A DNA stretch of 64,000 nt from Terriglobia bacterium (lineage in GTDB: Bacteria > Acidobacteriota > Terriglobia > JAJPHL01), in contig JAJPHL010000063.1 of the NCBI GenBank assembly GCA_021325275.1, forward strand, positions 1-64,000, in the 5' to 3' direction. Shown in pieces: positions 1-64,000 of the stretch (positions are counted from its first letter, which is position 1; each line of letters starts with the position of its first letter). The translations under genes and the position numbers were made by a program. Under the pieces are notes generated by a model that was given only the letters and a program-made list of their open reading frames with translations, was not told where the DNA came from and searched no databases.

Positions 1-88
1 CCCACGCGTGATCGTCGCTCCGTGCTCCATCGTCCCCAGGCGGCTCTTCGAGCACGTCGACAGGGCAACTCCGTCTGCCCTCTTGACT
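1..88. other. Flank downstream of the truncated peptidase; nothing recognised
   Basis: Between the window edge and the stop of the M16 peptidase I recognise no gene. On the minus strand an ATG at position 99 opens a frame that runs off the window edge (33 codons, beginning MISKVKRADG). It matches nothing I know and could be chance. The segment is not the continuation of the M16 peptidase in any frame I can read, so a breakpoint near position 95 is likely. Confidence 0.3.
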
Positions 89-1828
89 TTACTTATCATG
101 GATGGCCCCCGCGTTGAAGTTTGCGCTGAGCCCTTCTAACTCCTCGGCCACCTTCAGGGAATCGCGCGTCGCCGTTCCTTCCTCCAACATGCGCAACGTG
201 AAACTCGCAGTGCCGGGCGCGCCCGCGGGATCGGCCGCGTACCCGCTGTTCACGATCGCCGTGAAGTTCACGACGGGAGCATTGTGCCGTTCCGCCAACA
301 CGACGTTTAGACCATTCGACAACGTGGTCTTTTGCATCGGCGGCAGGTTCAGACTCATCGCCCCTCCCATCGCCGGTTCTTTCGAACGATCGATCGCCGC
401 GGTCGTCGTGAAGTTCTTGGGGTACGGATGCACTTCCAACTGGTAGTCGCCGTCGCTCAGCCATTCGACCGCCATTTTCCGGACGCTCTCGGGCGTGGCT
501 TCTTTCACCCGCTTCAAATAGTCGCGATAGCAATCGGCGTGTCCCGTGTACGTTTGGCAGCGCGCCAGTGTGTCGCTCTTGCCGCCGAATCCGCCGATGC
601 GTTCGAGTCCGCGCGTGAACGTCCCCAAAATCTGGATCTTGGCGATGCGCAATTCGTCCGCTGTTGGACCGGACTTGAGAAAGCTCTGCAACTCTTCGTC
701 CGCGCCGCGTTCCATGCGATGGAAGTTTGCGTCCGCCTTGGACGCGTCAGGATCGGGTTTGGCGGTCAGCGTCAGATCGAATTGTCCGCCGATTTCGTTG
801 GTGTCGTCGGCGGCCGTGGCGGAGGTCGCCACTTGATCCTTATAGACAAGCCGTTTATACAGCCGGGATGTCCGGCCGCGACCCAAGATTTGCGCCGCGA
901 TGTCGAGCAACGCTTCGTCGTGCGATCCAAACTCCGGCACATTCCAGATCCGATACAAACGCGACTGCGGTGTGTTGCGATCCTGCATCCATCCGCGATG
1001 CGAGCCGTGCATTTTGGCGATCCAGGTTTTCGTTTTTTCGATCGGCGGCCCGGCGGGAATCTCGCCGTAATACTTTTCCACTTTCTCGCGTGCCGCTTCC
1101 GGTGTGATGTCGCCGGCAATCACCATGATGACGTTGTTGGGACCGTAATACGTCTTGAACCATTCGGTGACATCCGCCATCGACGCGTGGTCCAGGTCGG
1201 CCATCGACCCGATGACGGTCCACGAGTAGGGATGGCCGGCGGGATAGGTATTTTCGGCGACGGCATACTCCACCATCCCGAATGCGGCGTTGTCGCCCTG
1301 GCGTTTTTCGTTTTGCACGACGCCGCGTTGCAAGTCGAGCGTGTGTTGATCGAACGGAAGCAAGTGACCCATGCGATCGCTTTCGGCGAACAGCGTGTAG
1401 TCGAGCATGGAGTCGGGGATATTTTCGAAATAGTTGGTGCGATCGTTGTTCGTCGTGCCGTTCAAGTTCGTCGCGCCGATGCGCTCCATGGCGGTGAGGT
1501 AGACGTGCTTGAAATTGTTGCTGCCGCCGAACATCAAGTGCTCGAAGAGATGCGCGAATCCCGTCTTGCCGGGCTTTTCGTTCTTCGATCCGACGTGATA
1601 CCAGGTATTGACGGCCACGATCGGCGCCTTGTGGTCCTCGTGGACGATGACCGTCAAGCCGTTTTTCAAAGTGAATGTTGTGTACTTGATCTCGGGGATC
1701 GGAATATCGACGCCGCCGGCAGGTTTAGCCGGCGCAGGTTTCGCGGCGGCCCCGCCCGTTTGAGAAAAGCAGAAGACAGGGAACAGAGAGACTACGGCCA
1801 GCATGAAAATGCGGCAGAACGTTTTCAT
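89..1828 (-). CDS. M16 family zinc peptidase, truncated at the C-terminus
   Basis: Secreted zinc peptidase of the pitrilysin/insulinase family (M16). The start chosen is the ATG at 1828, which has a GGAGG ribosome site just upstream and gives a signal peptide (MKTFCRIFMLAVVSLFPVFC); a longer frame upstream has neither. The inverted zinc motif HLFEH lies at about residues 93-97, and the downstream QNEKRQ probably supplies the third ligand. An M16 peptidase domain, an M16C domain and the start of a second M16 repeat follow. The 579-residue protein stops abruptly just after LSANFNAG, where two-domain relatives of about 900 residues continue, so roughly the last third is missing. Either the gene is broken by a rearrangement near position 95, or a frameshift lies there. 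A shortened protein could still fold its first catalytic half. Confidence 0.8.
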   Translation of the reverse strand: MKTFCRIFMLAVVSLFPVFCFSQTGGAAAKPAPAKPAGGVDIPIPEIKYTTFTLKNGLTVIVHEDHKAPIVAVNTWYHVGSKNEKPGKTGFAHLFEHLMFGGSNNFKHVYLTAMERIGATNLNGTTNNDRTNYFENIPDSMLDYTLFAESDRMGHLLPFDQHTLDLQRGVVQNEKRQGDNAAFGMVEYAVAENTYPAGHPYSWTVIGSMADLDHASMADVTEWFKTYYGPNNVIMVIAGDITPEAAREKVEKYYGEIPAGPPIEKTKTWIAKMHGSHRGWMQDRNTPQSRLYRIWNVPEFGSHDEALLDIAAQILGRGRTSRLYKRLVYKDQVATSATAADDTNEIGGQFDLTLTAKPDPDASKADANFHRMERGADEELQSFLKSGPTADELRIAKIQILGTFTRGLERIGGFGGKSDTLARCQTYTGHADCYRDYLKRVKEATPESVRKMAVEWLSDGDYQLEVHPYPKNFTTTAAIDRSKEPAMGGAMSLNLPPMQKTTLSNGLNVVLAERHNAPVVNFTAIVNSGYAADPAGAPGTASFTLRMLEEGTATRDSLKVAEELEGLSANFNAGAIHDK

Positions 1829-1948
1829 TCGATCCTCCGGAGGGTGACGGTGCCATTGTATCGCCGCAAGGTCGCGCGAGGCTAGGGGAGGACAGCGAGC
1901 AGGCGGATGTCGCCGCGGTCGCGCAGCGGCACTTCGAGAAAACTGCCC

Positions 1949-1977
1949 TTGACGCGCTATAGTGAAATCACTATATT
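1949..1977 (+). promoter_or_regulatory. Promoter with palindromic operator for the first HigBA-like module
   Basis: A sigma70-like promoter is visible: TTGACG at 1949-1954, a 17-base spacer, and TATATT at 1972-1977. The perfect inverted repeat TATAGTGA-AA-TCACTATA (1958-1975) fills the spacer and overlaps the -10 box. This is the usual place for autorepression by an antitoxin or toxin-antitoxin complex; binding itself is inferred. The predicted transcription start (about 1984-1986) coincides with the GTG proposed as the toxin start, so the message may be leaderless. Confidence 0.65.
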
Positions 1978-1984
1978 GAGGTGG

Positions 1985-2350
1985 GTGGCAGAGTATCCGC
2001 TCAAACGCGTGGTCTGGACGGGATCGAGCCGCAGAGATTTGCGCGAGTTTCCGGATGGCGTACAGGATCACATCGGCTATGCCCTCTACGTCGCGCAGCA
2101 GGGCGGCCAGCATCGAGACGCGAAAACTCTGCGTGGATTTGGCAGTGGCGATGTCGTAGAGATCATCAAGGATTTTCGAGGCGATACTTTTCGAGCTGTA
2201 TACACGGTCAGGTTTGGCGACACGATTTACGTGCTTCATGCCTTTCAGAAGAAGTCCAAGACGGGGCGGGAAACACCGCGCCGCGACATCGAGTTGATCA
2301 ACCGTCGGTTACGCGAAGCGGTCCAAATTGCAAAACAGGAGAAGCTATGA
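1985..2350 (+). CDS. RelE/HigB-like toxin (phage Gp49-like family)
   Basis: Toxin of the Gp49-like/HigB branch of the RelE superfamily, whose members cleave mRNA on the ribosome. Recognisable family blocks are KRVVWTGSSRRDLREFP near the start, GYALYVAQQGG, DTFRAVYTVRF and YVLHAFQKKSKTG near the end. The frame is open further upstream, but a GTG at 1985 (VAEYPLKRVVW) gives the usual length of about 121 residues and coincides with the predicted transcription start; TTG 1976 is an alternative but lies inside the -10 box. The stop overlaps the antitoxin start (ATGA), so the pair is translationally coupled with the toxin first, the HigBA order. A paralogous module lies at 20859-21564. Confidence 0.82.
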   Translation: MAEYPLKRVVWTGSSRRDLREFPDGVQDHIGYALYVAQQGGQHRDAKTLRGFGSGDVVEIIKDFRGDTFRAVYTVRFGDTIYVLHAFQKKSKTGRETPRRDIELINRRLREAVQIAKQEKL

Positions 2351-2682
2351 GCGGCAAGGGTTATGAGGTCGGCAGTGGAAATGTGTTCAAAGACATCGGT
2401 GTCCCGAACGCTGAAGAGCATTTGGTCAAAGCGCAACTCGTATTCAAGATCGACGGGATTATGAAAAAACGCCGCATGAAACAAACCGATGCCGCCACGC
2501 TCTTCGGCATTCGCCAGCCCGATGTGTCGAAGATGCTACGCGGCGAGTTCCGTCAGTTTTCCGTGGAGCGGCTGCTGCGATTCTTGGTGAAGCTCGATCA
2601 GGATGTGGAGATCGTCGTGAGGGATCACTCGGACAAACGCACCTCTCCCCAGCTTCACGTTTCCTATGGGAAGGCAGCTTAA
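2347..2682 (+). CDS. XRE-family HigA-like antitoxin
   Basis: Antitoxin partner of the preceding toxin. The 111-residue protein opens with the family block GSGNVFKDIG, then carries a helix-turn-helix at about residues 38-75 (KQTDAATLFGIRQPDVSKML) and ends in the conserved FSVERLLRFLVKLDQDVEIVVR segment. It is expected to bind the toxin and the palindrome at 1958-1975. The ATG overlaps the toxin stop. The stop codon overlaps the stop codon of the convergent ATPase gene on the other strand, so no terminator fits between them. Confidence 0.85.
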   Translation: MSGKGYEVGSGNVFKDIGVPNAEEHLVKAQLVFKIDGIMKKRRMKQTDAATLFGIRQPDVSKMLRGEFRQFSVERLLRFLVKLDQDVEIVVRDHSDKRTSPQLHVSYGKAA

Positions 2683-4598
2683 ACCAAATACTTCGCTTGG
2701 ATCGTGCCGCCGCTCGGGGCGGACGTGGTCATCGACAACTGCGTGCGATCGGTGCCTTGCGGTGCGGGCGCGCCGCATTCCGCGCAGAAGCGGAATCCGA
2801 TGGGCAGCGGTTTCGAGCAATTTGCGCAGCGGAACGCCGTTTCCTCGCTGAATCCAACCACGCGGGCGATCTCTTCGATCGTGGTCTGGCCCATGCGGAC
2901 CTTCATCAAGCCGTCTTCGTGCAGCAAGCGCATGCCTTGATGGCGCGCGATCAAGCAAACTTCCTTGTCCGGCAATCCCTGGCGCACCGCGTTGCGAACC
3001 TGCTCGTTCATCACCAGCATTTCGTAGAGCGCCACGCGACCTTTATATCCCGTGTTGTCGCACGCCGAGCATCCCGCCGGCACGTACATGCGATCGCCGC
3101 AATCGGCGATGCCCGCGGCGGCCATGCGCGCGGCGTATTCGGGGCGGATCGGCGCTTCACTGCGGCAGAAGCACAGCTTGCGAACCAAGCGTTGCGCGAT
3201 CACTGCGCTTACCGACGACGCAATCAGGAATCCGGGAATCTTCAGATCGATCAAGCGCGTCACGGCGGATACGCTGTCATTGGTGTGCAGCGAAGACAGA
3301 ACCAAGTGGCCCGTCTGCGCGGCTTGCAAGGCGATCTCGGCGGTTTCCGGATCGCGGATCTCACCGACCATGATGACGTTGGGATCTTGCCGCAAAATCG
3401 CGCGCAACGTATTGGCAAACGTGAGGCCGGCCTTCGGATTGATCTGAACCTGGTTGATCTCGCGAATCTTGTACTCCACGGGATCTTCCACCGTGATGAT
3501 GTTCAGCGACGGCGAAGTGACCATGTTCAACGCGGAATAAAGCGTGGTCGATTTGCCCGATCCGGTCGGCCCGGTCACTAGAATCATGCCTTGCGGCTGC
3601 GTCAGGATCGACCGGAAAACCTTGGCGTTCGCCTCGCTGAATCCGAGATCGGTGAAATCGACGCGCGTGGCCGAAGGATCGAGCAACCGCATCACGATCT
3701 TCTCGCCGTCGTGCGTGGGCAGGGAAGATACGCGAACGTCGAGGCGGCGCTGGCCCGTTTGTACCAGGAAGCGGCCGTCTTGCGGCGTGCGGCGCTCGGC
3801 GATGTCCATGTTCGCGAGAATCTTCAACCGCGAGACCAGCGCCTGTTGCAAAGTGCTTGGCACGATCGTCAGGTCGCGCAAGAAACCGTCCACGCGCATG
3901 CGGACGAGCGTGGCATCGTCGTGCGGCTCGATGTGCAGATCGCTGGCCTTCTTCATGATCGCCGCGGCCAGGATCGTCGACGCCAGTTTCACGGCGGGTG
4001 TGGTCTCGTTGCGCAACTCGGCGGCGAATTCTTCCATCGCGGCCTTGGCGCGCTCGCCGTTGTTGGCGGCGAAAAACTGGATATCTTGCGTGTCGTTCTG
4101 ATCGATGAACGGCAGCGTTAGGCGTTGCGTCGCGCCGGCTTGCGCTTCCGAGGCCTCGGGCCGGTGATCGGCTTCATCGTAGCAGCGCTCGATGGCGGAA
4201 AGAATCTCGGTGCGCAGGCCCAGGCGCGGCGAAATCGCCATCCCGGAGACGAAGCGCAGTTCATCGACCACGCGCAAATCTTGCGGATCGGCCATCAGCA
4301 CCACCAGCGTGCGGTCGGTCTGGGCGATGGGCAGAGAACAGAAGCGCAGCGCGGTGGTCTTCGGCAGCATCTTCAAAACGGCCGGTTCCACCGTGACGAA
4401 GCGCGCGTCCAGATAGCTGCAACCGATTACTTCTTGGAGCGCGAGCACCAATTCTTCTTTGCTGACGAGACCGCGATCAAGAATGAGATCGCCCAGCCGC
4501 GAGCGCGGCGGAGCCGTCTCCATCAGGCGAAGCAAGTCCGCTTCCGTGACGCTTTTCTTCGCCTTGAGAACGTCGCCGAGTCTCGGTTTCAGTGCCAT
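2679..4598 (-). CDS. PilB/GspE-type secretion ATPase with C-terminal zinc ribbon
   Basis: Cytoplasmic hexameric ATPase of the type IV pilus/type II secretion class, which powers pilus extension or pseudopilus assembly. The 639 residues show a GspE N-terminal domain (about 30-140), the core ATPase with Walker A GPTGSGKST (343-351), the Asp-box EDPVEY (371-376), Walker B VGEIRDPETA (411-420), and a metal-binding insert that is atypical: CFC near 476-478 instead of CxxC, then CSAC near 510-513. After the usual end of the family there is an extra tail with a second zinc-ribbon motif, CANC at 591-594 and CAEC at 605-608, followed by a low-complexity end. It stands alone, away from the pil operon at 25-32 kb, which has its own PilB. 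It may serve another pilus or secretion system, or be regulatory. Confidence 0.85.
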   Translation of the reverse strand: MALKPRLGDVLKAKKSVTEADLLRLMETAPPRSRLGDLILDRGLVSKEELVLALQEVIGCSYLDARFVTVEPAVLKMLPKTTALRFCSLPIAQTDRTLVVLMADPQDLRVVDELRFVSGMAISPRLGLRTEILSAIERCYDEADHRPEASEAQAGATQRLTLPFIDQNDTQDIQFFAANNGERAKAAMEEFAAELRNETTPAVKLASTILAAAIMKKASDLHIEPHDDATLVRMRVDGFLRDLTIVPSTLQQALVSRLKILANMDIAERRTPQDGRFLVQTGQRRLDVRVSSLPTHDGEKIVMRLLDPSATRVDFTDLGFSEANAKVFRSILTQPQGMILVTGPTGSGKSTTLYSALNMVTSPSLNIITVEDPVEYKIREINQVQINPKAGLTFANTLRAILRQDPNVIMVGEIRDPETAEIALQAAQTGHLVLSSLHTNDSVSAVTRLIDLKIPGFLIASSVSAVIAQRLVRKLCFCRSEAPIRPEYAARMAAAGIADCGDRMYVPAGCSACDNTGYKGRVALYEMLVMNEQVRNAVRQGLPDKEVCLIARHQGMRLLHEDGLMKVRMGQTTIEEIARVVGFSEETAFRCANCSKPLPIGFRFCAECGAPAPQGTDRTQLSMTTSAPSGGTIQAKYLV

Positions 4599-4814
4599 GA
4601 TTTGGACTTGACTAGGGACTATAGCTTTAGCGGGCTATTTGAAACAACATTACTATAGTACCATTCTTCGTTCTCCTTAAGACCTAGTACTAGATGTACC
4701 ATGTCGCAAAAGAGTGCAACGGGGCAGCCCGCACCAAAATGAGGCAGTTGCAGTTTTGGGAACAATGAGGCAGTTGCGATTTTGGAACGGCGACTTGTCG
4801 CCGCACTCTGCAAA
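4599..4814. other. Intergenic region with a short tandem repeat
   Basis: This gap separates the ATPase from the cyclase-kinase gene, both on the minus strand. At 4739-4788 a unit beginning ATGAGGCAGTTGC and ending in TTTTGGAAC occurs twice head to tail, with a one-base length difference and few mismatches. Tandem repeats of this size are found at the ends of some insertion sequences such as IS21-like elements, so this may be an IS-end scar, but no transposase is present. I see no gene here. Confidence 0.5.
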
Positions 4815-7127
4815 TTACGCCGCGGCGGACGGAGCGTTCTCCACAGGTAAATCGTCTACGACGCAGCGGAAACCGCACGCCGGACGTTGCGACTCCGCTT
4901 TTTGCCACGAGCGCACTGAAAGCCGCGCTACTCTCGGGTGGTCGTCCCACGATCCGCCGCGAATAATCTTGAACTCGCCCGACGCGGGACCGCGCGGATC
5001 GGTGAGCTCGTCGGCCGAGTATTCCGCGAACCAATCGGCGCACCATTCCCAAACATTGCCGAGCGTATCGTAGAGTCCCCACGCGTTCGGCAATTTGCCG
5101 CGCACGGGCTTGGGACCCGGCGGCGTCACGCGAAACCACGCGATACGATTCGGCTCGCCATAGCGCGGACCCTGATATCCGGCGCGCGCCGCGTATTCCC
5201 ACTCGGCGTCGCTGGGCAAGCGCCCGCCGGCCCACTTGCAATACTCGGCGGCTTGCGCCCAGCTCACACTCACCATCGGACATTGATCGTTCCACGACGC
5301 TTGCAATCCCGCGGGCATCGGTGTTTTCGTAGCCGCGGCGAAACGGCGATACGCGCCGATGGTCACGGGCGTTTGTCCCACCCAAAATCCCTTGGTGATC
5401 GTCACTTGATGGCGCGGCGATTCCGAAACGCTGGCCTCGGGATCCTTCGGCGACGCGCCGCGTAAAAAAGTTCCCGGCGGAATCCAAACGTATTGCTGGC
5501 CGTCCTTGGGATTTGCGCGCGCATCTCCCGGCTGAACCGCCTGTGGTTCGAGCGGGCGCGCCTCGCCGACGCGGAACCCCGGCGCGGGCGTGTGCACGGG
5601 CTCGCCGAGCACACGGCGCAGGTCGTTGGCGATGTCGGCCATCCAGCGATAGCGCCGCGCGGGATCCTTTTGCAGGCATTTCAGGATCAAGGATTCCACT
5701 TCCGGTGGAATCGCCGGTTGCAGCGAGCGCGGCAAGGGAGGATCGGCGTGCAGTTGCTTCATCGCGACGGCCAGCATCGTGTCGCCGTCAAACGCCGGGC
5801 GTCCCGTAAGCATTTCGAAGAGCGTGAGACCGAACGAATAAATGTCGGTGTGCGGACCGATGGGCTTTTGCGCCACTTGCTCGGGCGCCATGTAGCGCGG
5901 CGTGCCCATGGCAACGCCGGTAGCCGTGAGTCCCGTGTTGCCGAAGCCGGAAATACCGAAGTCCATGAGCTTGACGTCGTCGTTCTCGGTGAGCATCACG
6001 TTGGAGGGCTTCAAGTCGCGATGCACGGCGCCTTGGCGATGCACTTCGCCGAGCGCGTCGCACAAATGCAGCGCGATCTCCAGCGATTCGGCGATCGGCA
6101 AGCAGCCCTTCGTCGAAGGATCCATGCGCAGTTGCGTCTCTTGAATCTCGTGCAGGTTGTGGCCCACCACCAACTCCATGGAGATATACGCGGTATTCGA
6201 GGCGCGCCCGAATTCGTGCACGCGGCAGACGCGCGGATGGGTGATGCGCCGCGCCACGCGCAATTCGTTCTTGAAACGCTCCATGGCCACGGCGTCGGAA
6301 GCGATATCGGAGCGCAAAACTTTCAGCGCCAGAACTTCGCCGGTCTCCTCGTCGTTGACTTTGTAGACCACGCCCATGCCTCCGACGCCGAGTTCCTCGA
6401 GAATCTCGTAGCGTCCGCCAAAATGTCCGCCGACGGCCGGCATATCCACGCCGCCGACCGGCACGATGTCCTTCTTCAGCAGGCGTCCGGTGGCGAGTTG
6501 CTGGGTGAGATCCTGGCGGAGCGTCGTGTAGGCGGCGGTTTCGGTCCACACCACTTCGAATAATTCTTCGAGGTTTTGCTTGCCCTTCAACTCGAAGCGT
6601 CCGAGCGATTGCACGCGAATGTCGCCCTCGCCGGGAAGCAGCGAACGCACCGGGGAAGAGATCAGGATTTGTCCCGGCTCGCACTTGGCACAAACGCGCG
6701 CGGCCACGTTCACGGCATTGCCCCAAACGTCGGCGTTCTTGCGGATCACCTCACCGCAGTTGATGCCTACGCGAAGCTGAATGCGCTCGGCATCGGGGAG
6801 TTTCTGATTGCGTTCCAGGAGCAATCGCTGCATGGCGATGGCGGCCATCACCGCTTGCGTGGGGTCGCCAAATTCGGCCATGGCGCCGTCGCCGGTGGAC
6901 TTGATCCAGCGTCCGTTGTATTTGCCGAGCGCGGTGTTGGCCACGTCATCGTGGCGCTGCATCAAGAGGATGCCCGCGGTGTTGCCGAAGCGGTCGTAGT
7001 AGGCGGTGGATCCCACGACGTCGGTGAAAAGAATCGCGACATCGGCCTGATGACGGCGCAACTCCGCGTCAATGCGAGAGCGCTCGCGGAGGAGTAGACC
7101 TAAACTACCTTGCGTCTTGTCGGACAT
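4815..7127 (-). CDS. Class III nucleotide cyclase - Ser/Thr protein kinase - SUMF1-like fusion
   Basis: A 770-residue three-domain signalling protein. Residues about 29-195 form a class III adenylate/guanylate cyclase domain with both metal Asp residues in place (FTDVVGS, D36; STGDGAMAEF, D80) and the NVAAR motif near 140-144. Residues about 240-510 form a Hanks-type kinase: glycine loop GVGGMGVVY (247-255), Lys in ALKV (269), HRD (369-371) and DFG (389-391). Residues about 546-757 resemble the formylglycine-generating-enzyme (SUMF1) fold, with WIPPGTF, LPSDAEWEYAAR, GNVWEWCADW and IIRGGSW, but the catalytic cysteine pair expected after GGS is absent (GGSWDDH). This tail is therefore probably a binding or sensing module rather than an FGE enzyme. 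There is no signal peptide or transmembrane segment, so it should be cytoplasmic. Substrates and the cyclase product are unknown. Confidence 0.87.
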   Translation of the reverse strand: MSDKTQGSLGLLLRERSRIDAELRRHQADVAILFTDVVGSTAYYDRFGNTAGILLMQRHDDVANTALGKYNGRWIKSTGDGAMAEFGDPTQAVMAAIAMQRLLLERNQKLPDAERIQLRVGINCGEVIRKNADVWGNAVNVAARVCAKCEPGQILISSPVRSLLPGEGDIRVQSLGRFELKGKQNLEELFEVVWTETAAYTTLRQDLTQQLATGRLLKKDIVPVGGVDMPAVGGHFGGRYEILEELGVGGMGVVYKVNDEETGEVLALKVLRSDIASDAVAMERFKNELRVARRITHPRVCRVHEFGRASNTAYISMELVVGHNLHEIQETQLRMDPSTKGCLPIAESLEIALHLCDALGEVHRQGAVHRDLKPSNVMLTENDDVKLMDFGISGFGNTGLTATGVAMGTPRYMAPEQVAQKPIGPHTDIYSFGLTLFEMLTGRPAFDGDTMLAVAMKQLHADPPLPRSLQPAIPPEVESLILKCLQKDPARRYRWMADIANDLRRVLGEPVHTPAPGFRVGEARPLEPQAVQPGDARANPKDGQQYVWIPPGTFLRGASPKDPEASVSESPRHQVTITKGFWVGQTPVTIGAYRRFAAATKTPMPAGLQASWNDQCPMVSVSWAQAAEYCKWAGGRLPSDAEWEYAARAGYQGPRYGEPNRIAWFRVTPPGPKPVRGKLPNAWGLYDTLGNVWEWCADWFAEYSADELTDPRGPASGEFKIIRGGSWDDHPRVARLSVRSWQKAESQRPACGFRCVVDDLPVENAPSAAA

Positions 7128-7235
7128 TCAATCGCGATCCAAGGAAGCGGTTAAAGGAAGAGTTTATTACATCGCGACGGGTGTGAGTAGCGGCGATTTT
7201 TCTGAGCGGTGTCCGAATCTGCAGGCGCTCGCGAG

Positions 7236-7424
7236 GTTGTCAGAACCATTCGCGGTAGCGAATGGGCTCACAGGCGTCGGTTACCGCGGACGACTCCCGG
7301 CGAACGAGGCACGGTCCGGATTTGCCTTGACGAGAACCGTCGGGGCTTGGCGGAAGGGCCAGCGAGCCCATTCGCTACCGCGAATGGTTCTGACAGCGGC
7401 AACACAACCAACGCGGAAATTAGG
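7236..7424. repeat. Dispersed inverted-repeat element, family C copy 1
   Basis: About 190 bases bounded by long inverted repeats. The left arm reads GTTGTCAGAACCATTCGCGG and continues into TAGCGAATGGG; the right arm is its complement and ends in AATTAGG. Each arm contains its own hairpin (CCATTCGCGGTAGCGAATGG). A second copy with the same ends lies at 44585-44786. It has no coding capacity and looks like a non-autonomous MITE- or REP-like repeat. Confidence 0.7.
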
Positions 7425-7467
7425 ACACGACCTTTTCTGGCTATCTTTTTTAGAAAACTCGATTGTT

Positions 7468-7702
7468 CTGGAGCCGGTGTGAAAACTCAGCCCGAGCCTG
7501 CGACAGCAGGCGGCAGCATGTAGCCCAGAGCGCGCCGAAGCGCCTTTAGCTTCGGCGAAGCTCTGGGTTCGCGTCTTTTCAATTCTTGTGATCCCTGACC
7601 CAGGGCTGGCCCGCGAAAAAGCGCGCGGTCTGCGCCGCGGGGCTACGCGCTGCCGCCTGCTGTCGCAGGCTCGACGCTCAGTTGTCACACGGATGGCTCC
7701 GG
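7468..7702. repeat. Large palindromic repeat, family D
   Basis: A perfect 24-base inverted pair (7494-7517 and 7649-7672, core GCCTGCGACAGCAGGC) is extended outward by imperfect pairing to CTGGAGCC and GGCTCCGG. The interior holds further hairpins such as CGAAGC...GCTTCG. The core resembles the GCCTGCGCAGCAGGC hairpin found inside the family A elements at 8.6 kb and 33.8 kb, so the two families are probably related. With family C it accounts for most of the 645-base gene-free stretch from 7128 to 7772. Confidence 0.6.
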
Positions 7703-7735
7703 AGCTGGCGCTTCGGCGGCTTTCCGCGAATTCAC

Positions 7736-7763
7736 TTGACATATAACAAGAAACTTATATAAG
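7736..7763 (+). promoter_or_regulatory. Promoter and possible operator of the arsR-type gene
   Basis: TTGACA at 7736-7741, a 16-base spacer and TATAAG at 7758-7763 form a good sigma70-like promoter 10 bases before the ArsR start. An inverted repeat, ATATAA (7741-7746) with TTATAT (7755-7760), fills the spacer. Position and symmetry suit autorepression by the downstream ArsR protein; this is inferred. Confidence 0.6.
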
Positions 7764-7772
7764 CTATGACTT

Positions 7773-8111
7773 ATGACAAGCCTTGACGCCGCATTCTCCG
7801 CCATGGCCGATCCCACGCGCCGCGCGATTCTGGCGCGTCTCGCCAAAGGGGAAGCGACGGTCGCGGAGCTCGCCGAGCCGTTTGCGATGACGCAGCCGGC
7901 GGTGTCGCAGCACCTGAAGGTGTTGGAAGACGCCGGCCTGGTGATTCATCGCGTCGACGGCGCGAAGCGTCCACGGCGGCTCGCGAAGCCCGGTCTCGAC
8001 TCGATGGATCAATGGCTCGGCATGTTGCGCAAGGCACTCGAGAGAAACTACAGCCGGCTGGACGACGTGCTCGCCGGCATGCAAACGAAAAGGAAGGGAA
8101 CAAAGCGATGA
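7773..8111 (+). CDS. ArsR-family transcriptional regulator
   Basis: Winged-helix repressor of 112 residues. Family landmarks are ADPTRRAILARLAKGEATVAELA (about 11-33) and the recognition helix MTQPAVSQHLKVLEDAGLV (about 38-56). It lacks the ELCVC metal site of classical arsenic sensors, which fits the subgroup that is paired with SRPBCC/AHSA1 proteins. Its stop overlaps the ATG of the SRPBCC gene (ATGA), so the two form an operon, probably autorepressed at the palindrome overlapping the promoter. The effector is unknown. Confidence 0.88.
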   Translation: MTSLDAAFSAMADPTRRAILARLAKGEATVAELAEPFAMTQPAVSQHLKVLEDAGLVIHRVDGAKRPRRLAKPGLDSMDQWLGMLRKALERNYSRLDDVLAGMQTKRKGTKR

Positions 8112-8572
8112 GTCAGTTAACAATGAAAACCGAAGGCGACACCCAGATTGTGATCACGCGACATTTCGCGGCTCCGCCCGAGGCCGTCTATCGCGCGCAC
8201 ATGGACCCCGCGATCATCCCGCAATGGCTGCTTGGTCCCGACGGCTGGACAATGACCGTCTGCATCAACGAAGGAAAAGTCGGCGGCAAAATCCGCTATG
8301 AGTGGCGGAATGACAAGGGGCATAGCTTTCACATCACCGCCGAAATTCTCGCGTTGGAACCTCCGCGCCGAATTGTCCACGTCGAGCGAATGTTCTTGCC
8401 CGATCCAACGCCGGACAATCACGTCGAGACGCTTTTCGAGCCCGATGGCGCCGGCACGTTGATGACCATGCGTATGACGCTGCCGGACGAGAAAACGCGC
8501 GCCATGATGCTGAAGACCGGCATGGAGCGGGGTATGGAGATGAGTTACGCACGCTTGGACAAGTTGGCGTAG
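8108..8572 (+). CDS. SRPBCC / AHSA1-like domain protein
   Basis: A 154-residue protein of the START/Bet v1-like SRPBCC fold (activator of Hsp90 ATPase homologue 1-like branch). Typical blocks are ITRHFAAPPEAVYRAHMDP near the N-terminus, IPQWLLGP, GGKIRYEW and RMTLPDEKTRAMMLKTGMERGMEMSYARLD near the C-terminus. Members have a hydrophobic pocket for small ligands; no catalytic assignment is possible. It overlaps the ArsR gene by four bases, a very common pairing. Its last codons (GAC AAG TTG GCG TAG) are duplicated at 9222-9236, on the far side of the mobile element inserted immediately downstream. Confidence 0.86.
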   Translation: MSQLTMKTEGDTQIVITRHFAAPPEAVYRAHMDPAIIPQWLLGPDGWTMTVCINEGKVGGKIRYEWRNDKGHSFHITAEILALEPPRRIVHVERMFLPDPTPDNHVETLFEPDGAGTLMTMRMTLPDEKTRAMMLKTGMERGMEMSYARLDKLA

Positions 8573-8573
8573 C

Positions 8574-9221
8574 CTACTTGTCCCTGGAGTTTGGACATTT
8601 CTCGCGCCACGTTGGCGAGTGTTCCGTTACATTCTGTCCCCGAGCCTGCGCAGCAGGCGACAGCTGGTAGCCCAGGGCGACGCCGGAGCGTCTTTTGCCC
8701 TGGGTTTCGTTGACGAACCATGAAAGCTCGCGCAGCGAGCGGTAGGTTCTCAATTCACAGGACTCAACGCAACAGATACCGTTCATCGAACTCAATCTTG
8801 GTGTCGTGAATCCATCCCGAGCTATTTGATTTTAAGTCGCGCACGAATTCGGCCACATGCTGATCTTGGCGAAGACGCACCAACAAGTGCACGTGATCGG
8901 GCATTCCATTCATTTCGATGCAAGCGCCTTTCATGCCGCGAACCGCTCCGCCAAGGTATTGATGAAGGCGCTCCTCGATGGCAGCGTTGATAAACGGCAC
9001 GCGGCCCTTTGATTTGTGAAGGACTGAGGCATCTTCGTGCCTTCCGCCCGCTTCGCGGGCTTTTCCGTCTTTTCGGCCGACCGAGGGCTTCGCCAGAGCA
9101 AAAGAAGCTCCGGCGTCGCCCTGCGCTACCAGCTGTCGCCTGCTGCGCAGGCTTCGCCCCCATTCGCGAGCTTGGAAATTCGCTTTTGCCCATTGCCAAG
9201 CAAAATGTCCAAACTCCAGGA
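8574..9221. mobile_element. MITE-like element, family A copy 1, flanked by 15-bp direct repeats
   Basis: Ends are inverted copies: CCTGGAGTTTGGACATTT at about 8583-8600 and its complement at about 9202-9220. The 15-base direct repeat ACAAGTTGGCGTAGC lies on both sides (8559-8573 and 9222-9236), consistent with a target duplication on insertion between two tightly packed convergent genes. Subterminal parts contain REP-like hairpins (GCCTGCGCAGCAGGC, GCCCGCTTCGCGGGC). The interior holds a decayed Y1/IS200-like transposase. A second, shorter copy in the opposite orientation lies at 33454-33823 and shares both ends but not the transposase. Confidence 0.7.
8764..9032 (-). pseudogene. Decayed REP-associated (IS200-like, Y1) transposase
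   Basis: Remnant of a RAYT/Y1 transposase, the HUH nuclease family that moves REP sequences. The original start is probably the ATG at 9032 (MPQSFTN, a typical RAYT N-terminus). A deletion then shifts the frame before KGRVPFINAAIEERLHQYLGG. The HUH motif DHVHLL survives in MNGMPDHVHLLVRLRQ, followed by FVRDLKSNSSGWIHD. The sequence then jumps directly to KIEFDERYLLR, which is the family's C-terminal end, so the segment with the catalytic tyrosine is deleted. An open frame of 153 codons (8764-9225) exists, but its first part is translated repeat DNA. The gene should be inactive. Confidence 0.72.
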
Positions 9222-9237
9222 ACAAGTTGGCGTAGCT

Positions 9238-11052
9238 TTACTTATCCGACCAGTCGAGGCCGCGCACGAGACCATCGACGCCCGATCCCGCGGGAGCCGC
9301 GACGTACTCCACACGGATATTCGCGCCTTTTTGCTTGCCGCAGGTCATTTCCATCGCGGCTCCCGAGCCGCCTTGCATGACCACGTTATTGGGTTGGTCG
9401 ATCAGGAATCGTTTGCGAACGCCCTCGACTACGAGGATCAACGTCGGCTTGTCGCTGTCGCATAGCAGTTCGACAAAAGTGCCGGCCATCGTCGGCTTCG
9501 GCGCCGGAGGTGCGATCCGTTCGCTCACCGACGTCTCCTCAAGGCCGCGCCGCAGCGTCGGGCGTACGTCTTCCTCGCTGTCGAGCCTGGCGGCCGCTGC
9601 ATGAACGGCGGCCGACGACGCCTGATGGTCGAGCATGTTGAGCATGTTTTGCGCGTTGGACTTCTGCGAATCGTCAGTGGCGTATTTCAGCAGACTCTCG
9701 GCCGAGACTTTCGCACGCGCCAGGTCGTTGGAGTCGTAGTCGGCGATCATGCGCACCAGGAAAAAGCGCGGCGCGTCGGCGCGCGTGACGTTGGTGACGC
9801 TCTGCAAAACCTCGACGGCGTCTTTCGCCTGGTGATTTCGCACCAACGCGTACGCGAATTCGATGCGCACGTCGAGGCGCGTCGCGTCGTCTTCGAGAAT
9901 CCGCCGGAAGGCCGCCATCGAGTGCGCCGGATCGTCTTGCACCATGCGTCCGTAATCCCAGAGCATGCGCGCGCTGCGGCTGCCCGCCTCGAACGCCTTT
10001 TGGAAATTCTGAACCGCGGCGTCGCGGTGATTCCCCCGCCACTCCATGTATCCCAGCAGCGCGTACGCCTCGGGACGCTTTGGCTCCATCGCGATCAATT
10101 CTTCCACCGCTTTCTTCGCGGCGGCTTCATTGCCGGGGTGCTCCAATAATTCCACGAGACGCAATTTCGAATCGAACGGCGTGAGCGGCTGCGCGTTTAA
10201 CGTTCCCACGTCTTTGATCAGCTTGGTAGGAAGAATGAAACCTTTTAAGGTTTGGTTGTGCGCGTATCCTTGGAGTTCCCGGTCCACCTGCGCAAGCGAT
10301 TTTCCGTAGACTTCACGAAACGCCGCCTCGCCGTTCTTGGCGACCAGAACGTTCACGAATTTATTGAAGTCGTGGCGATACGGATCCGTGGTGAGCAACA
10401 TGTGCGTCAGCGCCCATCCTTCGCTGTAAAGGATGCCCGCTTTGTTTTTCTCGTTGTAAAACGGCGAATTGTGATCGACCGAGAGCAGTCCGGCCACCGG
10501 CAACCATTTCTCTTGCAGCATTTGCTGAATGCGTCCCTCGGGCGGCGCGCCGACCAGGATTTTGTTGCCGGTGGGCTTCAGCGTGGAGTAGAAATCGGCG
10601 ATGCCTTCGTTGAGCCAAAGCGGAAAATGCAATCCGGCATGCTGCGTCAGCAGGTGAACGTACTCGTGCACGACCACGGGATACTGCTCGGAGTTCGGAT
10701 GCACCAAGACGATGTAGTCGCGCTCGGCGCCCGCTTGATAGTAAGCGTCGGCGACGGCGTTGAAGCGATAGGGTTGGTATTCTTTTTCCGAATTGAACGC
10801 GACGATCGAAATCGGCAGCGGCTTCTTGTTCATGTCGCCGAAGGTTTCGATGAAGAACGCGCGGATTTGCTCGAAATAGCGCAGCGTGTCGCGCGCCGTT
10901 CCTTCCCCAGCGCTGGTATTCATCTCAAAGTGTTCGGAGTTCAAACGGATCCACTTCGACTCGGCGGAAGCGGGTCCGGCGAACAGCGCGAGAGCGATGA
11001 GGGCAAGAGCGAAGAATGACATCCTAATAATAGAAAAGCGGGAGCCGCACAT
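9238..11052 (-). CDS. Secreted gluzincin-type metallopeptidase with TPR-like repeats
   Basis: Exported protein of about 604 residues. The start at 11052 gives a basic n-region and a clear signal peptide ending ALFAGPASA; ATG 11022 is possible, and a longer frame to 11109 lacks a good ribosome site. A zinc-binding HEYVH motif is followed by the third-ligand motif NEGIADF, the pattern of gluzincin (peptidase MA) enzymes of the DUF1570/DUF2268 kind. The middle of the protein contains helical tetratricopeptide-like repeats (PEAYALLGYMEWRGNHRDAAVQNFQKAFEAG and similar). A small beta-rich domain ends the protein. Substrate unknown. It is convergent with the SRPBCC gene, and the family A element fills the space between them. 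Confidence 0.78.
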   Translation of the reverse strand: MCGSRFSIIRMSFFALALIALALFAGPASAESKWIRLNSEHFEMNTSAGEGTARDTLRYFEQIRAFFIETFGDMNKKPLPISIVAFNSEKEYQPYRFNAVADAYYQAGAERDYIVLVHPNSEQYPVVVHEYVHLLTQHAGLHFPLWLNEGIADFYSTLKPTGNKILVGAPPEGRIQQMLQEKWLPVAGLLSVDHNSPFYNEKNKAGILYSEGWALTHMLLTTDPYRHDFNKFVNVLVAKNGEAAFREVYGKSLAQVDRELQGYAHNQTLKGFILPTKLIKDVGTLNAQPLTPFDSKLRLVELLEHPGNEAAAKKAVEELIAMEPKRPEAYALLGYMEWRGNHRDAAVQNFQKAFEAGSRSARMLWDYGRMVQDDPAHSMAAFRRILEDDATRLDVRIEFAYALVRNHQAKDAVEVLQSVTNVTRADAPRFFLVRMIADYDSNDLARAKVSAESLLKYATDDSQKSNAQNMLNMLDHQASSAAVHAAAARLDSEEDVRPTLRRGLEETSVSERIAPPAPKPTMAGTFVELLCDSDKPTLILVVEGVRKRFLIDQPNNVVMQGGSGAAMEMTCGKQKGANIRVEYVAAPAGSGVDGLVRGLDWSDK

Positions 11053-11223
11053 TCGCGTAGTATACCGCTGAGAGGGGATCGATCCGATTAGGTTTTGGTT
11101 TTCTGCCACTGGAATGATCGAGGTGGATCGAAACGCTTTGCGCTGCGTCGGACACGCTTGATCACTGAAGAGAACTCATTCATACTTTCTCTTGTCAATT
11201 TGGACACCAGGAGCGTGCCAATC

Positions 11224-11742
11224 ATGGGAACCATAGCGCTAATGCTCGTTCTTTCATCGTTTCCCGCCGCGCAAATCGGAACAGGCAATCAAGACCCGAA
11301 CGGCAGCGCGCTGCAAGAGATGGCGAGTGAGTTACGGCAGATGCGCCAATCTCTGGGCAGCCTTCGCACGCAGGTTCTCGCGCTGCGCGTGCAAGTCCAG
11401 GAGCAACGTGTCGCGCAAGCTGCATCGCGGCTGGAGGCGATCCGCAGTCAGTTGGCTCAACTGGAGCCGGAACAAGCCGAGGTCGCCAAGCGCATCAACT
11501 TCCTGCAGGATGCAATCGCCAAAACGCAGCCCCCATTTACCCCCGCGCCGAACCAGGCCCGGCTCAACGAGGCGATGGTCCAATCGGACCAACTTGTGCG
11601 TAAGGAGTCGCAATTGCGCGGCCAGGAGAGCGACGCGGACACCGGTCTGCGAAAAGAACAGGCTATGTGGGCCGACTTGAGCCGACAGCTTGCCGATGCG
11701 GAGCAGACCGTGGCGCCAGCCGCCGCTGTGAGACCGCAATAG
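11224..11742 (+). CDS. Secreted coiled-coil protein of unknown function
   Basis: I do not recognise this 172-residue protein. The ATG at 11224 gives a short signal peptide (MGTIALMLVLSSFPAAQ) with AGGAG about ten bases upstream; the frame is open further upstream without a good start. The body is rich in Gln, Glu, Arg and Leu with heptad-like spacing (LRQMRQSLGSLRTQVLALRVQVQEQ), so an extended coiled coil of about 130 residues is likely. A proline-rich break (PPFTPAPNQ) lies in the middle. A role as a periplasmic scaffold or tether is possible but not shown. The next gene starts about 11 bases after its stop. Confidence 0.6.
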   Translation: MGTIALMLVLSSFPAAQIGTGNQDPNGSALQEMASELRQMRQSLGSLRTQVLALRVQVQEQRVAQAASRLEAIRSQLAQLEPEQAEVAKRINFLQDAIAKTQPPFTPAPNQARLNEAMVQSDQLVRKESQLRGQESDADTGLRKEQAMWADLSRQLADAEQTVAPAAAVRPQ

Positions 11743-11753
11743 GCGATTCATTT

Positions 11754-13325
11754 TTGGACCCGGAAAACTCTTCTCGTTCCCGCGCGACTCCGGCATTATT
11801 GTTGGCCGCCTGCCTGTTCTTTCCGGCAACCACGCTCGTTTGGTTGTTCATCGACCGCTCCTCTCCCAACTGGGACGACGCTTGGTATCTGACGAACAGC
11901 CTTCAGATGTTCGACAAACTCGTGGACCACGGTGTGCTCGGCTATGCCAAAGGCTTCTTGTCCGTTCTCGGTTTCAAAGCCCCGTTGATCACGGCGCTGC
12001 CGACTCCGTTCTACCTGATTTTCGGCCGCCATTGGCACGCCGCTTTCCTCGTGAACGTTGTTTCCATGATCGTGCTCTTTGTTGCGGTGTATTCGATTGG
12101 AAATAAGCTGGGAAATTCGCGCGTCGGTTTGCTTGCGGTCTTTATCGTCGGCACCATGCCGCTGCTCTACGGCCTTTCACGATGGTTCCTGGTGGAATAC
12201 ACATTGACGGCCGTCGTCGCCACGACGATAGCCATCATTGTTTTGTCGGACAACCTAGAGGGAACGTGGTCGCTGTTGTGCTGTGGCGTGACCATCGGAA
12301 TCGGGCTCCTTCTAAAGGCGAGTTTTCCATTGTACGTAGCGGCACCGTTGGCTTACGCGTTCATCAAAGGCCGTCGTAGCTGGAGAGCGTGGCTGATGCT
12401 GGGTGCACCGATCGCGATGCTGGCGCTTCCTTGGTACGCGGTCAACTATCGCGCAACTCTGGCTAACGCGCTCGATGCGGCGTATGGAACGTCCGCGATC
12501 ATTCAAGGTACTGGACCGATCTTCGCGCTCTCCTCGATCACTTCGTATCTTTGGATCCTTGCCCGAAAGGGGCCGTCAGAGTACTACGTTGCGATTGCTC
12601 TAATCGCAACTGCCTTTGCCTTCGCCCGAAGGGGAACGAAAACGGATAGGAGGCACGCCTGGCTTCTCGTCGCGCTGTGGTTGGCGCCGTTCCTGGTTTT
12701 CCTGCTGGGAGGCAACAAAGATGTTCGCTACGTCGCGCCGCTGCTGCCGGCATTCGCGCTCGCCACTTCTTTGGCGATCGAAGCCGCCATGGAGTCCGTG
12801 CGGTGGCGCGCTGCGCTAACGTGCTTCGTGCTGGTGTATCCGCTTCTGGCGATGACCTCCGTCTCCTTCGGCCTCCCCTATCGTTCAACGGGCCTTGGAT
12901 ACGCGCACCTCTATAGTCGCCGGGGATGGCCACAGAGCCCGATCTTGATTCTGATCGCGCAGCAAGCGCCGGTTCGCCCCGGAGAAAGAATTCGATTGCT
13001 CATTGCTTCCGACCGCGGAATGTTCAATGCAAATAACTTCGAGTTGGCCGCGGTCGGCGGGCGGCTGCCGTTCGACGTTAGCACGCTTGCCTACGAGAAG
13101 GACCTCGCGGCTGTGGTCAACGCGGTGGATTCTGCTTCGTTTATCGTCTACAAAGAAGGCGGCGAACCGGAGTCCCCATTTTTCGGACGTTTCTACAGCG
13201 ACATGGTGGAGCATGTCCGGCATGACGCGCGGTTCACGGAAATTCCCTTTGGCGGCGGCACCTTGCCGGATGGCGGCACGGTGCGGATTTTCAGGAATGT
13301 CGCGGCGATGCCGGCGCAGCGCTGA
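11754..13325 (+). CDS. GT39/ArnT-like membrane glycosyltransferase
   Basis: Integral membrane GT-C glycosyltransferase resembling the dolichyl-phosphate-mannose/ArnT family, which transfers sugars from polyprenyl-phosphate donors outside the membrane. The diagnostic acidic pair in the first periplasmic loop is present (SPNWDDAWYLTNSLQ). About ten hydrophobic segments follow, then a soluble C-terminal part (about residues 400-523). The frame is open upstream through the preceding gene; TTG 11754 (LDPENSSRSRATPALLLAACLFF) is the first start outside that gene, so the exact start is uncertain. It may be co-transcribed with the coiled-coil gene. The acceptor is unknown. Confidence 0.72.
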   Translation: MDPENSSRSRATPALLLAACLFFPATTLVWLFIDRSSPNWDDAWYLTNSLQMFDKLVDHGVLGYAKGFLSVLGFKAPLITALPTPFYLIFGRHWHAAFLVNVVSMIVLFVAVYSIGNKLGNSRVGLLAVFIVGTMPLLYGLSRWFLVEYTLTAVVATTIAIIVLSDNLEGTWSLLCCGVTIGIGLLLKASFPLYVAAPLAYAFIKGRRSWRAWLMLGAPIAMLALPWYAVNYRATLANALDAAYGTSAIIQGTGPIFALSSITSYLWILARKGPSEYYVAIALIATAFAFARRGTKTDRRHAWLLVALWLAPFLVFLLGGNKDVRYVAPLLPAFALATSLAIEAAMESVRWRAALTCFVLVYPLLAMTSVSFGLPYRSTGLGYAHLYSRRGWPQSPILILIAQQAPVRPGERIRLLIASDRGMFNANNFELAAVGGRLPFDVSTLAYEKDLAAVVNAVDSASFIVYKEGGEPESPFFGRFYSDMVEHVRHDARFTEIPFGGGTLPDGGTVRIFRNVAAMPAQR

Positions 13326-13336
13326 GATTTGCGATT

Positions 13337-13777
13337 TTAAAACTCCAACTCCGCGATCAACTTCAATAGACGCAGAAGAGTCGCGCGCTCGTCTGGAGTA
13401 AGTTGCTGCCGGACCGTTTCATCGGCGGCCACGCGGGCGGCAATCAACCGTTCGCGATATTTGTTTCCCTTCCGCGTCAATTGGACGAGAATCGCGCGGC
13501 CCGATTTTGCTTTTTGCTCCGACACGAGTCCTTCGCGAGCCATCGTCTTGATGGACCGGTGGACAACCGTTCGGTCGAGACCAAGAAGTGTGGCGATCTG
13601 ATTCTGATTGAGCTTCGCGCCGCCCCGCAGTGTCGACAAAATGAAGCCGCGCGTGGCGGAGCAGTGAGTTTTTCGCTCCAGGCTCTTGCCGACCGAGAAA
13701 TAGGCCGCCGCGATGTGCGCGAGGACGGAATCTTTCAGAATGTCCGGCGGCACTTCTTTTTCGGGAACGATGTTCAT
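13337..13777 (-). CDS. MarR-family transcriptional regulator
   Basis: Winged-helix regulator of about 146 residues. The start at 13777 (MNIVPEKEV) overlaps the stop of the nitroreductase gene (ATGA). The HTH is visible in LNQNQIATLLGLDRTVVHRSIKTMAREGLV and the wing in KAKSGRAILVQLTRKG. It is encoded behind the nitroreductase and probably represses the whole unit by binding the double palindrome at 14510-14538 upstream of that gene. Members usually respond to small aromatic or oxidising compounds, which would suit a nitroreductase partner. Confidence 0.85.
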   Translation of the reverse strand: MNIVPEKEVPPDILKDSVLAHIAAAYFSVGKSLERKTHCSATRGFILSTLRGGAKLNQNQIATLLGLDRTVVHRSIKTMAREGLVSEQKAKSGRAILVQLTRKGNKYRERLIAARVAADETVRQQLTPDERATLLRLLKLIAELEF

Positions 13778-14487
13778 AGGAGCGTCACCGTCGATTCCAG
13801 CGGCCGGCGCCACTGAGGCGGCGCCACATACGTGCGCGATTTCTTCCCGACCGCGATCACCATTACGATCTCATGGTGCCGCGCGGATAGTCCGAGAAAC
13901 TTCGCGAGGCGGCGGCCGTCGAAACCTTCCATGGGACAGGTGTTGATTCCCAGCGCTTCGGCGGCGATCATCAGATTCTCGCACGCCAGCGACGTGCTCT
14001 TGGTCGCCCATTTGAACAAGTCCTGGCGCGACAACGGCGGCCTCCCGGCCACCTTCCAAAAACCCAGTAGCCAGAACAGCAACCGCTTGATCGCGGCGAA
14101 AATACCGAACGGTCCCGGCATAAACAGAATCCGGCCGATCATGGCGGTCCGTTCGAAGTCGCGAATTTTCGCTTCGCTGAACTCGCTCCTGGTGCGCATC
14201 CACGCCACTTGAGCCTGTGACGTGGCTCGCAGCGATCCCAAGTCGGCGACCGCCACCACCAGCGCGGACGCGGTGGCCGCCGGCTTCTGTCCCATGCACA
14301 GTTTCGCCGCCACGGCTCTTTGCTTTTCCGTGCCGATCCAGTAGAGCCGATACGGTTGCGTGTTGAAGCTCGACGGAGCGTAGCGCGCCGCATCCAGGAT
14401 TTGTTCGCGCACTTCGCCGGAGATCTCCACCGGCTCAAAAGCTTTCACCGCTCTGCGTTGGACGATTGTTTCCAAAATCCCGTTCAT
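13774..14487 (-). CDS. Nitroreductase family flavoprotein
   Basis: FMN-dependent oxidoreductase of the nitroreductase family, 237 residues. ATG 14487 is preferred over ATG 14499 because GGAGG lies five bases upstream. Family features: IVQRRAVKAFEPVEIS near the N-terminus, DAARYAPSSFNTQPYRLYWI (flavin binding), ENLMIAAEALGINTCPMEGFD and the C-terminal VMVIAVGKKS. A hydrophobic stretch in the middle (FGIFAAIKRLLFWLLGFWKVAG) suggests membrane association. It overlaps the MarR gene by four bases and is likely induced when that repressor is released. The substrate (nitroaromatic, quinone or other) cannot be told from sequence. Confidence 0.85.
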   Translation of the reverse strand: MNGILETIVQRRAVKAFEPVEISGEVREQILDAARYAPSSFNTQPYRLYWIGTEKQRAVAAKLCMGQKPAATASALVVAVADLGSLRATSQAQVAWMRTRSEFSEAKIRDFERTAMIGRILFMPGPFGIFAAIKRLLFWLLGFWKVAGRPPLSRQDLFKWATKSTSLACENLMIAAEALGINTCPMEGFDGRRLAKFLGLSARHHEIVMVIAVGKKSRTYVAPPQWRRPLESTVTLL

Positions 14488-14509
14488 AGGAACCTCCACG
14501 TTGCTAGTA

Positions 14510-14538
14510 CAACATAACTATGTTGCACATGCAACATA
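14510..14538 (-). promoter_or_regulatory. Overlapping palindromes, probable MarR operator
   Basis: Two palindromes share an arm: CAACATA-AC-TATGTTG (14510-14525) and TATGTTGCA-CA-TGCAACATA (14519-14538). They lie 23-51 bases upstream of the nitroreductase start, where its promoter should be. Symmetry, length and position fit a MarR-type operator. Two staggered dimers could bind. Confidence 0.65.
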
Positions 14539-14581
14539 GAAATGAACGAGACTTCTGCCTGGGTGCTCGGATGGTCCGATT

Positions 14582-15418
14582 TTAGCGCTTAGCGTGGGCC
14601 ACATGAACGCCGGCGTGTCCCGGCGCGAGTCCTTGAATGGCGTGGCCGAACCGGGACGCGATCTCGCGGTAGCCGAGGTCTTCCACGGCTAGAAATCCGT
14701 GCGCGCGAAGAATCGCTGCCATGCCAGCCGCATCGAAACGGCTGACCGAACGTTCGCCCGCTTTCTCAAGCTGTTTGTCCCGCTCCTTTTCCAATTGCGC
14801 GAGCTCATGGGAGAACGCCTCGGGAGGTTCCATGTAGTCGAACACCACCTCGGAGTTCTGGATTGACGACACGTAGTCCAGAGTGCGGCCGATCGCGTCT
14901 TCCGTCAGATAGGGCACAACCCCAAGCCAAGTGAAAAACGCGGGCGAATTCCGCTGAAAGCCTGCGGCGACGAGTTTTTCTCCCAGATCGCCTCGTTCGA
15001 AATCGACGGGCACGAAAATCAACGATGCCGGAAGTGCGATTTGAGCTTCAGCCAAGCGCTGGCGTTTCCATGCTTGCGTCGCTGGGTGGTCCACCTCATA
15101 GACGAGGATCTGTTGTGCGCCATGAGGATTCCGAAGAGCGAAGGTGTCGAGTCCCGCGCCCAGGATGACGATTTGCCGAACCCCTCTTTCGACGGCTCGT
15201 GACAAAGCATCTTCCGCAATCCGGCTTCGCGCGGTGGTGAGCAAACGTCCGATACTGGCCAAGGGATTGCTCGCAAATTGAAGCACGTCCTTTTCGTCTT
15301 CACGCAGAATCCGCATGGCATATGGATCATCGAGAATTGAGCCGTGATCGAGCACCTGATGAGCCGCGCGTTGTCGGGCGATCATCAAAGCGGTGCGGCT
15401 GGGTTCATTCGGTTTCAT
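14582..15418 (-). CDS. SAM-dependent methyltransferase, TIGR00027/LCMT-like
   Basis: Class I methyltransferase of 278 residues from the group related to leucine carboxyl methyltransferase (often annotated TIGR00027). Motif I is clear (VILGAGLDTFALR), the acidic end of strand 2 follows (VYEVDHPATQAWKRQRL), and FTWLGVVPYLTEDAI is a family signature. The N-terminal TALMIARQRAAHQVLDHGSILDDPYA is also typical. Known members methylate carboxyl or hydroxyl groups in secondary metabolites or proteins; no substrate can be assigned here. It is followed on the same strand by a RelE-like fragment. Confidence 0.82.
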   Translation of the reverse strand: MKPNEPSRTALMIARQRAAHQVLDHGSILDDPYAMRILREDEKDVLQFASNPLASIGRLLTTARSRIAEDALSRAVERGVRQIVILGAGLDTFALRNPHGAQQILVYEVDHPATQAWKRQRLAEAQIALPASLIFVPVDFERGDLGEKLVAAGFQRNSPAFFTWLGVVPYLTEDAIGRTLDYVSSIQNSEVVFDYMEPPEAFSHELAQLEKERDKQLEKAGERSVSRFDAAGMAAILRAHGFLAVEDLGYREIASRFGHAIQGLAPGHAGVHVAHAKR

Positions 15419-15449
15419 AGTGCACCTTGTAGCGTGATGCGACCACGCT

Positions 15450-15602
15450 TCACTTCGGATGGGCGGTGTTATAGAAGTGGAAGTATTCGTTGCCGATTAT
15501 CTTGAAGTAGAATCGCCAATCGCGGTTCACGCGCGCTTGCCAGATATCGTCTGCCCCTCCGTATTTCTTGGCGCGAAGGGAGGGATGGCCAATCCTAGCA
15601 GA
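15450..15602 (-). pseudogene. C-terminal fragment of a RelE/ParE-superfamily toxin
   Basis: The minus strand encodes the typical C-terminal half of a RelE-superfamily toxin: HPSLRAKKYGG, DDIWQARVNRDWRFYFKI and a final HPK before TGA. The N-terminal half is absent; upstream the frame runs into GC-rich, unrelated sequence (GGCGGCCGCC). No antitoxin is adjacent. I read it as a decayed toxin gene within an otherwise gene-free stretch of about 350 bases. Confidence 0.6.
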
Positions 15603-15667
15603 TCGGTCAACGCTGTCAAGGGCGGCCGCCCCCTCGGTACGCGGGGAAACCGGCCCAAAAAAACTCA

Positions 15668-15741
15668 GAGATCACAGAGACGCTCAGGCTTTGTGAACCA
15701 TCTCTGTCCCCTCTGTGGTCTCCGTGATCTCTGTGGTAAAA
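15668..15741. repeat. Inverted repeat of the CTCTGTGGTCTCCGTGATCT type
   Basis: AGAGATCACAGAGACG on the left pairs imperfectly with CTCCGTGATCTCTGTGG on the right, leaving a loop of about 40 bases. It lies just beyond the stop of ilvE and could act as its terminator. Simple repeats of this wording are scattered in many environmental bacterial genomes. Confidence 0.5.
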
Positions 15742-15765
15742 GCGACGGGCTAACGCCGAGCGCCG

Positions 15766-16722
15766 CTACGCCAAGATCGGTTCTCGCGCGACCTCGCGTG
15801 CCGGGACGGGCGTCAGCCAGCCGAATTCGTCGGCGGCGCGTCCTTGGACGATCGGGAAGAAACGATCCTGTAGTTTTTTCGTGATCGCGCCGCGTTTGCC
15901 CGTGCCGATTTCGATGCGATCGACCGAGCGGATCGGGCTGATTTCCACCGCCGTTCCGCAGAAAAACAATTCGTCGGCCAGATACAGCCATTCGCGCGGA
16001 ATCGCGCGCTCATGCGCCACGATTCCCATGTCCCGCGCGATCCGCATCACCGAGTCGCGCGTGATGCCCGGCAAAATCGACGCGCTGAGCGGCGGCGTGT
16101 ACAACGCGCCGTCGCGCACCACGAAAATGTTCTCGCCGCTGCCTTCGCTGACCATTCCCGTGGAGTCGAGCGCGATGCCCTCGGCGTATCCGTTGGCCGT
16201 CGCTTCCATTTTGATGAGCTGCGAGTTCATGTAGTTCGCGCCGGCCTTGGCCGCGGCGGGCAGCGTGTTCTGCGCCATGCGATGCCACGACGAGACGCAA
16301 ACGTCCACGCCGTTTTCCAAAGCGTCGTGACCCAAATACTTGCCCCATTCCCACGTGGCAATGTACAACTCGATCGGCGCGTTCAGCGGACTCACGCCGA
16401 TTTCGCCGTAGCCGCGCACCGCGAGCGGCCGCAAGTAACCGGCCGGCAATCCATTCGCCGCCACCACGTCGCACGCCGCGCCGACCAGCTCGTCGAGCGA
16501 GAATCCCAAATCCATGCGATAGATTTTCGCGGAGTCGAGCATCCGGCGCATGTGATCCTTCAAGCGGAACACCGCGGGTCCTCCGGGAGTGCTGTAGTAA
16601 CGAATGCCTTCGAACACCGACGATCCGTAATTGGTCACGTGCGACATCACGTGAATCGTGGCGTGGCTCCAGGGAATCATCTTGCCGTTGTGCCAGATTT
16701 TCTCGGTCGGTTTGAGAGGCAT
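15766..16722 (-). CDS. ilvE: Branched-chain amino acid aminotransferase (class IV)
   Basis: PLP-dependent transaminase that makes valine, leucine and isoleucine from their 2-oxo acids. It has 318 residues, normal for IlvE. Landmarks: IWHNGKMIPWSHATIHVMSH and FEGIRYY at the N-terminus, RPLAVRGYGEIGV, the Schiff-base lysine in LPAAAKAGANYMNS, and GITRDSVMRIARDMG followed by the substrate-side CGTAVEISPI. AAGGAG is visible about ten bases before the ATG. The gene stands alone, divergent from the AAA ATPase gene, so both promoters must lie in the 197-base gap (16723-16919), where a TTGACG box is seen at 16764 on the plus strand but no convincing -10 box. Confidence 0.92.
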   Translation of the reverse strand: MPLKPTEKIWHNGKMIPWSHATIHVMSHVTNYGSSVFEGIRYYSTPGGPAVFRLKDHMRRMLDSAKIYRMDLGFSLDELVGAACDVVAANGLPAGYLRPLAVRGYGEIGVSPLNAPIELYIATWEWGKYLGHDALENGVDVCVSSWHRMAQNTLPAAAKAGANYMNSQLIKMEATANGYAEGIALDSTGMVSEGSGENIFVVRDGALYTPPLSASILPGITRDSVMRIARDMGIVAHERAIPREWLYLADELFFCGTAVEISPIRSVDRIEIGTGKRGAITKKLQDRFFPIVQGRAADEFGWLTPVPAREVAREPILA

Positions 16723-16919
16723 GTGAGGATGTGCTCCTTCGCTAAAATCTCGCGGCAGCCGTGTTGACGCGTTCTTTGTAAACGTCTGTTAACAGTGGTC
16801 AGTATAGCACGCTCGTTCGACCCCTTCTGTACGCGGGACTTCGGTTCTTGGTACCGAGGTACTGCAACAAAACGGGTGTCTCGTGCCGTCTAATGGAGTG
16901 AAGGTGAAAGGAGCACGAT

Positions 16920-18077
16920 ATGGCAACCGCGGCAATTGGCAAAGCATTGGACCCGCGCCAGAAGAGCTCCATGGCACAGGATTTTGAAAACGCACTGAGG
17001 AGCAAGATCGTCGGCCAGGAATCGGCGGTGGAGAAAGTTGCCGCGATGTATCAAGTATATCTGGCCGGCCTGAATCCTCCCAACCGTCCCATCGGCAACC
17101 TCCTGTTTCTGGGACCCACCGGCAGCGGCAAGACGCGAGTGGTGGAAGCGGTCGCCGAAACTCTCTATGGCGACGCGCGCGCGCTTGTAAAGATTGATTG
17201 CGCGGAATTCCAGCACAGTCACGAAATCGCCAAATTGATCGGCTCGCCTCCCGGATACTTGGGACATCGCGAAACGCACCCCATCTTGACGCAGGAAGCG
17301 CTGAATCAGTGGCACACCGATTCGTGCAAGATCTCGCTCGTGCTGCTCGACGAAATCGAGAAGGCCAGCGATGCGCTGTGGCAACTCTTGCTCGGCGTAC
17401 TCGACAAGGCCACGCTCACACTCGGCGACAATCGCCGCGTAGACATGAGCCAGTGCATGATTTTCATGACCTCCAACCTCGGCGCCGTGGAAATGGGCGG
17501 CTTGGTTGAGGGAGGCATCGGCTTCACGCCGCAAGCACTCGGGCGGGAGCTGGAAAATTTAGAGAAGCGTATGGAATCGACGGCGCTCGATGCCGCACGC
17601 CGGCGCTTCTCTCCCGAATTCCTGAACCGCATCGACCACACGGTGGTCTTCGAGCCGCTGGCCGAGCAGCAATTGCGCGCGATCCTCGACATGGAGTTGG
17701 ATCGCGTGCAGGAGCGCGTGCTGGCGGCGGGTCATGCGAGTTTCTTGTTCCACTTGTCCGAGCCGGCCAAGGATTTTCTGTTGCGCGAGGGCGTCGACCG
17801 CCGCTACGGCGCACGTCACTTGAAGCGCTCCGTGGAACGTCACTTGGTGCAGCCGTTAGCGAGTCTTGTAGCGAGCGGACAGGTGCATCAAGGCGACTCC
17901 ATCGCCGTGGATTTCGCGGCCAGCGCCGTGGGCGAAGAGTGCACGATGAGTTTTTCGCGCGACGAAACGGGCGCGGCCATTCCGGCGCCGCCGGAAGTGC
18001 GCGCCATGCCGGCCACCGCGGGAGTCACGATTGCGGCGTCGGCGCGGCCGTTGAAGCGCAAAGCGGAAAACAAATAG
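16920..18077 (+). CDS. Standalone ClpB/ClpA D2-type AAA+ ATPase
   Basis: A 385-residue AAA+ protein matching only the second ATPase module plus the C-terminal small domain of ClpA/ClpB-class unfoldases. Walker A GPTGSGKT (about 65-72), the pore loop in GSPPGYLGHRE, Walker B LVLLDEIEKA, MTSNLG and the arginine-finger/sensor region FSPEFLNRID are intact, as is YGARHLKRSVERHLVQPLA in the small domain. The N-domain, D1 ring and middle coiled coil of ClpB are missing, and there is no ClpX zinc finger. A tail of about 60 residues after that is unrecognised. A clear AAGGAG precedes the ATG. It probably forms a single-ring unfoldase; whether it docks with ClpP cannot be told. Confidence 0.85.
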   Translation: MATAAIGKALDPRQKSSMAQDFENALRSKIVGQESAVEKVAAMYQVYLAGLNPPNRPIGNLLFLGPTGSGKTRVVEAVAETLYGDARALVKIDCAEFQHSHEIAKLIGSPPGYLGHRETHPILTQEALNQWHTDSCKISLVLLDEIEKASDALWQLLLGVLDKATLTLGDNRRVDMSQCMIFMTSNLGAVEMGGLVEGGIGFTPQALGRELENLEKRMESTALDAARRRFSPEFLNRIDHTVVFEPLAEQQLRAILDMELDRVQERVLAAGHASFLFHLSEPAKDFLLREGVDRRYGARHLKRSVERHLVQPLASLVASGQVHQGDSIAVDFAASAVGEECTMSFSRDETGAAIPAPPEVRAMPATAGVTIAASARPLKRKAENK

Positions 18078-18079
18078 GA

Positions 18080-18171
18080 AAAAGCGACCGCCGATGACCG
18101 CCGATGACCGCCGATAGGACCTGATCCTAGCTCTTATCGGCGTTCATCTACGTTCATCGGCGGTTGCTTTT
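18080..18171. terminator. Hairpin repeat between convergent genes (ATCGGCGTTCATC type)
   Basis: Three tandem units of GACCGCCGAT(GA) on the left pair with TCATCTACGTTCATCGGCGGT on the right. The structure fills the gap between the convergent AAA ATPase and deaminase genes and would terminate both transcripts. A sister repeat with the same wording lies at 58061-58130. Confidence 0.6.
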
Positions 18172-18175
18172 GTCT

Positions 18176-18637
18176 TTAAGCCCCTCCATCCGACGCCGAC
18201 TTCTGTCGTACTCTCGAGATCAGCTTCTGACATTCCTCGCTGAGAATTCCACTGATCACTTTCACCGGATGGATCGATGACATCAGCTCGAACGTCGTCG
18301 GCGAGTTGGAAATCGCCGCACCGAACGCCGCATTGCGGGCGCCGATGTAGACCGTTTCGATGCGGGCCCACACAATCGCCGCGGCGCACATGCGGCACGG
18401 CTCGAAGACGGTGTAGAGATCGCAGCCCGACAGGTCGGGATTTCCCCAATTCCGGCAGGCGTCGCGGATCGCTTGCACTTCGGAATGCGCGGTGGGATCA
18501 TTCTCGATCTCCACGCAGTTGTGACCCTTACCGATCACCGATCCGTTCTGCACAATCACCACGCCATACGGAGGACAACCTTTGCGATAAGCCTCCTCGG
18601 CTTCCTGGATCGCTTGCCGCATCAAATCTTCGTGCAT
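18176..18637 (-). CDS. CDA-fold nucleoside/base deaminase
   Basis: Zinc-dependent deaminase of the cytidine deaminase fold, 153 residues. The start at 18637 is fixed by GGGAGGTG upstream; the frame continues upstream without support. The zinc and proton-shuttle motif is HSE (residues 51-53) and the second metal motif is PCRMC (80-84), with MCAAAIVWARIETVYIGARN downstream. The layout fits the guanine deaminase/TadA/dCMP deaminase group; the exact substrate is not clear, and guanine or a small nucleoside are the best guesses. It is divergent from the ceramidase-like gene and convergent with the AAA ATPase gene. Confidence 0.85.
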   Translation of the reverse strand: MHEDLMRQAIQEAEEAYRKGCPPYGVVIVQNGSVIGKGHNCVEIENDPTAHSEVQAIRDACRNWGNPDLSGCDLYTVFEPCRMCAAAIVWARIETVYIGARNAAFGAAISNSPTTFELMSSIHPVKVISGILSEECQKLISRVRQKSASDGGA

Positions 18638-18734
18638 TTCCACCTCCCGAGTTGAAGCTAGGTTCATTACTGCCATTTCGCGGATAGCAAAGTCAAGGTC
18701 CAAACCGGACAGTTGATTGTGGTTTAATGAAGGC

Positions 18735-20288
18735 GTGAAATCGCTTCGCATCCTCCCACTGCTCGCCGTTTTGTTGGTCATCGCTGCAATGCCTGTGGTG
18801 GCGCAGTTGCGCGCCGGCGTTGCCGCCGTTCCGCTCACGCCTTTCGGCGAGAATCCCGACTGGAAAGGTCCGGTCACCGAGTCCGGCCTCTGGGGCGACG
18901 CCGACCATCGGATTTGGATCGCCGGCTTCGGATCGAATCGCCCCGCGCTCGGCAAGCACGACGATATTTGGGCCCGCGCGCTGGTGTTACAAGTCGGCAA
19001 GACGAAAGTGGCGCTCGTGGCGCTGGATTTCATCGGTTACTACCAGAACGCCGGATATTACGGCGTCAATCAAGTGATGAAGCAACTCAAGCCGGGACTC
19101 GGCTTGACCGAAGTGATCGTCGCGAGCACGCACAATCATCAAGGTCCCGACACGATCGGCATGTGGGGAGCGGCGAACAAGGACGGCAAGTACGCCGACT
19201 ACCTGAAATTTGTCGACCGCGAGATCGCCAAGGCGATCAACACGGCGGCCGATCCCGCGAACATGAGCGAAGTGCGCGTGCGTTTCGGCGTCACAAATCC
19301 CCAGCGGTCGCCGAGTTTGCTGGGATTGCAGGTGCGCACGTCGCACCGGCCGCCCGATTTCTTCGACGAAGAATTGCGCGTCATGCAATTGATCAAGCCC
19401 GGCGGATTGTCGCTGGCCACGCTGATCAATTGGAATACGCATCCCGAGTCGCTCGAGAGCAAGAATCAGCAACTCACTTCGGATTTTCCTCACTTCGTGC
19501 GCGACGCCGTGGAATCGAAGTTCGGTGGAACCGCCGTGTATTTCAGCGGCGACTTGGGCGCCGTGGAAATTATCGGTGACACGTTCTCGACCACCGGCAA
19601 AGATTACGAGTCGATCGACGGGCGGCACTTTCCGTTAGACCTCAAGAGCAATCGGCCGGCGGCGTTAGGTTTCGAGCGCACCAAGGCGATCGGCGACGCG
19701 GTGGCGAAAGCGGTGTTTCAAGCGCTGGCCAACGTGAAGGAAGAAAAAATCGACACGCTCAACGTGAAGTCGCTGAAGATCACCGCTCCGCTGACGAATC
19801 CCGGTTTTCAAGCGATGGTCCACGCCAAGATGCTTTCCAATTACGGAGGCGACGACGAGCATCCGCGCGTCGATACAACGCTGTATCACTTGCAACTGGG
19901 TCCGGCGGACTTCATCACGCTGCCGGGTGAAGTTTTTCCTGAAGTGATTTGGGGCGTGGAAGCCCACAAGCGCACCGATTGTCCGGAGAACGCGAATGGT
20001 CGCCCGTACGAGCCGGCCGTGATGCCGCTGTTGAAGGGAAAATACCATTTCATTATTGGTCTCGCGCCCGATGAACTTGGATACGTCGTGCCGCAATACG
20101 ATTTCACGCCGTTTCCGCCGAAAGAAATGTCATTGCAAGGCCGCGCGCAGGACGCGTGTAAGTCGAAGGGTGTGCCGGACCACTATCACGAGACGAATTC
20201 CTCGACCTACAAGATGGCCCCGGTGATCGCCTGTGGACTGGTCCAATTGTTGGGCGGCGATCCAGGGAAGTATGAAGCTTGCAAGTGA
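18735..20288 (+). CDS. Neutral/alkaline ceramidase-like secreted hydrolase
   Basis: Secreted protein of about 517 residues resembling the N-terminal catalytic domain of neutral/alkaline non-lysosomal ceramidases, zinc amidases that split ceramide into sphingosine and fatty acid. GTG 18735 (MKSLRILPLLAVLLVIAAMPVVAQ) gives a good signal peptide; TTG 18717 is an alternative. Family-like blocks include LRAGVAAVPLTPFG, DDIWARALVLQVG, the zinc-site ASTHNHQGPD, NWNTHPES and YFSGDLGAVE. The C-terminal Ig-like domain of full ceramidases is absent or reduced. Many acidobacterial relatives have no tested substrate, so this could act on another amide. Confidence 0.75.
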   Translation: MKSLRILPLLAVLLVIAAMPVVAQLRAGVAAVPLTPFGENPDWKGPVTESGLWGDADHRIWIAGFGSNRPALGKHDDIWARALVLQVGKTKVALVALDFIGYYQNAGYYGVNQVMKQLKPGLGLTEVIVASTHNHQGPDTIGMWGAANKDGKYADYLKFVDREIAKAINTAADPANMSEVRVRFGVTNPQRSPSLLGLQVRTSHRPPDFFDEELRVMQLIKPGGLSLATLINWNTHPESLESKNQQLTSDFPHFVRDAVESKFGGTAVYFSGDLGAVEIIGDTFSTTGKDYESIDGRHFPLDLKSNRPAALGFERTKAIGDAVAKAVFQALANVKEEKIDTLNVKSLKITAPLTNPGFQAMVHAKMLSNYGGDDEHPRVDTTLYHLQLGPADFITLPGEVFPEVIWGVEAHKRTDCPENANGRPYEPAVMPLLKGKYHFIIGLAPDELGYVVPQYDFTPFPPKEMSLQGRAQDACKSKGVPDHYHETNSSTYKMAPVIACGLVQLLGGDPGKYEACK

Positions 20289-20508
20289 CCGCCGGGTAAG
20301 CTTTCTGTAGTTACTTTACAGTAACTGGCTATCCTTGGAAGCTATTCATGCGACAGCGGTTAACCCTTCCGTAGGTTCGTTTTGTAATTTTCGTTTTCAC
20401 GTCTCGGACGGCTTTCGAAAGCGATTGACAAACGACTCCTGCACACACAGGAGCCAGTGTAATATATTCGCATTATATTCGCTTGTCAAGTGTTTTCGGC
20501 GATGTCTT
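20289..20508. other. Gene-free stretch with small hairpins
   Basis: Together with the family B element this leaves about 570 bases without a gene between the ceramidase-like gene and the second HigBA-like module. Visible are a weak hairpin GTTAC-TTTACA-GTAAC soon after the stop, a perfect hairpin CTCCTG-CACACA-CAGGAG near 20434-20451 and a short tandem TATATTCGCAT/TATATTCGC near 20463-20482. No coding sequence is recognised. Confidence 0.5.
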
Positions 20509-20510
20509 AG

Positions 20511-20700
20511 TTTGAATTTCTGGCGGCTTCGCCGCTACTTTGTGCGGAAAGGCTGTGCCTTTCCGAAGGACTGGAGCCACCTTCCTGCGCGGCTATGTCT
20601 TGCTTGAGCAAGACATAGCCGCGCAATCCTAAAGAAGGTGCTTCGCGGAAGGGCCTAGCCCTTCCGCACAAAGCAGCGGCGGAGCCGCGAGAATTCAAAA
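20511..20700. repeat. Family B inverted-repeat element with perfect central hairpin
   Basis: The ends are inverted copies starting TTTGAATT(TC)TGGCGGCTTCGCCGC and continuing through CTTTGTGCGGAAAGGC to TTTCCG. In the middle is a perfect 18-2-18 hairpin at 20587-20624 (arm GCGCGGCTATGTCTTGCT). A second family member at 33384-33929 shares both ends but is split by a family A insertion. There is no coding capacity. This is likely a non-autonomous mobile repeat. Confidence 0.65.
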
Positions 20701-20808
20701 CGGAGACACCACCTGGTTTTCGCTCTGTTGCGCGGGACCGCCATAGCGAATGGTCTGGGACTCAGCGACTGCGGACGGATTCCGGCAGCAGAAACTCGGG
20801 CTACAAGG

Positions 20809-20852
20809 TTGCAATTCATAGTTCTTAAGCGTACTATCCCAGAAGTGGGATA
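20809..20852 (+). promoter_or_regulatory. Promoter with palindromic operator for the second HigBA-like module
   Basis: TTGCAA (20809-20814), a 17-base spacer and TACTAT (20832-20837) make a reasonable promoter. The inverted repeat TATCCCA-GAAG-TGGGATA (20835-20852) overlaps the -10 box and transcription start. Its total length (18) equals the operator of the related module at 1958-1975, but the sequence differs, suggesting that each antitoxin recognises its own site. Confidence 0.6.
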
Positions 20853-20858
20853 TTCGGG

Positions 20859-21242
20859 ATGTCGCGGCCTCTTGCGCTCGGCGAAAAACCGTTGTATTGG
20901 GTCGGGTCGTCGAAGCGCGATCTAATGGCGTTTCCAGAGGTTGTTCGAGACGACATTGGCGCCGCATTAGGTGTCGCGCAGTTTGGCGGCCGCCATCCTT
21001 CAGTGAAGCCACTGAAGGGCCTTGGCGCTGGAATCCTCGAAGTAGTAGGGGACGCCGCCGAAGGGACTTTTCGTGCGGTGTACACGGTGCGTTTTCCTCG
21101 AGCCATTTATGTGCTTCACGCGTTTCAGAAGAAGTCGACATCCGGCATCGCTACATCGAAGCGCGACATCGCGCTGACGGAGCGGCGACTTAAGGATGCA
21201 CAGGAGGACTATAAGGAACGGTATGGCGCAGCTACGCAGTAA
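20859..21242 (+). CDS. RelE/HigB-like toxin (Gp49-like), second module
   Basis: Paralogue of the toxin at 1985-2350, 127 residues, with the same family blocks: EKPLYWVGSSKRDLMAFPE, GTFRAVYTVRF, YVLHAFQKKS and a C-terminal helix with TERRLKDAQEDY. The ATG at 20859 lies 22 bases after the -10 box. The toxin gene comes first and overlaps the antitoxin gene by 20 bases, as in HigBA. Expected to be a ribosome-dependent endoribonuclease. It opens an island with three TA modules in 3.7 kb. Confidence 0.85.
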   Translation: MSRPLALGEKPLYWVGSSKRDLMAFPEVVRDDIGAALGVAQFGGRHPSVKPLKGLGAGILEVVGDAAEGTFRAVYTVRFPRAIYVLHAFQKKSTSGIATSKRDIALTERRLKDAQEDYKERYGAATQ

Positions 21243-21564
21243 CACGCTCAAGGTTCAGGCAAGCTCCGGTAATGTCTTCGCGGACCTCGGCTTCACCGAC
21301 GCCGAAGAGCGGCAGACCAAACTTCGCTTGGCGTATTCGATTAATCAGTCGCTTGACCGGCGCGGTTGGTCTCAAACAGAGGCAGCTCGGCGCCTGGGGC
21401 TGAATCAACCGAAGATCTCCGCGATGCGAAACTTCCGCTTGCAGGGTTTTTCCGTGGAACGCCTGATGCGGTTATTAACCTGCTTGAACAAAGATATTGA
21501 AATCGTAATCCGAGAGAAGCCACGCTCGCGCCGGCCGGGGCAAGTTGTGGTTAGGGCCGCATAG
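21223..21564 (+). CDS. XRE-family HigA-like antitoxin, second module
   Basis: 113-residue antitoxin. ATG 21223 has AAGGA upstream and lies inside the toxin 3' end. It shares GNVFADLGF, the helix-turn-helix WSQTEAARRLGLNQPKISAM and FSVERLMRLLTCLNKDIEIVIRE with the antitoxin at 2347-2682, but the overall similarity is modest, so the two modules are diverged homologues rather than a recent copy. Likely binds the palindrome at 20835-20852. Confidence 0.85.
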   Translation: MAQLRSNTLKVQASSGNVFADLGFTDAEERQTKLRLAYSINQSLDRRGWSQTEAARRLGLNQPKISAMRNFRLQGFSVERLMRLLTCLNKDIEIVIREKPRSRRPGQVVVRAA

Positions 21565-21572
21565 GTAGCGTC

Positions 21573-22336
21573 GTGGGGCGCGCTCACCTCATCGTCGTCG
21601 GGCTTTGCGTTAGTATCGCCGTGTGTATTCATGCCGCGCAAGGCCAGAGGACAGGCTCGAAACTCGTGACTGTACCTTTTGTCGGCTGCAAAGCGGATGG
21701 GCAGACGGGCCCGGTGAAAGCGCCGAAGGGAAGACCGAAGGCGGTCTTGACCGAGACCGCTCTTGCTGAGCGACTGGCATTTTATCAGTCGCCCTACGGA
21801 CCCGTGCCCTCGCGCCGCGCGGCTGGGATTGCTTTGGCCTGTATGGTTCAAATGGCGATCAGCTCATCGTAGCGCCGCACCCAATTCAGAGGAAAGACGT
21901 AGACATTGAAATTGGCGGTCCGGGCCTTGTGCTTTCTACTTCCTTTGGAGGAACCTCCGGACGGTTTGAAGTTGCCAGAGTGGCCGCTCGGATCTTTCCG
22001 TTTCTCAAGCCCTTTGTGTCGGGGGTCGTGCGAGAGAACCTTGAGTTGACGGATAAGGATTTGGTCTACGCGCCCTATCCGCATGACGAGCTAACGTACA
22101 AGAGTAAGAACGTTGTGGAATATAAGACGCCGGGTAACGCCGAAGGCTTGGGAACGCATTCGCGGCTCGGAATGAATCAGGACCCGATCAAGGGTGTCGC
22201 GGTCATTGTTGGCGACATTGAGGAGCCCGACCTGTGGAAGTTGTCCGCGCGGCTACCGAAAGAAATGCACGACCTAGCCGGCGTTATCGTAAGTCAGGTA
22301 GAACGGGACGCCGCTCAGGCCAGTCGCGATAGGTAG
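21573..22336 (+). pseudogene. Frameshifted secreted protein of unknown function
   Basis: Two frames together encode one protein. The first (GTG 21573) has a signal peptide (VVGLCVSIAVCIHAAQGQ) and reads VTVPFVGCKADGQTGPVKAP up to about residue 83 (SRRAAG). From about 21821 the sense continues in another frame: GWDCFGLYGSNGD, then SFGGTSGRFEVARVAARIFP, VVEYKTPGNAEGLG and the end IVSQVERDAAQASRDR. A single-base deletion (or two-base insertion) in the GC run CGCGCCGCGCGG would explain it. Relatives with the run VPFVGCKSDGQ...GW.CFGTYGS...VVEYKTP are familiar hypothetical proteins in Acidobacteriota. Either a genuine pseudogene or a sequencing error in a GC run. Confidence 0.7.
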
Positions 22337-22345
22337 AATAGAACC

Positions 22346-22396
22346 ATGGAACGCCGCCACTTCATTATCGGGGCAGTCGCCGACGGCGTCTCCGCG
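22346..22396 (+). pseudogene. Duplicated 5' fragment of the molybdoenzyme gene
   Basis: These bases repeat the start of the molybdoenzyme gene at 22876: the first 32 bases from ATG are identical and the next ten contain two changes. Reading it gives MERRHFIIGAVADGVSA and a stop. Together with the intact copy, it forms direct repeats 530 bases apart that bracket the HicBA module. Confidence 0.75.
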
Positions 22397-22456
22397 TAGT
22401 TTATCAACTGCGTCGGACGAAGGAATGGCCGCACTGTCTTGTGCTACCCTATCCTC

Positions 22457-22663
22457 ATGGATTTGGTAATCGAGCTTGGCCGGGAAACAGATGGTCGCTG
22501 GATCGCAGATGTGCCGAGTCTCAACGTTTTGTTGTACGGCGCGACGCAAGAGGAAGCGATTCAGAAGGCCGAAGACGCTGCCCGTTTGTTGATCGCGGAC
22601 AAGATCGCCCGCGGAGAGCTTCCGTCCGACGCCGCTAACCCGAAGTTCGCCGTTGCCGCGTGA
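22457..22663 (+). CDS. hicB: HicB-like antitoxin
   Basis: 68-residue HicB-type antitoxin with the partially degraded RNase H-like fold: MDLVIELGRETDGRWIADVPSL, the typical LLYGATQEEAIQKAEDAARLLIADKI helix and a short tail. No DNA-binding domain is fused, so regulation would need another factor or the complex itself. ATG 22457 is chosen; an earlier in-frame start at 22439 gives an unnatural extension. The stop TGA overlaps the GTG of hicA. Confidence 0.8.
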   Translation: MDLVIELGRETDGRWIADVPSLNVLLYGATQEEAIQKAEDAARLLIADKIARGELPSDAANPKFAVAA

Positions 22664-22872
22664 GCCGCTGGCCAAGCACACGCGCGCGGCGAGTGTTTGC
22701 GGCGTTGCTGCGTATCGGATGGCGGCACGACCGCACCGTTGGCTCCCACAAGATTCTCAAGAGGGATGGCTGGGCGGAGTATCCATTTTCATTCCATGAT
22801 TCGGAAGAAATCGGTTCAGCCATGCTTGCTAAGCTGAGCAAAAAAACCGGTCTGCGACATGAGGATATTTAG
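22660..22872 (+). CDS. hicA: HicA-like mRNA interferase toxin
   Basis: 70-residue HicA toxin with a dsRBD-like fold. The catalytic histidine should be that of VGSHKILKRDG, and AMLAKLSKKTGLRHEDI matches the C-terminal helix of the family. It begins at GTG 22660, overlapping the antitoxin stop. HicA toxins cleave mRNA independently of the ribosome. The order here is hicB then hicA, the reverse of the most common arrangement. The molybdoenzyme start follows three bases after the hicA stop. Confidence 0.8.
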   Translation: MSRWPSTRARRVFAALLRIGWRHDRTVGSHKILKRDGWAEYPFSFHDSEEIGSAMLAKLSKKTGLRHEDI

Positions 22873-22875
22873 GCT

Positions 22876-23892
22876 ATGGAACGCCGCCACTTCATTATCG
22901 GGGCAGTTGCCGGCGGCATTGGACTCTTTCAGTACGCCTTCTTCACCGGCTGGATGAAGCAACTTTCGCAGACGCGTCCGCGACTGCGCGTGCGCGACTA
23001 TCTCAGTCTAGGCGAAAACGCCGCGCTCGCCGCCATCACGCCGGTTCCCGATTTCTACTGCGTGCAAAAAGGACTCCCGGAGTACATCAAGGAACAAGCT
23101 TGGAAGCTGCGCATCGATGGACTCGTTCGCCAGCCCGCGCAATTCACGCTCGCCGCGATTCGCGACATGCCTGCCGTCGAGCGCGTGATTACTCTCGAAT
23201 GCGTGGAGAACCGCATTGGTGGTCCGCTGATCGGAAATGCCAAGTGGAAAGGCGTGCGGCTGGCCGATTTGCTGGCGTCGGCCGGCGTCGAACCCCGCGC
23301 GCATTACGCTGCGTTCCATGGCAACGATCGTTTCTCCACCGGCCATCCGCTTGACCGTGTGGTTTCGCCAGATGTAATTCTTGCGTATGAGATGAATGGC
23401 GCGCCGCTCACGGCGTCGCACGGATTTCCGCTGCGCCTGCTCGTTCCCGGCAAGTTTGGTATGAAACAGACCAAATGGCTCACGCGGATCGAATTGCTCG
23501 ACAAACACTACGTCGGATATTGGGAGGAACGCGGCTGGTCGGACGCTTGCGAGCGCGCCGTCCACGCGCGTTTCGACGCGCCCGACGAAATCGCGCACTT
23601 GAAAGGCAACAGCTTTGTGCTTGCCGGATACGCCCTTGGTGGACGCAGCGGCGTAAAAGGCGTGGAGCTATCGCTCGACGCCGGAAAAACTTGGGCGACG
23701 GCGGATTTGTTCAGCAATCCGTCGACCGAGGCGTGGTCGTTTTGGCGATATGCATGGTCGCCGGCGCCGGGCCAGTACGAAGTGCGCGTGCGCGCCATTT
23801 CCGGCGCTGGCGAAGTACAAACTGAAGGTCCTGTGCGACCGTTTCCCGACGGCGCGACGGGTCAAGAAGTGGTCAAGGTTGAAGTGGTATAG
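22876..23892 (+). CDS. Sulfite-oxidase-like molybdopterin oxidoreductase
   Basis: Molybdenum-cofactor enzyme of the sulfite oxidase superfamily, 338 residues. The N-terminus MERRHFIIGAVAGGIGLFQ is a twin-arginine-like export or anchor signal. The Mo-coordinating cysteine should be in ITLECVENRIGG; LRIDGLVRQPAQFTLAAIRDMP, YEMNGAPLTASHGFPLRLLVPGKFGMKQTKWLTRIEL and a C-terminal Ig-like dimerisation domain (VKGVELSLDAGKTWA) are family hallmarks. No haem domain is fused, so electrons must go to a partner. Seven bases after its stop begins the VapB-like antitoxin, so it probably heads the unit that continues into lolA. Its first codons are duplicated at 22346-22396, upstream of hicBA. Confidence 0.88.
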   Translation: MERRHFIIGAVAGGIGLFQYAFFTGWMKQLSQTRPRLRVRDYLSLGENAALAAITPVPDFYCVQKGLPEYIKEQAWKLRIDGLVRQPAQFTLAAIRDMPAVERVITLECVENRIGGPLIGNAKWKGVRLADLLASAGVEPRAHYAAFHGNDRFSTGHPLDRVVSPDVILAYEMNGAPLTASHGFPLRLLVPGKFGMKQTKWLTRIELLDKHYVGYWEERGWSDACERAVHARFDAPDEIAHLKGNSFVLAGYALGGRSGVKGVELSLDAGKTWATADLFSNPSTEAWSFWRYAWSPAPGQYEVRVRAISGAGEVQTEGPVRPFPDGATGQEVVKVEVV

Positions 23893-23899
23893 TAAGGGC

Positions 23900-24160
23900 A
23901 TGACGACTACCGTTGAGGCCAACAGTTCGGAACTGCGAGAACTTGTCGCCCGGACCCAACAGGGCGAGGAGATCCTCGTTACTGTGGACGGCAAGGTCGC
24001 CGGTCGCATCTCTGCTGCGTCCGAGCCGCAAGATCCGACGCCGCACCCTGATAAGGCTGAGCTTGTCCGCAGAATGAGAGAGCGCTTAGCCAGCTTGCCC
24101 CCACAGAAGGGGCCGAGTATTCAGGAACTGATGGACGAGCTTCGCGAGGAGCGGCTCTGA
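23900..24160 (+). CDS. Phd/VapB-like antitoxin
   Basis: 86-residue antitoxin. The N-terminal half has the Phd/YefM-type dimerisation and DNA-binding fold (TVEANSSELRELVARTQQGEEILVTVDGKVAGRI), and the C-terminal half is the disordered toxin-wrapping tail (KAELVRRMRERLASLP, ELMDELREERL). It starts seven bases after the molybdoenzyme stop, and its TGA stop overlaps the toxin start. No separate promoter or operator is obvious, so it may be read from the upstream gene. Confidence 0.8.
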   Translation: MTTTVEANSSELRELVARTQQGEEILVTVDGKVAGRISAASEPQDPTPHPDKAELVRRMRERLASLPPQKGPSIQELMDELREERL

Positions 24161-24603
24161 GATATTGGGACACCTCGGCCGTTTGCAAGCTCTTTCTTCC
24201 GGAACCAGACAGTTCTTGGTATGTCGCGCAGTACGCTTCCTCTGATGGCGAGCTTACGGCAGACCTAACCGAAATCGAGTTGCATTGCGCGCTGCTTCGC
24301 CGCGAACATGAAGGCGATCTGCCGACGGGATATGCCGCCTCCGCGCTTAGCGATTTTCGAGATTTCTACAAAACCCCTCGAGGCATGGTGCCGGTCCATT
24401 TCGACTTTAGGGTTAATCGCGAATGCGAGCGCATAGCCTTCCATGCTTACACGCAAACGCCGTCAATCTTGATTCGGAGCCTCGACCTCATTCACGTCGC
24501 GAGCGCGTCAGTAGCGAAAGCCGAGGCGATTGTTACCGCAGATGGCAGGATGAGAAAACTCGCCGCCGCGCTGGGCTTCAAAGTCTTTCCCGAACTCCAA
24601 TGA
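24157..24603 (+). CDS. PIN-domain VapC-like toxin with apparent CTG start
   Basis: 148-residue PIN-domain ribonuclease. The N-terminus RYWDTSAVCKLFLPEPDS is the classic VapC opening with the first acidic residue in WDTSA; later acidic residues are in LTEIELHCALL and SLDLIHVASA, and TADGRMRKLAAALG ends the domain. The codon placed exactly where VapC proteins begin is CTG (24157), overlapping the antitoxin stop (CTCTGA); no in-frame ATG, GTG or TTG occurs until TTG 24280, which would remove the first catalytic Asp. Either CTG is used through translational coupling, or the start codon has mutated. Its stop overlaps the lolA ATG (ATGA). Confidence 0.75.
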   Translation: MRYWDTSAVCKLFLPEPDSSWYVAQYASSDGELTADLTEIELHCALLRREHEGDLPTGYAASALSDFRDFYKTPRGMVPVHFDFRVNRECERIAFHAYTQTPSILIRSLDLIHVASASVAKAEAIVTADGRMRKLAAALGFKVFPELQ

Positions 24604-25232
24604 TTCTTCTGCTCGCCCTCCTCGCGACCGCCCCATCTCCCCTCGACTCCACGATCGCGCGCCTGGAAGCACGCTACAACCACATGGACTCCTTACGCGC
24701 CGTTTTCGTCCAGCAATATCGCGCCTCGGAGCAGTCGGCGGTGCGCGAGGAATCCGGAATGGTTTACTTGAAGAAACCGGGCCAAATGCGTTGGGATTAC
24801 TCGAAGCCGGAGATCAAGCAATTCTATTGCAGCGGCAAGGAAGCGTACTTCTATGCCCCTGCCGATCGTCAGGCCACGCGCTTTTTGGTGAAGGATTCCA
24901 ACGACACTCGCATTCCGCTGCGATTCCTGCTCGGCAAGCTCAATCTTCGGCGCATCTTCGCTAAAGTGGAGGAAGCCGGCGACCTGGCGCCCATCGATCC
25001 CGGCGATCCGGTGCTTAAGCTGTGGCCCAAGAAAGGCGAGACGTTTCGGGAGGTCTACCTGGAGATCGACGCACAAAGCCGCATCCGGCGTCTGGTGATC
25101 GACGATGGCGACGGCTCGCGCTCCGACTTTCGCCTTTCCGCCGAGGAGGTCAACCCGCCGTTGGATCGCAATATGTTCAAGTTCGCGGCCCCGCCGGGGG
25201 TGCAAATTGTGGACGAACGCTCCGGCAACTAA
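24600..25232 (+). CDS. lolA: LolA-like outer-membrane lipoprotein carrier protein
   Basis: Periplasmic chaperone that ferries lipoproteins from the inner to the outer membrane. 210 residues with a short signal sequence (MILLLALLATAPSP), then the LolA beta-barrel pattern: LRAVFVQQYRASEQ, GMVYLKKPGQMRWDYSKPEIKQFYCSGKEAYFYAP, LRFLLGKLNL and EVNPPLDRNMFKFAAPPGVQIVDE. Its ATG overlaps the stop of the VapC toxin, so it is translationally tied to the TA module. Placed directly before pilC, it may help localise pilus secretins or pilotins; that is inference. Confidence 0.85.
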   Translation: MILLLALLATAPSPLDSTIARLEARYNHMDSLRAVFVQQYRASEQSAVREESGMVYLKKPGQMRWDYSKPEIKQFYCSGKEAYFYAPADRQATRFLVKDSNDTRIPLRFLLGKLNLRRIFAKVEEAGDLAPIDPGDPVLKLWPKKGETFREVYLEIDAQSRIRRLVIDDGDGSRSDFRLSAEEVNPPLDRNMFKFAAPPGVQIVDERSGN

Positions 25233-25266
25233 ACCCGTCTAAGCTGGAAGTAGAGCCGACTCTTAT

Positions 25267-26478
25267 ATGGAATTCGTGTGCAAGTTCGCCGACGAGCGGG
25301 GGCAAGTCCAGGAAATCCTGGAGTCCGGGCACTCGGAAGCCGATGTCCGCGAAAAATACGCGAAGCAAGGATTGCTGCTCTATTCCGTGAAAGCGCGCGG
25401 CGGATTGTCGCGCATTCTCACCGGATCGTTCAGCGTCGGCAAGAAAAAACTTCAGCTCGAGCAATTCCTCATCTTCAACCAGCAATTCGTCACGCTGATC
25501 CGCGCCGGTTTGCCGATTCTCAAGGGTCTCGACTTGCTCGCCGGGCGCGTGGCGGCCAACGAATTGCGTCCGCACATTGAAGCGGTGCGCGATCGCGTGA
25601 AGCAGGGCATGCTGCTGTCCGCCGCTTTCGAGGAGCAACGCGTTTTTCCGAAAATCTACATCACCTCGGTGATGGCCGGAGAAAAAAGCGGCAGCTTGGA
25701 AGAAGTTTTGGACCGCTACATCAGTTACCAGCGCATCGCGCTGGCGGTGCGCAAGAAAGTAATTGCCTCGCTCATCTATCCTTGCGTGCTCATCACGCTG
25801 GTCGCCTGCCTGTTGACGTTCCTGATCACTTACGTCGTGCCGAAATTCTCGGAACTCTACTCCAGCCTCGACGCCACGCTGCCGGAAATGACGCAAATCA
25901 TGATGGCGATCGGCCTGACGCTGCGCGACTATTTGCCGCTGGCGGTTCTGCTTGTCGCGGCGATGATCGGCGGGGCCATGGCGTGGTCGCGGTCGGCGAA
26001 GGGCGCGCGTTTCATGGATTCGGTGAAGATGAATACGCCGTTGCTCGGCGAGATTTGGATGAAGTACCAAGTGGCCCAGTTCGCGCGCATGCTGGCCACG
26101 CTGCTCACCGGCGGCATTCCCCTGGTGCAGGCGCTGGAAACCGTTGGCGATTCGTTCGACATCTATTTGATTCGCGAAGCGATGAAGACGGCCACCAAGG
26201 CGGTCCGCGAAGGGCGCACGTTGTCGTCCGCCTTGGCCGGCTCGAAAATCATGCCGGATCTGGTGGTGGAAATGGTCGAAGTGGGCGAATCGACCGGCGC
26301 GCTTTCGCAAATGCTGAACAGCGTCGCCGAGTTTTTCGAGCAAGACGTCGAGACCAGCATGCACGCGGTGATGTCGCTGATCGAGCCGGCGATTTTGCTT
26401 TTGGTCGCCGTGGTGGTGGCATTCGTATTGATCTCGCTTTACATGCCAATCTTCTCACTCGCAGAAAGAATGCACTAG
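25267..26478 (+). CDS. pilC: PilC/GspF-type inner membrane platform protein
   Basis: Polytopic inner-membrane protein of type IV pilus and type II secretion machines that couples the ATPase to pilin assembly. 403 residues with two T2SSF repeats: LEQFLIFNQQFVTLIRAGLPILKGLDLLA with the following AGEKSGSLEEVLDRY, and VAQFARMLATLLTGGIPLVQALETVG with VEVGESTGALSQMLNSVAEFFEQDVE. Three transmembrane segments are visible (IYPCVLITLVACLLTFLITYVVP; LPLAVLLVAAMIGGAMAW; the C-terminal IEPAILLLVAVVVAFVLISLYMPIF). It lies between lolA and pilB. Confidence 0.92.
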   Translation: MEFVCKFADERGQVQEILESGHSEADVREKYAKQGLLLYSVKARGGLSRILTGSFSVGKKKLQLEQFLIFNQQFVTLIRAGLPILKGLDLLAGRVAANELRPHIEAVRDRVKQGMLLSAAFEEQRVFPKIYITSVMAGEKSGSLEEVLDRYISYQRIALAVRKKVIASLIYPCVLITLVACLLTFLITYVVPKFSELYSSLDATLPEMTQIMMAIGLTLRDYLPLAVLLVAAMIGGAMAWSRSAKGARFMDSVKMNTPLLGEIWMKYQVAQFARMLATLLTGGIPLVQALETVGDSFDIYLIREAMKTATKAVREGRTLSSALAGSKIMPDLVVEMVEVGESTGALSQMLNSVAEFFEQDVETSMHAVMSLIEPAILLLVAVVVAFVLISLYMPIFSLAERMH

Positions 26479-26497
26479 AAAGGGAAAATGGTAAACC

Positions 26498-26597
26498 AAG
26501 GCAAGAGGCAAAAGGCAAAAGGCAAAAGGCAAAAGGAAGGAAGAACGCCCAGTTCCTCACTTTTGCCTTTTGCCTCTTGCCGTTTGCCTTTTGCCTT
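26498..26597. repeat. Tandem-octamer hairpin between pilC and pilB
   Basis: The left arm is four to five tandem copies of GGCAAAAG (26498-26538); the right arm is the complementary CTTTTGCC series (26560-26597), with a loop of about 20 bases. The predicted hairpin is long and very stable for an intra-operon position. It ends about 15 bases before the pilB ATG. Confidence 0.7.
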
Positions 26598-26611
26598 CGT
26601 TCCTGCTTACC

Positions 26612-28261
26612 ATGGCTGAAAAACCCAAGAACGGAAACGGCACGGCCATCATGGCCCCGGTGAAAGACACCTCGGCCGACGAAGCGCGGGCCCGCGATCT
26701 GGCGTCCCGCTATCGCTGCCCGTTCGTCGATTTGCACGAACATACTATCGACCACGATTTGCTCCGGGCCATTCCCGTGGACCTGATGTTCCGCTACCAT
26801 TTCGTTCCGCTGCGCGGCCAGGATTCCACGCTCGATATCGCCATCGCCGATCCCAGCCAGTTGCTGCTGGTCGACGAAGTATCGCTGCTGTTGAACAAGC
26901 GGTTGCGTTTGCACGTCGCGACACTCGATCAGATCAACGAACTGCTGAAAAAGACCGAGCAGTCGCAGCGCGTGCTGGAAGATGCCACCGAAGGTTTCGC
27001 GCTCGACGTTATTCGCGACGAAGAAGGGGAAGGCCGCGACGAAATTTCCATCGAAAGCCTGACGCGCGATACCGACATCAGCCCGGTGATCCGCCTGGTC
27101 GACACGACCATCTTCTCCGCGCTGGAGCGGCGCGCCTCCGACATCCACATCGAAACGCGCGACGCCGAAGTAGTGATCAAGTACCGCATCGACGGCGTGC
27201 TGCACTATGCGATGCCGCCGATCGCCAAGGAATGGCACTCGACGATCATTTCGCGCATCAAGGTGATGTCGGAACTGGACATCGCCGAACGACGCGTCCC
27301 GCAAGACGGACGTTTCCGCGTCCGCTACAAAGGCCGCTCCATCGACTTCCGCGTGTCGATCATGCCGTCGATCCACGGCGAGGACGCGGTGCTCCGCGTG
27401 CTCGACAAAGAGTCGATGAGCGAAAAATTCAAATCGCTTTCGCTCGACGCCGTGGGCTTCGACGAAACGGACTTGCGCAAATTCCGCCGCTTGATTCTCG
27501 AGCCGTACGGCATGGTGCTGGTCACCGGGCCCACGGGATCGGGCAAAACCACCACGTTGTACGCGGCGCTCAGCGAAATCAAGAACGACGAAGACAAAAT
27601 CGTCACCATCGAAGATCCCGTCGAGTATCAGATCAAGGGAATCACGCAGATTCCGGTGAACGAGAAAAAAGGACTCACGTTCGCGCGTGGTTTGCGGTCG
27701 ATTTTGCGCCACGATCCCGACAAGATCATGGTGGGCGAAATTCGCGACAACGAAACGGCGCAGATCGCCATTCAATCGGCGCTCACCGGACACTTGGTTT
27801 TCACCACCGTTCACGCCAACAACGTGATCGACGTACTGGGGCGCTTCCTGAACATGGGCGTGGAGGCGTACAACTTTGTCTCGGCGTTGAATTGCATTTT
27901 GGCGCAGCGCTTGGTCCGCAACATTTGCCCCGGTTGCCGGCGTCCGGCGGAAGTGACCGAAGATAACCTGCGCGAATCGGCACTCGACGTGGCCGAATGG
28001 CGCAGCGTAACGTTCTACGAAGGCGGCGGATGCATGGAATGCTCCGGCACCGGTTTCCGCGGGCGCACCGCGATCCACGAACTGTTGGACTTGTCGGACA
28101 AGATTCGCGATTTGATTCTGGAGCGGCGGCCGAGCTCGGAAATTCGCCGCGCCGCGTACGAGGAAGGCATGTCGTCGCTGCGCGAATCGGCATTGCGCAA
28201 GGTGAAGCAGGGCATTACCACGCTGAAGGAGATCAACAAGGTCACCTTCATCGAAGGTTAG
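26612..28261 (+). CDS. pilB: PilB/GspE-type pilus assembly ATPase
   Basis: Cytoplasmic assembly ATPase, 549 residues. ATG 26612 (MAEKPKNG) is chosen; the upstream in-frame ATG lies in the repeat hairpin. Visible parts: N-terminal domain (to about residue 140), SDIHIETRDAEVVIKYRIDG, Walker A GPTGSGKTTT, EDPVEYQIKG, Walker B VGEIRDNETA, VHANNVID and the zinc site CPGC (about 430) with CMEC (about 470). The C-terminal AYEEGMSSLRESALRKVKQGITTLKEI is typical. It is the operon partner of pilC and pilM-P and differs from the orphan ATPase at 2679-4598 in having a standard zinc site and no extra tail. Confidence 0.92.
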   Translation: MAEKPKNGNGTAIMAPVKDTSADEARARDLASRYRCPFVDLHEHTIDHDLLRAIPVDLMFRYHFVPLRGQDSTLDIAIADPSQLLLVDEVSLLLNKRLRLHVATLDQINELLKKTEQSQRVLEDATEGFALDVIRDEEGEGRDEISIESLTRDTDISPVIRLVDTTIFSALERRASDIHIETRDAEVVIKYRIDGVLHYAMPPIAKEWHSTIISRIKVMSELDIAERRVPQDGRFRVRYKGRSIDFRVSIMPSIHGEDAVLRVLDKESMSEKFKSLSLDAVGFDETDLRKFRRLILEPYGMVLVTGPTGSGKTTTLYAALSEIKNDEDKIVTIEDPVEYQIKGITQIPVNEKKGLTFARGLRSILRHDPDKIMVGEIRDNETAQIAIQSALTGHLVFTTVHANNVIDVLGRFLNMGVEAYNFVSALNCILAQRLVRNICPGCRRPAEVTEDNLRESALDVAEWRSVTFYEGGGCMECSGTGFRGRTAIHELLDLSDKIRDLILERRPSSEIRRAAYEEGMSSLRESALRKVKQGITTLKEINKVTFIEG

Positions 28262-28262
28262 G

Positions 28263-29219
28263 ATGCAGATTCCGTTCCAACACGTTTTTCGATCGTTGCT
28301 CAGCGAGCCGCCGCCCGGTTTGGCTTGCGAGTTCACGCCGCACAGCGTCGCGGTGGCGCGTTGGCGTCCCGGCGCGGTGCAACCGGAACGCGTGTCGGTG
28401 CGCGAATTGCCGCCCGAAGCCCTGCGTCCGCAACCGTTGCGCGAGAATTTCGCGGCCCCCACGGCGATCGCCGAGGCGGTGGGATCGGCTCTCGAGGACG
28501 CGCAAGCGTCGAACACCGGAAAGCGCCGCCGCGAGATCGCCCTGCTGCTGCCGGACATGAGCGCGCGCGTCACGGTGCTGGCCTTTGAGCAGCTTCCCGT
28601 GAAGACCGAAGAGATTTTGCCGTTGTTGCGATTCCGCTTGAAGAAGACCGTGCCGTTCGACGTCGACGAAGCCGCCATCGCTTGGCGAGTTTCCCCGGCA
28701 CGCGGAGAGGGAACGTCGCGCGACTTGGTCGTCGCGGTGACGCCGCGCGCGATTGTCCGCCAGTACGAAGCGATCTTCGAGCAGTTGGGTTATTTGCCGG
28801 GCGAAGTGACGGTGTCGACGGTGGCGGGATTGAATCTGGTGGTCGATGCGCCGGGCGCGGAGTCGGGGTCCATGTTGTTGCGCGGCTCAGGCGGGCAAAT
28901 GAGTATCGCGGTGACCAGCCAAAACGAATTGCGCATGTTACGGTCCAGCGATTACGGCGACGAGCCGCTTGACGGCGAGGGCGAACGCTTCCGCGACATT
29001 TTTTCAAGCGCGGTCTTTTTTCAAGACTCCTACGGCGGAAAAATCGACCGCGTGTGGCATTCCGGATTCGGCGACTTTGCCGATCCGCTATGGTCGCAAA
29101 TCGAAACCGAGTTAGGCGTCGCGCCCAAGCCGTTGGCCGTTCCCGGTGCGAGCGATCCGCGTTACGCGCCGTATCTGGGACTTTTCGGAATGGTCGCGGA
29201 GACGGCCAAGAAAGTCTAG
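28263..29219 (+). CDS. pilM: PilM/GspL-like actin-fold pilus assembly protein
   Basis: 318-residue protein at the PilM position. The N-terminal part (GLACEFTPHSVAVARWRPG) and IALLLPDMSARVTVLAFEQLP followed by EILPLLRFRLKKTVPFDVDEAAIAWRV are the PilM/GspL ATPase-fold signatures. Later actin-like motifs are weak (GEVTVSTVAGLNLVVDAPG). PilM is a cytoplasmic ring component that binds the N-terminus of PilN. It starts one base after the pilB stop, and its sequence is divergent from proteobacterial PilM. Confidence 0.75.
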   Translation: MQIPFQHVFRSLLSEPPPGLACEFTPHSVAVARWRPGAVQPERVSVRELPPEALRPQPLRENFAAPTAIAEAVGSALEDAQASNTGKRRREIALLLPDMSARVTVLAFEQLPVKTEEILPLLRFRLKKTVPFDVDEAAIAWRVSPARGEGTSRDLVVAVTPRAIVRQYEAIFEQLGYLPGEVTVSTVAGLNLVVDAPGAESGSMLLRGSGGQMSIAVTSQNELRMLRSSDYGDEPLDGEGERFRDIFSSAVFFQDSYGGKIDRVWHSGFGDFADPLWSQIETELGVAPKPLAVPGASDPRYAPYLGLFGMVAETAKKV

Positions 29220-29226
29220 AACGACT

Positions 29227-29880
29227 ATGACTCTGAATCTCGCCACGCAGCCGTTTGTGAATCGCCGGCGTTTCTACACGCTGACCAGCGCCGCCGCGGT
29301 GGTGCTGGGATTGACGCTGGCGGTGCTGCTCTCGATTTTTGCGCGCAATTTCCGCAACGAGATCGGCATTCGCAAGCAAATGAAAACGGTGCGCCAGGAA
29401 ATCGCGCGGTTGGACGAAGATCAGCAACAACTCGAAGAGCGTTTAAAGCGTCCCGAAGCCGCCGACATTCTCGACCGTAACGATTTTCTGAATACGCTGA
29501 TCCGCCAGAAGGCCGTGTCGTGGACGCGCATCTTCATGGACCTGGAAAAGGTGATGCCCGAGCGTGTGCAAGCAATCTCGCTGCATCCGGTGGCGCAGAT
29601 TCCCGGCGTGGAAGGCAGCAAGAGGAGCAATGCGCCGGTTTCTTTCGACGGACCGCTGGTCATCGACTTGAAGTTGCAAGTGTCGTCGGAGCAATTCGAA
29701 GACCTGGTGAAACTGGTGCGTCACCTCCAGGTTGCACCTTTTTGGAAGCCGGTCGTCAATACGACGGATCCCCAGGCCGACGCCGGAGCGCCAGGCGGGC
29801 AGGTAGGCAGAGTTCCCGTCTTTACGAAAGACAAAGACAATCTCTACAAAATGTCGATGAGTGTGAGCTATGCCCAATAA
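29227..29880 (+). CDS. pilN: PilN-like pilus alignment protein
   Basis: Bitopic inner membrane protein of 217 residues. The N-terminus MTLNLATQPFVNRRRFY is the conserved PilN tail that docks into PilM. One transmembrane helix follows (LTSAAAVVLGLTLAVLLSIF), then a coiled coil (EIGIRKQMKTVRQEIARLDEDQQQLEERL) and a periplasmic ferredoxin-like domain (WTRIFMDLEKVMPERVQAISLHP). Its 3' end overlaps the PilO-like gene by 11 bases. Confidence 0.85.
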   Translation: MTLNLATQPFVNRRRFYTLTSAAAVVLGLTLAVLLSIFARNFRNEIGIRKQMKTVRQEIARLDEDQQQLEERLKRPEAADILDRNDFLNTLIRQKAVSWTRIFMDLEKVMPERVQAISLHPVAQIPGVEGSKRSNAPVSFDGPLVIDLKLQVSSEQFEDLVKLVRHLQVAPFWKPVVNTTDPQADAGAPGGQVGRVPVFTKDKDNLYKMSMSVSYAQ

Positions 29881-30625
29881 TCCACGGCCATCGAATCCGG
29901 CCGGCAAAGTGAAGCGCGATCTTTACGAGCACCGCCAATGGGTGCGCGGCGTGCTGATCGCGCTGGTGGTGATCGATGGGCTGTTTCTCTTTTTCAGTTT
30001 CCGTCCGTTGGGGCGCAGCTTCGCCGCGCAGCAGGAAGAGCTTAAATCTCTCCGGGAAGACGCGCGGGCCAAACGCGATAGCGTCGCGCGCCTCCGCAAG
30101 ATCGAAGCGACGCTCAAGGAATCCGCGAAACTGGGCGACCAGTTTTACTCCACCAAGTTCTTGCCGGCGGAAACCGGCTTCGCCACGATCATGGAAGAAG
30201 TGGAACGCTTGGCGAATTCCAGCGGCGTGCGCAAGAGCTCGGTCTCGTACGGCGTCCAGGAGATTCAGGGCCGGCCCGACCTGGAAGGCGTGACCATCGA
30301 CACCACCATCGACGGCGATTACGCAAAGATCGTGCGCTTCGTAAATCAATTGGAGCAGTCGCAGTTGTTCTTGATTGTCGATTCGCTCGGCGTGCAGAGC
30401 TCGACCACCGGTAAGGCGACGAAAGTGGCGGTCACGGTGAAATTGCTGACGCTGTTCCGCATGCCGAAAGGGATGCCAGTTCCGGGCGAAGTGAAGCCGT
30501 CGCCGGCGCCCGAGGCCAAGCCGGATGACGCGCCTCCCCCGCCGGCCACCAAGCCGTTCGACACGAAACCGTCCGGTGGAAAAGTCGCGCAATTGAATCC
30601 GGCGCCGCAAGGAGACGCGCGATGA
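29870..30625 (+). CDS. pilO: PilO-like pilus alignment protein
   Basis: 251-residue bitopic protein: a short cytoplasmic tail (residues 1-26), one transmembrane helix (GVLIALVVIDGLFLFFSF), a coiled coil (AAQQEELKSLREDARAKRDSVARLRKIEATLKE) and a periplasmic PilO-type domain (FATIMEEVERLANSSGVRKSSVSYG ... DYAKIVRFVNQLEQSQLFLIVDSLGVQS). The C-terminus is a proline-rich tail of about 60 residues, longer than usual. It should pair with PilN in the inner membrane and overlaps both neighbours. Confidence 0.82.
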   Translation: MPNNPRPSNPAGKVKRDLYEHRQWVRGVLIALVVIDGLFLFFSFRPLGRSFAAQQEELKSLREDARAKRDSVARLRKIEATLKESAKLGDQFYSTKFLPAETGFATIMEEVERLANSSGVRKSSVSYGVQEIQGRPDLEGVTIDTTIDGDYAKIVRFVNQLEQSQLFLIVDSLGVQSSTTGKATKVAVTVKLLTLFRMPKGMPVPGEVKPSPAPEAKPDDAPPPPATKPFDTKPSGGKVAQLNPAPQGDAR

Positions 30626-31269
30626 AGAGCGGCGAAAAGAAAAAACTGGCCTTCGCGTTCGGATTCCTGGTGCTGGCCTTCACGTATTTGTATTTTTCGC
30701 TATTCGGCAACTCGTCGGCGCCGAAACCGGTGGCCGAAGACGCCACCAGCCGCCGCCAGAGCGCGCTGAACTCGCTGACCAAGAACGAGGCCACGCCGTT
30801 TACACCCGGGCCCGCGCGCAAGGGACGCACGATCGTCGACGCGCTGGCCGTCGATCCCGTGCTGCGCCTCGATCTGCTGGCGAAGATGCAAAACGTGAAG
30901 TATGAAGGCAGCGACCGCAACATTTTCCAGTTTTACACGGCGCCTCCGCCGCCGATGCCTACGGTGGTCAAGTCGCCGATCGTGGCAACCAATAATCAGG
31001 CGCCGCCTCCCGGACCGCCCCCTGCGGCGCCGACGCCTTCGATCCCACTGAAGTATTATGGAATCGTGACCACGCTGCGCACGCAAGCGCGCAAGGCGTG
31101 CTTGCAGGACGGCGATGATATTTTCGTAGCCGCCGAAGGCGAAACGGTGAACAAGAAGTATCGCGTGCTGAAGATCACGGAGCAGGGCAGTGAGCACACC
31201 GTGGAAGTGGAAGACACCACTTCGCACGTGAAAGCGAAGATTCCGTTACAGGAAGACAAGGCTTCCTGA
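30622..31269 (+). CDS. PilP/GspC-like periplasmic linker protein
   Basis: 215 residues at the PilP position. It has one N-terminal membrane helix (LAFAFGFLVLAFTYLYFSLF), a region with YEGSDRNIFQFY, a proline-rich linker (APPPGPPPAAPTPS) and a small beta domain (IPLKYYGIVTTLRTQARKACLQDGDDIFVAAEGETVNKKYRVLKI), which matches the homology region shared by PilP and GspC and contacts the secretin. It carries no lipobox cysteine, unlike classical PilP, so it is anchored by its helix as GspC is. Confidence 0.72.
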   Translation: MKSGEKKKLAFAFGFLVLAFTYLYFSLFGNSSAPKPVAEDATSRRQSALNSLTKNEATPFTPGPARKGRTIVDALAVDPVLRLDLLAKMQNVKYEGSDRNIFQFYTAPPPPMPTVVKSPIVATNNQAPPPGPPPAAPTPSIPLKYYGIVTTLRTQARKACLQDGDDIFVAAEGETVNKKYRVLKITEQGSEHTVEVEDTTSHVKAKIPLQEDKAS

Positions 31270-31274
31270 TCGCT

Positions 31275-32132
31275 ATGAAAGCCGGCCCCATGAAAAAGCG
31301 CGAAGAAGGCTGGGCCATGTTGACGGTCCTGCTGTTTTTCGCCATTTTCCTCATTACGATGGCCGTGGCTCTGCCGCTTGGCGCGTTTGAAGCGCGCCGC
31401 CAGCACGAAATGGAGTTGATGGATCGCGGCAAGGACTACATGCGCGCGATCCAGCTTTACTACCGCAAGTTTCGCCGCTATCCGAGTCGCCTGGAAGATC
31501 TCGAGAACACCAACCAGATTCGTTTTCTCCGCAAACGCTGGACAGATCCCATGACCGGAACCCAGGAGTGGCGCCTGATCCATATGGCTCCCAACGGCAT
31601 GTTGGTGGATTCCGTCCTCACCGCGCCCGGCGCCACGGGATCGACCGGCGCACCCGGCTCGGTCGCGGGGCTGAACCCATCGGCGGCCGGCAGCACCAGC
31701 CTCTCTACCAGTATTTCGATGCTCACGCCGGTCGGCGGCACGTCGGCCGGCACGTCCACCGGATTTTCCGGGCAGCCCACGGTGGTCGGCGCGGGAATCG
31801 CGGGCGTCGCGAGCAAGAGCGAAAAGGCCAGCATTCTGGTGTACAACTCGCGGCAGAAATACAACGAGTGGGAGTTCATCTACGATCCGCGCAAGGATCC
31901 GTTGATGACCGCGCAAGGTGGCCTTGGCGGTCAGCCGGGTCAACCAGGACAGCCCGGGCAGCCGGGCCAACCCGGCGCGCCTGGTCAGCCGGGACAACCG
32001 GGCGGTCCCGGCGGCGTGGGCACGTTCGGCGGCGCCGGCACCGGCTTTGGGTCGGGGGCTGGCTCGACCAATCCTCCAGGCAGTACTGTAGGAGTTCCCA
32101 ACATTCCTGGGACGACGATTCCGCATCCGTAA
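31275..32132 (+). CDS. Pseudopilin-like protein with collagen-like tail
   Basis: 285-residue protein closing the pil operon. The N-terminus MKKREEGWAMLTVLLFFAIFLITMAV resembles a prepilin signal: basic residues, Gly before the hydrophobic helix (REEG/WAMLT), but without the usual Glu at +5, as in GspK-like minor pseudopilins. The following GKDYMRAIQLYYRKFRRYPSRLEDLENTN and WTDPMTGTQEWRLI are standard pseudopilin features. Downstream is a Gly/Ser/Thr-rich segment and then 11 Gly-X-Y triplets (residues 216-248), mostly GQP, before a Gly-rich end. A collagen-like tail on a pseudopilin is unusual. Cleavage by a prepilin peptidase (not encoded in this window) is expected. Confidence 0.78.
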   Translation: MKAGPMKKREEGWAMLTVLLFFAIFLITMAVALPLGAFEARRQHEMELMDRGKDYMRAIQLYYRKFRRYPSRLEDLENTNQIRFLRKRWTDPMTGTQEWRLIHMAPNGMLVDSVLTAPGATGSTGAPGSVAGLNPSAAGSTSLSTSISMLTPVGGTSAGTSTGFSGQPTVVGAGIAGVASKSEKASILVYNSRQKYNEWEFIYDPRKDPLMTAQGGLGGQPGQPGQPGQPGQPGAPGQPGQPGGPGGVGTFGGAGTGFGSGAGSTNPPGSTVGVPNIPGTTIPHP

Positions 32133-32231
32133 GTCGGCCTGTGCGCTCCTGTAACATTTACTTACAAGGTCCGTCCTTTCACTTTTTCTTATTCCGGGGA
32201 TTCCCAAACCGGGCTACAATCACTCTGAAGC

Positions 32232-32651
32232 GTGACTCGGCCAATTCTTCTCATCGAGGACGAACAGGCGCAGCGGGAACTGGTGCGCCATGTGCTGGAA
32301 CCTCGCGGTTTCGAGGTAACCGAGGCACAAAACGGCGGGGAGGGGATTGCCTTCCTCGAGCGGAAGGAGTTTGCCGTGATCATCTTGGACTTGCGAATGC
32401 CCGGCGGCAGCGGGGAATTCGTGATCCAGTGGATCCTGGCGAACCGGATTCACCTGCGCAATCGCGTCCTGATCTGCACCGGCGACTTGCTCTCTCCTGG
32501 ACTTGAGGTTTTTCTCAGCAAGCTGGAACTTCCCATGTTGGCGAAGCCGTACCTGCTCGGTCAGTTGATCGAGGCGGTAGAGAAAATCGCCGGCGGCTTT
32601 GGTCCGCCGAAGCAATTGCTGGAGTCGCGAGCCACTGCCGGCCGCAACTAA
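32232..32651 (+). CDS. Single-domain response regulator (receiver)
   Basis: 139-residue CheY-like receiver with no output domain. GTG 32232 starts MTRPILLIEDEQAQRELV; the acidic pocket is ED at 9-10, the phospho-acceptor Asp is in VIILDLRMPG, Thr is in LICTGD and the conserved Lys is in MLAKPY. It follows the pil operon by 99 bases on the same strand and may act on it or serve a remote kinase. Its 3' end overlaps the convergent transglycosylase stop by four bases. Confidence 0.88.
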   Translation: MTRPILLIEDEQAQRELVRHVLEPRGFEVTEAQNGGEGIAFLERKEFAVIILDLRMPGGSGEFVIQWILANRIHLRNRVLICTGDLLSPGLEVFLSKLELPMLAKPYLLGQLIEAVEKIAGGFGPPKQLLESRATAGRN

Positions 32652-33325
32652 TTTCCCTTCAATTTTTCCCGATTGAACTGCGTGATGATGCGGCGAACGT
32701 ACGCGTCGGTCTCGCGATAGGGCGGGAGTCCCTTGTACGTTTGTACGGTGCCGGGACCGGCGTTGTAGGCCGCCAGCGCCAGCGCCAGATCGTGGCCGTA
32801 CTTGTCGAGAAGCTGGCGGATGTACGCCGTTCCCGCTTCCACGTTGGCCGGGGCATCGAAGACGTTCGACACGCCGAGCTCGCGAGCGGTCGCGGGCATG
32901 AGCTGCATCAGTCCCGACGCGCCTTTCGGTGACACCGCGCGCACGCTGCCCGCCGATTCCGCGGCGATCATGCAGCGAATCAGCACCGGATCGAGTCCAT
33001 GGCGCGCGCTGGATACGCGGATCAGGTCGTCGAGTGTGACGTGCAGCGCGTCCGGCTTGGTGGCGGGTTTTGGGTCGGGTGTCGCGCTAGGTGCGGGTGC
33101 TGCCTTCGCGGGTTCAGTCGCCGGCGCATCGGTGATGAATCTGTCGATATCGCCCGTGGACATGTCGGCCGTGCCGCCCCCGGGCAGGAACAAGTGAACG
33201 ACGTCGCCTTCGGTTTCATGGCGGTCGACGGCGATGGTGAATCCGTTTTTGAGAAGTGCCGATTCCGCGCTTGCCGAAATGGCCGCCAGCGCCAAGACCA
33301 CCCAGAACCGGAGAGCGACACGCAT
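32648..33325 (-). CDS. Lytic transglycosylase (SLT family)
   Basis: Periplasmic peptidoglycan lyase of 225 residues. The start at 33325 (MRVALRFWVVLALAAISASA) gives a signal peptide; the longer upstream frame runs through repeat DNA. After an Ala/Pro linker the SLT domain shows the catalytic Glu in MIAAESAGSVRAVSPKGASGLMQLMPATA, then AGTAYIRQLLDKYG, LALAAYNAGPG and the C-terminal ETDAYVRRI. Such enzymes often open the wall for pili and secretion systems, which suits its location next to the pil operon. Its 5' side faces the nested repeats at 33.4-33.9 kb. Confidence 0.87.
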   Translation of the reverse strand: MRVALRFWVVLALAAISASAESALLKNGFTIAVDRHETEGDVVHLFLPGGGTADMSTGDIDRFITDAPATEPAKAAPAPSATPDPKPATKPDALHVTLDDLIRVSSARHGLDPVLIRCMIAAESAGSVRAVSPKGASGLMQLMPATARELGVSNVFDAPANVEAGTAYIRQLLDKYGHDLALALAAYNAGPGTVQTYKGLPPYRETDAYVRRIITQFNREKLKGN

Positions 33326-33383
33326 CCTTGTATTGTAAGACGGATTAAAGCGGCCCGGCGTTGACCAAAATCGTCGTGGTCGG

Positions 33384-33929
33384 TTGAATTCTTGCGGCTC
33401 TGCCGCGTCTTTGTGCGGAAAGGCTCTGCCTTTCCAGGCGAGGCTACGCCTCGGCCCTGGAGTTTGGACATTTTGCTTGGCAATGGCAAAAGCGAATTTC
33501 CAAGCCCGCGAATGCGGGCGCCTCGCATAAAGCCTAGGGCGTGCGCCGAGCGTCTTTTGCGAGGCGAAGCCCTGGGAAGATTCCCGAAGAAATGGAAGCC
33601 CGCGAAGCCGGGCGCTCGACAACGTCGTTCGGATCGAAAACCGCGGTGTCGAGCGCCCATTTCATGGGCTTCCCTGTTTCTCGAACGGCACCCCAGGGCT
33701 TCGCCTCGCAAGAAGACGCTCGGCGGGCGCCCTGGGCTCTATTCGAGGCGCCTGCTGCGCAGGCTCGGGGACAGAATGTAATCGAACACTCGCCAACGTG
33801 GCACGGAAATGTCCAAACTCCCAAGGCGAGGCTACGCCTCGCCCGCAAGGCGCAGCCTTGCGAAAGTATTTTACAGGCGTTTCGGAAAGGCAAAGCTTTT
33901 CCGCACAAAGAAGCGGCGGAGCCGCAAAG
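33384..33929. repeat. Family B element interrupted by a family A insertion
   Basis: The left end (TTGAATTCTTGCGGCTCTGCCGCGT, then CTTTGTGCGGAAAGGCTCTGCCTTTCC) and the right end (GGAAAGGCAAAGCTTTTCCGCACAAAG, then GCGGCGGAGCCGC) are inverted copies and match the intact element at 20511-20700. Between them lies a complete family A element bracketed by an 18-base direct repeat. Removing it restores a family B element of about 160 bases. Confidence 0.65.
33454..33823. mobile_element. MITE-like element, family A copy 2, flanked by 18-bp direct repeats
   Basis: The ends GGAGTTTGGACATTTTGCTT and (complement) GGAGTTTGGACATTTCCGTG match those of the element at 8574-9221 in the opposite orientation, including subterminal blocks (CTTGGCAATGGCAAAAGCGAA and the complement of CACTCGCCAACGTGGC). 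The 18-base direct repeat AGGCGAGGCTACGCCTCG lies on both sides (33436-33453 and 33824-33841) and is itself a hairpin. The interior is rich in small palindromes and has no transposase. Confidence 0.68.
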
Positions 33930-34006
33930 CGCCCTTTGGTTCAAGGTGACCAATTCCGGTTAGAGTTATAGTGCGCGCCCAGCAACAGAGGCGGAACGAA
34001 AACAAT

Positions 34007-34102
34007 ATGAAGAGGAATTTGGTCCATGGATTGGGCGACGATCTGCGTCCCGAATACGACGTGAAGATTTTTAGGAACGGGATTCGGGGGAAGTATCTTT
34101 AG
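34007..34102 (+). pseudogene. Antitoxin-like N-terminal fragment
   Basis: A 31-codon frame (ATG 34007 to TAG) contains LGDDLRPEYDVKIFRNGIRGKYL. This resembles the opening of small bacterial antitoxins with the pattern LRPEYD...NGVRGKY, but the rest of the antitoxin and any toxin are absent. The following 31 bases run into the convergent PQQ dehydrogenase stop. I read it as a remnant; homology is judged by eye only. Confidence 0.35.
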
Positions 34103-34133
34103 CAGGCGACGGCCACAACGAACGTTGTACTCA

Positions 34134-35705
34134 CTACTTCGACCTCATCACAAAAGCCCAAAGCGTCTCGCCCGCCCCGACCACCACGTACTGCTCGCCG
34201 TCGAGCTCGTAGCTGATGGGACCGTTGCTCACCGACGATCCCAGGCCCGCGTGCCACAGGATCGCGCCGGTCGTCGCGTCGAGCGCGATGACGTTGTTCG
34301 ATCCGTCGCCCGCGAACAGCAAATTTCCTGCTGTGCTCATCAGGCCCGCGCGCGATCCTGTTTGCCACGGATGCACCCAGCGAATTTTGCCGGTGCGATA
34401 GTCGATGGCCTCGATCATGGTTTCCAGTGTCGCGCCGCCTTCGTCGATTCCGCCCCATCCCATGGGATTCGCGTCGGGATCGAAGACGTAGTACACGCTG
34501 TACGCGCGCGACGCGTTCACGTAGAACAATCCCGTTTGCGGGCTGAAGGTCGGCGGCGGCCAATTTGTCGCGCCGCCTTGATTCGGCGACACGAGCGAGC
34601 CATCGAGTTGCGGCATCTTCGCGGGGTCGGGGATCGGTGAGCCGTTTTTGTCGACGCCCTTCGCCCAATTCACTTTCACGTACGGCGTCGACAGGAGATT
34701 TTTTCCCGTGGCCCGATCGAGCACGAAAAAATATCCGTTGCGCGCCGCCAGCGCCAACATCTTGCGCGGCTGGCCTTCCCAATCGGCGTCGAACAACACG
34801 GGAACTTGCGTGGCGTCCCAATCGTGCGTGTCATGCGGCGACGCCTGGAAATACCATTGCATTTTTCCAGTGTCGGGATTCAACGCCACAACGCACGCCG
34901 TGAAAAGATTGGCGCCTTCGCGATTCTTGTGCGCGATCACCGGCTGCGGATTGCCCGTGGTGATGTAGAGCAAGTTCAGCGCGGGATCGTAGGTGGGTGG
35001 CTGCCACGTCATGCCGCCGCCGTGCTTCATCATTTCTTCGTTGGGCCACGTCTCCGAGCCGGGATCGCCTTTTTTCTGCGGCACCGTGTAGAAGCGCCAC
35101 TTCATCGCACCGGTTTCGAGATTGTAGCCGGAGACATATCCCGGGCGGTCGAGATCGTCGCCGCTGACGCCGGTGATCAAAACGTCGTGAACCACCGTCG
35201 GCGCGAGCGAGCCGTAATAAAACTGGTCGAGATCACAAATCGGAACGGCCCAGCGTTGTGACCCGTCTTTGATGTTCAACGAAACCAGATGGCAGTCCGG
35301 CGTTTCCACGTAGAGCCAATCGTGAAACACCGCCACGCCGCGATTGCCGATGTGCGTGCCGCCCTTGGAGGTCCACTTGAAGGTCCAAATCTCACGGCCG
35401 TTTCGCGCGTCCACGGCCCACACGTGATCGGGCGCGGCGAAATACAAAATACCGTTGATCTCCAGCGGCGTCGCCTTGATGCTGCCGGGATTTCCGGAGG
35501 CGTGATACATCCACGCCAGCGTCATCGTGCGGACGTTCGATGAATTGATCTGCTTGAGCGTGCTGAAGCGGCGTCCCGAGTAGTCGCCGTGATACGTGGG
35601 CCATGTGTCGGTCGGTTGCTCGAGCAGTTTTGCGGGATCGAGTCCGACTTGACCGAATAGCGGCGCGGCCAGGGCGAGAATGAAAGCAAATCGGCGCGTG
35701 GTCAT
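34134..35705 (-). CDS. PQQ-dependent dehydrogenase (quinoprotein, beta-propeller)
   Basis: Periplasmic quinoprotein of about 523 residues in the methanol/alcohol dehydrogenase superfamily. ATG 35705 overlaps the stop of the cytochrome gene and gives a signal peptide (MTTRRFAFILALAAPLFGQ). Propeller repeats are plain: TWPTYHGDYSGRRFSTLKQIN, GREIWTFKW, MKWRFYTVP, GGGMTWQPPTYDPALNLLYITTGNP, GKMQWYFQASPHDTHDWDATQVP, TGLFYVNASRAYSVYYV, GKIRWVHPWQTGSRAGLMSTAGNLLFAGD. No haem c domain is fused, so electrons should pass to the multihaem cytochrome encoded just upstream. The substrate alcohol or sugar is unknown. Confidence 0.88.
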   Translation of the reverse strand: MTTRRFAFILALAAPLFGQVGLDPAKLLEQPTDTWPTYHGDYSGRRFSTLKQINSSNVRTMTLAWMYHASGNPGSIKATPLEINGILYFAAPDHVWAVDARNGREIWTFKWTSKGGTHIGNRGVAVFHDWLYVETPDCHLVSLNIKDGSQRWAVPICDLDQFYYGSLAPTVVHDVLITGVSGDDLDRPGYVSGYNLETGAMKWRFYTVPQKKGDPGSETWPNEEMMKHGGGMTWQPPTYDPALNLLYITTGNPQPVIAHKNREGANLFTACVVALNPDTGKMQWYFQASPHDTHDWDATQVPVLFDADWEGQPRKMLALAARNGYFFVLDRATGKNLLSTPYVKVNWAKGVDKNGSPIPDPAKMPQLDGSLVSPNQGGATNWPPPTFSPQTGLFYVNASRAYSVYYVFDPDANPMGWGGIDEGGATLETMIEAIDYRTGKIRWVHPWQTGSRAGLMSTAGNLLFAGDGSNNVIALDATTGAILWHAGLGSSVSNGPISYELDGEQYVVVGAGETLWAFVMRSK

Positions 35706-36718
35706 TTCAGTGTCACCAGATACGCCAGAAGATCGTGCATGTCTTTGTCGGTGTATTTGTCGAGCAGCGCGTCGTGCGCGGCGAAGGGATCGTTTTTCAC
35801 CACTTTCACGTCGGGCGTTCGGGCCCACGAATGATAGACACCCTGCGCGTCGCGCAGGGCCACGGTGAAATCGTCGAACGCCGCGGGATAGCCGGTCACG
35901 GGCGGCGCGCCCGCGGCCGTCACTGTAATCGTCACGCGCGGGCGATTCGGTCCGCGGGCGTTTCGGGGAGAAACAATCCGTAACTCCAGCGCCGGTACGT
36001 CGTACTTCGCGCCGATCTTGGCAAGATCGCCGGTCACCGAATGGCACGCGGTGCAACCGCCTGCTCCATTGAAGAACGCCGCGCCCGCCTTCGCGTCGCC
36101 GGTCAACAAATCTTGCTGATGGAAAATCGGCGATCCACGCAGCGTGTCGTAGACCTGCTCATGGATGAAGTGCACCACGTCGCTGAGATTTTCGCCGGTC
36201 AGCGAGGAAATCGGATGTCCGCTTTGCAGCGGATGTCCTTTTTTAAGGTACGGAATGATCTCACTGCCATAGCGATCGTGCAGCACCATCTCCGAGCGAA
36301 CCAAGTTGGCTCCTTGCGGTCCGCCGCGGGCCTGCGTTCCGTGACAGTTGATGCATTCCGCCGCCCACACTTTGCGTCCACGCTCGGCGGCGGCGAAATC
36401 CACCAGGTGTTTGTCCGCTGATCCGGCCTGGACTCCGCGTCCGCCGCCTTTCACCGATCCTTCGCGCCGCATCAGATACTCGATGATCAGGGCAAATTCG
36501 TCGGGTGATCCTTTCGCGCCCAGGCCCTGCATCTTCTGGATCGTTTGCGTCCACTGATCTTTGGACCGCGGAGGCATGGAGAAGTCGGTGGCGTGGCACA
36601 CGCCGCAGACTTTGCGGAACGTGCTGTACGCCGTTTCCGGATTGTATTCCTGCGCGTGGGCGGATGCGGCCCCAACGAACAGGGCGAAGAGGAGTAGGAA
36701 CGGAGCTAAACGTTGCAA
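35702..36718 (-). CDS. Periplasmic multihaem c-type cytochrome
   Basis: About 338 residues. The start is probably TTG 36718 inside the 3' end of the isomerase gene (LQRLAPFLLLFALFVGAASAHAQ, a signal peptide); no ATG is available nearby. Three CxxCH haem sites are visible: CGVCH near residue 39, CINCH near 120 and CTACH near 225. YNPETAYSTFRKVCGVCHA and the final ALLDKYTDKDMHDLLAYLVTLK are typical of cytochromes that partner quinoprotein dehydrogenases. It overlaps both neighbours by a few bases, forming one operon. Likely electron acceptor of the PQQ enzyme. Confidence 0.83.
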   Translation of the reverse strand: MQRLAPFLLLFALFVGAASAHAQEYNPETAYSTFRKVCGVCHATDFSMPPRSKDQWTQTIQKMQGLGAKGSPDEFALIIEYLMRREGSVKGGGRGVQAGSADKHLVDFAAAERGRKVWAAECINCHGTQARGGPQGANLVRSEMVLHDRYGSEIIPYLKKGHPLQSGHPISSLTGENLSDVVHFIHEQVYDTLRGSPIFHQQDLLTGDAKAGAAFFNGAGGCTACHSVTGDLAKIGAKYDVPALELRIVSPRNARGPNRPRVTITVTAAGAPPVTGYPAAFDDFTVALRDAQGVYHSWARTPDVKVVKNDPFAAHDALLDKYTDKDMHDLLAYLVTLK

Positions 36719-37560
36719 ATCTCGATCGCTTTCTTGAGCACCGCGGCGGGATCGTGTCCCGGCGCGGGAGAATACTCGTGTGAGAGGAACCCAGTGAATC
36801 CCAGATCGGCAATGGACTGCGCGACGAAGCGATAGTTCAGCTCCTGCGTTTCGTCGATGTCGTGGCGTCCGGGATTTCCGCCTGTGTGGAAGTGCCCGAT
36901 CCACTGAAAATTGTCGCGGATGTTGCGCACGATGTCGCCGTCCATGATTTGGGCGTGGTAAATGTCGTAGAGGATTTTCACACGCGGCGAGTTCACGCGC
37001 TTCACCACGTCCACGCCCCAGGCGATGTGGTCGAACATGTAATCCTTGTGATTCACCTTGCTGTTCAAATACTCGATACAGATGTTGACGCCTTTGTCTT
37101 CGGCGTGCGCCTTCACGGAATTGAGAAACGCCACGCAATTGTCCGCACCCTCGCGGTCGTCCATGCCTTTGCGATTGCCGGAGAAGGTGATGATGTTCGG
37201 CGCGCCGTTCGCCGCGGACAAATCGATCGCCGCGGCCATCAGCGGCGCCAGTTTCGCGTGATTCTCCTTGCGGTTCAGCGCTTCGGGAATGTTGCCGCCC
37301 GGTCCCGGCGGATACATCGACGGCACGAGTCCATATTTTTTCAGCAGCGGCCACTGATCGGGTCCGATCAGATCGAATCCCTTGATGCCGCACTCGGCCG
37401 CGATCTTGCAGCAATCTTCGAGCGATGTGCCGCGCGCGAAAACGCCTTGTGTGACGCCTTGTTTCAACCGGCCGGTACTGGGCGGTTTGGCGGACTGTCC
37501 GTGCAGCGCGACTCCGGCGATTGTCGCGCCCACTGCGGAAACGAAATCTCTTCGACGCAT
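36706..37560 (-). CDS. Sugar phosphate isomerase/epimerase-like TIM barrel, Tat-exported
   Basis: Xylose-isomerase-like TIM-barrel protein of 284 residues. MRRRDFVSAVGATIAGVALHG is a twin-arginine signal; the start at 37560 is preferred because AGGAG lies seven bases upstream, while ATG 37566 is too close. Metal-site regions include CIEYLN, KILYDIYHAQIMDGDI, GHFHTGGNPGRHDIDETQELNYR and FLSHEYSP, closest in feel to hydroxypyruvate isomerase-like proteins. It is first in an operon with the cytochrome and the PQQ dehydrogenase, so it may process the sugar-like substrate or product of that system in the periplasm. Confidence 0.83.
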   Translation of the reverse strand: MRRRDFVSAVGATIAGVALHGQSAKPPSTGRLKQGVTQGVFARGTSLEDCCKIAAECGIKGFDLIGPDQWPLLKKYGLVPSMYPPGPGGNIPEALNRKENHAKLAPLMAAAIDLSAANGAPNIITFSGNRKGMDDREGADNCVAFLNSVKAHAEDKGVNICIEYLNSKVNHKDYMFDHIAWGVDVVKRVNSPRVKILYDIYHAQIMDGDIVRNIRDNFQWIGHFHTGGNPGRHDIDETQELNYRFVAQSIADLGFTGFLSHEYSPAPGHDPAAVLKKAIEICNV

Positions 37561-37618
37561 GTTCATTCTCCTGGAGACGTTTCCCATCTTCGACTGCGCA
37601 ACGAGTCTTGTCAAGGTC

Positions 37619-38482
37619 TCAGGTCAGTTTTTCGAACTTGCCATTTCGATAGACAAACAGGGTATCGGTGAGTCCATAGCGCGATTCGCGCAACGACTGC
37701 GTCGCCATTTCATTGAGTTTGGCGATTCCAGCGGTATTTCGCGACCCCGTGAAAAGCAGAAGTTCCCGCGACGGCACGGCGACGACGATGTCGCCGTCTA
37801 CTTTGATCTGGCCGCCGCTCCAAAGATGGTCGACAAGCAAGAGGCTCGCCTCGTAGTCGCCGCCGACCGAGATCATGGAAACGAGCGGTCCAATGTGCAA
37901 TTTCGGCTCCGGAAGAAGTTGCCGCAAGTTATGGATCGCCAGATCTCGCAGTTGCGTCCTGGCGAATCCGGACTCTTGGAACAGCTTGGGAGTGAGATAG
38001 CGCATGCTGGTTGGATTATCTTCCGCATAGACGACAACCAATTCGTCGTTGAAGTCGTCGAACACCAGTTCCAGGGGACTTGCCAGGCCGCGATTGATCT
38101 CTCTGGTCCACCCTCTGTCTTTGATGATCGGTACGATACGCGCGGTATCAAACGAATCACGCGCGCTAAATCCCTCGATTTGTGTTGCCACGTGTCTTCG
38201 CAACAGTTCTTGGCGCATTCTGGGACTCCGGTTGTACTCCGCATGCAGATTGTCCAGGAAGGCCGTGGATTCCTTTCCCTGAGCGTCGCGGATGTGAATC
38301 TCACTCATGCTCTTCACTGTGATGGTTGCACCCGGCGCCGCCGCGCGCAATTTATCGACAAACTTGGCGCAGAGCTTTTCGCGCGAGATCGGCGCGGCGC
38401 GGTACCGGAAGTAGGCGAGGCAAACCACCCCAACGAAAAAGACGCAAACGAGAATGAGAGGGAGGTAGTCCAAGAGTTTCAT
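37619..38482 (-). CDS. DUF1444 (YtpQ-like) protein with N-terminal membrane anchor
   Basis: 287-residue protein of the DUF1444 family. A membrane helix (YLPLILVCVFFVGVVCLAYFRY) precedes the cytoplasmic or periplasmic domain, in which ISREKLCAKFVDKLRAAAPGATITV, IVPIIKDRGW, ELVVVYAEDNPTSMRYLTPKLF, YEASLLLVDHLW and DGDIVVAVPSRELLLFTGSRN match the family pattern. The function of DUF1444 is unknown. ATG 38482 is chosen at the membrane segment. The gene is downstream of nothing obvious and divergent from the MerR gene. Confidence 0.75.
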   Translation of the reverse strand: MKLLDYLPLILVCVFFVGVVCLAYFRYRAAPISREKLCAKFVDKLRAAAPGATITVKSMSEIHIRDAQGKESTAFLDNLHAEYNRSPRMRQELLRRHVATQIEGFSARDSFDTARIVPIIKDRGWTREINRGLASPLELVFDDFNDELVVVYAEDNPTSMRYLTPKLFQESGFARTQLRDLAIHNLRQLLPEPKLHIGPLVSMISVGGDYEASLLLVDHLWSGGQIKVDGDIVVAVPSRELLLFTGSRNTAGIAKLNEMATQSLRESRYGLTDTLFVYRNGKFEKLT

Positions 38483-38632
38483 TCTAGCGCAAGCACTTGG
38501 TGTTCGAAAAATCTCGTGCACATCGCTGAATTTCGTTGTGCTAGAATCAAACGCTGCAGCCGGAGTTACTTTTGAGTTACTTCCCCTGGGTGCATTTGTC
38601 TGTTAGCTTGTTTGAAACAGGTGAGTTCAACT

Positions 38633-39142
38633 ATGTTCAAGCCAACTGAAACGTTTTCGAGTGAAGAAGTCGCCGACCTCTCGGGCGTGACCGCCCGTCA
38701 ACTGCAGTGGTGGGATGAAAAGGGCGTCGTGTCGCCGCAACATCACGGCCATCGCCGCCGCTATCGCCTGGAAGAATTGCTGGAAGTCACGGTGATCTCC
38801 GAACTCCGCGACAAGGGCTTTTCGCTCCAGAAGATCCGCAAGGTTCTGCGCTTCTTGCAGCGCGAACTCGGCCGCCGCCTCGCCGACTTGCTGAAGGCCT
38901 CGAGCGACTACCATCTGCTCACCGACGGGAAAAATATTTTCCTCGAAGACAACCACAAGAAAATCATCGACCTCTTGAAGAACTCGCGCCAGCCGATCAT
39001 TTCGGTCTGCTTGACGGACCAAGTGCGCCGCCTGGAATTGGAAGCGAAGCAAAGCGACATGTTCAAGAAGCGCGCCGGACGCGAAACTGTGGAGGCGGCG
39101 CGCCCGTCACGCCGCGCGACGGCGTTGGCCTCGCGGGCATAG
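38633..39142 (+). CDS. MerR-family transcriptional regulator
   Basis: 169-residue regulator. AGGTGAG precedes ATG 38633. The N-terminal winged helix is clear (SEEVADLSGVTARQLQWWDEKGVVSP, HRRRYRLEELLEVTVISELRDKGFSLQKIRKVLRFL). The rest lacks cysteine-rich metal sites and shows a DGKNIFLEDN segment and a basic C-terminal tail (KKRAGRETVEAARPSRRATALASRA). The effector is unknown. It is divergently placed to the DUF1444 gene, sharing a 150-base intergenic region. Confidence 0.87.
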   Translation: MFKPTETFSSEEVADLSGVTARQLQWWDEKGVVSPQHHGHRRRYRLEELLEVTVISELRDKGFSLQKIRKVLRFLQRELGRRLADLLKASSDYHLLTDGKNIFLEDNHKKIIDLLKNSRQPIISVCLTDQVRRLELEAKQSDMFKKRAGRETVEAARPSRRATALASRA

Positions 39143-39187
39143 ACCTAGCCTAACGTCCGTTCTTGCTCTTTTTCAAGGTGTCCCGGC

Positions 39188-39409
39188 ATGAAATTCCGCG
39201 CCGAGAGACAAGGCCGCGTTCGTCAGTCGACGACGAGTACACACCCCGAGCAAAGGCGCGGAATTGACGCGCAGTTGGCAGAAGCGATGAAGGGACCATT
39301 CTACGGTCCCTTCACAGTCGAAGAAATGATCAAGCACATCGAGGGAATGGTCAAGAAGCGTGCAGCCGCACGCAGGCGGCGCCGTCATTCACGCTCGCGC
39401 ACGATATAA
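39188..39409 (+). CDS. Small basic protein, possibly antitoxin-like
   Basis: 73 residues with AAGGTG about ten bases before the ATG. The middle, EAMKGPFYGPFTVEEMIKHIEGM, recalls the GPF.SVEEMI..L tail of several small antitoxins, and the C-terminus is a run of Arg and Lys. No toxin gene is adjacent. The coding call rests on the ribosome site, the clean frame and the motif. A nucleic-acid-binding role is possible because of the basic tail. Confidence 0.5.
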   Translation: MKFRAERQGRVRQSTTSTHPEQRRGIDAQLAEAMKGPFYGPFTVEEMIKHIEGMVKKRAAARRRRRHSRSRTI

Positions 39410-39482
39410 AAATCTTTTCCCACACGCAGCCGTGCTATAACTCAAGGCCAGCGTTCCCGCGTCCCCCCAAGAGGAGTAGTCT

Positions 39483-42400
39483 ATGGGCAAGTTCCGGCTC
39501 GTTGCTGCGGCCGCCATCGTGTGGTCGCTTTCCTGTGCCTCCCAAAGCAAGACCGCTGTCGTCGAGGATTTCAATTCCGCTCCCTTAAGCTTCGAGGCGA
39601 ATTCGAGCCAAGCGCCGTCGAACGTCAAGTTCGTCGCGCGAGGCGCGGGGTACTCGGTGGTGCTCGCTGCCGACGAGGTGATCCTCAACAATGGCGCGGG
39701 ACGCTCGCCGGTGCGCATGAAACTCGCCTATGGCACGGCGCCCACGGTCGAAGCGCTTGACGCGCTGCCGGGACGCTCCAGCTATTTCATCGGCAACGAT
39801 CCGTCGAAGTCGCGCACGGGCGTCGCGCAATACGCACGCGTGCGCTATCGCAACGTGTATCCCGGCGTCGACGTGATTTTCTACGGCACGCGTCAACGCC
39901 TGGAATACGACTTGATCGTCGCGCCGGGCGTCGACGTATCGAAAATTGCGTGGGAGTTTTCCGGCGGCGGCAAGTTGCAACTCGATCCTCGCGGCGATCT
40001 CGTGCTGAAGACAAGCGGCGGCGAGTTGCGGCAAGCGCGCCCGCGCGTTTATCAGGAAGCGCACGGCGGGCGGCAGTTCGTCGATTGCGATTACGTGGTC
40101 AAAGGCCGGCACTCGGTGGGATTCCGCGTCGCGAAATACGATTCGTCCAAGCCGCTGATCGTCGATCCTACGCTCGCCTTCACCACGTACTTGGCCGGAA
40201 GCAACGTGGACTTTATTCAAGGCTTGGCCATCGACACTTCCGGGAATCTGTACGTGGTCGGCCAAACCAACTCCACGAGTTTTCCTGTGACCACGGGCGT
40301 CGTGCAGACGAAGATCGGCGGCGGCATCGACTTTTTTGTCGCCAAGCTCAGTTCCAGCGGAACGGTGATTTACTGCACCTACGTGGGCGGTTCAGGCAAC
40401 GAATTTCCGACGGGCATCGCGGTCGATGCTTCAGGCAACGCCTACATCACGGGATCGACCTCGTCGAAGGATTATCCGGTCACGGCGGGCGTGGTGCAGG
40501 GCACTTTCCAAAGCGCGCCTCCGCCGAGTTCGACAGGCTCAAACGCCGTCCTCACGAAGCTCAACGCCGCGGGCACCGCGCTTGTCTATTCCACCTACAT
40601 TGGTGCTTATGGCAGCGGATCGAACGCGATTACGGTTGATTCGACCGGCGCGGCCTACGTCACCGGTCACGCGTCCAGCGGTCTTGCGCTGGTAAATGCT
40701 TTCCAATCCACGCCCGGCGGCGCGTTTATCGAAAAGGTGAATCCGGCCGGCACGGCTTACTTGCTTTCAACGTTCCTGGGAGGCAGCGGCATTGACTACG
40801 GGAATGCCATTACGCTCGATTCGTCGGGCAACATTTATGTCGCGGGATACACGAACTCGAAGAACTTTCCGACTGTTAAGCCGGTCCAGGCGTCCCTGGC
40901 GTCGACTTCCGGCTACAACGTGTTTGTGGCAGAGCTGAACGCCGCGGGTTCGGCGCTCCTGTTCTCTACTTACTTTGGCGGCAGTGTCAACGACCTGGCC
41001 ACTGGCATCGCGCTCGACAAGGACGGCAGCATCGTGATCACGGGACAAACAGCGTCGCCGAATTTTCCGACGACGAGCGGCGCGTTTCAGACCACCTTCG
41101 GCGGGTCGGCCACCAACACCAACAGTTTTGTGACGAATGCGTTTGTCGCGAAGTTCGCACCGGCGACGTCGTCGGCCGGTGCGGAATCGGTGCATGAGCC
41201 CGACGGCGCAACCGCCACGGGATTCAACCTCAATTTGAGTACGTTTCTCGGCGGCAGCGGAGCGGACGTAGGCTCCGCGGTTTCGATCGACACGAACCAG
41301 ACGTATTACGTCACAGGAAATACAACCTCCATGAATTTTCCGGTGATGAACGCGGTACAGCCGACTCTATTGGGCGGCTACAAGAATGCGTTTCTCGTGG
41401 CATTCGATAAACTCGGCAAATTTCTGTTCGGCACGTATCTCGGAACGCAAGGTCCCACTTATGGGTTCGGCGTCGTGACCGATCAACAGCAGAACGTCTA
41501 TGTCGCCGGCGAGGGCGCGTGCACAGGGACTCCGAATTGTCCGGTCACGAACTTCGCAGCGGGAGTCGTGGAGAAGATTACGCCCGTTGTCCAGCCGCCG
41601 TGCACCTACTCGATCTCGCCGGGTGGAAGAACTTATGGGGTAATCGAGATTAGCGACTCCTTTAGCGTATCGTCGCCGCCGGGGTGTACTTGGACTGTAG
41701 GGACTTCCTCGTCCTTCATCACCATTGACGCTGATCAATCGTTTGGGATGCTTGTCAGCTTTTCGCTATCAATGAACAGCACCGGCTCTCCACGTGTCGG
41801 GACGATAACAGTCACAGGACAAAACGGTCAAAGCATAGACTTCTTGGTTACCCAAACGACATGCACGTATGACTGGTCTCCGTTTTCTCTTAACTTCGGT
41901 GCCTTACCTGGGTCGATGTCCATAAGCGTTGTTACCCAGCCTGGGTGTTCATGGACCGCCGACACCGATGCCACTTGGCTCACTATCTCTCCATCATCCG
42001 GTACTGGCTCGGGATCAATCGTCGTTGTCGCCATGGCCTATCCGAGCGCAGGGACGAGCCGGCACGCAATCTTGTTCTTGACCGGCACCTCAACTACCAC
42101 CACCGGCCGAGCTATTGTGTTCCAGTACCCGCCTCCCGAGCCGGCTCAGGGCGGGACGGTTAGCTCGGCAGGATCGAGCGCTGCTACGGGCGGCGTCATC
42201 GGCTCCACATATGGTACAAATTTGGCCCCGACCACCGCGGGCGCCACGCTGAACGCGCAAAACATGCTGCCGACAACCATCGCCAGCGATCCGGGCAACA
42301 CAACGGTTTCGGTGACGGGAACGCCGACGCATTCGGTGGATCGCTTGGGAATTGGAGCCGGTGCCGGTGCCACGACAACGATCAACGCTCCGCTGTTTTT

Positions 42401-42938
42401 CGTCTCGCCGACGCAAATCAATTTTCAGATGCCGTGGGAATTTGTCGGCGCGCAGCAGGTTTCCTTGGCCGTGACGAGTTTTGGCGTGACCAGCGCGCCG
42501 GTCACCGTGAATCTCGCGAATCCCTCGCCGGCGATTTTCTCGATCAACCAGCAGGGAACAGGCCAGGGCGTGGTGCAGCTCGCGAACTCAACGACATTCG
42601 CCGCGCCCTCGGGAAGCATTCCCGGCGTGCAGTCGAGTCCCGTGACGCGCGGCAATTTCGTGACGATCTATTGCACGGGACTCGGCGCGGTGACGAATCA
42701 GCCGGTCGATGGCGCGCTGAGTTCGGGGACGAACTTGTCACTGGTAGTTGCCACGGTCACGGCAACCGTCGGGGGAGTGAACGCCCCCGTCAGTTTTGCG
42801 GGTCTCGCACCGGGATTCGTGGCGCTGTATCAGGTGAACGTCCAGGTACCCACGGGCGCCAACACCGGCAGCGCGATTCCGCTCGTCATCAACGTAGGCG
42901 GCACGGCGTCGAATACGGTGACAATCGCGGTGCAGTAA
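39483..42938 (+). CDS. Large secreted SBBP-repeat/BACON/TIGR03437-type protein
   Basis: 1151 residues, exported (MGKFRLVAAAAIVWSLSCASQSK), with GAGGAG before the ATG. After an N-terminal beta domain (FEANSSQAPSNVKFVARGAGYSVVL, residues about 35-230) come SBBP-type propeller repeats (GLAIDTSGNLYVVGQTNSTSFPV, GIAVDASGNAYITGSTSSKDYPV, AITLDSSGNIYVAGYTNSKNFPT and more, about 230-690). Two BACON-like beta domains follow (CTYSISPGGRTYG...GCTWTV, CTYDWSPFSLNFG...GCSWTADTDATWLTISPSSG). The last about 250 residues match the TIGR03437 domain typical of Solibacter relatives (NPSPAIFSINQQGTGQG, VTRGNFVTIYCTGLG). Probably a surface or matrix protein binding glycans; no enzyme motif is seen. The BACON stretch (41.6-42.1 kb) is visibly less GC-rich than its flanks. 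Confidence 0.88.
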   Translation: MGKFRLVAAAAIVWSLSCASQSKTAVVEDFNSAPLSFEANSSQAPSNVKFVARGAGYSVVLAADEVILNNGAGRSPVRMKLAYGTAPTVEALDALPGRSSYFIGNDPSKSRTGVAQYARVRYRNVYPGVDVIFYGTRQRLEYDLIVAPGVDVSKIAWEFSGGGKLQLDPRGDLVLKTSGGELRQARPRVYQEAHGGRQFVDCDYVVKGRHSVGFRVAKYDSSKPLIVDPTLAFTTYLAGSNVDFIQGLAIDTSGNLYVVGQTNSTSFPVTTGVVQTKIGGGIDFFVAKLSSSGTVIYCTYVGGSGNEFPTGIAVDASGNAYITGSTSSKDYPVTAGVVQGTFQSAPPPSSTGSNAVLTKLNAAGTALVYSTYIGAYGSGSNAITVDSTGAAYVTGHASSGLALVNAFQSTPGGAFIEKVNPAGTAYLLSTFLGGSGIDYGNAITLDSSGNIYVAGYTNSKNFPTVKPVQASLASTSGYNVFVAELNAAGSALLFSTYFGGSVNDLATGIALDKDGSIVITGQTASPNFPTTSGAFQTTFGGSATNTNSFVTNAFVAKFAPATSSAGAESVHEPDGATATGFNLNLSTFLGGSGADVGSAVSIDTNQTYYVTGNTTSMNFPVMNAVQPTLLGGYKNAFLVAFDKLGKFLFGTYLGTQGPTYGFGVVTDQQQNVYVAGEGACTGTPNCPVTNFAAGVVEKITPVVQPPCTYSISPGGRTYGVIEISDSFSVSSPPGCTWTVGTSSSFITIDADQSFGMLVSFSLSMNSTGSPRVGTITVTGQNGQSIDFLVTQTTCTYDWSPFSLNFGALPGSMSISVVTQPGCSWTADTDATWLTISPSSGTGSGSIVVVAMAYPSAGTSRHAILFLTGTSTTTTGRAIVFQYPPPEPAQGGTVSSAGSSAATGGVIGSTYGTNLAPTTAGATLNAQNMLPTTIASDPGNTTVSVTGTPTHSVDRLGIGAGAGATTTINAPLFFVSPTQINFQMPWEFVGAQQVSLAVTSFGVTSAPVTVNLANPSPAIFSINQQGTGQGVVQLANSTTFAAPSGSIPGVQSSPVTRGNFVTIYCTGLGAVTNQPVDGALSSGTNLSLVVATVTATVGGVNAPVSFAGLAPGFVALYQVNVQVPTGANTGSAIPLVINVGGTASNTVTIAVQ

Positions 42939-42942
42939 TTCG

Positions 42943-43026
42943 GAGTGCTGAGTCCTGAGTGCTGAGTCCTAAGTTCTGAGTAAGCTGGATGCTTCACTCA
43001 GGACTCAGCACTCAGCACTCAGGACT
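42943..43026. repeat. GTGCTGAGTCCTGAGT inverted repeat, probable terminator
   Basis: AGTGCTGAGTCCTGAGTGCTGAG on the left pairs with CTCAGGACTCAGCACTCAGCACTC on the right with a loop of about 20 bases. It fills the gap between two convergent genes and should terminate both. The wording belongs to a simple repeat known from many environmental genomes. Confidence 0.6.
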
Positions 43027-43032
43027 ATAAGG

Positions 43033-44541
43033 TTATTCGGGACGCTTGCGTTCTGCCCGCGCTTTCGCCACGATCGCCTTCACGTCGGCCATCAACTCCG
43101 GCACGTGATACGAAATGCCGTCCTTGATGGTCCACTCGACGCCGCCGGTGTGTACGGCCTTGCCGTCCTTGATGTCCTCGACGCCGGTGGGATAGAGCAC
43201 CTTCAAATTTTCCACGGGATTTCCGTTGACGATCAACAAGTCGGCGAGATAGCCGCCGCGCACGCGGCCGAATTCACGCTCGTGTCCGAGCACGCGCGCG
43301 CCGTTATTGGTGGCGTGCTGCAAAACCTTGAGCGTTGGGAAGCCCGCTTCCTGGTGCAGTTCCAATTCGCGCAGCAGTCCAAAGCCGTACATCTGATAAA
43401 TGAATCCGGCGTCGTCGCCCGTCGCGACGAGTCCACCGCGGCGCTCGAATTCGCGCACCGCCGCCATCCAGATGCGATAGTTTTCCTTCCAAAACGTTTC
43501 GTCGGTCGACGACCAGCCGAAGAAATACGATCCGTGATTGCGCGGGTTGGGTTTGAAATACTCTTCCAACGTGGGATGCAAGTAGTCGGCGAACCACGGC
43601 TGCGTTTGCGCGCGTTGCAGATCGCGGCTCGCTTCGTAGATGTCGAAGGTGGGCACCCAGGCGACGTGCTTTTCGATCATCGCGTCCAAAACTTTCATCA
43701 GTTTCTGCTGATCGGCTTCGCGCCACAAGTGTCCGGCCCAACGGAAACGGTCGGTTTCGTTGTTGTAGTTGTAATTCGTGGGGAAGGCCTGCACGCCGTC
43801 GGGCAGCGCGGCGTCGGGAATGCCGTACCAGTGTTCGATCGAGCGGCTGCCGAAGTTGATGTCGTCCCACGCGTTCGTTTCCTCTACGCCAATATGATGC
43901 GCAATTGGCAGATTCAGCTTGTGCGCTTCGTCTTCCACCGCTTCCATCACGTCGCGATAAATCCCTAGAAGCTTGATGCCGTCGGCGCCCATCTCTTTCA
44001 ACTGGCGTACGCGCTGGCGTCCTTCCTCGGGCGTGTTGATGCGTCCCAGCATCGGATACGCGAAGATGCGCGGCGCAGCGACTTCGCCCTTCGCGCTTTG
44101 CTCGCGGAGCTTCAGTGTTTTCGCCGTGTCGCTGCCGACGTCGCGGATCGTGGTGATGCCGCACGATAGCCAAATCTTCAGCTCGTAGTCGAGGGGTTGC
44201 GGCGTTCCGCCGCGTTCCTCTTGAATGTGTGCGTGCGCGTTGACCAGCCCCGGCATCACGTATTTTCCCGTGGCGTCGAATTCCACCGCGCCTTCCTGCG
44301 CGGGCCGCCGCGCGCCTCCCATGCCCGGCGTGCGTCCCGCCGACACGGCGTCGGTGGGCACGACGTCGACGATGCGATTGTTCTCGATGATGATGTCTTT
44401 GGGACCCGCCGCCGGCGTGCCGTTGCCCTCAATCACCATCGCGTGGCGAATGATCAACCGCGGATAGCGATGGCCGTGCTGAAGCGTCTGCGCCGAAAGC
44501 AATGAAGCGAGCGTGAGTACGAGTGCTGCAATTGTTCGCAT
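43033..44541 (-). CDS. Secreted amidohydrolase (imidazolonepropionase/prolidase-like)
   Basis: 502-residue metal-dependent hydrolase. The start at 44541 (MRTIAALVLTLASLLSAQ) gives a signal peptide; a longer frame upstream enters the family C repeat. Metal ligands: HAH in VNAHAHIQEE, a probable Lys/Glu region (GADGIKLLGIY), His in LPIAHHIG, HWYG, and the terminal Asp in VATGDDAG. HEREFGRVRGGYLADLLIVNGNPVENLKVL is the standard C-terminal composite beta-sandwich of amidohydrolases. Acidobacterial relatives are annotated as Xaa-Pro dipeptidases or imidazolonepropionases without proof. The substrate is likely a cyclic amide or dipeptide. Confidence 0.85.
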   Translation of the reverse strand: MRTIAALVLTLASLLSAQTLQHGHRYPRLIIRHAMVIEGNGTPAAGPKDIIIENNRIVDVVPTDAVSAGRTPGMGGARRPAQEGAVEFDATGKYVMPGLVNAHAHIQEERGGTPQPLDYELKIWLSCGITTIRDVGSDTAKTLKLREQSAKGEVAAPRIFAYPMLGRINTPEEGRQRVRQLKEMGADGIKLLGIYRDVMEAVEDEAHKLNLPIAHHIGVEETNAWDDINFGSRSIEHWYGIPDAALPDGVQAFPTNYNYNNETDRFRWAGHLWREADQQKLMKVLDAMIEKHVAWVPTFDIYEASRDLQRAQTQPWFADYLHPTLEEYFKPNPRNHGSYFFGWSSTDETFWKENYRIWMAAVREFERRGGLVATGDDAGFIYQMYGFGLLRELELHQEAGFPTLKVLQHATNNGARVLGHEREFGRVRGGYLADLLIVNGNPVENLKVLYPTGVEDIKDGKAVHTGGVEWTIKDGISYHVPELMADVKAIVAKARAERKRPE

Positions 44542-44584
44542 GGAAACGGATAGTAGCACAAGTAGGACTGGTGTCCGATCATGC

Positions 44585-44786
44585 CCTAATTTGCGTTGTG
44601 TTGTTGTCAGAACCATTCGCGGTAGCGAATGGGTTCGCTAGCGTCGGCCGCGCAGACGACTCCCGTCGAACGCGGAATAATCCGAATTTGCGTTGATTGG
44701 AACCGTCGGTGTCGGAAGGGCCAGCGAGCCCATTCGCTACCGCGAATGGTTCTGACAACGGCAACACAACCATGGCGCAAATTAGG
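44585..44786. repeat. Dispersed inverted-repeat element, family C copy 2
   Basis: A more complete copy than that at 7236-7424. The ends CCTAATTTGCG and CGCAAATTAGG are inverted, followed by TTGTGTTG and the shared TGTCAGAACCATTCGCGG arm. The centre differs from copy 1 in detail but keeps GACGACTCCC and GGAAGGGCCAGCGAGCCCAT. No coding capacity. It separates the amidohydrolase and the VWFA-type gene, both on the minus strand. Confidence 0.7.
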
Positions 44787-44791
44787 ACCTC

Positions 44792-46360
44792 TTACGGAAC
44801 TTGAATCGCATTGAGCGATCCGGCGACTTTGCCGTCGGCGTCGAGCGCCACCGTGCTGAGGCGATATTGTCCGGCGGGGACTTCCAACACCAGCGACGCA
44901 TTCACGCCCTGCTGCTTCATCGATTCAAACTTGCCGTCCGTCAGCGCGAATTCCATTGAGCCTTCCTTGCCCGCGACAAAATTCCCGCTCGGGTCGAGCA
45001 CCGCCGCCACAAACGTCAGCTTTTGCGTGTGGCGATTGTTGCGTGCGCCGAACTGGAGACCCTTGAGATCGACGTGAAGCGTCACCGGCACCGCGATTTT
45101 GCCGTTGGCGAGCTTGGTCGATTGTCCTAAGCTCGGCTTCAGCGGAAAATCCGCCGCCGGTTTCGTGGAAAGCACTTGCGCATCGAGTCGCGCTCGCATC
45201 GCGGGGTCCTCGCCGGGCGCCGCCGCTTCTTTCGACGGGTAGTAGCCGAGACGCGCTTCCAAATGACTCGCGCCCATTTGGTTTGACCCCGGCGTCTTCA
45301 GCGCGACTTCGATGCGGCGGAATTTCTCGCCCTCGCCTTGATGCATCGCGAGCAAGTAAGTGACCGCGGGAATGTCGCCGAACTCGCGGTAGCCGCGAGA
45401 GAATTGGTCGCCGTCACGGTGGAAAAACAGTCCTCCGGTGTCGGCGGCAAACACGGCCATTGCTTGCTCGGTGCCTAGGCGGCTCACCGTAAACGTATAC
45501 GTCGAGGGCGGCAGCTCGTAAACCGGTTCCGCCAGCGAAGCAGGCGATTCCTTCAGCGCGCTCTTGGTGTCGATCACGTTGATTACCACGTTGGCCGCGG
45601 CCGTTTGCGAAATGACGGCGTCTTGTTCTTTTTCCGGCATGCCCATGAAGCCGGGCGAGAGAATCACGATGGCGCGTCCGCCGCGCATCTTGGCGAGATC
45701 CTTATCGTACGCGGAGATCAAGTCGAGGAAATGTCGGGAAATGAATTCGCCGCTCCACGCGAGGTCGATGCCGGTGGACGATTGGCCGGCCGGCGCGGGC
45801 GGATCGTACGTGGATCGCTCTTTACCGGGGATTTGTCCCGGCTGCACGCGTGTGGGTGGCGCCAGTAGCGGCGTGGCGTGCTGCTGGATTCGCTCGATCG
45901 CTCCGACCAGGGCGTCCTTGTCGCCGATGAAATCGGTGACGCGTCCGGAAAACGTTGTGGCGATCGATACAAGATCGTCCGCCGCGATGCCGTCTCTCAC
46001 AAATCGCACCGCGACGGACTTCGCGCGCAGCAGTTGTCCCGTCGACGAACCGTAATCGTCAAAGCAAAGCGCGATGTATTTGTGGCCGGCCGCGCCAAAC
46101 GCGTTGACGGCTTCGATGGGAATTTCTTTGCCCTGATCCGAAAGTTGGAAATCCACAGACTTCAAGCCGGAAACGGCGCGTCCATGTGCATCACGCACTG
46201 CAACGGCGACGGGAAGAAAAAGCTCGCCGGCGGCCAATCCGCTGGGCGCGCTCGGCGCGTATGCGCGACTTGCCACGCGGACTTCTGGTTCCTCCGGCGG
46301 ACGCTGCGCCGACGCGCAAAGGGCGATCACGGTGACGATGGCTGAGAATCCACGAGACAT
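44792..46360 (-). CDS. Secreted VWFA-related protein (TIGR03436-type)
   Basis: 522-residue exported protein. The start at 46360 (MSRGFSAIVTVIALCASAQ) gives a signal peptide. The N-terminal VWFA-related domain shows VAVAVRDAHGRAVSGLKSVDFQLSDQGKEIPIEA, YIALCFDDYGSSTGQLLRAKSVAVRFV, DLVSIATTFSGRVTDFIGDKDALVGAIERI and GRAIVILSPGF. The MIDAS motif is degenerate (DDYGSS instead of DxSxS). A beta-rich second half follows. Such proteins are abundant in Acidobacteriota and of unknown role, perhaps adhesion. A protein with a Pro-rich N-terminus is encoded just upstream on the same strand. Confidence 0.82.
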   Translation of the reverse strand: MSRGFSAIVTVIALCASAQRPPEEPEVRVASRAYAPSAPSGLAAGELFLPVAVAVRDAHGRAVSGLKSVDFQLSDQGKEIPIEAVNAFGAAGHKYIALCFDDYGSSTGQLLRAKSVAVRFVRDGIAADDLVSIATTFSGRVTDFIGDKDALVGAIERIQQHATPLLAPPTRVQPGQIPGKERSTYDPPAPAGQSSTGIDLAWSGEFISRHFLDLISAYDKDLAKMRGGRAIVILSPGFMGMPEKEQDAVISQTAAANVVINVIDTKSALKESPASLAEPVYELPPSTYTFTVSRLGTEQAMAVFAADTGGLFFHRDGDQFSRGYREFGDIPAVTYLLAMHQGEGEKFRRIEVALKTPGSNQMGASHLEARLGYYPSKEAAAPGEDPAMRARLDAQVLSTKPAADFPLKPSLGQSTKLANGKIAVPVTLHVDLKGLQFGARNNRHTQKLTFVAAVLDPSGNFVAGKEGSMEFALTDGKFESMKQQGVNASLVLEVPAGQYRLSTVALDADGKVAGSLNAIQVP

Positions 46361-46409
46361 AAGGCTATCGAAACGGATGGTAGCACAACGGCCAAACACC
46401 CGGCCTGCG

Positions 46410-47186
46410 CTAATGTACGTGCTCGTCTAACTGCGGCGTTTGCGGAAAATCAAAGGTCGCGCCGGCCAGGTGCGCGCCTATGTATCCGATCCGGGGATTG
46501 TGCGGATCGAGCTTGAAAAACACGGTGCCGTCGATCACGTCGCCGGGCTTGAGCGTTTGATCCGGTAGGATGATCGCCGAGGCGGTGGCCAGCGCGCGCA
46601 TTTTTCCTCCGCCGCCCATGTTGGAAAGCACCGCGTGTTTGCGTGCCTCGTAATAACCCACGGTTTTCTGGTTCGCGAAACCGAAGAGCATCGTCTCGTA
46701 GGCGTTCACGAGTTCTCCCATCGCCTTGGAGTTCGAGCGCTGCTGGATTTCGTCGAGCACGCTATCTTCCAGCGATCCGTTGATCATCGCCGTGCCCGGA
46801 TCCTGACGGATCTCGAAAAACTGCGGCGCGACATGCACAGGTTTCTTCGATCCGTTGCTGATCCACACTTGGATCGTGGAATACTCCAGGATCGTGCGAT
46901 TCAATGGCGCCACCATCACCGTGACGCCTTGCTTCGCGAGCATCGAGTACGACAGGCCGCGATACGGCATTTCGACGCTGTGTTGTTGCACCTGCGGTTC
47001 CGGGTCTTGCTCGGGCGCTGCTTGTTTCGGTTGCGGCGCGGCGGGCGGCGAATCCGGTGCGGTTGGTTTCGGTTCGGGCGCGGCCTTCGGTTTTTGCGGG
47101 GGAACGACCGGCGCGGGCGGAAGAGTTTGTTGAAAACCTGACGCCAGAAACATCGCGAGGGCGAGAACAAGTCTTCCAACCACCAT
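46410..47186 (-). CDS. Secreted protein with proline-rich linker, unknown function
   Basis: 258 residues. Signal peptide MVVGRLVLALAMFLASGFQ, then about 45 residues rich in Pro, Ala, Lys and Gln (PPAPVVPPQKPKAAPEPKP), typical of a cell-wall-spanning linker. The globular part begins about residue 70 (VEMPYRGLSYSMLAKQGVTVMVAPLNRTI) and includes a beta pattern (IQVWISNGSKKPVHVAPQFFEI) and HNPRIGYIGAHLAG. I recognise no family. The gap to the VWFA-type gene on the same strand is 49 bases, so the two may be co-transcribed. Divergent from the flavin oxidoreductase gene. Confidence 0.65.
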   Translation of the reverse strand: MVVGRLVLALAMFLASGFQQTLPPAPVVPPQKPKAAPEPKPTAPDSPPAAPQPKQAAPEQDPEPQVQQHSVEMPYRGLSYSMLAKQGVTVMVAPLNRTILEYSTIQVWISNGSKKPVHVAPQFFEIRQDPGTAMINGSLEDSVLDEIQQRSNSKAMGELVNAYETMLFGFANQKTVGYYEARKHAVLSNMGGGGKMRALATASAIILPDQTLKPGDVIDGTVFFKLDPHNPRIGYIGAHLAGATFDFPQTPQLDEHVH

Positions 47187-47208
47187 GGCGTGAATATATC
47201 ATGGCGCT

Positions 47209-48627
47209 ATGTCCGCTTATTTTCATTACCGCTCATTGGAGGAATTGCAAAGTGACGCCGCCCAGCGCGGGCTGCGCATCCCCTTGGAAAGCGATCGCGC
47301 GAAAGTTCAAGCGACGCTATCGTCACCCGTGCAAGTTGGCGGCGTGCGCGTGGGCAATCGGCTGGCGATTCATCCGATGGAAGGATGCGACGGCGAACTC
47401 GGCGGGTCGCCGGGAGAGCTGACCAAGCGCCGTTACCGGCGTTTCGCTACCAGCGGGGCGAAATTGATTTGGTTCGAGGCGACGGCGGTGGTGGAAGAAG
47501 GGCGCGCGAATCCGCGCCAGCTCTGGCTGCACGATGCGAATGAGCGCGACTTCGCAAAGATGCTCGAGACCACGCGCCGCCTGCATCGCGAGACGTTTGG
47601 AAACGCAGACGACCTGCTCGACGTGCTGCAACTGACGCACTCGGGCCGCTACAGCTATCCGCAGTCGCTGGTGGCGTACAGCAATCCCCCGATCGACAAG
47701 CCGAATATGCGAGTGCTCGCCGACGACTACTTGGAACGTCTCGAAGACGCCTACGCCGCTGCGGCCGTTCGCGCGCGACGCTGCGGGTTTCGGGGAATCG
47801 ATTTGAAGATCACTCACGGTTATCTTGGCAACGAGTTGCTGGGTGCGCGTACGCGGCCGGGAAAATACGGCGGCACGTTTGAGAATCGCACGCGGTTCGC
47901 GCGAAACATCCTGGGAAAGATCCGCGCCGCCGCCGGAAAAGACTTGATGCTGGCGGTCCGCCTCGCCGCGCACGACGGCATTCCCTACAAAATCGATCCG
48001 CAGACCAAGCGCGGCGTTCCCGTGAAGGTTGACATTCCATACCCGCACGGCGTCGGGAACAGTCCGCAAAGCCCGGAAGAAGCGGATCTCACCGAGACGA
48101 AAGCGTTCATCAAGCTGTTGCGCGAATGCGGCGTGGAATTGTTGAACGTGTCGTTGGGAGTGCCGTATTACAATCCGCACGTTGGACGGCCGTTCGACAA
48201 ACCCGACGACGGCAACTACGAAACGCCCGAACATCCGATGATCGGCGTGGCGCGGCACTTCCGCATCGCCGCCGAATTACAGCACGCGTTTCCGGAGTTA
48301 CCGATGATCGGCAGCGGCTATAGCTGGCTGCAAAAGTACTTGGTGAACGCGGGAGCGGCGAATATCGCAGCGGGCGACACCACGTTTCTCGGGTACGGGC
48401 GCGCCGCGCTGCCGTATCCCGACTTGGCGCGCGACGTTTTGGATCGCGGCGAGCTCGATGAACGCCGCGTCTGCAAGACCCTGACGTTTTGCACGTTCCT
48501 GATGCGCAATCGCAAGCATCCGCTGGGACAATTTCCAACCGGTTGTCCCCCGTTCGACAAGGAAGTCTACGGGCCGATCATGCGGGACGCGAAACACGCC
48601 GCCCAGCTTACTTCTTCCAAAGCGTGA
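47209..48627 (+). CDS. NADH:flavin oxidoreductase (old yellow enzyme family)
   Basis: 472-residue FMN-dependent TIM-barrel enzyme of the OYE/2,4-dienoyl-CoA reductase barrel type. LSSPVQVGGVRVGNRLAIHPMEGCDGELGG is the N-terminal flavin-binding block; LIWFEATAVVEEGRANPRQLWL, LQLTHSGRYSYP, GFRGIDLKITHGYLGNELLGARTRPGKYGGTFENRTRFARNIL and IGSGYSW are family features. ITHGYL replaces the usual HxxxH/HAAHGYL element, so one substrate-binding histidine is changed. No Fe-S or second flavin domain is fused. Acts in the cytosol on an unsaturated carbonyl or similar compound. The 3' end overlaps the convergent gene by 20 bases. Confidence 0.87.
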   Translation: MSAYFHYRSLEELQSDAAQRGLRIPLESDRAKVQATLSSPVQVGGVRVGNRLAIHPMEGCDGELGGSPGELTKRRYRRFATSGAKLIWFEATAVVEEGRANPRQLWLHDANERDFAKMLETTRRLHRETFGNADDLLDVLQLTHSGRYSYPQSLVAYSNPPIDKPNMRVLADDYLERLEDAYAAAAVRARRCGFRGIDLKITHGYLGNELLGARTRPGKYGGTFENRTRFARNILGKIRAAAGKDLMLAVRLAAHDGIPYKIDPQTKRGVPVKVDIPYPHGVGNSPQSPEEADLTETKAFIKLLRECGVELLNVSLGVPYYNPHVGRPFDKPDDGNYETPEHPMIGVARHFRIAAELQHAFPELPMIGSGYSWLQKYLVNAGAANIAAGDTTFLGYGRAALPYPDLARDVLDRGELDERRVCKTLTFCTFLMRNRKHPLGQFPTGCPPFDKEVYGPIMRDAKHAAQLTSSKA

Positions 48628-49399
48628 CCGTTTTCCGGTCGCCCTTTGCGGACGAAAAATCTTTCGGCCGCGGCTTGCCGGCTTCGGCGAACGACGTCTT
48701 CAGGACGCCGCCCGAAAACTCATAAAGCCCAAGCTGACGTTTGCCTTTGCCCGCCCCGTGTGTCAAGGCGTAGTCCATGGTGTGCGCCGCGCGATCGATG
48801 GAATAGAACGCGCGCAGGATTGTTTGCGGTCCCATAGCGATGGTCAACTCGTTTCCGCTCGCCACGCGCTTGCCCATTTTGCAGTACTGCTCTTCCAGCG
48901 GATTCCCATTGAACGACATGCTTACCATTTGCCATTCGCCGGCGAGCTCCGGGATGGGATCGGTGGGAAAATCCCGCGGCGGAACGGACCCTTTTTCCGC
49001 GGACTTGGTCTCGGCCGGCGCCGCACGTTTGGCGCTCTTGGCCGGGCCGCGTTCCAGCGTTTGGAGCGCCAGCGCGCCGCCACCGGTTGTGGAAAACTTC
49101 TTGGGCCGCGCGTCTTCCGACATGCGCAGGCACATTCGCCAGGAGTCTCTTCCCGTAAATTCGAAAATTCCGCGATTCGTCGTGCCTGCCGGCGGACCTT
49201 CGGTGAAAACCATATCGATGGTCGCCGGCTTCTTGGACTCATCGACCACCAGCTTTCCGGCAAACGCGAATCCCATGCCGGAGGTTTCGAAGCGATCGCC
49301 TTTCACGGTGAGCGAGCCCACGGCCATCATTGTTTGGCCGTCGACTTCGAGCGCCGTGACGTTCCATGTTCCTTGAAACCGCGAGAGTGAGGTTTTCAT
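48608..49399 (-). CDS. Protein with two TIGR03067-like domains
   Basis: 263-residue protein with two copies of a beta-barrel domain of the TIGR03067 type: LSRFQGTWNVTALEVDGQTMMAVGSLTVKGDRF (residues about 4-115) and ELAGEWQMVSMSFNGNPLEEQ (about 150-260), separated by an Ala/Lys linker. Both share IDM/MDYALTHGAGKGKRQLGLYEF-like central strands. The function of the family is unknown. Without a signal peptide it is probably cytosolic. Its ATG overlaps the stop of the upstream carboxypeptidase-regulatory-like gene, so it is the last gene of that operon. Confidence 0.75.
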   Translation of the reverse strand: MKTSLSRFQGTWNVTALEVDGQTMMAVGSLTVKGDRFETSGMGFAFAGKLVVDESKKPATIDMVFTEGPPAGTTNRGIFEFTGRDSWRMCLRMSEDARPKKFSTTGGGALALQTLERGPAKSAKRAAPAETKSAEKGSVPPRDFPTDPIPELAGEWQMVSMSFNGNPLEEQYCKMGKRVASGNELTIAMGPQTILRAFYSIDRAAHTMDYALTHGAGKGKRQLGLYEFSGGVLKTSFAEAGKPRPKDFSSAKGDRKTVTLWKK

Positions 49400-51081
49400 T
49401 GTGAGAAAGTGTCGGCCAGCGTGCGCAATGCGGGTGTCACACGCAGATCCTGCTTCAAGTTGGCGCTGCGCTCGATCTTCACGGGCATGGCGTGCTTCTC
49501 CACCATGCGGAACACGTCGGGATCGAGCAATTGTCCGGGATCTTCACCGGGCCACGCGACGATCAAGTAATCGCCGGGCGTGATGCCCGTCATTTTGAAC
49601 GTGCCATTCGGCGCGGAGGTGGCCGAGCGGAAATAGTTTGGCAGCAAGCGCTTCTTGGCGTCGGCGCTGATCAGCGCGACGCGGATTTTTCCGAGCGGCT
49701 TGGTATCGCCTTCCGCTTCGCCGTCGAAAACCTTGCCGGAAAACGAGGCGGTGTGCGCGTCCACCGTGATCGCCAGCGCCACGTCGCCGCTTTCCGGGAT
49801 TTCGACGAGCCGATCGGTCAAATCGTCCGTGCCGTGTTTCACGGAACTGATGAAGATCCGCGGGGGATCGGCGCCGGGAGCAACTGAGGCGTAGTAAACG
49901 TTCACCTCATACAGGCCCGGCTGGACGCGCTGCACCTTGAACGTTCCATCGTCGTCCGTTCGCCCACCGAAGCTGCCGGAGATCGTGCCATCGGCCTGTC
50001 GCGCCATCAAGTTGACTTGAAGATTCTTCGCGGTGACATCACCGTCGACGGCTATTTTCCCCGTAACCGTCGCGCCGGCAGTGACGGTCAGCGTGAGGTT
50101 CGACGCGTTGCTCGGGTTGACCTCGACGATCCGCATCATGTTCATATTCGGCGGTCTGCGCGGAGCGTCGGGCGACGCACCCGGCGGCATCGCCCCGCGA
50201 TTCGGTATGTTGACGTTGACGCGATATAAACCCTCCATCATGTCTTGGAGCGTGAACGAGCCGTCGGCTCGCGTTTGCGTGTTGCCTTGGGTGCCGATGC
50301 CCGAGCTGTTCAGGAGATTGAAGTTCACATTGGCGTTCGCGGCCGGCTGATTGTCCTCACCGTTGATCACGTGGCCCTTCAGGGTCATCACGATCGCGTC
50401 GCTCAGCGTGAAGTTGACGCCCCCAGCTTCCTCGCCGGCCTTCACCGTGATCGAGCGCGCGTCTTCAAAGCGCGTCGTGCCGGGGAAGAACTGCGTCGCC
50501 AGCGGAACCGAGTTTTGCCACGTGTTGGACCATTTGCCGGCTTGCAGATAATAGCGTCCCGGTGGCAGATCGAACATGCGGTATTCGCCGCGATCGTTGG
50601 TTTGCGCGTTGTTGCGGTTTTGCGTTTGCGGACGGCCCTCGCGATACACCTTCACGATGGCGCGCACTTGCGCATCCACAACGGGGTCGCCGTTGGAGTC
50701 GGTGATCCGGCCGCTGATCACCGCGGCGCGCGTCAACTTCACGTCGACTCCGGAGCGTACTTCGCCGGCGGCCAGTTTGATTTCCGAGGAATCCTCCTCG
50801 GCGTCGCGGTAGGCGTTGTTCACGAAGCCGGGCTTCGCGACATTGACGGAAAACGTTCCCGGCGCTAGATTGCGAAATTCGAACTGACCGCGCGAGTCGG
50901 TGGCAATGGTGACGTGGTCGCGATCTTGGTTTGCGCGGCGCAACTGGACCGAAGCGTAGCTGAGCGGCGCGCCCTCGGTGCTGGTGACTTTTCCGCGAAT
51001 CGCGGCCGTGTTGAGCGCCGCGGTCGAGCGCGAAGCCGGCGGCGATTGCAAAGCGAGTGCGAGAATCAGCGAGAGAATCAT
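49396..51081 (-). CDS. Secreted carboxypeptidase-regulatory-like protein, type A
   Basis: 561 residues, exported (MILSLILALALQSPPASRS), with several transthyretin-like/CarboxypepD_reg beta domains: IRGKVTSTEGAPLSYASVQLRRA (about 28-105), AVISGRITDSNGDPVVDAQVRAI (about 115-200), IVMTLKGHVINGEDNQPAANANVNF (about 230-310), ATVTGKIAVDGDVTAKNLQV (about 340-400) and a last domain ending ALRTLADTFSQ. No enzyme motif is present. Such domains bind or scaffold at the cell surface. It is the third-generation partner in an A-B-A-B array and is closest in plan to 52906-54549. Short gap (8 bases) to the upstream type B gene. Confidence 0.8.
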   Translation of the reverse strand: MILSLILALALQSPPASRSTAALNTAAIRGKVTSTEGAPLSYASVQLRRANQDRDHVTIATDSRGQFEFRNLAPGTFSVNVAKPGFVNNAYRDAEEDSSEIKLAAGEVRSGVDVKLTRAAVISGRITDSNGDPVVDAQVRAIVKVYREGRPQTQNRNNAQTNDRGEYRMFDLPPGRYYLQAGKWSNTWQNSVPLATQFFPGTTRFEDARSITVKAGEEAGGVNFTLSDAIVMTLKGHVINGEDNQPAANANVNFNLLNSSGIGTQGNTQTRADGSFTLQDMMEGLYRVNVNIPNRGAMPPGASPDAPRRPPNMNMMRIVEVNPSNASNLTLTVTAGATVTGKIAVDGDVTAKNLQVNLMARQADGTISGSFGGRTDDDGTFKVQRVQPGLYEVNVYYASVAPGADPPRIFISSVKHGTDDLTDRLVEIPESGDVALAITVDAHTASFSGKVFDGEAEGDTKPLGKIRVALISADAKKRLLPNYFRSATSAPNGTFKMTGITPGDYLIVAWPGEDPGQLLDPDVFRMVEKHAMPVKIERSANLKQDLRVTPALRTLADTFSQ

Positions 51082-51089
51082 GGCGTTGG

Positions 51090-52805
51090 TTAAGGCTCGG
51101 GTACCAGCGTACGAATGAGATCGGGCAATTCGGAACTCAACCGCAGATCGACGCTGGCCGTGGCATCCGGCGACACCGAGATGCTGGTCGCATATTTCTC
51201 CGCGATGGCGGCCACGTCGGGATCGAACAGCGCGCCGCGATCGTCAGTGGGCCAAACCAAAATCAAATAGTCGCCGGGAATGACCCCGGCGATTGTGAAC
51301 AGCCCCTGAGCGTCGGAGCGGCTGCGGTTGGTGTACCGCGCGATCGAGCGCTTCTTGGGATCGCGCGCGATCATCGCGACGGTGGCATTGGCCAGCGGAT
51401 TGCCGCTCGGATCGGTGGTGTGGCCCGTGACGAGTCCCGTGTGAAAGTCGAGCGTCACGGTCACCTCGAGCGTGGCTGCCTGCTCGGGCACGATCACGCC
51501 CGTATCGGTGACGTCCTGATTGTTCACGGTGATCGTCCGCACGTAGAACGGTTTCGGCATCGTCGCCGGCGCCACGGTCGGCGGGTTGTTCGGCTGCATC
51601 ATAATGAGGCCGCGAGAATTTACGTTCAACTCGACATGCCCCGCGTTCAGATCCTTGACTTCAAACGTGCCATCGGCTTGTGTGGTGAAGCCTCGCGAGT
51701 AATTCGGATTGCCGTTGCCGTCGCGGCTCGTCATTTGCACTTGCAGCGATGGCGGCAGATCGCCGCCGTCGGCGATCACGCGGCCCGTCATCGTCGAGCC
51801 CGGGCCGACGTGAAAGACGGCGTTGTCGATGTCGTGATCGGAAACGTCGAGGGAGCGAATCACGTTGCGGTTCGTCGGGCTGCCGGGTTCCATATCGCGC
51901 ACGTTGATGAAGACCCGATAGCGTCCCGGCGCGACCTCACTGAGCCGAAATGTACCGTCGTTTTTCGTGTTCGCAAACGCCGAGGATCCGCCCGCCGAAT
52001 AATCCTCGGGTTGAAGATTGATGTTCGCCGCGACGGCCGTTCCCGTGGTGTCGTCGACCACCGTGCCGGCGACGGAGTAGACTGTTGTTTCATGCAAGGT
52101 AATCTTGATGCCCGCCGATTCCTCGCCGCCGGTGATCTTGATGCTTTGCGCGTCGGCCAAGCGCTTGGCATTCGGAAACAAAGTAGGGGCGTAGTGCGGC
52201 GCGATCGCGCCGCCCATGTAGCTGGCCTGAAGGTAATAGCGTCCCGCCGGAATATCGTGCAAACGGAACTGACCGCGATCGTCGGTCTGGGCCTGCGCGC
52301 GTTGTTGCCACGTCATTTGCGCGCCGTTGTAGGCGCGCGCCATGGCGAAAACATGCGCGTGCGGCACGGGCTCCTCGCGATCGTCGAGCACGGTGCCGGA
52401 AATCACCGCGGCGCGCGCCAGGGAGAAGTTGATGTCCTTGGCCTCCTCGGCTTCGGCGAGTTGCAGCGGAGCAAAATTGTTGCCGCGCGAAAAATTTCGC
52501 GTCACGAATCCTGCCTTGGACGCGGTACCGCTATAGTTGCCGGGATCGACGTTGCGGATTTCGTACGTTCCGTTGGCATCGGCCGACGCCGAAAACGTGG
52601 TGCTGGCGGCGGCGTTCAATCGCAGCGTGACGCGCGCGAATCGCACCGGCTCACCAGTGTCGGCGGCGACCACGCGTCCGCGAACCGTGGCCGGCTTGAG
52701 ATCCGCTTGCTGAGGCGCGTTCGGATTGGGACGCGCCGGTTGTTGATAGGGTCGAACCTGCACCTGTTGCGCCAGCGCGAGCCAGAGCCCCAGTAGGAAA
52801 AACAT
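51090..52805 (-). CDS. Secreted carboxypeptidase-regulatory-like protein, type B
   Basis: 571 residues. ATG 52805 (MFFLLGLWLALAQQ) has GGAGGAG immediately upstream and is preferred over 52838. Beta domains: ATVRGRVVAADTGEPVRFARVTLRLN, AVISGTVLDDREEPVPHAHVFAMARAY, VYSVAGTVVDDTTGTAVAANINLQ, STMTGRVIADGGDLPPSLQVQMTSRDG and LEVTVTLDFHTGLVTGHTTDPSG. GQFRLHDIPAGRYYLQASYMGGA repeats the type B plan seen in 54546-56216, its likely tandem duplicate. It differs from type A proteins by ending SELPDLIRTLVPEP. Function unknown, presumably surface scaffold or carbohydrate binding. Confidence 0.8.
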   Translation of the reverse strand: MFFLLGLWLALAQQVQVRPYQQPARPNPNAPQQADLKPATVRGRVVAADTGEPVRFARVTLRLNAAASTTFSASADANGTYEIRNVDPGNYSGTASKAGFVTRNFSRGNNFAPLQLAEAEEAKDINFSLARAAVISGTVLDDREEPVPHAHVFAMARAYNGAQMTWQQRAQAQTDDRGQFRLHDIPAGRYYLQASYMGGAIAPHYAPTLFPNAKRLADAQSIKITGGEESAGIKITLHETTVYSVAGTVVDDTTGTAVAANINLQPEDYSAGGSSAFANTKNDGTFRLSEVAPGRYRVFINVRDMEPGSPTNRNVIRSLDVSDHDIDNAVFHVGPGSTMTGRVIADGGDLPPSLQVQMTSRDGNGNPNYSRGFTTQADGTFEVKDLNAGHVELNVNSRGLIMMQPNNPPTVAPATMPKPFYVRTITVNNQDVTDTGVIVPEQAATLEVTVTLDFHTGLVTGHTTDPSGNPLANATVAMIARDPKKRSIARYTNRSRSDAQGLFTIAGVIPGDYLILVWPTDDRGALFDPDVAAIAEKYATSISVSPDATASVDLRLSSELPDLIRTLVPEP

Positions 52806-52905
52806 ACTCCTCCAAAATCTCCAAACCCGGCCTTGCAAAATATCGTACAGACCCCGTTCGGGACAAGGTACAACAAAAACGCCTCCGAGGGAAGAGGTCC
52901 CCCGC

Positions 52906-54549
52906 TTACTGCGCGAACGTATCGGCCAGCGTGCGCAGCGCGCGCGTGAGCCGTAAATCCTGCGTGACCTTTCCGCCGTGCTCCACCGTCACCGGCGTAG
53001 CGAGACTCTCGACCATCGGGAAAACGTCGGGATCGAGCACTTGCCCCGAGTCCTCGGCGGGCCAGGGAATCAGCAGGTATTTGCCGGGCGCGATGCCGGA
53101 CAATTCGAAGCTGCCATCGCGCTTGGTCGTCGCCGCATGAAAGTAGCGATAGATCGCGCGTTTCTTGGCGTCGGCGCTGACCAGCGCGATTGGAACGCGC
53201 GGCAACGCCTTGGCCTTGCCTTCGGCCTCGCCGTCGAAAACCTTTCCGCTCACTGTCGCCGGGCTCGCGTCGACGGTTACGGTCAACACCAACGCGTCGG
53301 TGTCGCCGATTTCTACGGCCGAATCGGTTACGTCGCGGGCGCTCGACGGCGACGACGCGTATGCGAGCACCGCGGAGGTCATCACGACATCTCCGACATT
53401 TTCACCGAGCACGCCGACGGCGATCTCATACGTGCCGGGCTCTACGCCGGCCATTTCGAATGCGCCTTTCGGGTCGACCGCACCGGAGGTGGTACGCAGC
53501 GCGCTGCCGTCGCTCAAGCGTTGCGTCATCAGCACCATCATGTTTGGTAGTGCCGCGCCGGCGACACTTTGTACTTTCCCGGTGATCGTGCTCCCCGCGC
53601 CGATGCGAATCACCAGATCGCTGGTATTCCCGGAAATCTCCACGGTGCGCGTGGAGTTGACCGGTGCGCGCGCGCGATCGGCGTAACCGGCGCTAACGTT
53701 TATGCGATACGATCCCGCCGGGATATTGCGCAGGCGAAACGCGCCGTCCGGTTGCGCGCGATCGTTGTACATCATTCCACCGCCGAACGCCGGCATCAGG
53801 TTCAAGTACGCATTGACCATGGGTTCGCCTGTGCGCGCGTCGATGACGCGGCCCGCCACGTCGTAAAGCGCCGCGTCTTGCAGCGTGACGTTTGCGCCGT
53901 CGCGCTCTTCGCCCGCTCGCAGCGTGATGGGCGCCGCATCTTGCTGCCGTCGCGCCGCCGGAAAAAACGTCGGCGACACCGGAAGACCGGCTCCGCCCGG
54001 CGTTAGGTTCTTCGTCACCTTCACGTAGTAGCGTCCCGCCGGAAGATTGAACAAGCGGTAGTCGCCGCGATCGTCGGTGAAGCCGCTCGACGGCGTGGCG
54101 TACTGGGCGTGTCCGCCGGAATAGATTTTCCGGAGCAGGGAAACCGTTGCTCCGTTCACGGGCTCGCCCATCGTGTCGGTGATCGTCCCAGCAATCACCG
54201 CGCCGCGGGCGAGGCGCAATGAGACTTCTTTGGTGTCGGCGGGAGCCAACCTGAGAGGCGCGGTATCGTCGTCGGGATCTTTGTATCCGGCGGTCACAAA
54301 TCCTGTTTTTCCCGCGCGCAGCATGTAGTTTCCGGGCTCAACGCCCGAGATTTCAAATGCTCCCGCGGAATCGGTGTAAGCGCGCCGCAAAGTCTGATCG
54401 GAAGCACGGTGCAACTCGACCGCCGCGTAGGAAATCGGCGTATTCGTGTCGTCGGCCACGATTTTTCCGCGTACCAGCGCCGGGGCGGGCGCGGGTTTGG
54501 CGCGGGCGGCAGACGTTTGCAAGAGAAGCGCGATGAACAGTGCGATCAT
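52906..54549 (-). CDS. Secreted carboxypeptidase-regulatory-like protein, type A paralogue
   Basis: 547 residues. The start at 54549 (MIALFIALLLQTSAARA) overlaps the stop of the upstream type B gene (ATGA). Domains follow the type A plan: LVRGKIVADDTNTPISYAAVELHRA, AVIAGTITDTMGEPVNGATVSLLR, LYDVAGRVIDARTGEPMVNAYLNLM, STITGKVQSVAGAALPNMMVLMTQ, and a final part ATVSGKVFDGEAEGKAKALPRVPIALVSADAKKR ending ALRTLADTFAQ. The same run VFDGEAEGdtK..pl.rIrVALISADAKKR occurs in 49396-51081, confirming paralogy. A gap of 100 bases separates it from the next gene, where a promoter or terminator may sit. Confidence 0.8.
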   Translation of the reverse strand: MIALFIALLLQTSAARAKPAPAPALVRGKIVADDTNTPISYAAVELHRASDQTLRRAYTDSAGAFEISGVEPGNYMLRAGKTGFVTAGYKDPDDDTAPLRLAPADTKEVSLRLARGAVIAGTITDTMGEPVNGATVSLLRKIYSGGHAQYATPSSGFTDDRGDYRLFNLPAGRYYVKVTKNLTPGGAGLPVSPTFFPAARRQQDAAPITLRAGEERDGANVTLQDAALYDVAGRVIDARTGEPMVNAYLNLMPAFGGGMMYNDRAQPDGAFRLRNIPAGSYRINVSAGYADRARAPVNSTRTVEISGNTSDLVIRIGAGSTITGKVQSVAGAALPNMMVLMTQRLSDGSALRTTSGAVDPKGAFEMAGVEPGTYEIAVGVLGENVGDVVMTSAVLAYASSPSSARDVTDSAVEIGDTDALVLTVTVDASPATVSGKVFDGEAEGKAKALPRVPIALVSADAKKRAIYRYFHAATTKRDGSFELSGIAPGKYLLIPWPAEDSGQVLDPDVFPMVESLATPVTVEHGGKVTQDLRLTRALRTLADTFAQ

Positions 54550-56216
54550 TCTTGCCCTAAACCGTGAACAATGTTCAGCACATCGGAATTCAAATACAAA
54601 TCCTGTTGGACGCTCCCCGCCGCCGGCACCGACACGCGTGTGAAGTACGGGTTGAGCGACTCCACGACATCGGGATCGAACAGCGCTCCCGGATCGCCGC
54701 CCGGCCACACCAGCATCAGGTAATCGCCGGGAATCACGCCCTCCACGCGGAACATTCCCTTGGGGTCCGACTGCGCGCGCTCGAAATAGCGCAGCGAGTT
54801 GCGCCTCTTCGGGTCGGCCGAAATCAACGCGACGCTGGTATGCTTCAGCGGATTGTTATCGCTGTCAAGCGCCGTTCCGGTGATGGTTCCGGCGCGCGCG
54901 TCCAGGGTGATGCTCAACTCGATTGACGGCGTTTGTTCGGCGACGGTCAGCCCCGTGTCAATGACATCTTGGCTGCCCGCCGTCACGCTGCTGGTGAAAA
55001 AAAACGTTTGGCCCCACGCCGGACGCCGGAAGTCGCCGGGAAACGCGGTGACCTCGTACGTGCCCGGCTGCACATTGACCATCTCGAACGATCCGTCTTG
55101 TTGCGTCATCACCATCAGCGAGCCGCCGGTGCCGGTGCCTGTCGCCGGCGATCGCGGTTGCAATTGCACTTTCACGCCCGGCGGGAAATCCGCACCCGCG
55201 GCCACCACTCTCCCGCGAATCGTGGTGCCGGGTCCCACGATGATCGAGAGATCTTCCAGATCCCGATCGCCTACTTGAATCGTGCGACTGCTGTTGACGA
55301 CGGTGCGCGTCGCTCCGAGATCGCGCAGCATGGCGTTCAATCGATAGACGCCGGCCGGCACTTCAGAGAGCCGAAACGTTCCGTCGGCGGCGGCCGTGGC
55401 GGTCGCGGTGGGTCCCGTGAACACGTCGTCGGGAGCGAGGTAGATCATCGCGCCGGGCGATCCCTGGCCGGTGAGCACGTCGACCACGCGGCCGCTGACG
55501 CGGTGCACGATGCTTTCGTGCATTTGCAGCTTGATGCCGGGCGCCTCGTCACCGCCCGCGAGCTTGATGGCTTGCGCATCGGCGACACGCGACGCGCTGG
55601 GATAGAACACCGGCGCGTAGAGCGGCGCAGGGTCGCCGGTGACATGGCGCGCCGCGCGCACGTAGTAGCGTCCCGCGCCGAGATCGTGGATGCGGAAGCG
55701 TCCGCGGTCGTCGGTGAGCGTTGCGACACCTCGGGCTTGCAATTGCAGGTATCCGGAGGAATAGTCCTTCAACACGGCTTGCACCATCACGCCGGCAATC
55801 GGCTCGTTGTGGTCGTCGATCACGCTTCCGGTGATCACGGCGGCGCGGGGTAGCACGAAGTCGGCGTCGTTCACTTCTTGACCGTCGGCGATGGTAAACA
55901 TGCCGCGCCGCAAAGTGCCGCCGAGGTATCCCGATTTGTTGGCGGTCGCGGTGTAGCTGCCGGGATCGACGTTGCGGATTTCGAATTGTCCGTTGGCGTC
56001 GGTGGCCGCGGTGTACGGCGTGGAGGCCGCGCCGTTGGCGCGCAATCCCACTTGCGCGCGAGCGACCGGCAGTCCCGTGTCGGCGGCGACAACTTTTCCG
56101 CGAACGATGGCGGGACGGGAAGCGCTGGAATTGCTGGGAGCGGCGGCAGGCGGAACGGATTGAAGTCCGCCAATCTGGAATGCGGCGAGCGCCGCCACAA
56201 GGTAAGCAAAGTGCAA
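54546..56216 (-). CDS. Secreted carboxypeptidase-regulatory-like protein, type B paralogue
   Basis: 556 residues, first gene of the operon, with signal peptide MHFAYLVAALAAFQIGG. Domains follow the type B plan: AIVRGKVVAADTGLPVARAQVGLRANGAAS, AVITGSVIDDHNEPIAGVMVQAVLKDY, VHRVSGRVVDVLTGQGSPGAMIYLA, TTIRGRVVAAGADFPPGVKVQLQPR and ARAGTITGTALDSDNNPLKHTSVALISADPKRRNSLRYFERAQS. GRFRIHDLGAGRYYVRAARH parallels the second type B gene. It ends LNSDVLNIVHGLGQE. No catalytic motif. Its stop overlaps the next gene start. Confidence 0.8.
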   Translation of the reverse strand: MHFAYLVAALAAFQIGGLQSVPPAAAPSNSSASRPAIVRGKVVAADTGLPVARAQVGLRANGAASTPYTAATDANGQFEIRNVDPGSYTATANKSGYLGGTLRRGMFTIADGQEVNDADFVLPRAAVITGSVIDDHNEPIAGVMVQAVLKDYSSGYLQLQARGVATLTDDRGRFRIHDLGAGRYYVRAARHVTGDPAPLYAPVFYPSASRVADAQAIKLAGGDEAPGIKLQMHESIVHRVSGRVVDVLTGQGSPGAMIYLAPDDVFTGPTATATAAADGTFRLSEVPAGVYRLNAMLRDLGATRTVVNSSRTIQVGDRDLEDLSIIVGPGTTIRGRVVAAGADFPPGVKVQLQPRSPATGTGTGGSLMVMTQQDGSFEMVNVQPGTYEVTAFPGDFRRPAWGQTFFFTSSVTAGSQDVIDTGLTVAEQTPSIELSITLDARAGTITGTALDSDNNPLKHTSVALISADPKRRNSLRYFERAQSDPKGMFRVEGVIPGDYLMLVWPGGDPGALFDPDVVESLNPYFTRVSVPAAGSVQQDLYLNSDVLNIVHGLGQE

Positions 56217-56357
56217 GTGGACTGCTCCGATCGAATGCTGGCCTGTAAATACTAGCTTACACGATTTAGCGTGCGGCGGCTGGCCCTGGCGGTAGTGGCT
56301 TAATTTGAATCCCGATCACGGGACTTGCGGAAATCGAACCCTTGCGAGTGGGTATGC

Positions 56358-56532
56358 TTTGTATCAGGGCACGGCTTCAGCCGTGCCGCCAGCAGGCCCT
56401 TGTTCCCGGGGCTTTAGCCCCCGCGGCTTTCCATTTGGCAAGATTGTGGATCAGCCGTTGTTTGGCAGGGGCTAAAGCCCACTATTTCCAGACGTCTGAG
56501 TCGGCACGGCTGAAACCGTGCCCTGATACAAA
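56358..56532. repeat. Family E palindromic element with 30-bp terminal inverted repeats
   Basis: TTTGTATCAGGGCACGGCTT with CAGCCGTGCC at 56358-56387 is mirrored at 56503-56532 with one change. Inside are a second nested pair, GGGGCTTTAGCCCC and GGGGCTAAAGCCC, and the CCGCGG centre. Repeats of the type GGCACGGCTGAAGCCGTGCC and GGGGCTAAAGCCCC are typical of acidobacterial genomes. It makes up most of the 437-base gene-free stretch 56217-56653, where I otherwise see nothing. Confidence 0.68.
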
Positions 56533-56653
56533 AAAGAGATACAAAGCGGTTGCGCAGCCGATTGGCTCACAGTTCGACAGCGCTCGAATTCAAATTGAGC
56601 CACGACCGCCCTCGCAAGGTGAAAGCGGTGGCCAGCCTCCGCGCTCCAAAAAA

Positions 56654-57244
56654 TCAGGCCGCTTCAACCAACGTGCGCGAACTCTTGTGTTCTTGGAAGA
56701 TGTCGGGATGCAGTTTCTTGCTGAGATAAACCTTCGACTCGTCGTTGTCGAACGAGTTGCGCTCGTACTTCACCACTTGGAAACGCAAGCTGTCGAGCGT
56801 GCCGCGCATGTCGTAAAACTTGTTTTTGGTCTTGATGACCATTTCGTCGAACCCTTGCTTCACGGCCCAAACTTCCTGCTCTTCGTTGAGCGCGCGGAAA
56901 TGTCCTTGGCCGCGCCAATCGCGGCGCGTTCCGCCGATCCAGCTATAAAGGATGCGCCGTCCCGCAAACGCGACGCTACCGTGCAAACGCCCGACGAGAT
57001 CGGCGAGTTTGGGATCTTCTTCATTCGAGAAAATCTCGTGCGCCACTTTGAATGACACGGGCACGCGCACGCTTTCGCCGGGAATCGGCGCGAGGCACAT
57101 CAAAATCAGGTGTGGACGGCCGGTCAAGCGCGTCATGATCTCCTCGGCGGTCTTGCGCCGGGGAAATTCGCCGAAAAACTCCTCGATGTACTGGATCTCC
57201 AGCGCGCCTTGCTCCAACGGATATTGATTGATCAGGTATTCCAT
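56654..57244 (-). CDS. GNAT-like acetyltransferase
   Basis: 196-residue protein of the GNAT fold. The acetyl-CoA loop is in IGGTRRDWRGQGHFRALNEEQEVWAVKQG (compare R/Q-x-x-G-x-G/A), and ILYSWIGG before it is the usual beta-4 strand. FDEMVIKTKNKFYDMRGTLDSLRFQVVKYER corresponds to the C-terminal strand-helix with substrate-side residues. The N-terminus (EIQYIEEFFGEFPRRKTAEEIMTRL) is an added helix. The start at 57244 lies 11 bases from the upstream SDR gene stop, so they form an operon. The acceptor is unknown; function as a fused partner of the dehydrogenase is inference. Confidence 0.72.
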   Translation of the reverse strand: MEYLINQYPLEQGALEIQYIEEFFGEFPRRKTAEEIMTRLTGRPHLILMCLAPIPGESVRVPVSFKVAHEIFSNEEDPKLADLVGRLHGSVAFAGRRILYSWIGGTRRDWRGQGHFRALNEEQEVWAVKQGFDEMVIKTKNKFYDMRGTLDSLRFQVVKYERNSFDNDESKVYLSKKLHPDIFQEHKSSRTLVEAA

Positions 57245-57255
57245 TTGTCGCCCGC

Positions 57256-58026
57256 TTATAAGCGCTGGAGTTGAAAGCCGCCGCTGATATCGATCGTCGC
57301 GCCGGCGGAATAGTCGAGTCTTCCCTCGGCGATGGCGCGCACCGCGAGGCCGCAATCCTTCGGCGTGCCCCAACGATTTTGCGGGATCATGCCTTCACTC
57401 AATCTCTGATTATAGTAGGCGCGCGCCGGCGCCACCATGTCGGTGTCGATGATTCCGGGACGCAGTTCGTACACCAGCACGCCTTCGCTCGCCAGTTTTC
57501 CGGCGTAGAGTTGCGCGGTCATCGAGAGCGCCGCCTTGGCCACGAAATACTCCGCGCGCATGTTCGACACCGCAAACGCCGAGACCGACGAGATGAAAAC
57601 GATGCGTCCCAACGGAATCACGCCGGCCTTTTTCAAATCGAGCATCCACTTCGCCGCCGCCTGCGTGAGGAAGTAGGGACCTTTTACATTGATGGCGATC
57701 TGGCGGTCGAAGCTGGCTTCGTTGGATTCGAGAATGTCCACGCGAACTTCCGGCGCCACGCCGGCGTTGTTCACGAGCAAATCGAGGCGCCCGAATTTCT
57801 CATAGCAGCACGCGAGCATCGCCGCGCGACCCGCCGCGCTGCTGACGTCGGCGGCGACAACTTCGCACACGCCGCCGCCTCTGTGAATCTCCGCGCGCAG
57901 GGACTCGGCGGAGGCCGCGTCCTGCCGATAGTTCGCAACAATCGCGTACCCGGCCGCCGCCGTTTCGAGCGCGATTCCGCGTCCGATGCCGCGGCCCCCG
58001 CCGGTGATGAGCGCCACTGGGTGCAT
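57256..58026 (-). CDS. Short-chain dehydrogenase/reductase (SDR)
   Basis: 256-residue NAD(P)-dependent oxidoreductase of the FabG-like classical SDR group. The cofactor motif is TGGGRGIGRGI near the N-terminus, the NNAG motif is in DLLVNNAGVAP, the catalytic Ser is in IVFISSVSAF, and the Tyr-Lys pair is YFVAK with an unusual FVA spacing that keeps YxxxK. RPGIIDTDMV and WGTPKDCGLAVRAIAEG are standard. ATG 58026 (MHPVALITGGG) is chosen; the upstream ATG 58059 lacks support. It is followed 11 bases later by the acetyltransferase-like gene. Substrate unknown. Confidence 0.9.
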   Translation of the reverse strand: MHPVALITGGGRGIGRGIALETAAAGYAIVANYRQDAASAESLRAEIHRGGGVCEVVAADVSSAAGRAAMLACCYEKFGRLDLLVNNAGVAPEVRVDILESNEASFDRQIAINVKGPYFLTQAAAKWMLDLKKAGVIPLGRIVFISSVSAFAVSNMRAEYFVAKAALSMTAQLYAGKLASEGVLVYELRPGIIDTDMVAPARAYYNQRLSEGMIPQNRWGTPKDCGLAVRAIAEGRLDYSAGATIDISGGFQLQRL

Positions 58027-58060
58027 GAGGCAATAACTTATCACACCGGAAAAAACCATA

Positions 58061-58130
58061 CCGCAGATAAACGCAGATGAACGCCGATAAGACCGACGCC
58101 CTATCTGCGTTCATCTGCGTTCATCCGCGG
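58061..58130. repeat. ATCTGCGTTCATCTGCGTTCATCCGCGG hairpin repeat
   Basis: CCGCAGATAAACGCAGATGAACG on the left pairs with CGTTCATCTGCGTTCATCCGCGG on the right, with a short loop. It lies between the TonB receptor stop (58150) and the SDR start (58026); both are on the minus strand, so it could be the terminator of the receptor gene. The same wording occurs at 18080-18171. Confidence 0.6.
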
Positions 58131-58149
58131 TTGCTTTGGCCTTTTCCGA

Positions 58150-61100
58150 TCAGAAGGTCAATCGCAACCCCAACTGCGCCACGCGCATGGCTCCCGCGGT
58201 GGTGATCTTCCCGAAGTTCGCCGAACTCTCCGTGGCCGTGGGAGCGCTGAGGTTCACGAAGTTGAACGCGTTAGTCATTTCACCGCGCGCCTGGATCGTG
58301 AACCGCTCGAAGAAACGGAAGTCACGAAAGATGGCCATGTCCACGTTGCGGCCGCCCGGGGCGGAGAGATAGTTGTGCCCGAAGTTTCCGTCCGGTCCCG
58401 TGAACTTGTTGGTGAAGGCCGCCGTGTTGAACCACGCGTTGGCCACGTCCGCGCGCGAGCGGTGCGGATCGAGGAACGGATTGCCGATCAACTGCGGACG
58501 ATCGGTGGTGTTGCCGTCGGCGTTGGTATCCGCGCCCGTGGTGATGTTGAACGGAAGTCCGCTGCGCAACGTCACGATCGACGAAACGGTCCAGCCGTTG
58601 AGCGTTTGCTTCAGAAACGCGTTCGAGCCGTGAAAATAGTTCGGCGTCCAAATGATCGACCACGTGGAAACGTGACGCCGGTCGTAGTCGCTGCGTCCGC
58701 GATCGAGCCTGAGATTGTTCATGTCCTCGGCCGAACCGTTGGTGGTGTTGTTGTCGAGCTCCACGTCTTCCAGGCTCTTACTCCAAGTGTAGAAACCCTT
58801 CACCGTGATCCCGCGGCTCAGACGTTTTTCCACCGTGATTTGCATCGCGTTGTACTCGGCTTGCTCCATCGACTGGATCATCAGGATCGCGCCGAGCGTT
58901 CCCGGCAGAATCGGACGGCGGCTCGGCAAGTTGGTCGTGGTCGCCGTGGGGCTCCACACCGGATAATTCAAATCCTGCGCGAACGGCAGGCGATGCGCCA
59001 GCGATCCCACGTATGAAGCGGTGACGCTCAAGTTTTTGGCGATTTCCCGTTGGATCGAGAAATTCAACTGATACGTGTACGGCCAAGTGAAATTCTGCAG
59101 CACGCCATAGGGAGAGCTGGGAAGAATGAACTTGGGATTCGTTGGATTGAACGAATACGGAAACGGATCGCCGCCAGGGAGCGCACCGTAAGGATTGGTG
59201 AGCGACTGCACCGTAGTGAACTGCTGGCGCACCGCGAACGGTTGATTGTTCGACGTGGTGTTCCACTCGTTGCCGGAAATGCTGCCGTAGAAAATGCCGG
59301 CGGCCGCGCGTACCGACGTCTTCCCGTCGCCGAATGGATCCCATGCCATGCCGAGGCGTGGACCGAGCTGATGATAGTCGGTGTGCGCGATGCCGCGCCC
59401 CACGCCGGGATCGCCGGGGAACAATTCGCCGGGAAGCGCCTTTGGCACCACGGTGGATTGCGCGCCCAATTGATACGTCAGCTTGCGATCATGCGGATCG
59501 ACGAGCGGCAATTGCACGTCCCAACGCAAGCCGGCGGTGATGGTCAATCGCGGCGTGACGCGAAAATCGTCTTGCACGAAGAATCCGTAATACCAGCCGT
59601 CGTCGACGGCGGTGATCGGCGTGTCTTGGTTCATCGTGGTCGGCAGGCCGAGCAGGAAATTCGCCCACGCATTGGTTGTGGCGGTCGAGGTTGAGGAAAA
59701 CGCGAAAACTCCATAGTTGTTCAGCAGCGTGTCCTGCACGTACTTTTGCAAGTACGTGCTTCCGCCGATCTTGATGGTGTGGCGTCCGCGCGACATGCTC
59801 AGCGTGTCGCGAAGTTCGTAGTAGTTGCTGCCGGCGGTCGGTCCAGCGATCGCTTCGGTCAGCGTGGAATAACCGCTGATGGAAATTTGCGGCAGGGAAG
59901 GCGTGCCTTGGACCGTAAACGACGATCCAAACGCCGAGAGCGGCGTCCCCGGCAGATTCAAGCGTCCACCGAACGCGCGCGTCAAGTTGAAGTGCAGTTC
60001 GTTGATCGTTGTGGGTGTGATCGTCCAGGTGTCGCCGATGTTGGCGTCGTGCTGGCGCCACGTGAATTGTTGGATCGACCACGGCGTGCTGGCCCCCGGC
60101 TGAGTGAGATCGTTGCCGTTGGTTTGGTAATAGCTGGCGGAAATCGTGTGCCGGCTGTTGTAAAGGTAATCTCCCTTGGCCAGGAATTCGTCGCCGTTTT
60201 GCGGATTGGCGACACTGCCTTGAAAGATGTTGTTGGGTGCGTTGGGCAACGGAAATCCCAAACCGGTTGTGGCGTAGCCGTTGATGATATTTACGGCCGT
60301 CTTATCGAAACGCGCCGACGGAATCGTGTTATTTGGAAACGCCAACTTCGTGATGGGGTCTTTCGGTTGCGCCGAGGCCGCATCTCCGGAGAAATTGCCG
60401 GCTTGTTCCTGCGCCGTCGGTTGCAGACCGTTGATGTTTTGCGGCTGAATCCAGCGATTGCCGGCGTAGCTGCCGAAGTAGAAGAGTTTGTCTTTCTTCA
60501 GCGGGCCGCCGATCGTGGCGCCGAATTCGTTGCGATGCAGCGGCGGCTTGGTGAAGACGCCCCAAGGATCCGCGGCCATCTTGTCGTTGCGAAGGAATTC
60601 AAAAAGCGATCCATGGAGCTGATTGCCGCCGGACTTCGTGGCGACGATCACCACGCCGCCCGCGAAGTGTCCATACTCCGCGCTGTAGCTGTTGGTGAGC
60701 AGCTTGAACTCTTGCACCGCGTCGGGATTGGGCATGATCGCGCCGGTATTCCGCAAGCCGTCCATGTTGGTGCCGCCGTCCAGGTAGTAATTCACCGATC
60801 CCGCGCCGCCGTCGACGCCGCCGTTGATGTTGATGTTCTGCTGCGGATAACCGAGCGTGAAACTGGTCTGATTGTTGTCGACGCCCGGCGTCAACGTCAC
60901 CAAGTTGTAGACGTTGCGGTCCAAGATCGGCAGGTCGATGATCTCTTTGTTTTCGGTAACACGCCCGATCGCCGCGTTTTCGGTGTTCACCAGCGGCACG
61001 CCGGCCTCCACCGTCACTTGCTCGGTGACCGCGCCCACTACCAGCGGTGCGTCGATGCGCGCCGCTTGGTCGATGTTCAGCACGATGCCGTTGCGTACGA

Positions 61101-61347
61101 ATTTCTTGAATCCTGGCGCGGTCACCTCGATGCTGTATTCGCCCACCGGCATCAGTTCGAAGACGTATTGTCCTGTGTTATTCGTTTTTGTCTCGCGTTT
61201 GGCGCTGGTGGTCGTGTTCGTTAGCGTGACCACCGCACTCGCCACGGCCGCGCCGCTCGCGTCGGTGACCGTTCCGCTGATGTTCGCTGTGTTCTGCGCC
61301 GCCAATAACAACGTGGCGGCGAGAATCGCAAAAATTGCTTTTCTCAT
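58150..61347 (-). CDS. Oar-like TonB-dependent outer membrane receptor
   Basis: Outer-membrane transporter of 1065 residues with a signal peptide (MRKAIFAILAATLLLAAQN) and AGGAGGG before ATG 61347. The N-terminal carboxypeptidase-regulatory domain (NISGTVTDASGAAVASAVVTLTNTTT) precedes a plug (NAAIGRVTENKEIIDLPILDRNVYNLVTLTPGV, YLDGGTNMDGLRNTG) and a barrel with SGGNQLHGSLFEFLRND, GGPLKKDKLFYFGSYAGNR and the terminal aromatic VAQLGLRLTF. This Oar-like architecture is abundant in Acidobacteriota and thought to import oligosaccharides. Downstream of the GH88-like gene by 39 bases, so likely co-transcribed with it for uronate-containing glycans. Confidence 0.92.
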   Translation of the reverse strand: MRKAIFAILAATLLLAAQNTANISGTVTDASGAAVASAVVTLTNTTTSAKRETKTNNTGQYVFELMPVGEYSIEVTAPGFKKFVRNGIVLNIDQAARIDAPLVVGAVTEQVTVEAGVPLVNTENAAIGRVTENKEIIDLPILDRNVYNLVTLTPGVDNNQTSFTLGYPQQNININGGVDGGAGSVNYYLDGGTNMDGLRNTGAIMPNPDAVQEFKLLTNSYSAEYGHFAGGVVIVATKSGGNQLHGSLFEFLRNDKMAADPWGVFTKPPLHRNEFGATIGGPLKKDKLFYFGSYAGNRWIQPQNINGLQPTAQEQAGNFSGDAASAQPKDPITKLAFPNNTIPSARFDKTAVNIINGYATTGLGFPLPNAPNNIFQGSVANPQNGDEFLAKGDYLYNSRHTISASYYQTNGNDLTQPGASTPWSIQQFTWRQHDANIGDTWTITPTTINELHFNLTRAFGGRLNLPGTPLSAFGSSFTVQGTPSLPQISISGYSTLTEAIAGPTAGSNYYELRDTLSMSRGRHTIKIGGSTYLQKYVQDTLLNNYGVFAFSSTSTATTNAWANFLLGLPTTMNQDTPITAVDDGWYYGFFVQDDFRVTPRLTITAGLRWDVQLPLVDPHDRKLTYQLGAQSTVVPKALPGELFPGDPGVGRGIAHTDYHQLGPRLGMAWDPFGDGKTSVRAAAGIFYGSISGNEWNTTSNNQPFAVRQQFTTVQSLTNPYGALPGGDPFPYSFNPTNPKFILPSSPYGVLQNFTWPYTYQLNFSIQREIAKNLSVTASYVGSLAHRLPFAQDLNYPVWSPTATTTNLPSRRPILPGTLGAILMIQSMEQAEYNAMQITVEKRLSRGITVKGFYTWSKSLEDVELDNNTTNGSAEDMNNLRLDRGRSDYDRRHVSTWSIIWTPNYFHGSNAFLKQTLNGWTVSSIVTLRSGLPFNITTGADTNADGNTTDRPQLIGNPFLDPHRSRADVANAWFNTAAFTNKFTGPDGNFGHNYLSAPGGRNVDMAIFRDFRFFERFTIQARGEMTNAFNFVNLSAPTATESSANFGKITTAGAMRVAQLGLRLTF

Positions 61348-61386
61348 AACCCACCCTCCTGGATTGTCGCTGTCTCTGAGCCTCAC

Positions 61387-63879
61387 TCACCCTTTGTGAC
61401 TCTCCAGCCAAAGTAAATCCTCCAGCAGGTAGTAGTCACCGTACAAAACCATTCCGTCGAACGGCCGCGTGGTGCATCCGTGGCGCAGTGCACCGTTCGG
61501 CGCCAAATATCGATCCGTTAGCGATTGCACAATTTGCTCGCCCCGTTCGCGATACGTCCGCGCGCGTGCCGCGTCTTTTTCAACCGCGGAGAGCCGCAGC
61601 AGGCCGCCTGCCAGAATGGCCGCGGCTGAGGTATCGCGATTGCGGAAGTGCACGCCTTCATCGAGGAAGTCGTACCACGGCACGCCGTCCTCGGGCAGGC
61701 GATCGAGCGCAAAGTTCGCGGCCTTTTCCGCCGCGCCGAGAAGGCGCGGTTCATTTGACGCCCGATACGCTTCCGCAAATCCGTACACGGCCCACGCCTG
61801 TCCGCGCGACCACGTGCCGTCCGCGGAGAATCCCTGGTGCGAGTGCGTGAAGACGCGCGCGCCCACCGGCGCGTGATTCTCGAAGGTCAGCACCGCCGTC
61901 GACGACGTAAACTTCAGCCGGCCGTCGCCGGGATTGTAATGCACCGACTGCATGATCGATCCGTCGTCGCGCATTTGCCATTGCGCGGATTTCAGCGCGT
62001 GCGTGCGACCCATCTCGAGCCACTGCGGGTCTTTCGTCTCCGCCGCCGCCCACCACCACACTTGCAGATTCATCAAAGTATCGATGATCGTGTCGTCGCC
62101 GTTTTCGCCCCACGACGAGATCATGCCGATCGTGGGATTGTAGAGTTGCTTCAACCTCGCCGCCGCGCGCATCGCACCGTCGTGGTATTTCGTATCGTGC
62201 GTGTTCTCCCAGCCGAGCAGGGAAGAGTAAATGTTCAGAAATCCCGTGTCGTGATTCTGCTTTTGCTCCATTCCCAGCAAGCGCGCGTTCCAAAGCTCCG
62301 CCCAGCGTTTGTATTTTTCGTCGTGCGTCGCCGCGTAGAGCTTCCACAACTCGCCGGTCCAGAACGATCCGGTCCAAAAGTATCCTTTTTGTTCTTTCCA
62401 CACACCGGTAGCGGGATCGCCCTCGGTGAAAAATCCCAGACCGTTGTATTTGTCGATCGTCCCAGGCGTCGACTTCGAAATGATCGGCTCCCAGGCTTGT
62501 GCCGTGCGATCGACGGACTGCCGCAACAGGGCGATCGCCTCGGCGTGAGTGCGATGCACGGCAGTCAGCGTGTCGGGCGGCGCGGACTCCGGCGCTGCGG
62601 CCGTGGAGAGAATGCGCGTGACCGCCGGCGCGGTCATGTGCGCAGCCGCTAACTCGAGCGCATTCAGGAAATCCTGGCGTTGCGGTTTCGCCGTGGGCGT
62701 GGACAACGTGCCTTCGCCATCGCGATGAGCGGCGTCCGCCGCGCGCACCACCATCTGCTCGCTGCGTTCTTGATCCCACATGAAAGCGCCGTAGAAATTA
62801 GCTTGGCCATGCGGTTGGATGCCGATCAAATAGTTATCGGCATCGGGCGCTTGCGGGGCCGCGAATTCGCTTGGCACGAGCACCGCGACACCGAGATTCT
62901 CGTTCGGTAAATCGTCGTGCTGCGCTTTTGTGCCGGCGGCAACAACCTGCGGTCCCCAGGTCACCAGCGAGGCAACGCCGCTGGGGCCGGCGACGGGCTC
63001 GAGGTTTTTCTTTCGCGTGATTCCCGTGACAAGCGTCAGTCCCGTCGCGTCAGAAACCCTGATGCGATGGTCAAACCCATGCTCGCCGGCCCAAATCGTG
63101 ATGCGGCTCGTGAGATCGACGGTGCGTCCCGAAACTTTCCATCCTTTATAGGTGAGCTCGCCAACCGCGCGCACGGGACCGTTCGCCAAAATCTTCCACT
63201 CGCGCGAGGCTACGTCCGCCACGCGTACAACCTTGCCCTCTTCGATCGCCGCGATCGCACCGACGCCGATCGATTGGCCTACGTCATAGATGTCGCGGCC
63301 CATCGGCGATTCCATGTGGTAGACGTATTCGGGCGCGCTGAATACATCGAGGTAGAGCCCCGGACGGCGCTTACCGTAGAGATCCACGCCGTTGCGTCTG
63401 TCGAAGTAGATGCGCCACGCCGTTTCGTCCGATTCCCATCCGAGTCCTTCATAGCGCGTGGAAAACTTCATGTACGCGCGCTGCGGATATGCGGAACGAA
63501 GCCGCTGAATCGCCGCTTGATCGCCGTAGGAAATCGTGACGATGCGGGTTTGGCGCGGCTGCAAGGGAATCTGGAAAACCAGTTCGCTGTACTTGCCGTC
63601 GCCTCTCAGGTCGTCAGCTTGCGACGGCAACTCCACCGTTTGCATCGTACGCGCGTCGTCTTCCAGCGTGGCGGCGTTGGTGGCGGTGACAATCGCGCTC
63701 CCCGCTTTGAAGTCCGGCGCGATTTCTACGAGACCGGCCACGCGAAGCACGACATTTTCCGCGGGGCGCGCGGTGGCCGATGGATTGGTGACCGCAATCT
63801 TGATGACCTTGATGCGAGGCGCTGCGTGGAGCGCGCTGCCGAGCGCCACTAACATCGCAAAGTGGAAAAACTTCTTCAT
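61387..63879 (-). CDS. DUF4861 - GH88-like unsaturated glycosyl hydrolase fusion
   Basis: 830 residues, exported ([19 protein letters not shown]). The first part (about 20-430) resembles DUF4861 ([77 protein letters not shown]). The second part (about 450-830) is an alpha/alpha barrel of the GH88/GH105 unsaturated glucuronyl hydrolase type: [36 protein letters not shown] (candidate catalytic Asp), [18 protein letters not shown] (second Asp), [17 protein letters not shown]-like [17 protein letters not shown]. Such enzymes cleave unsaturated uronates released by lyases. Fusion of both in one chain would couple two steps. Followed by the TonB receptor gene. Confidence 0.85.
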
Positions 63880-63882
63880 TCC

Positions 63883-64000
63883 TTACCGGCCCGTCTCGAT
63901 TCCCGAGCCGCTGCCCGCGTATTCCGGCTGTACGTTCACCACACCGAACTGGCGATCGACGCTTTCGCGATGCGCCGCCATCATCCAGAGAAAGTTGATG
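63883..64000 (-). CDS. Partial C-terminal end of an upstream gene
   Basis: The last 38 codons of a gene entering from the right edge: INFLWMMAAHRESVDRQFGV ... YAGSGSGIETGR, stop TAA at 63883-63885. It ends four bases before the ATG of the DUF4861-GH88 gene on the same strand, so it belongs to the same glycan-use operon. The family cannot be told from so short a piece. Confidence 0.6.
   Translation of the reverse strand, partial: INFLWMMAAHRESVDRQFGVVNVQPEYAGSGSGIETGR

Follow-up and report, generated by a model that had tools for sequence, protein, structure and literature searches.

Family A elements in a Terriglobia bacterium: what looks like a little-known transposon group aiming at palindromes

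The locus and its surroundings

The DNA analysed here (the window) is a stretch of 64,000 nucleotides from a Terriglobia bacterium. It holds a short element, termed family A, that lies between two copies of a hairpin and is surrounded by the parts of another repeat, termed family B. The features that the argument needs are the following.

33384..33435, + strand: left arm of the split family B element, 87% to window 20512-20564; intact paralogues occur elsewhere in the genome
33436..33456, + strand: left copy of the putatively duplicated target hairpin, AGGCGAGGCTACGCCTCG GCC
33457..33823, no strand assigned: family A element, MITE-like, 367 bp, without an intact transposase gene, with inverted ends and a flush 21-bp duplication
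33457..33473, + strand: left terminal inverted repeat CTGGAGTTTGGACATTT; identical ends bound the autonomous element L226 described below
33807..33823, - strand: right terminal inverted repeat, slightly diverged, TTGGGAGTTTGGACATTT on the - strand
33824..33844, + strand: right copy of the putatively duplicated target hairpin, AGGCGAGGCTACGCCTCG CCC
33845..33935, + strand: rest of the centre, with the right arm, of the split family B element, 89-92% to the copies on C45, C72, C68 and C52
20502..20709, no strand assigned: intact family B element of another subtype, for comparison, 208 bp
8559..8583, + strand: left copy of the hairpin duplication of a second family A element, ACAAGTTGGCGTAGCCTACTTGTCC
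8584..9219, no strand assigned: second full family A element, both ends exact, with an internal Y1 transposase fragment (PF01797, E 2.5e-14)
9222..9247, + strand: right copy of the hairpin duplication around this second family A element, slightly diverged, ACAAGTTGGCGTAGCTTTACTTATCC

The 18-mer AGGCGAGGCTACGCCTCG is present in exact form at 33436-33453 and 33824-33841, on the two sides of the 367-bp family A element, and both copies fold into hairpins. A search of the whole 6.86-Mb genome with one mismatch allowed finds it at these two window sites only, and two matches were obtained in none of 100 shuffles of the window, even with three mismatches allowed. When aligned flush to the element ends, the duplication amounts to 21 bp with one mismatch (33436-33456 / 33824-33844). 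It is bordered by family B sequence, which covers about 52 bp to its left and about 90 bp to its right. Closer intact counterparts of this B copy are located in the same genome (G000) at C45:9298-9475, C72:124141-124309 and C68:14768-14865; each has one GGCGAGGCTNNGCCTCG hairpin and no insert there. Because these intact paralogues hold the hairpin once, the direct repeat around family A is best read, on sequence comparison, as a target-site duplication (TSD), and for the same reason family A appears to have entered family B when B was already in place. Directly to the left of the duplication, the window copy of B lacks about 17 nt of its linker, which read GAATCCTCGGTCATTTG in C45. Family B itself (window 20502-20709 and the copies in G000) is a MITE-like element of about 208 bp with ends GTGTCTCAGTTTGAATTTC, made up of several hairpin modules, and direct repeats of 8-10 bp surround several of its copies.

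The original prediction had described an 18-bp direct repeat, itself a hairpin, on both sides of family A, the nesting of A in B with A as the later arrival, and a hairpin as the target of insertion. The exact and genome-unique repeat copies, the split arms and the uninterrupted B paralogues with a single hairpin bear this out. It had also matched the split B halves to the copy at 20511-20700, which is right for the outer arms (85-91%) and wrong for the centre, where that copy is of a different B subtype. Finding an empty family B site had been proposed as a check: paralogous ones are those on C45, C72 and C68, and the B paralogues carry the 18-mer module once, not twice without an insert.

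In the genome of the window, family A termini are found at over a dozen sites. A hairpin adjoins nearly all of them, and in several cases it is one of the modules of a B copy. The second full element is located at the 3' end of a gene. Its Y1_Tnp (IS200-like) fragment, at window 8764-9030 on the - strand, is found in this one window copy, and we treat it as a passenger. Next to another A terminus there is an intact Y1 ORF of 145 aa with REP-like inverted hairpins on its two sides (G000:C70:298-735, L048). Several contigs of G000 end within A-type elements (C12, C16, C17, C18, C19, C48, C70, C71 and C72), which is expected, since these are multi-copy repeats in a short-read assembly. One interior is common to the ends of C16, C48 and C70 and another to those of C17 and C71; the latter ends in a reading frame, ...LLGKAAAA and stop, that resembles the C-termini of L226 and L280. 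No homologue of the L226-type transposase is assembled in this genome, in which IS1182 transposase is represented just by a weak fragment below cut-off, on C17.

Family A ends in other genomes

A scan with CCTGKAGTTTGGACATTT gives at least 114 stretches, some of which are expected by chance, mostly in Acidobacteriota and Verrucomicrobiota; other matches, among those listed, are in Desulfobacterales, Geobacter, Cloacimonadota, Chlamydiae and elsewhere. The 16-mer TGGAGTTTGGACATTT occurs in 13 of 399 sampled genomes of the window's class, with up to 29 copies per genome, and its reversed control has no occurrence in the same 399 genomes. DNA just outside the ends is hairpin-prone. Over the 40 nt outside 187 distinct termini, the mean folding energy is -12.8 kcal/mol, compared with -8.3 for random stretches of the same loci (P 9e-27), -9.2 for shuffles (P 4.5e-12) and -7.8 at 80-120 nt further out, and the foot of the hairpin is 0-4 nt from the element end at 157 of the 187.

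Direct repeats beyond the 99% level of a mispaired control flank 21 of 62 inverted-end pairs, where 0.5 would be expected. The other 41 pairs have no recognisable TSD; some of these are chance matches, have one diverged end or are rearranged copies. At L191 and L278 the two flanking hairpins differ from each other, which could be explained by recombination between copies, as was proposed for ISRm22 (PMC1525189). In an Akkermansia-labelled MAG, the flanks of some A-like copies are conserved, and these copies may be part of a larger repeat. From 21 hits of a second scoring, for flush repeats, we picked 17 well-resolved cases by hand, leaving out poor or very short repeats. In these 17 the TSD measures 21.4 +/- 2.0 bp; in 16 of them a palindrome dyad lies no more than 1 nt from the TSD centre, compared with 12% of shuffled sites.

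Paralogous empty sites of the L215 and L212 insertions have a single hairpin, and repeat copies across the L259 junction are consistent with a single-hairpin empty site. The orthologous site of L250 in G060, where the flanking genes are kept and the intergenic region has diverged and is without the hairpin, is uninformative in this respect. The target of L215 is a REP-like hairpin pair (GCGCGGGCTAAAGCCCGCGACTAC...) with dozens of copies (G033, G060), and the L212 insertion lies in a host that is an element in its own right, its ends being related (GGAGTTTGGACATTC...AATGTCCAAACT), which makes it a second nested case (L212/L334; G052:C753, C403). Since the hairpins vary between copies while the ends stay constant, the flanking hairpins appear to be the target and not a part of the element.

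The preference for palindromic targets that had been suggested for the family therefore holds in its own genome, where nearly all A termini adjoin hairpins, and extends to unrelated genomes. Flanking repeats of always 15-18 bases, on the other hand, are not what is seen: family-wide the TSD is 17-24 bp, typically about 21 bp. The expectation that other copies would be flanked by repeats came true for the 21 pairs mentioned and failed for about two thirds of the 62.

The transposase and its relation to known families

The same ends are found on an element with a transposase gene. L226, in an Acidobacteriaceae MAG, is a 1,471-bp element with family A ends and an exact 24-bp hairpin TSD, and its one long ORF (458 aa) encodes a DDE transposase. 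Both the ends and the style of duplication of family A are thus shared with it. L279 (G587) is about 2,035 bp long, has a homologous transposase at 44% identity and different ends, TCAAGTTTTTC, and is flanked by a 24-bp hairpin TSD with one mismatch. L226 and L279 are the only two autonomous elements found with a complete TSD; transposase-homologous sequence also adjoins family A ends in L135, L231 and L133, and the more distant homologues L280-L285 have no clear ends or TSD.

Some neighbouring features may be mentioned. L278 (G587:C236, 1789-4325) is a sibling element with ends CTGGAGTTTGGCC that has inside it, besides the DDE transposase, a DruA/DUF4338 gene (PF14236, E 6.5e-46). Judged by eye, the transposase ORF of L231 (4448-5623) runs into group II intron maturase-like sequence, as if an intron had inserted, and at L226 1858-3045 (+ strand) the autonomous element has two neighbours, a gene for an IS91-like transposase and the terminal part of a tyrosine recombinase.

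The best HMM for the transposase is NF049999 (IS701_3), with E values from 1e-41 to 1e-48 and scores of 140.8 (L226), 162.4 (L278) and 162.3 bits (L279), below the curated cut-off of 170. There is no IS1182 model among the HMM matches of the L226 protein. The DDE residues are conserved, and the YREK residues (Y347, R350, E354, K361) are invariant in seven homologues. Plasmid homologues are about 25% identical. A sequence-profile search of the PDB with the transposase gave no match; the predicted structure (pLDDT 80, pTM 0.85) has a single significant fold match in the PDB, the Tn5 transposase (3ecp_A, E 1.9e-7).

IS701 was split from IS4 and has a TSD of exactly 4 bp (PMC2266710). The new group resembles it in its best HMM, matched below the curated cut-off, in having a single DDE transposase gene and in an element size of about 1.5 kb. 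It differs in its palindromic target, in a TSD of about 21 bp (21.4 +/- 2.0) instead of 4 bp, and in its ends, CTGGAGTTTGG / CTGGAGTTTGGACATTT against ---YACT-Y--YR, a published consensus that does not cover all IS701 clusters; its YREK motif is full, whereas that of IS701 is incomplete. With IS4 proper (including IS50/Tn5 and ISRm22) it shares the DDE and Y(2)R(3)E(6)K motifs and the Tn5-like fold, and symmetric targets are known there too: ISRm22 inserts in REP elements at the axis of the palindrome (PMC1525189). The duplications of about 10 bp in IS4 have been tied to one helical turn, and those of 4-6 bp in IS701, ISH3 and IS1634 to about half a turn (PMC2266710). However, IS4 duplications range from 7 to 13 bp and that of ISRm22 is 6 bp, while the new group copies a whole stem-loop of about two turns. 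We are dealing with IS4-superfamily DDE transposons whose TSD fits neither IS701 nor IS4.

A stem-loop target is also met in IS1272/TnSha1 of the IS1182 family, which has no sequence consensus and inserts repeatedly into the same kinds of hairpin (PMC5678879, PMC4923244). Its transposase is of a different family, and it removes all or part of the stem-loop and makes no TSD, whereas the new group behaves like a stem-loop-targeting element that duplicates its target. Such a duplication has been drawn as a hypothetical pathway next to the one in which IS1272 loses the stem-loop, as is observed (PMC5678879, Fig. 13, pathway b). IS1549 and IS1634 (IS1634 family) are related to IS4 and have long direct repeats, for which no mechanistic model was proposed (PMC2266710); theirs extend from 8 to 514 bp, unlike the nearly constant and palindrome-centred repeats of the new group. 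Family A is like bacterial MITEs in being short, in having ends in common with an autonomous element and a TSD of the parental type, and in having no transposase gene; it is unlike them in having an entire stem-loop, about 21 bp long, as its TSD. A search of the literature for the end sequence, or for IS701 with palindromic targets, found nothing relevant. A named group covering these elements may already exist.

Alternative readings, mechanism and implications

Several other readings of the locus have to be weighed. If both hairpins belonged to the mobile unit, or to family B as an array of hairpin modules, no target would have been duplicated; the modular build of B and the conserved flanks in the Akkermansia-labelled MAG are in keeping with this. 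Yet the 18-mer is confined to two window sites in the genome while B paralogues hold the module once, and elsewhere hairpins vary around constant ends and empty sites have one hairpin, so that this explanation is largely refuted and we give it hardly any credence. Insertion might also be directed generally to intergenic DNA rich in REP elements or terminators, with hairpins at the flanks by coincidence. Intergenic hairpins of the REP-like kind are indeed numerous among the targets, and when a loose hairpin cut-off is applied to both sides, 23% of shuffled flank pairs pass it, but the coincidence would have to place TSD centres on dyads as precisely as described above and to let folding fall back to background at 80-120 nt further out, which seems to us extremely improbable. 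Finally, the mover could be a Y1 (IS200/RAYT-like) single-strand transposase acting at hairpins, with family A as its REP-like derivative, as the Y1_Tnp fragment in the 8584-9219 copy and the intact Y1 ORF near an A terminus on C70 may suggest. To our knowledge, Y1 elements (IS200/IS605 and RAYT) lack terminal inverted repeats and do not duplicate their target; family A shows both features, and the autonomous elements with family A ends have a DDE transposase and no Y1 gene. A Y1 mover is accordingly very unlikely in our estimate.

We consider it highly probable that family A is a MITE-like, non-autonomous derivative of the IS4-superfamily DDE group, and that this group inserts at palindromes and duplicates them by the mechanism proposed here. 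The link between the MITE and the transposase consists of about 17 bp of end sequence together with the style of TSD, and it suggests that family A would be mobilised in trans by an L226-type transposase; since no homologous transposase is assembled in the genome of the window, this is something that we infer for that genome. The transposase would recognise the CTGGAGTTTGGACATTT ends, and the sites at which it inserts them would lie symmetrically on the two sides of a palindrome dyad. In a staggered strand transfer, the 3' ends of the element would be joined to the two strands of the palindrome about 21 bp apart, that is, about 10-11 nt on either side of the dyad and roughly two helical turns in all. 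Gap repair would then copy the stem-loop to each side of the element. In the window, the target would have been a hairpin module within an older family B element.

The palindrome might be recognised as a symmetric B-form site or as an extruded cruciform. That it is recognised as an extruded cruciform or hairpin and measured from the hairpin foot, in place of a fixed two-turn B-form stagger, is in our judgement almost an even bet. Longer palindromes tend to go with longer TSDs (rho 0.61, p 0.01), hairpin feet lie close to most element ends, and IS1272 is an independent precedent for structure-directed insertion. Against it, the L226 palindrome extends past its 24-bp TSD, TSD lengths vary little (SD 2.0), and with a looser measure of the palindrome the correlation is weaker (rho 0.42, p 0.055). 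The fuller proposal, that a previously unrecognised IS4-superfamily group targets extruded hairpins or cruciforms, that its ends are joined around the dyad at a distance of about 21 bp, and that every insertion duplicates the stem-loop, is one that we put forward tentatively, with the chances somewhat against it. If it is true, each jump turns one hairpin into two, and a target that amplifies itself in this way could account for nesting and help to spread REP-like hairpins.

Insertion sequences that seek stem-loops, as known from the literature cited, remove the target or make short duplications inside it. Here an enzyme group of the Tn5 type apparently duplicates the stem-loop in its entirety, and its stagger is about two helical turns as compared with about half a turn for IS701 and one for IS4. 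This gives sequence evidence for what had so far been no more than a possible pathway in a drawing (PMC5678879, Fig. 13, pathway b). It also opens the structure-directed choice of targets by a DDE transposase to direct testing, and it may be relevant to the long repeats of IS1549 and IS1634, which lack an explanation. What we see looks like a little-known group of transposons that aims at palindromes, leaves unusually long duplications of about 21 bases and has relatives in several bacterial phyla, and it offers a mechanism for the multiplication of intergenic hairpins.
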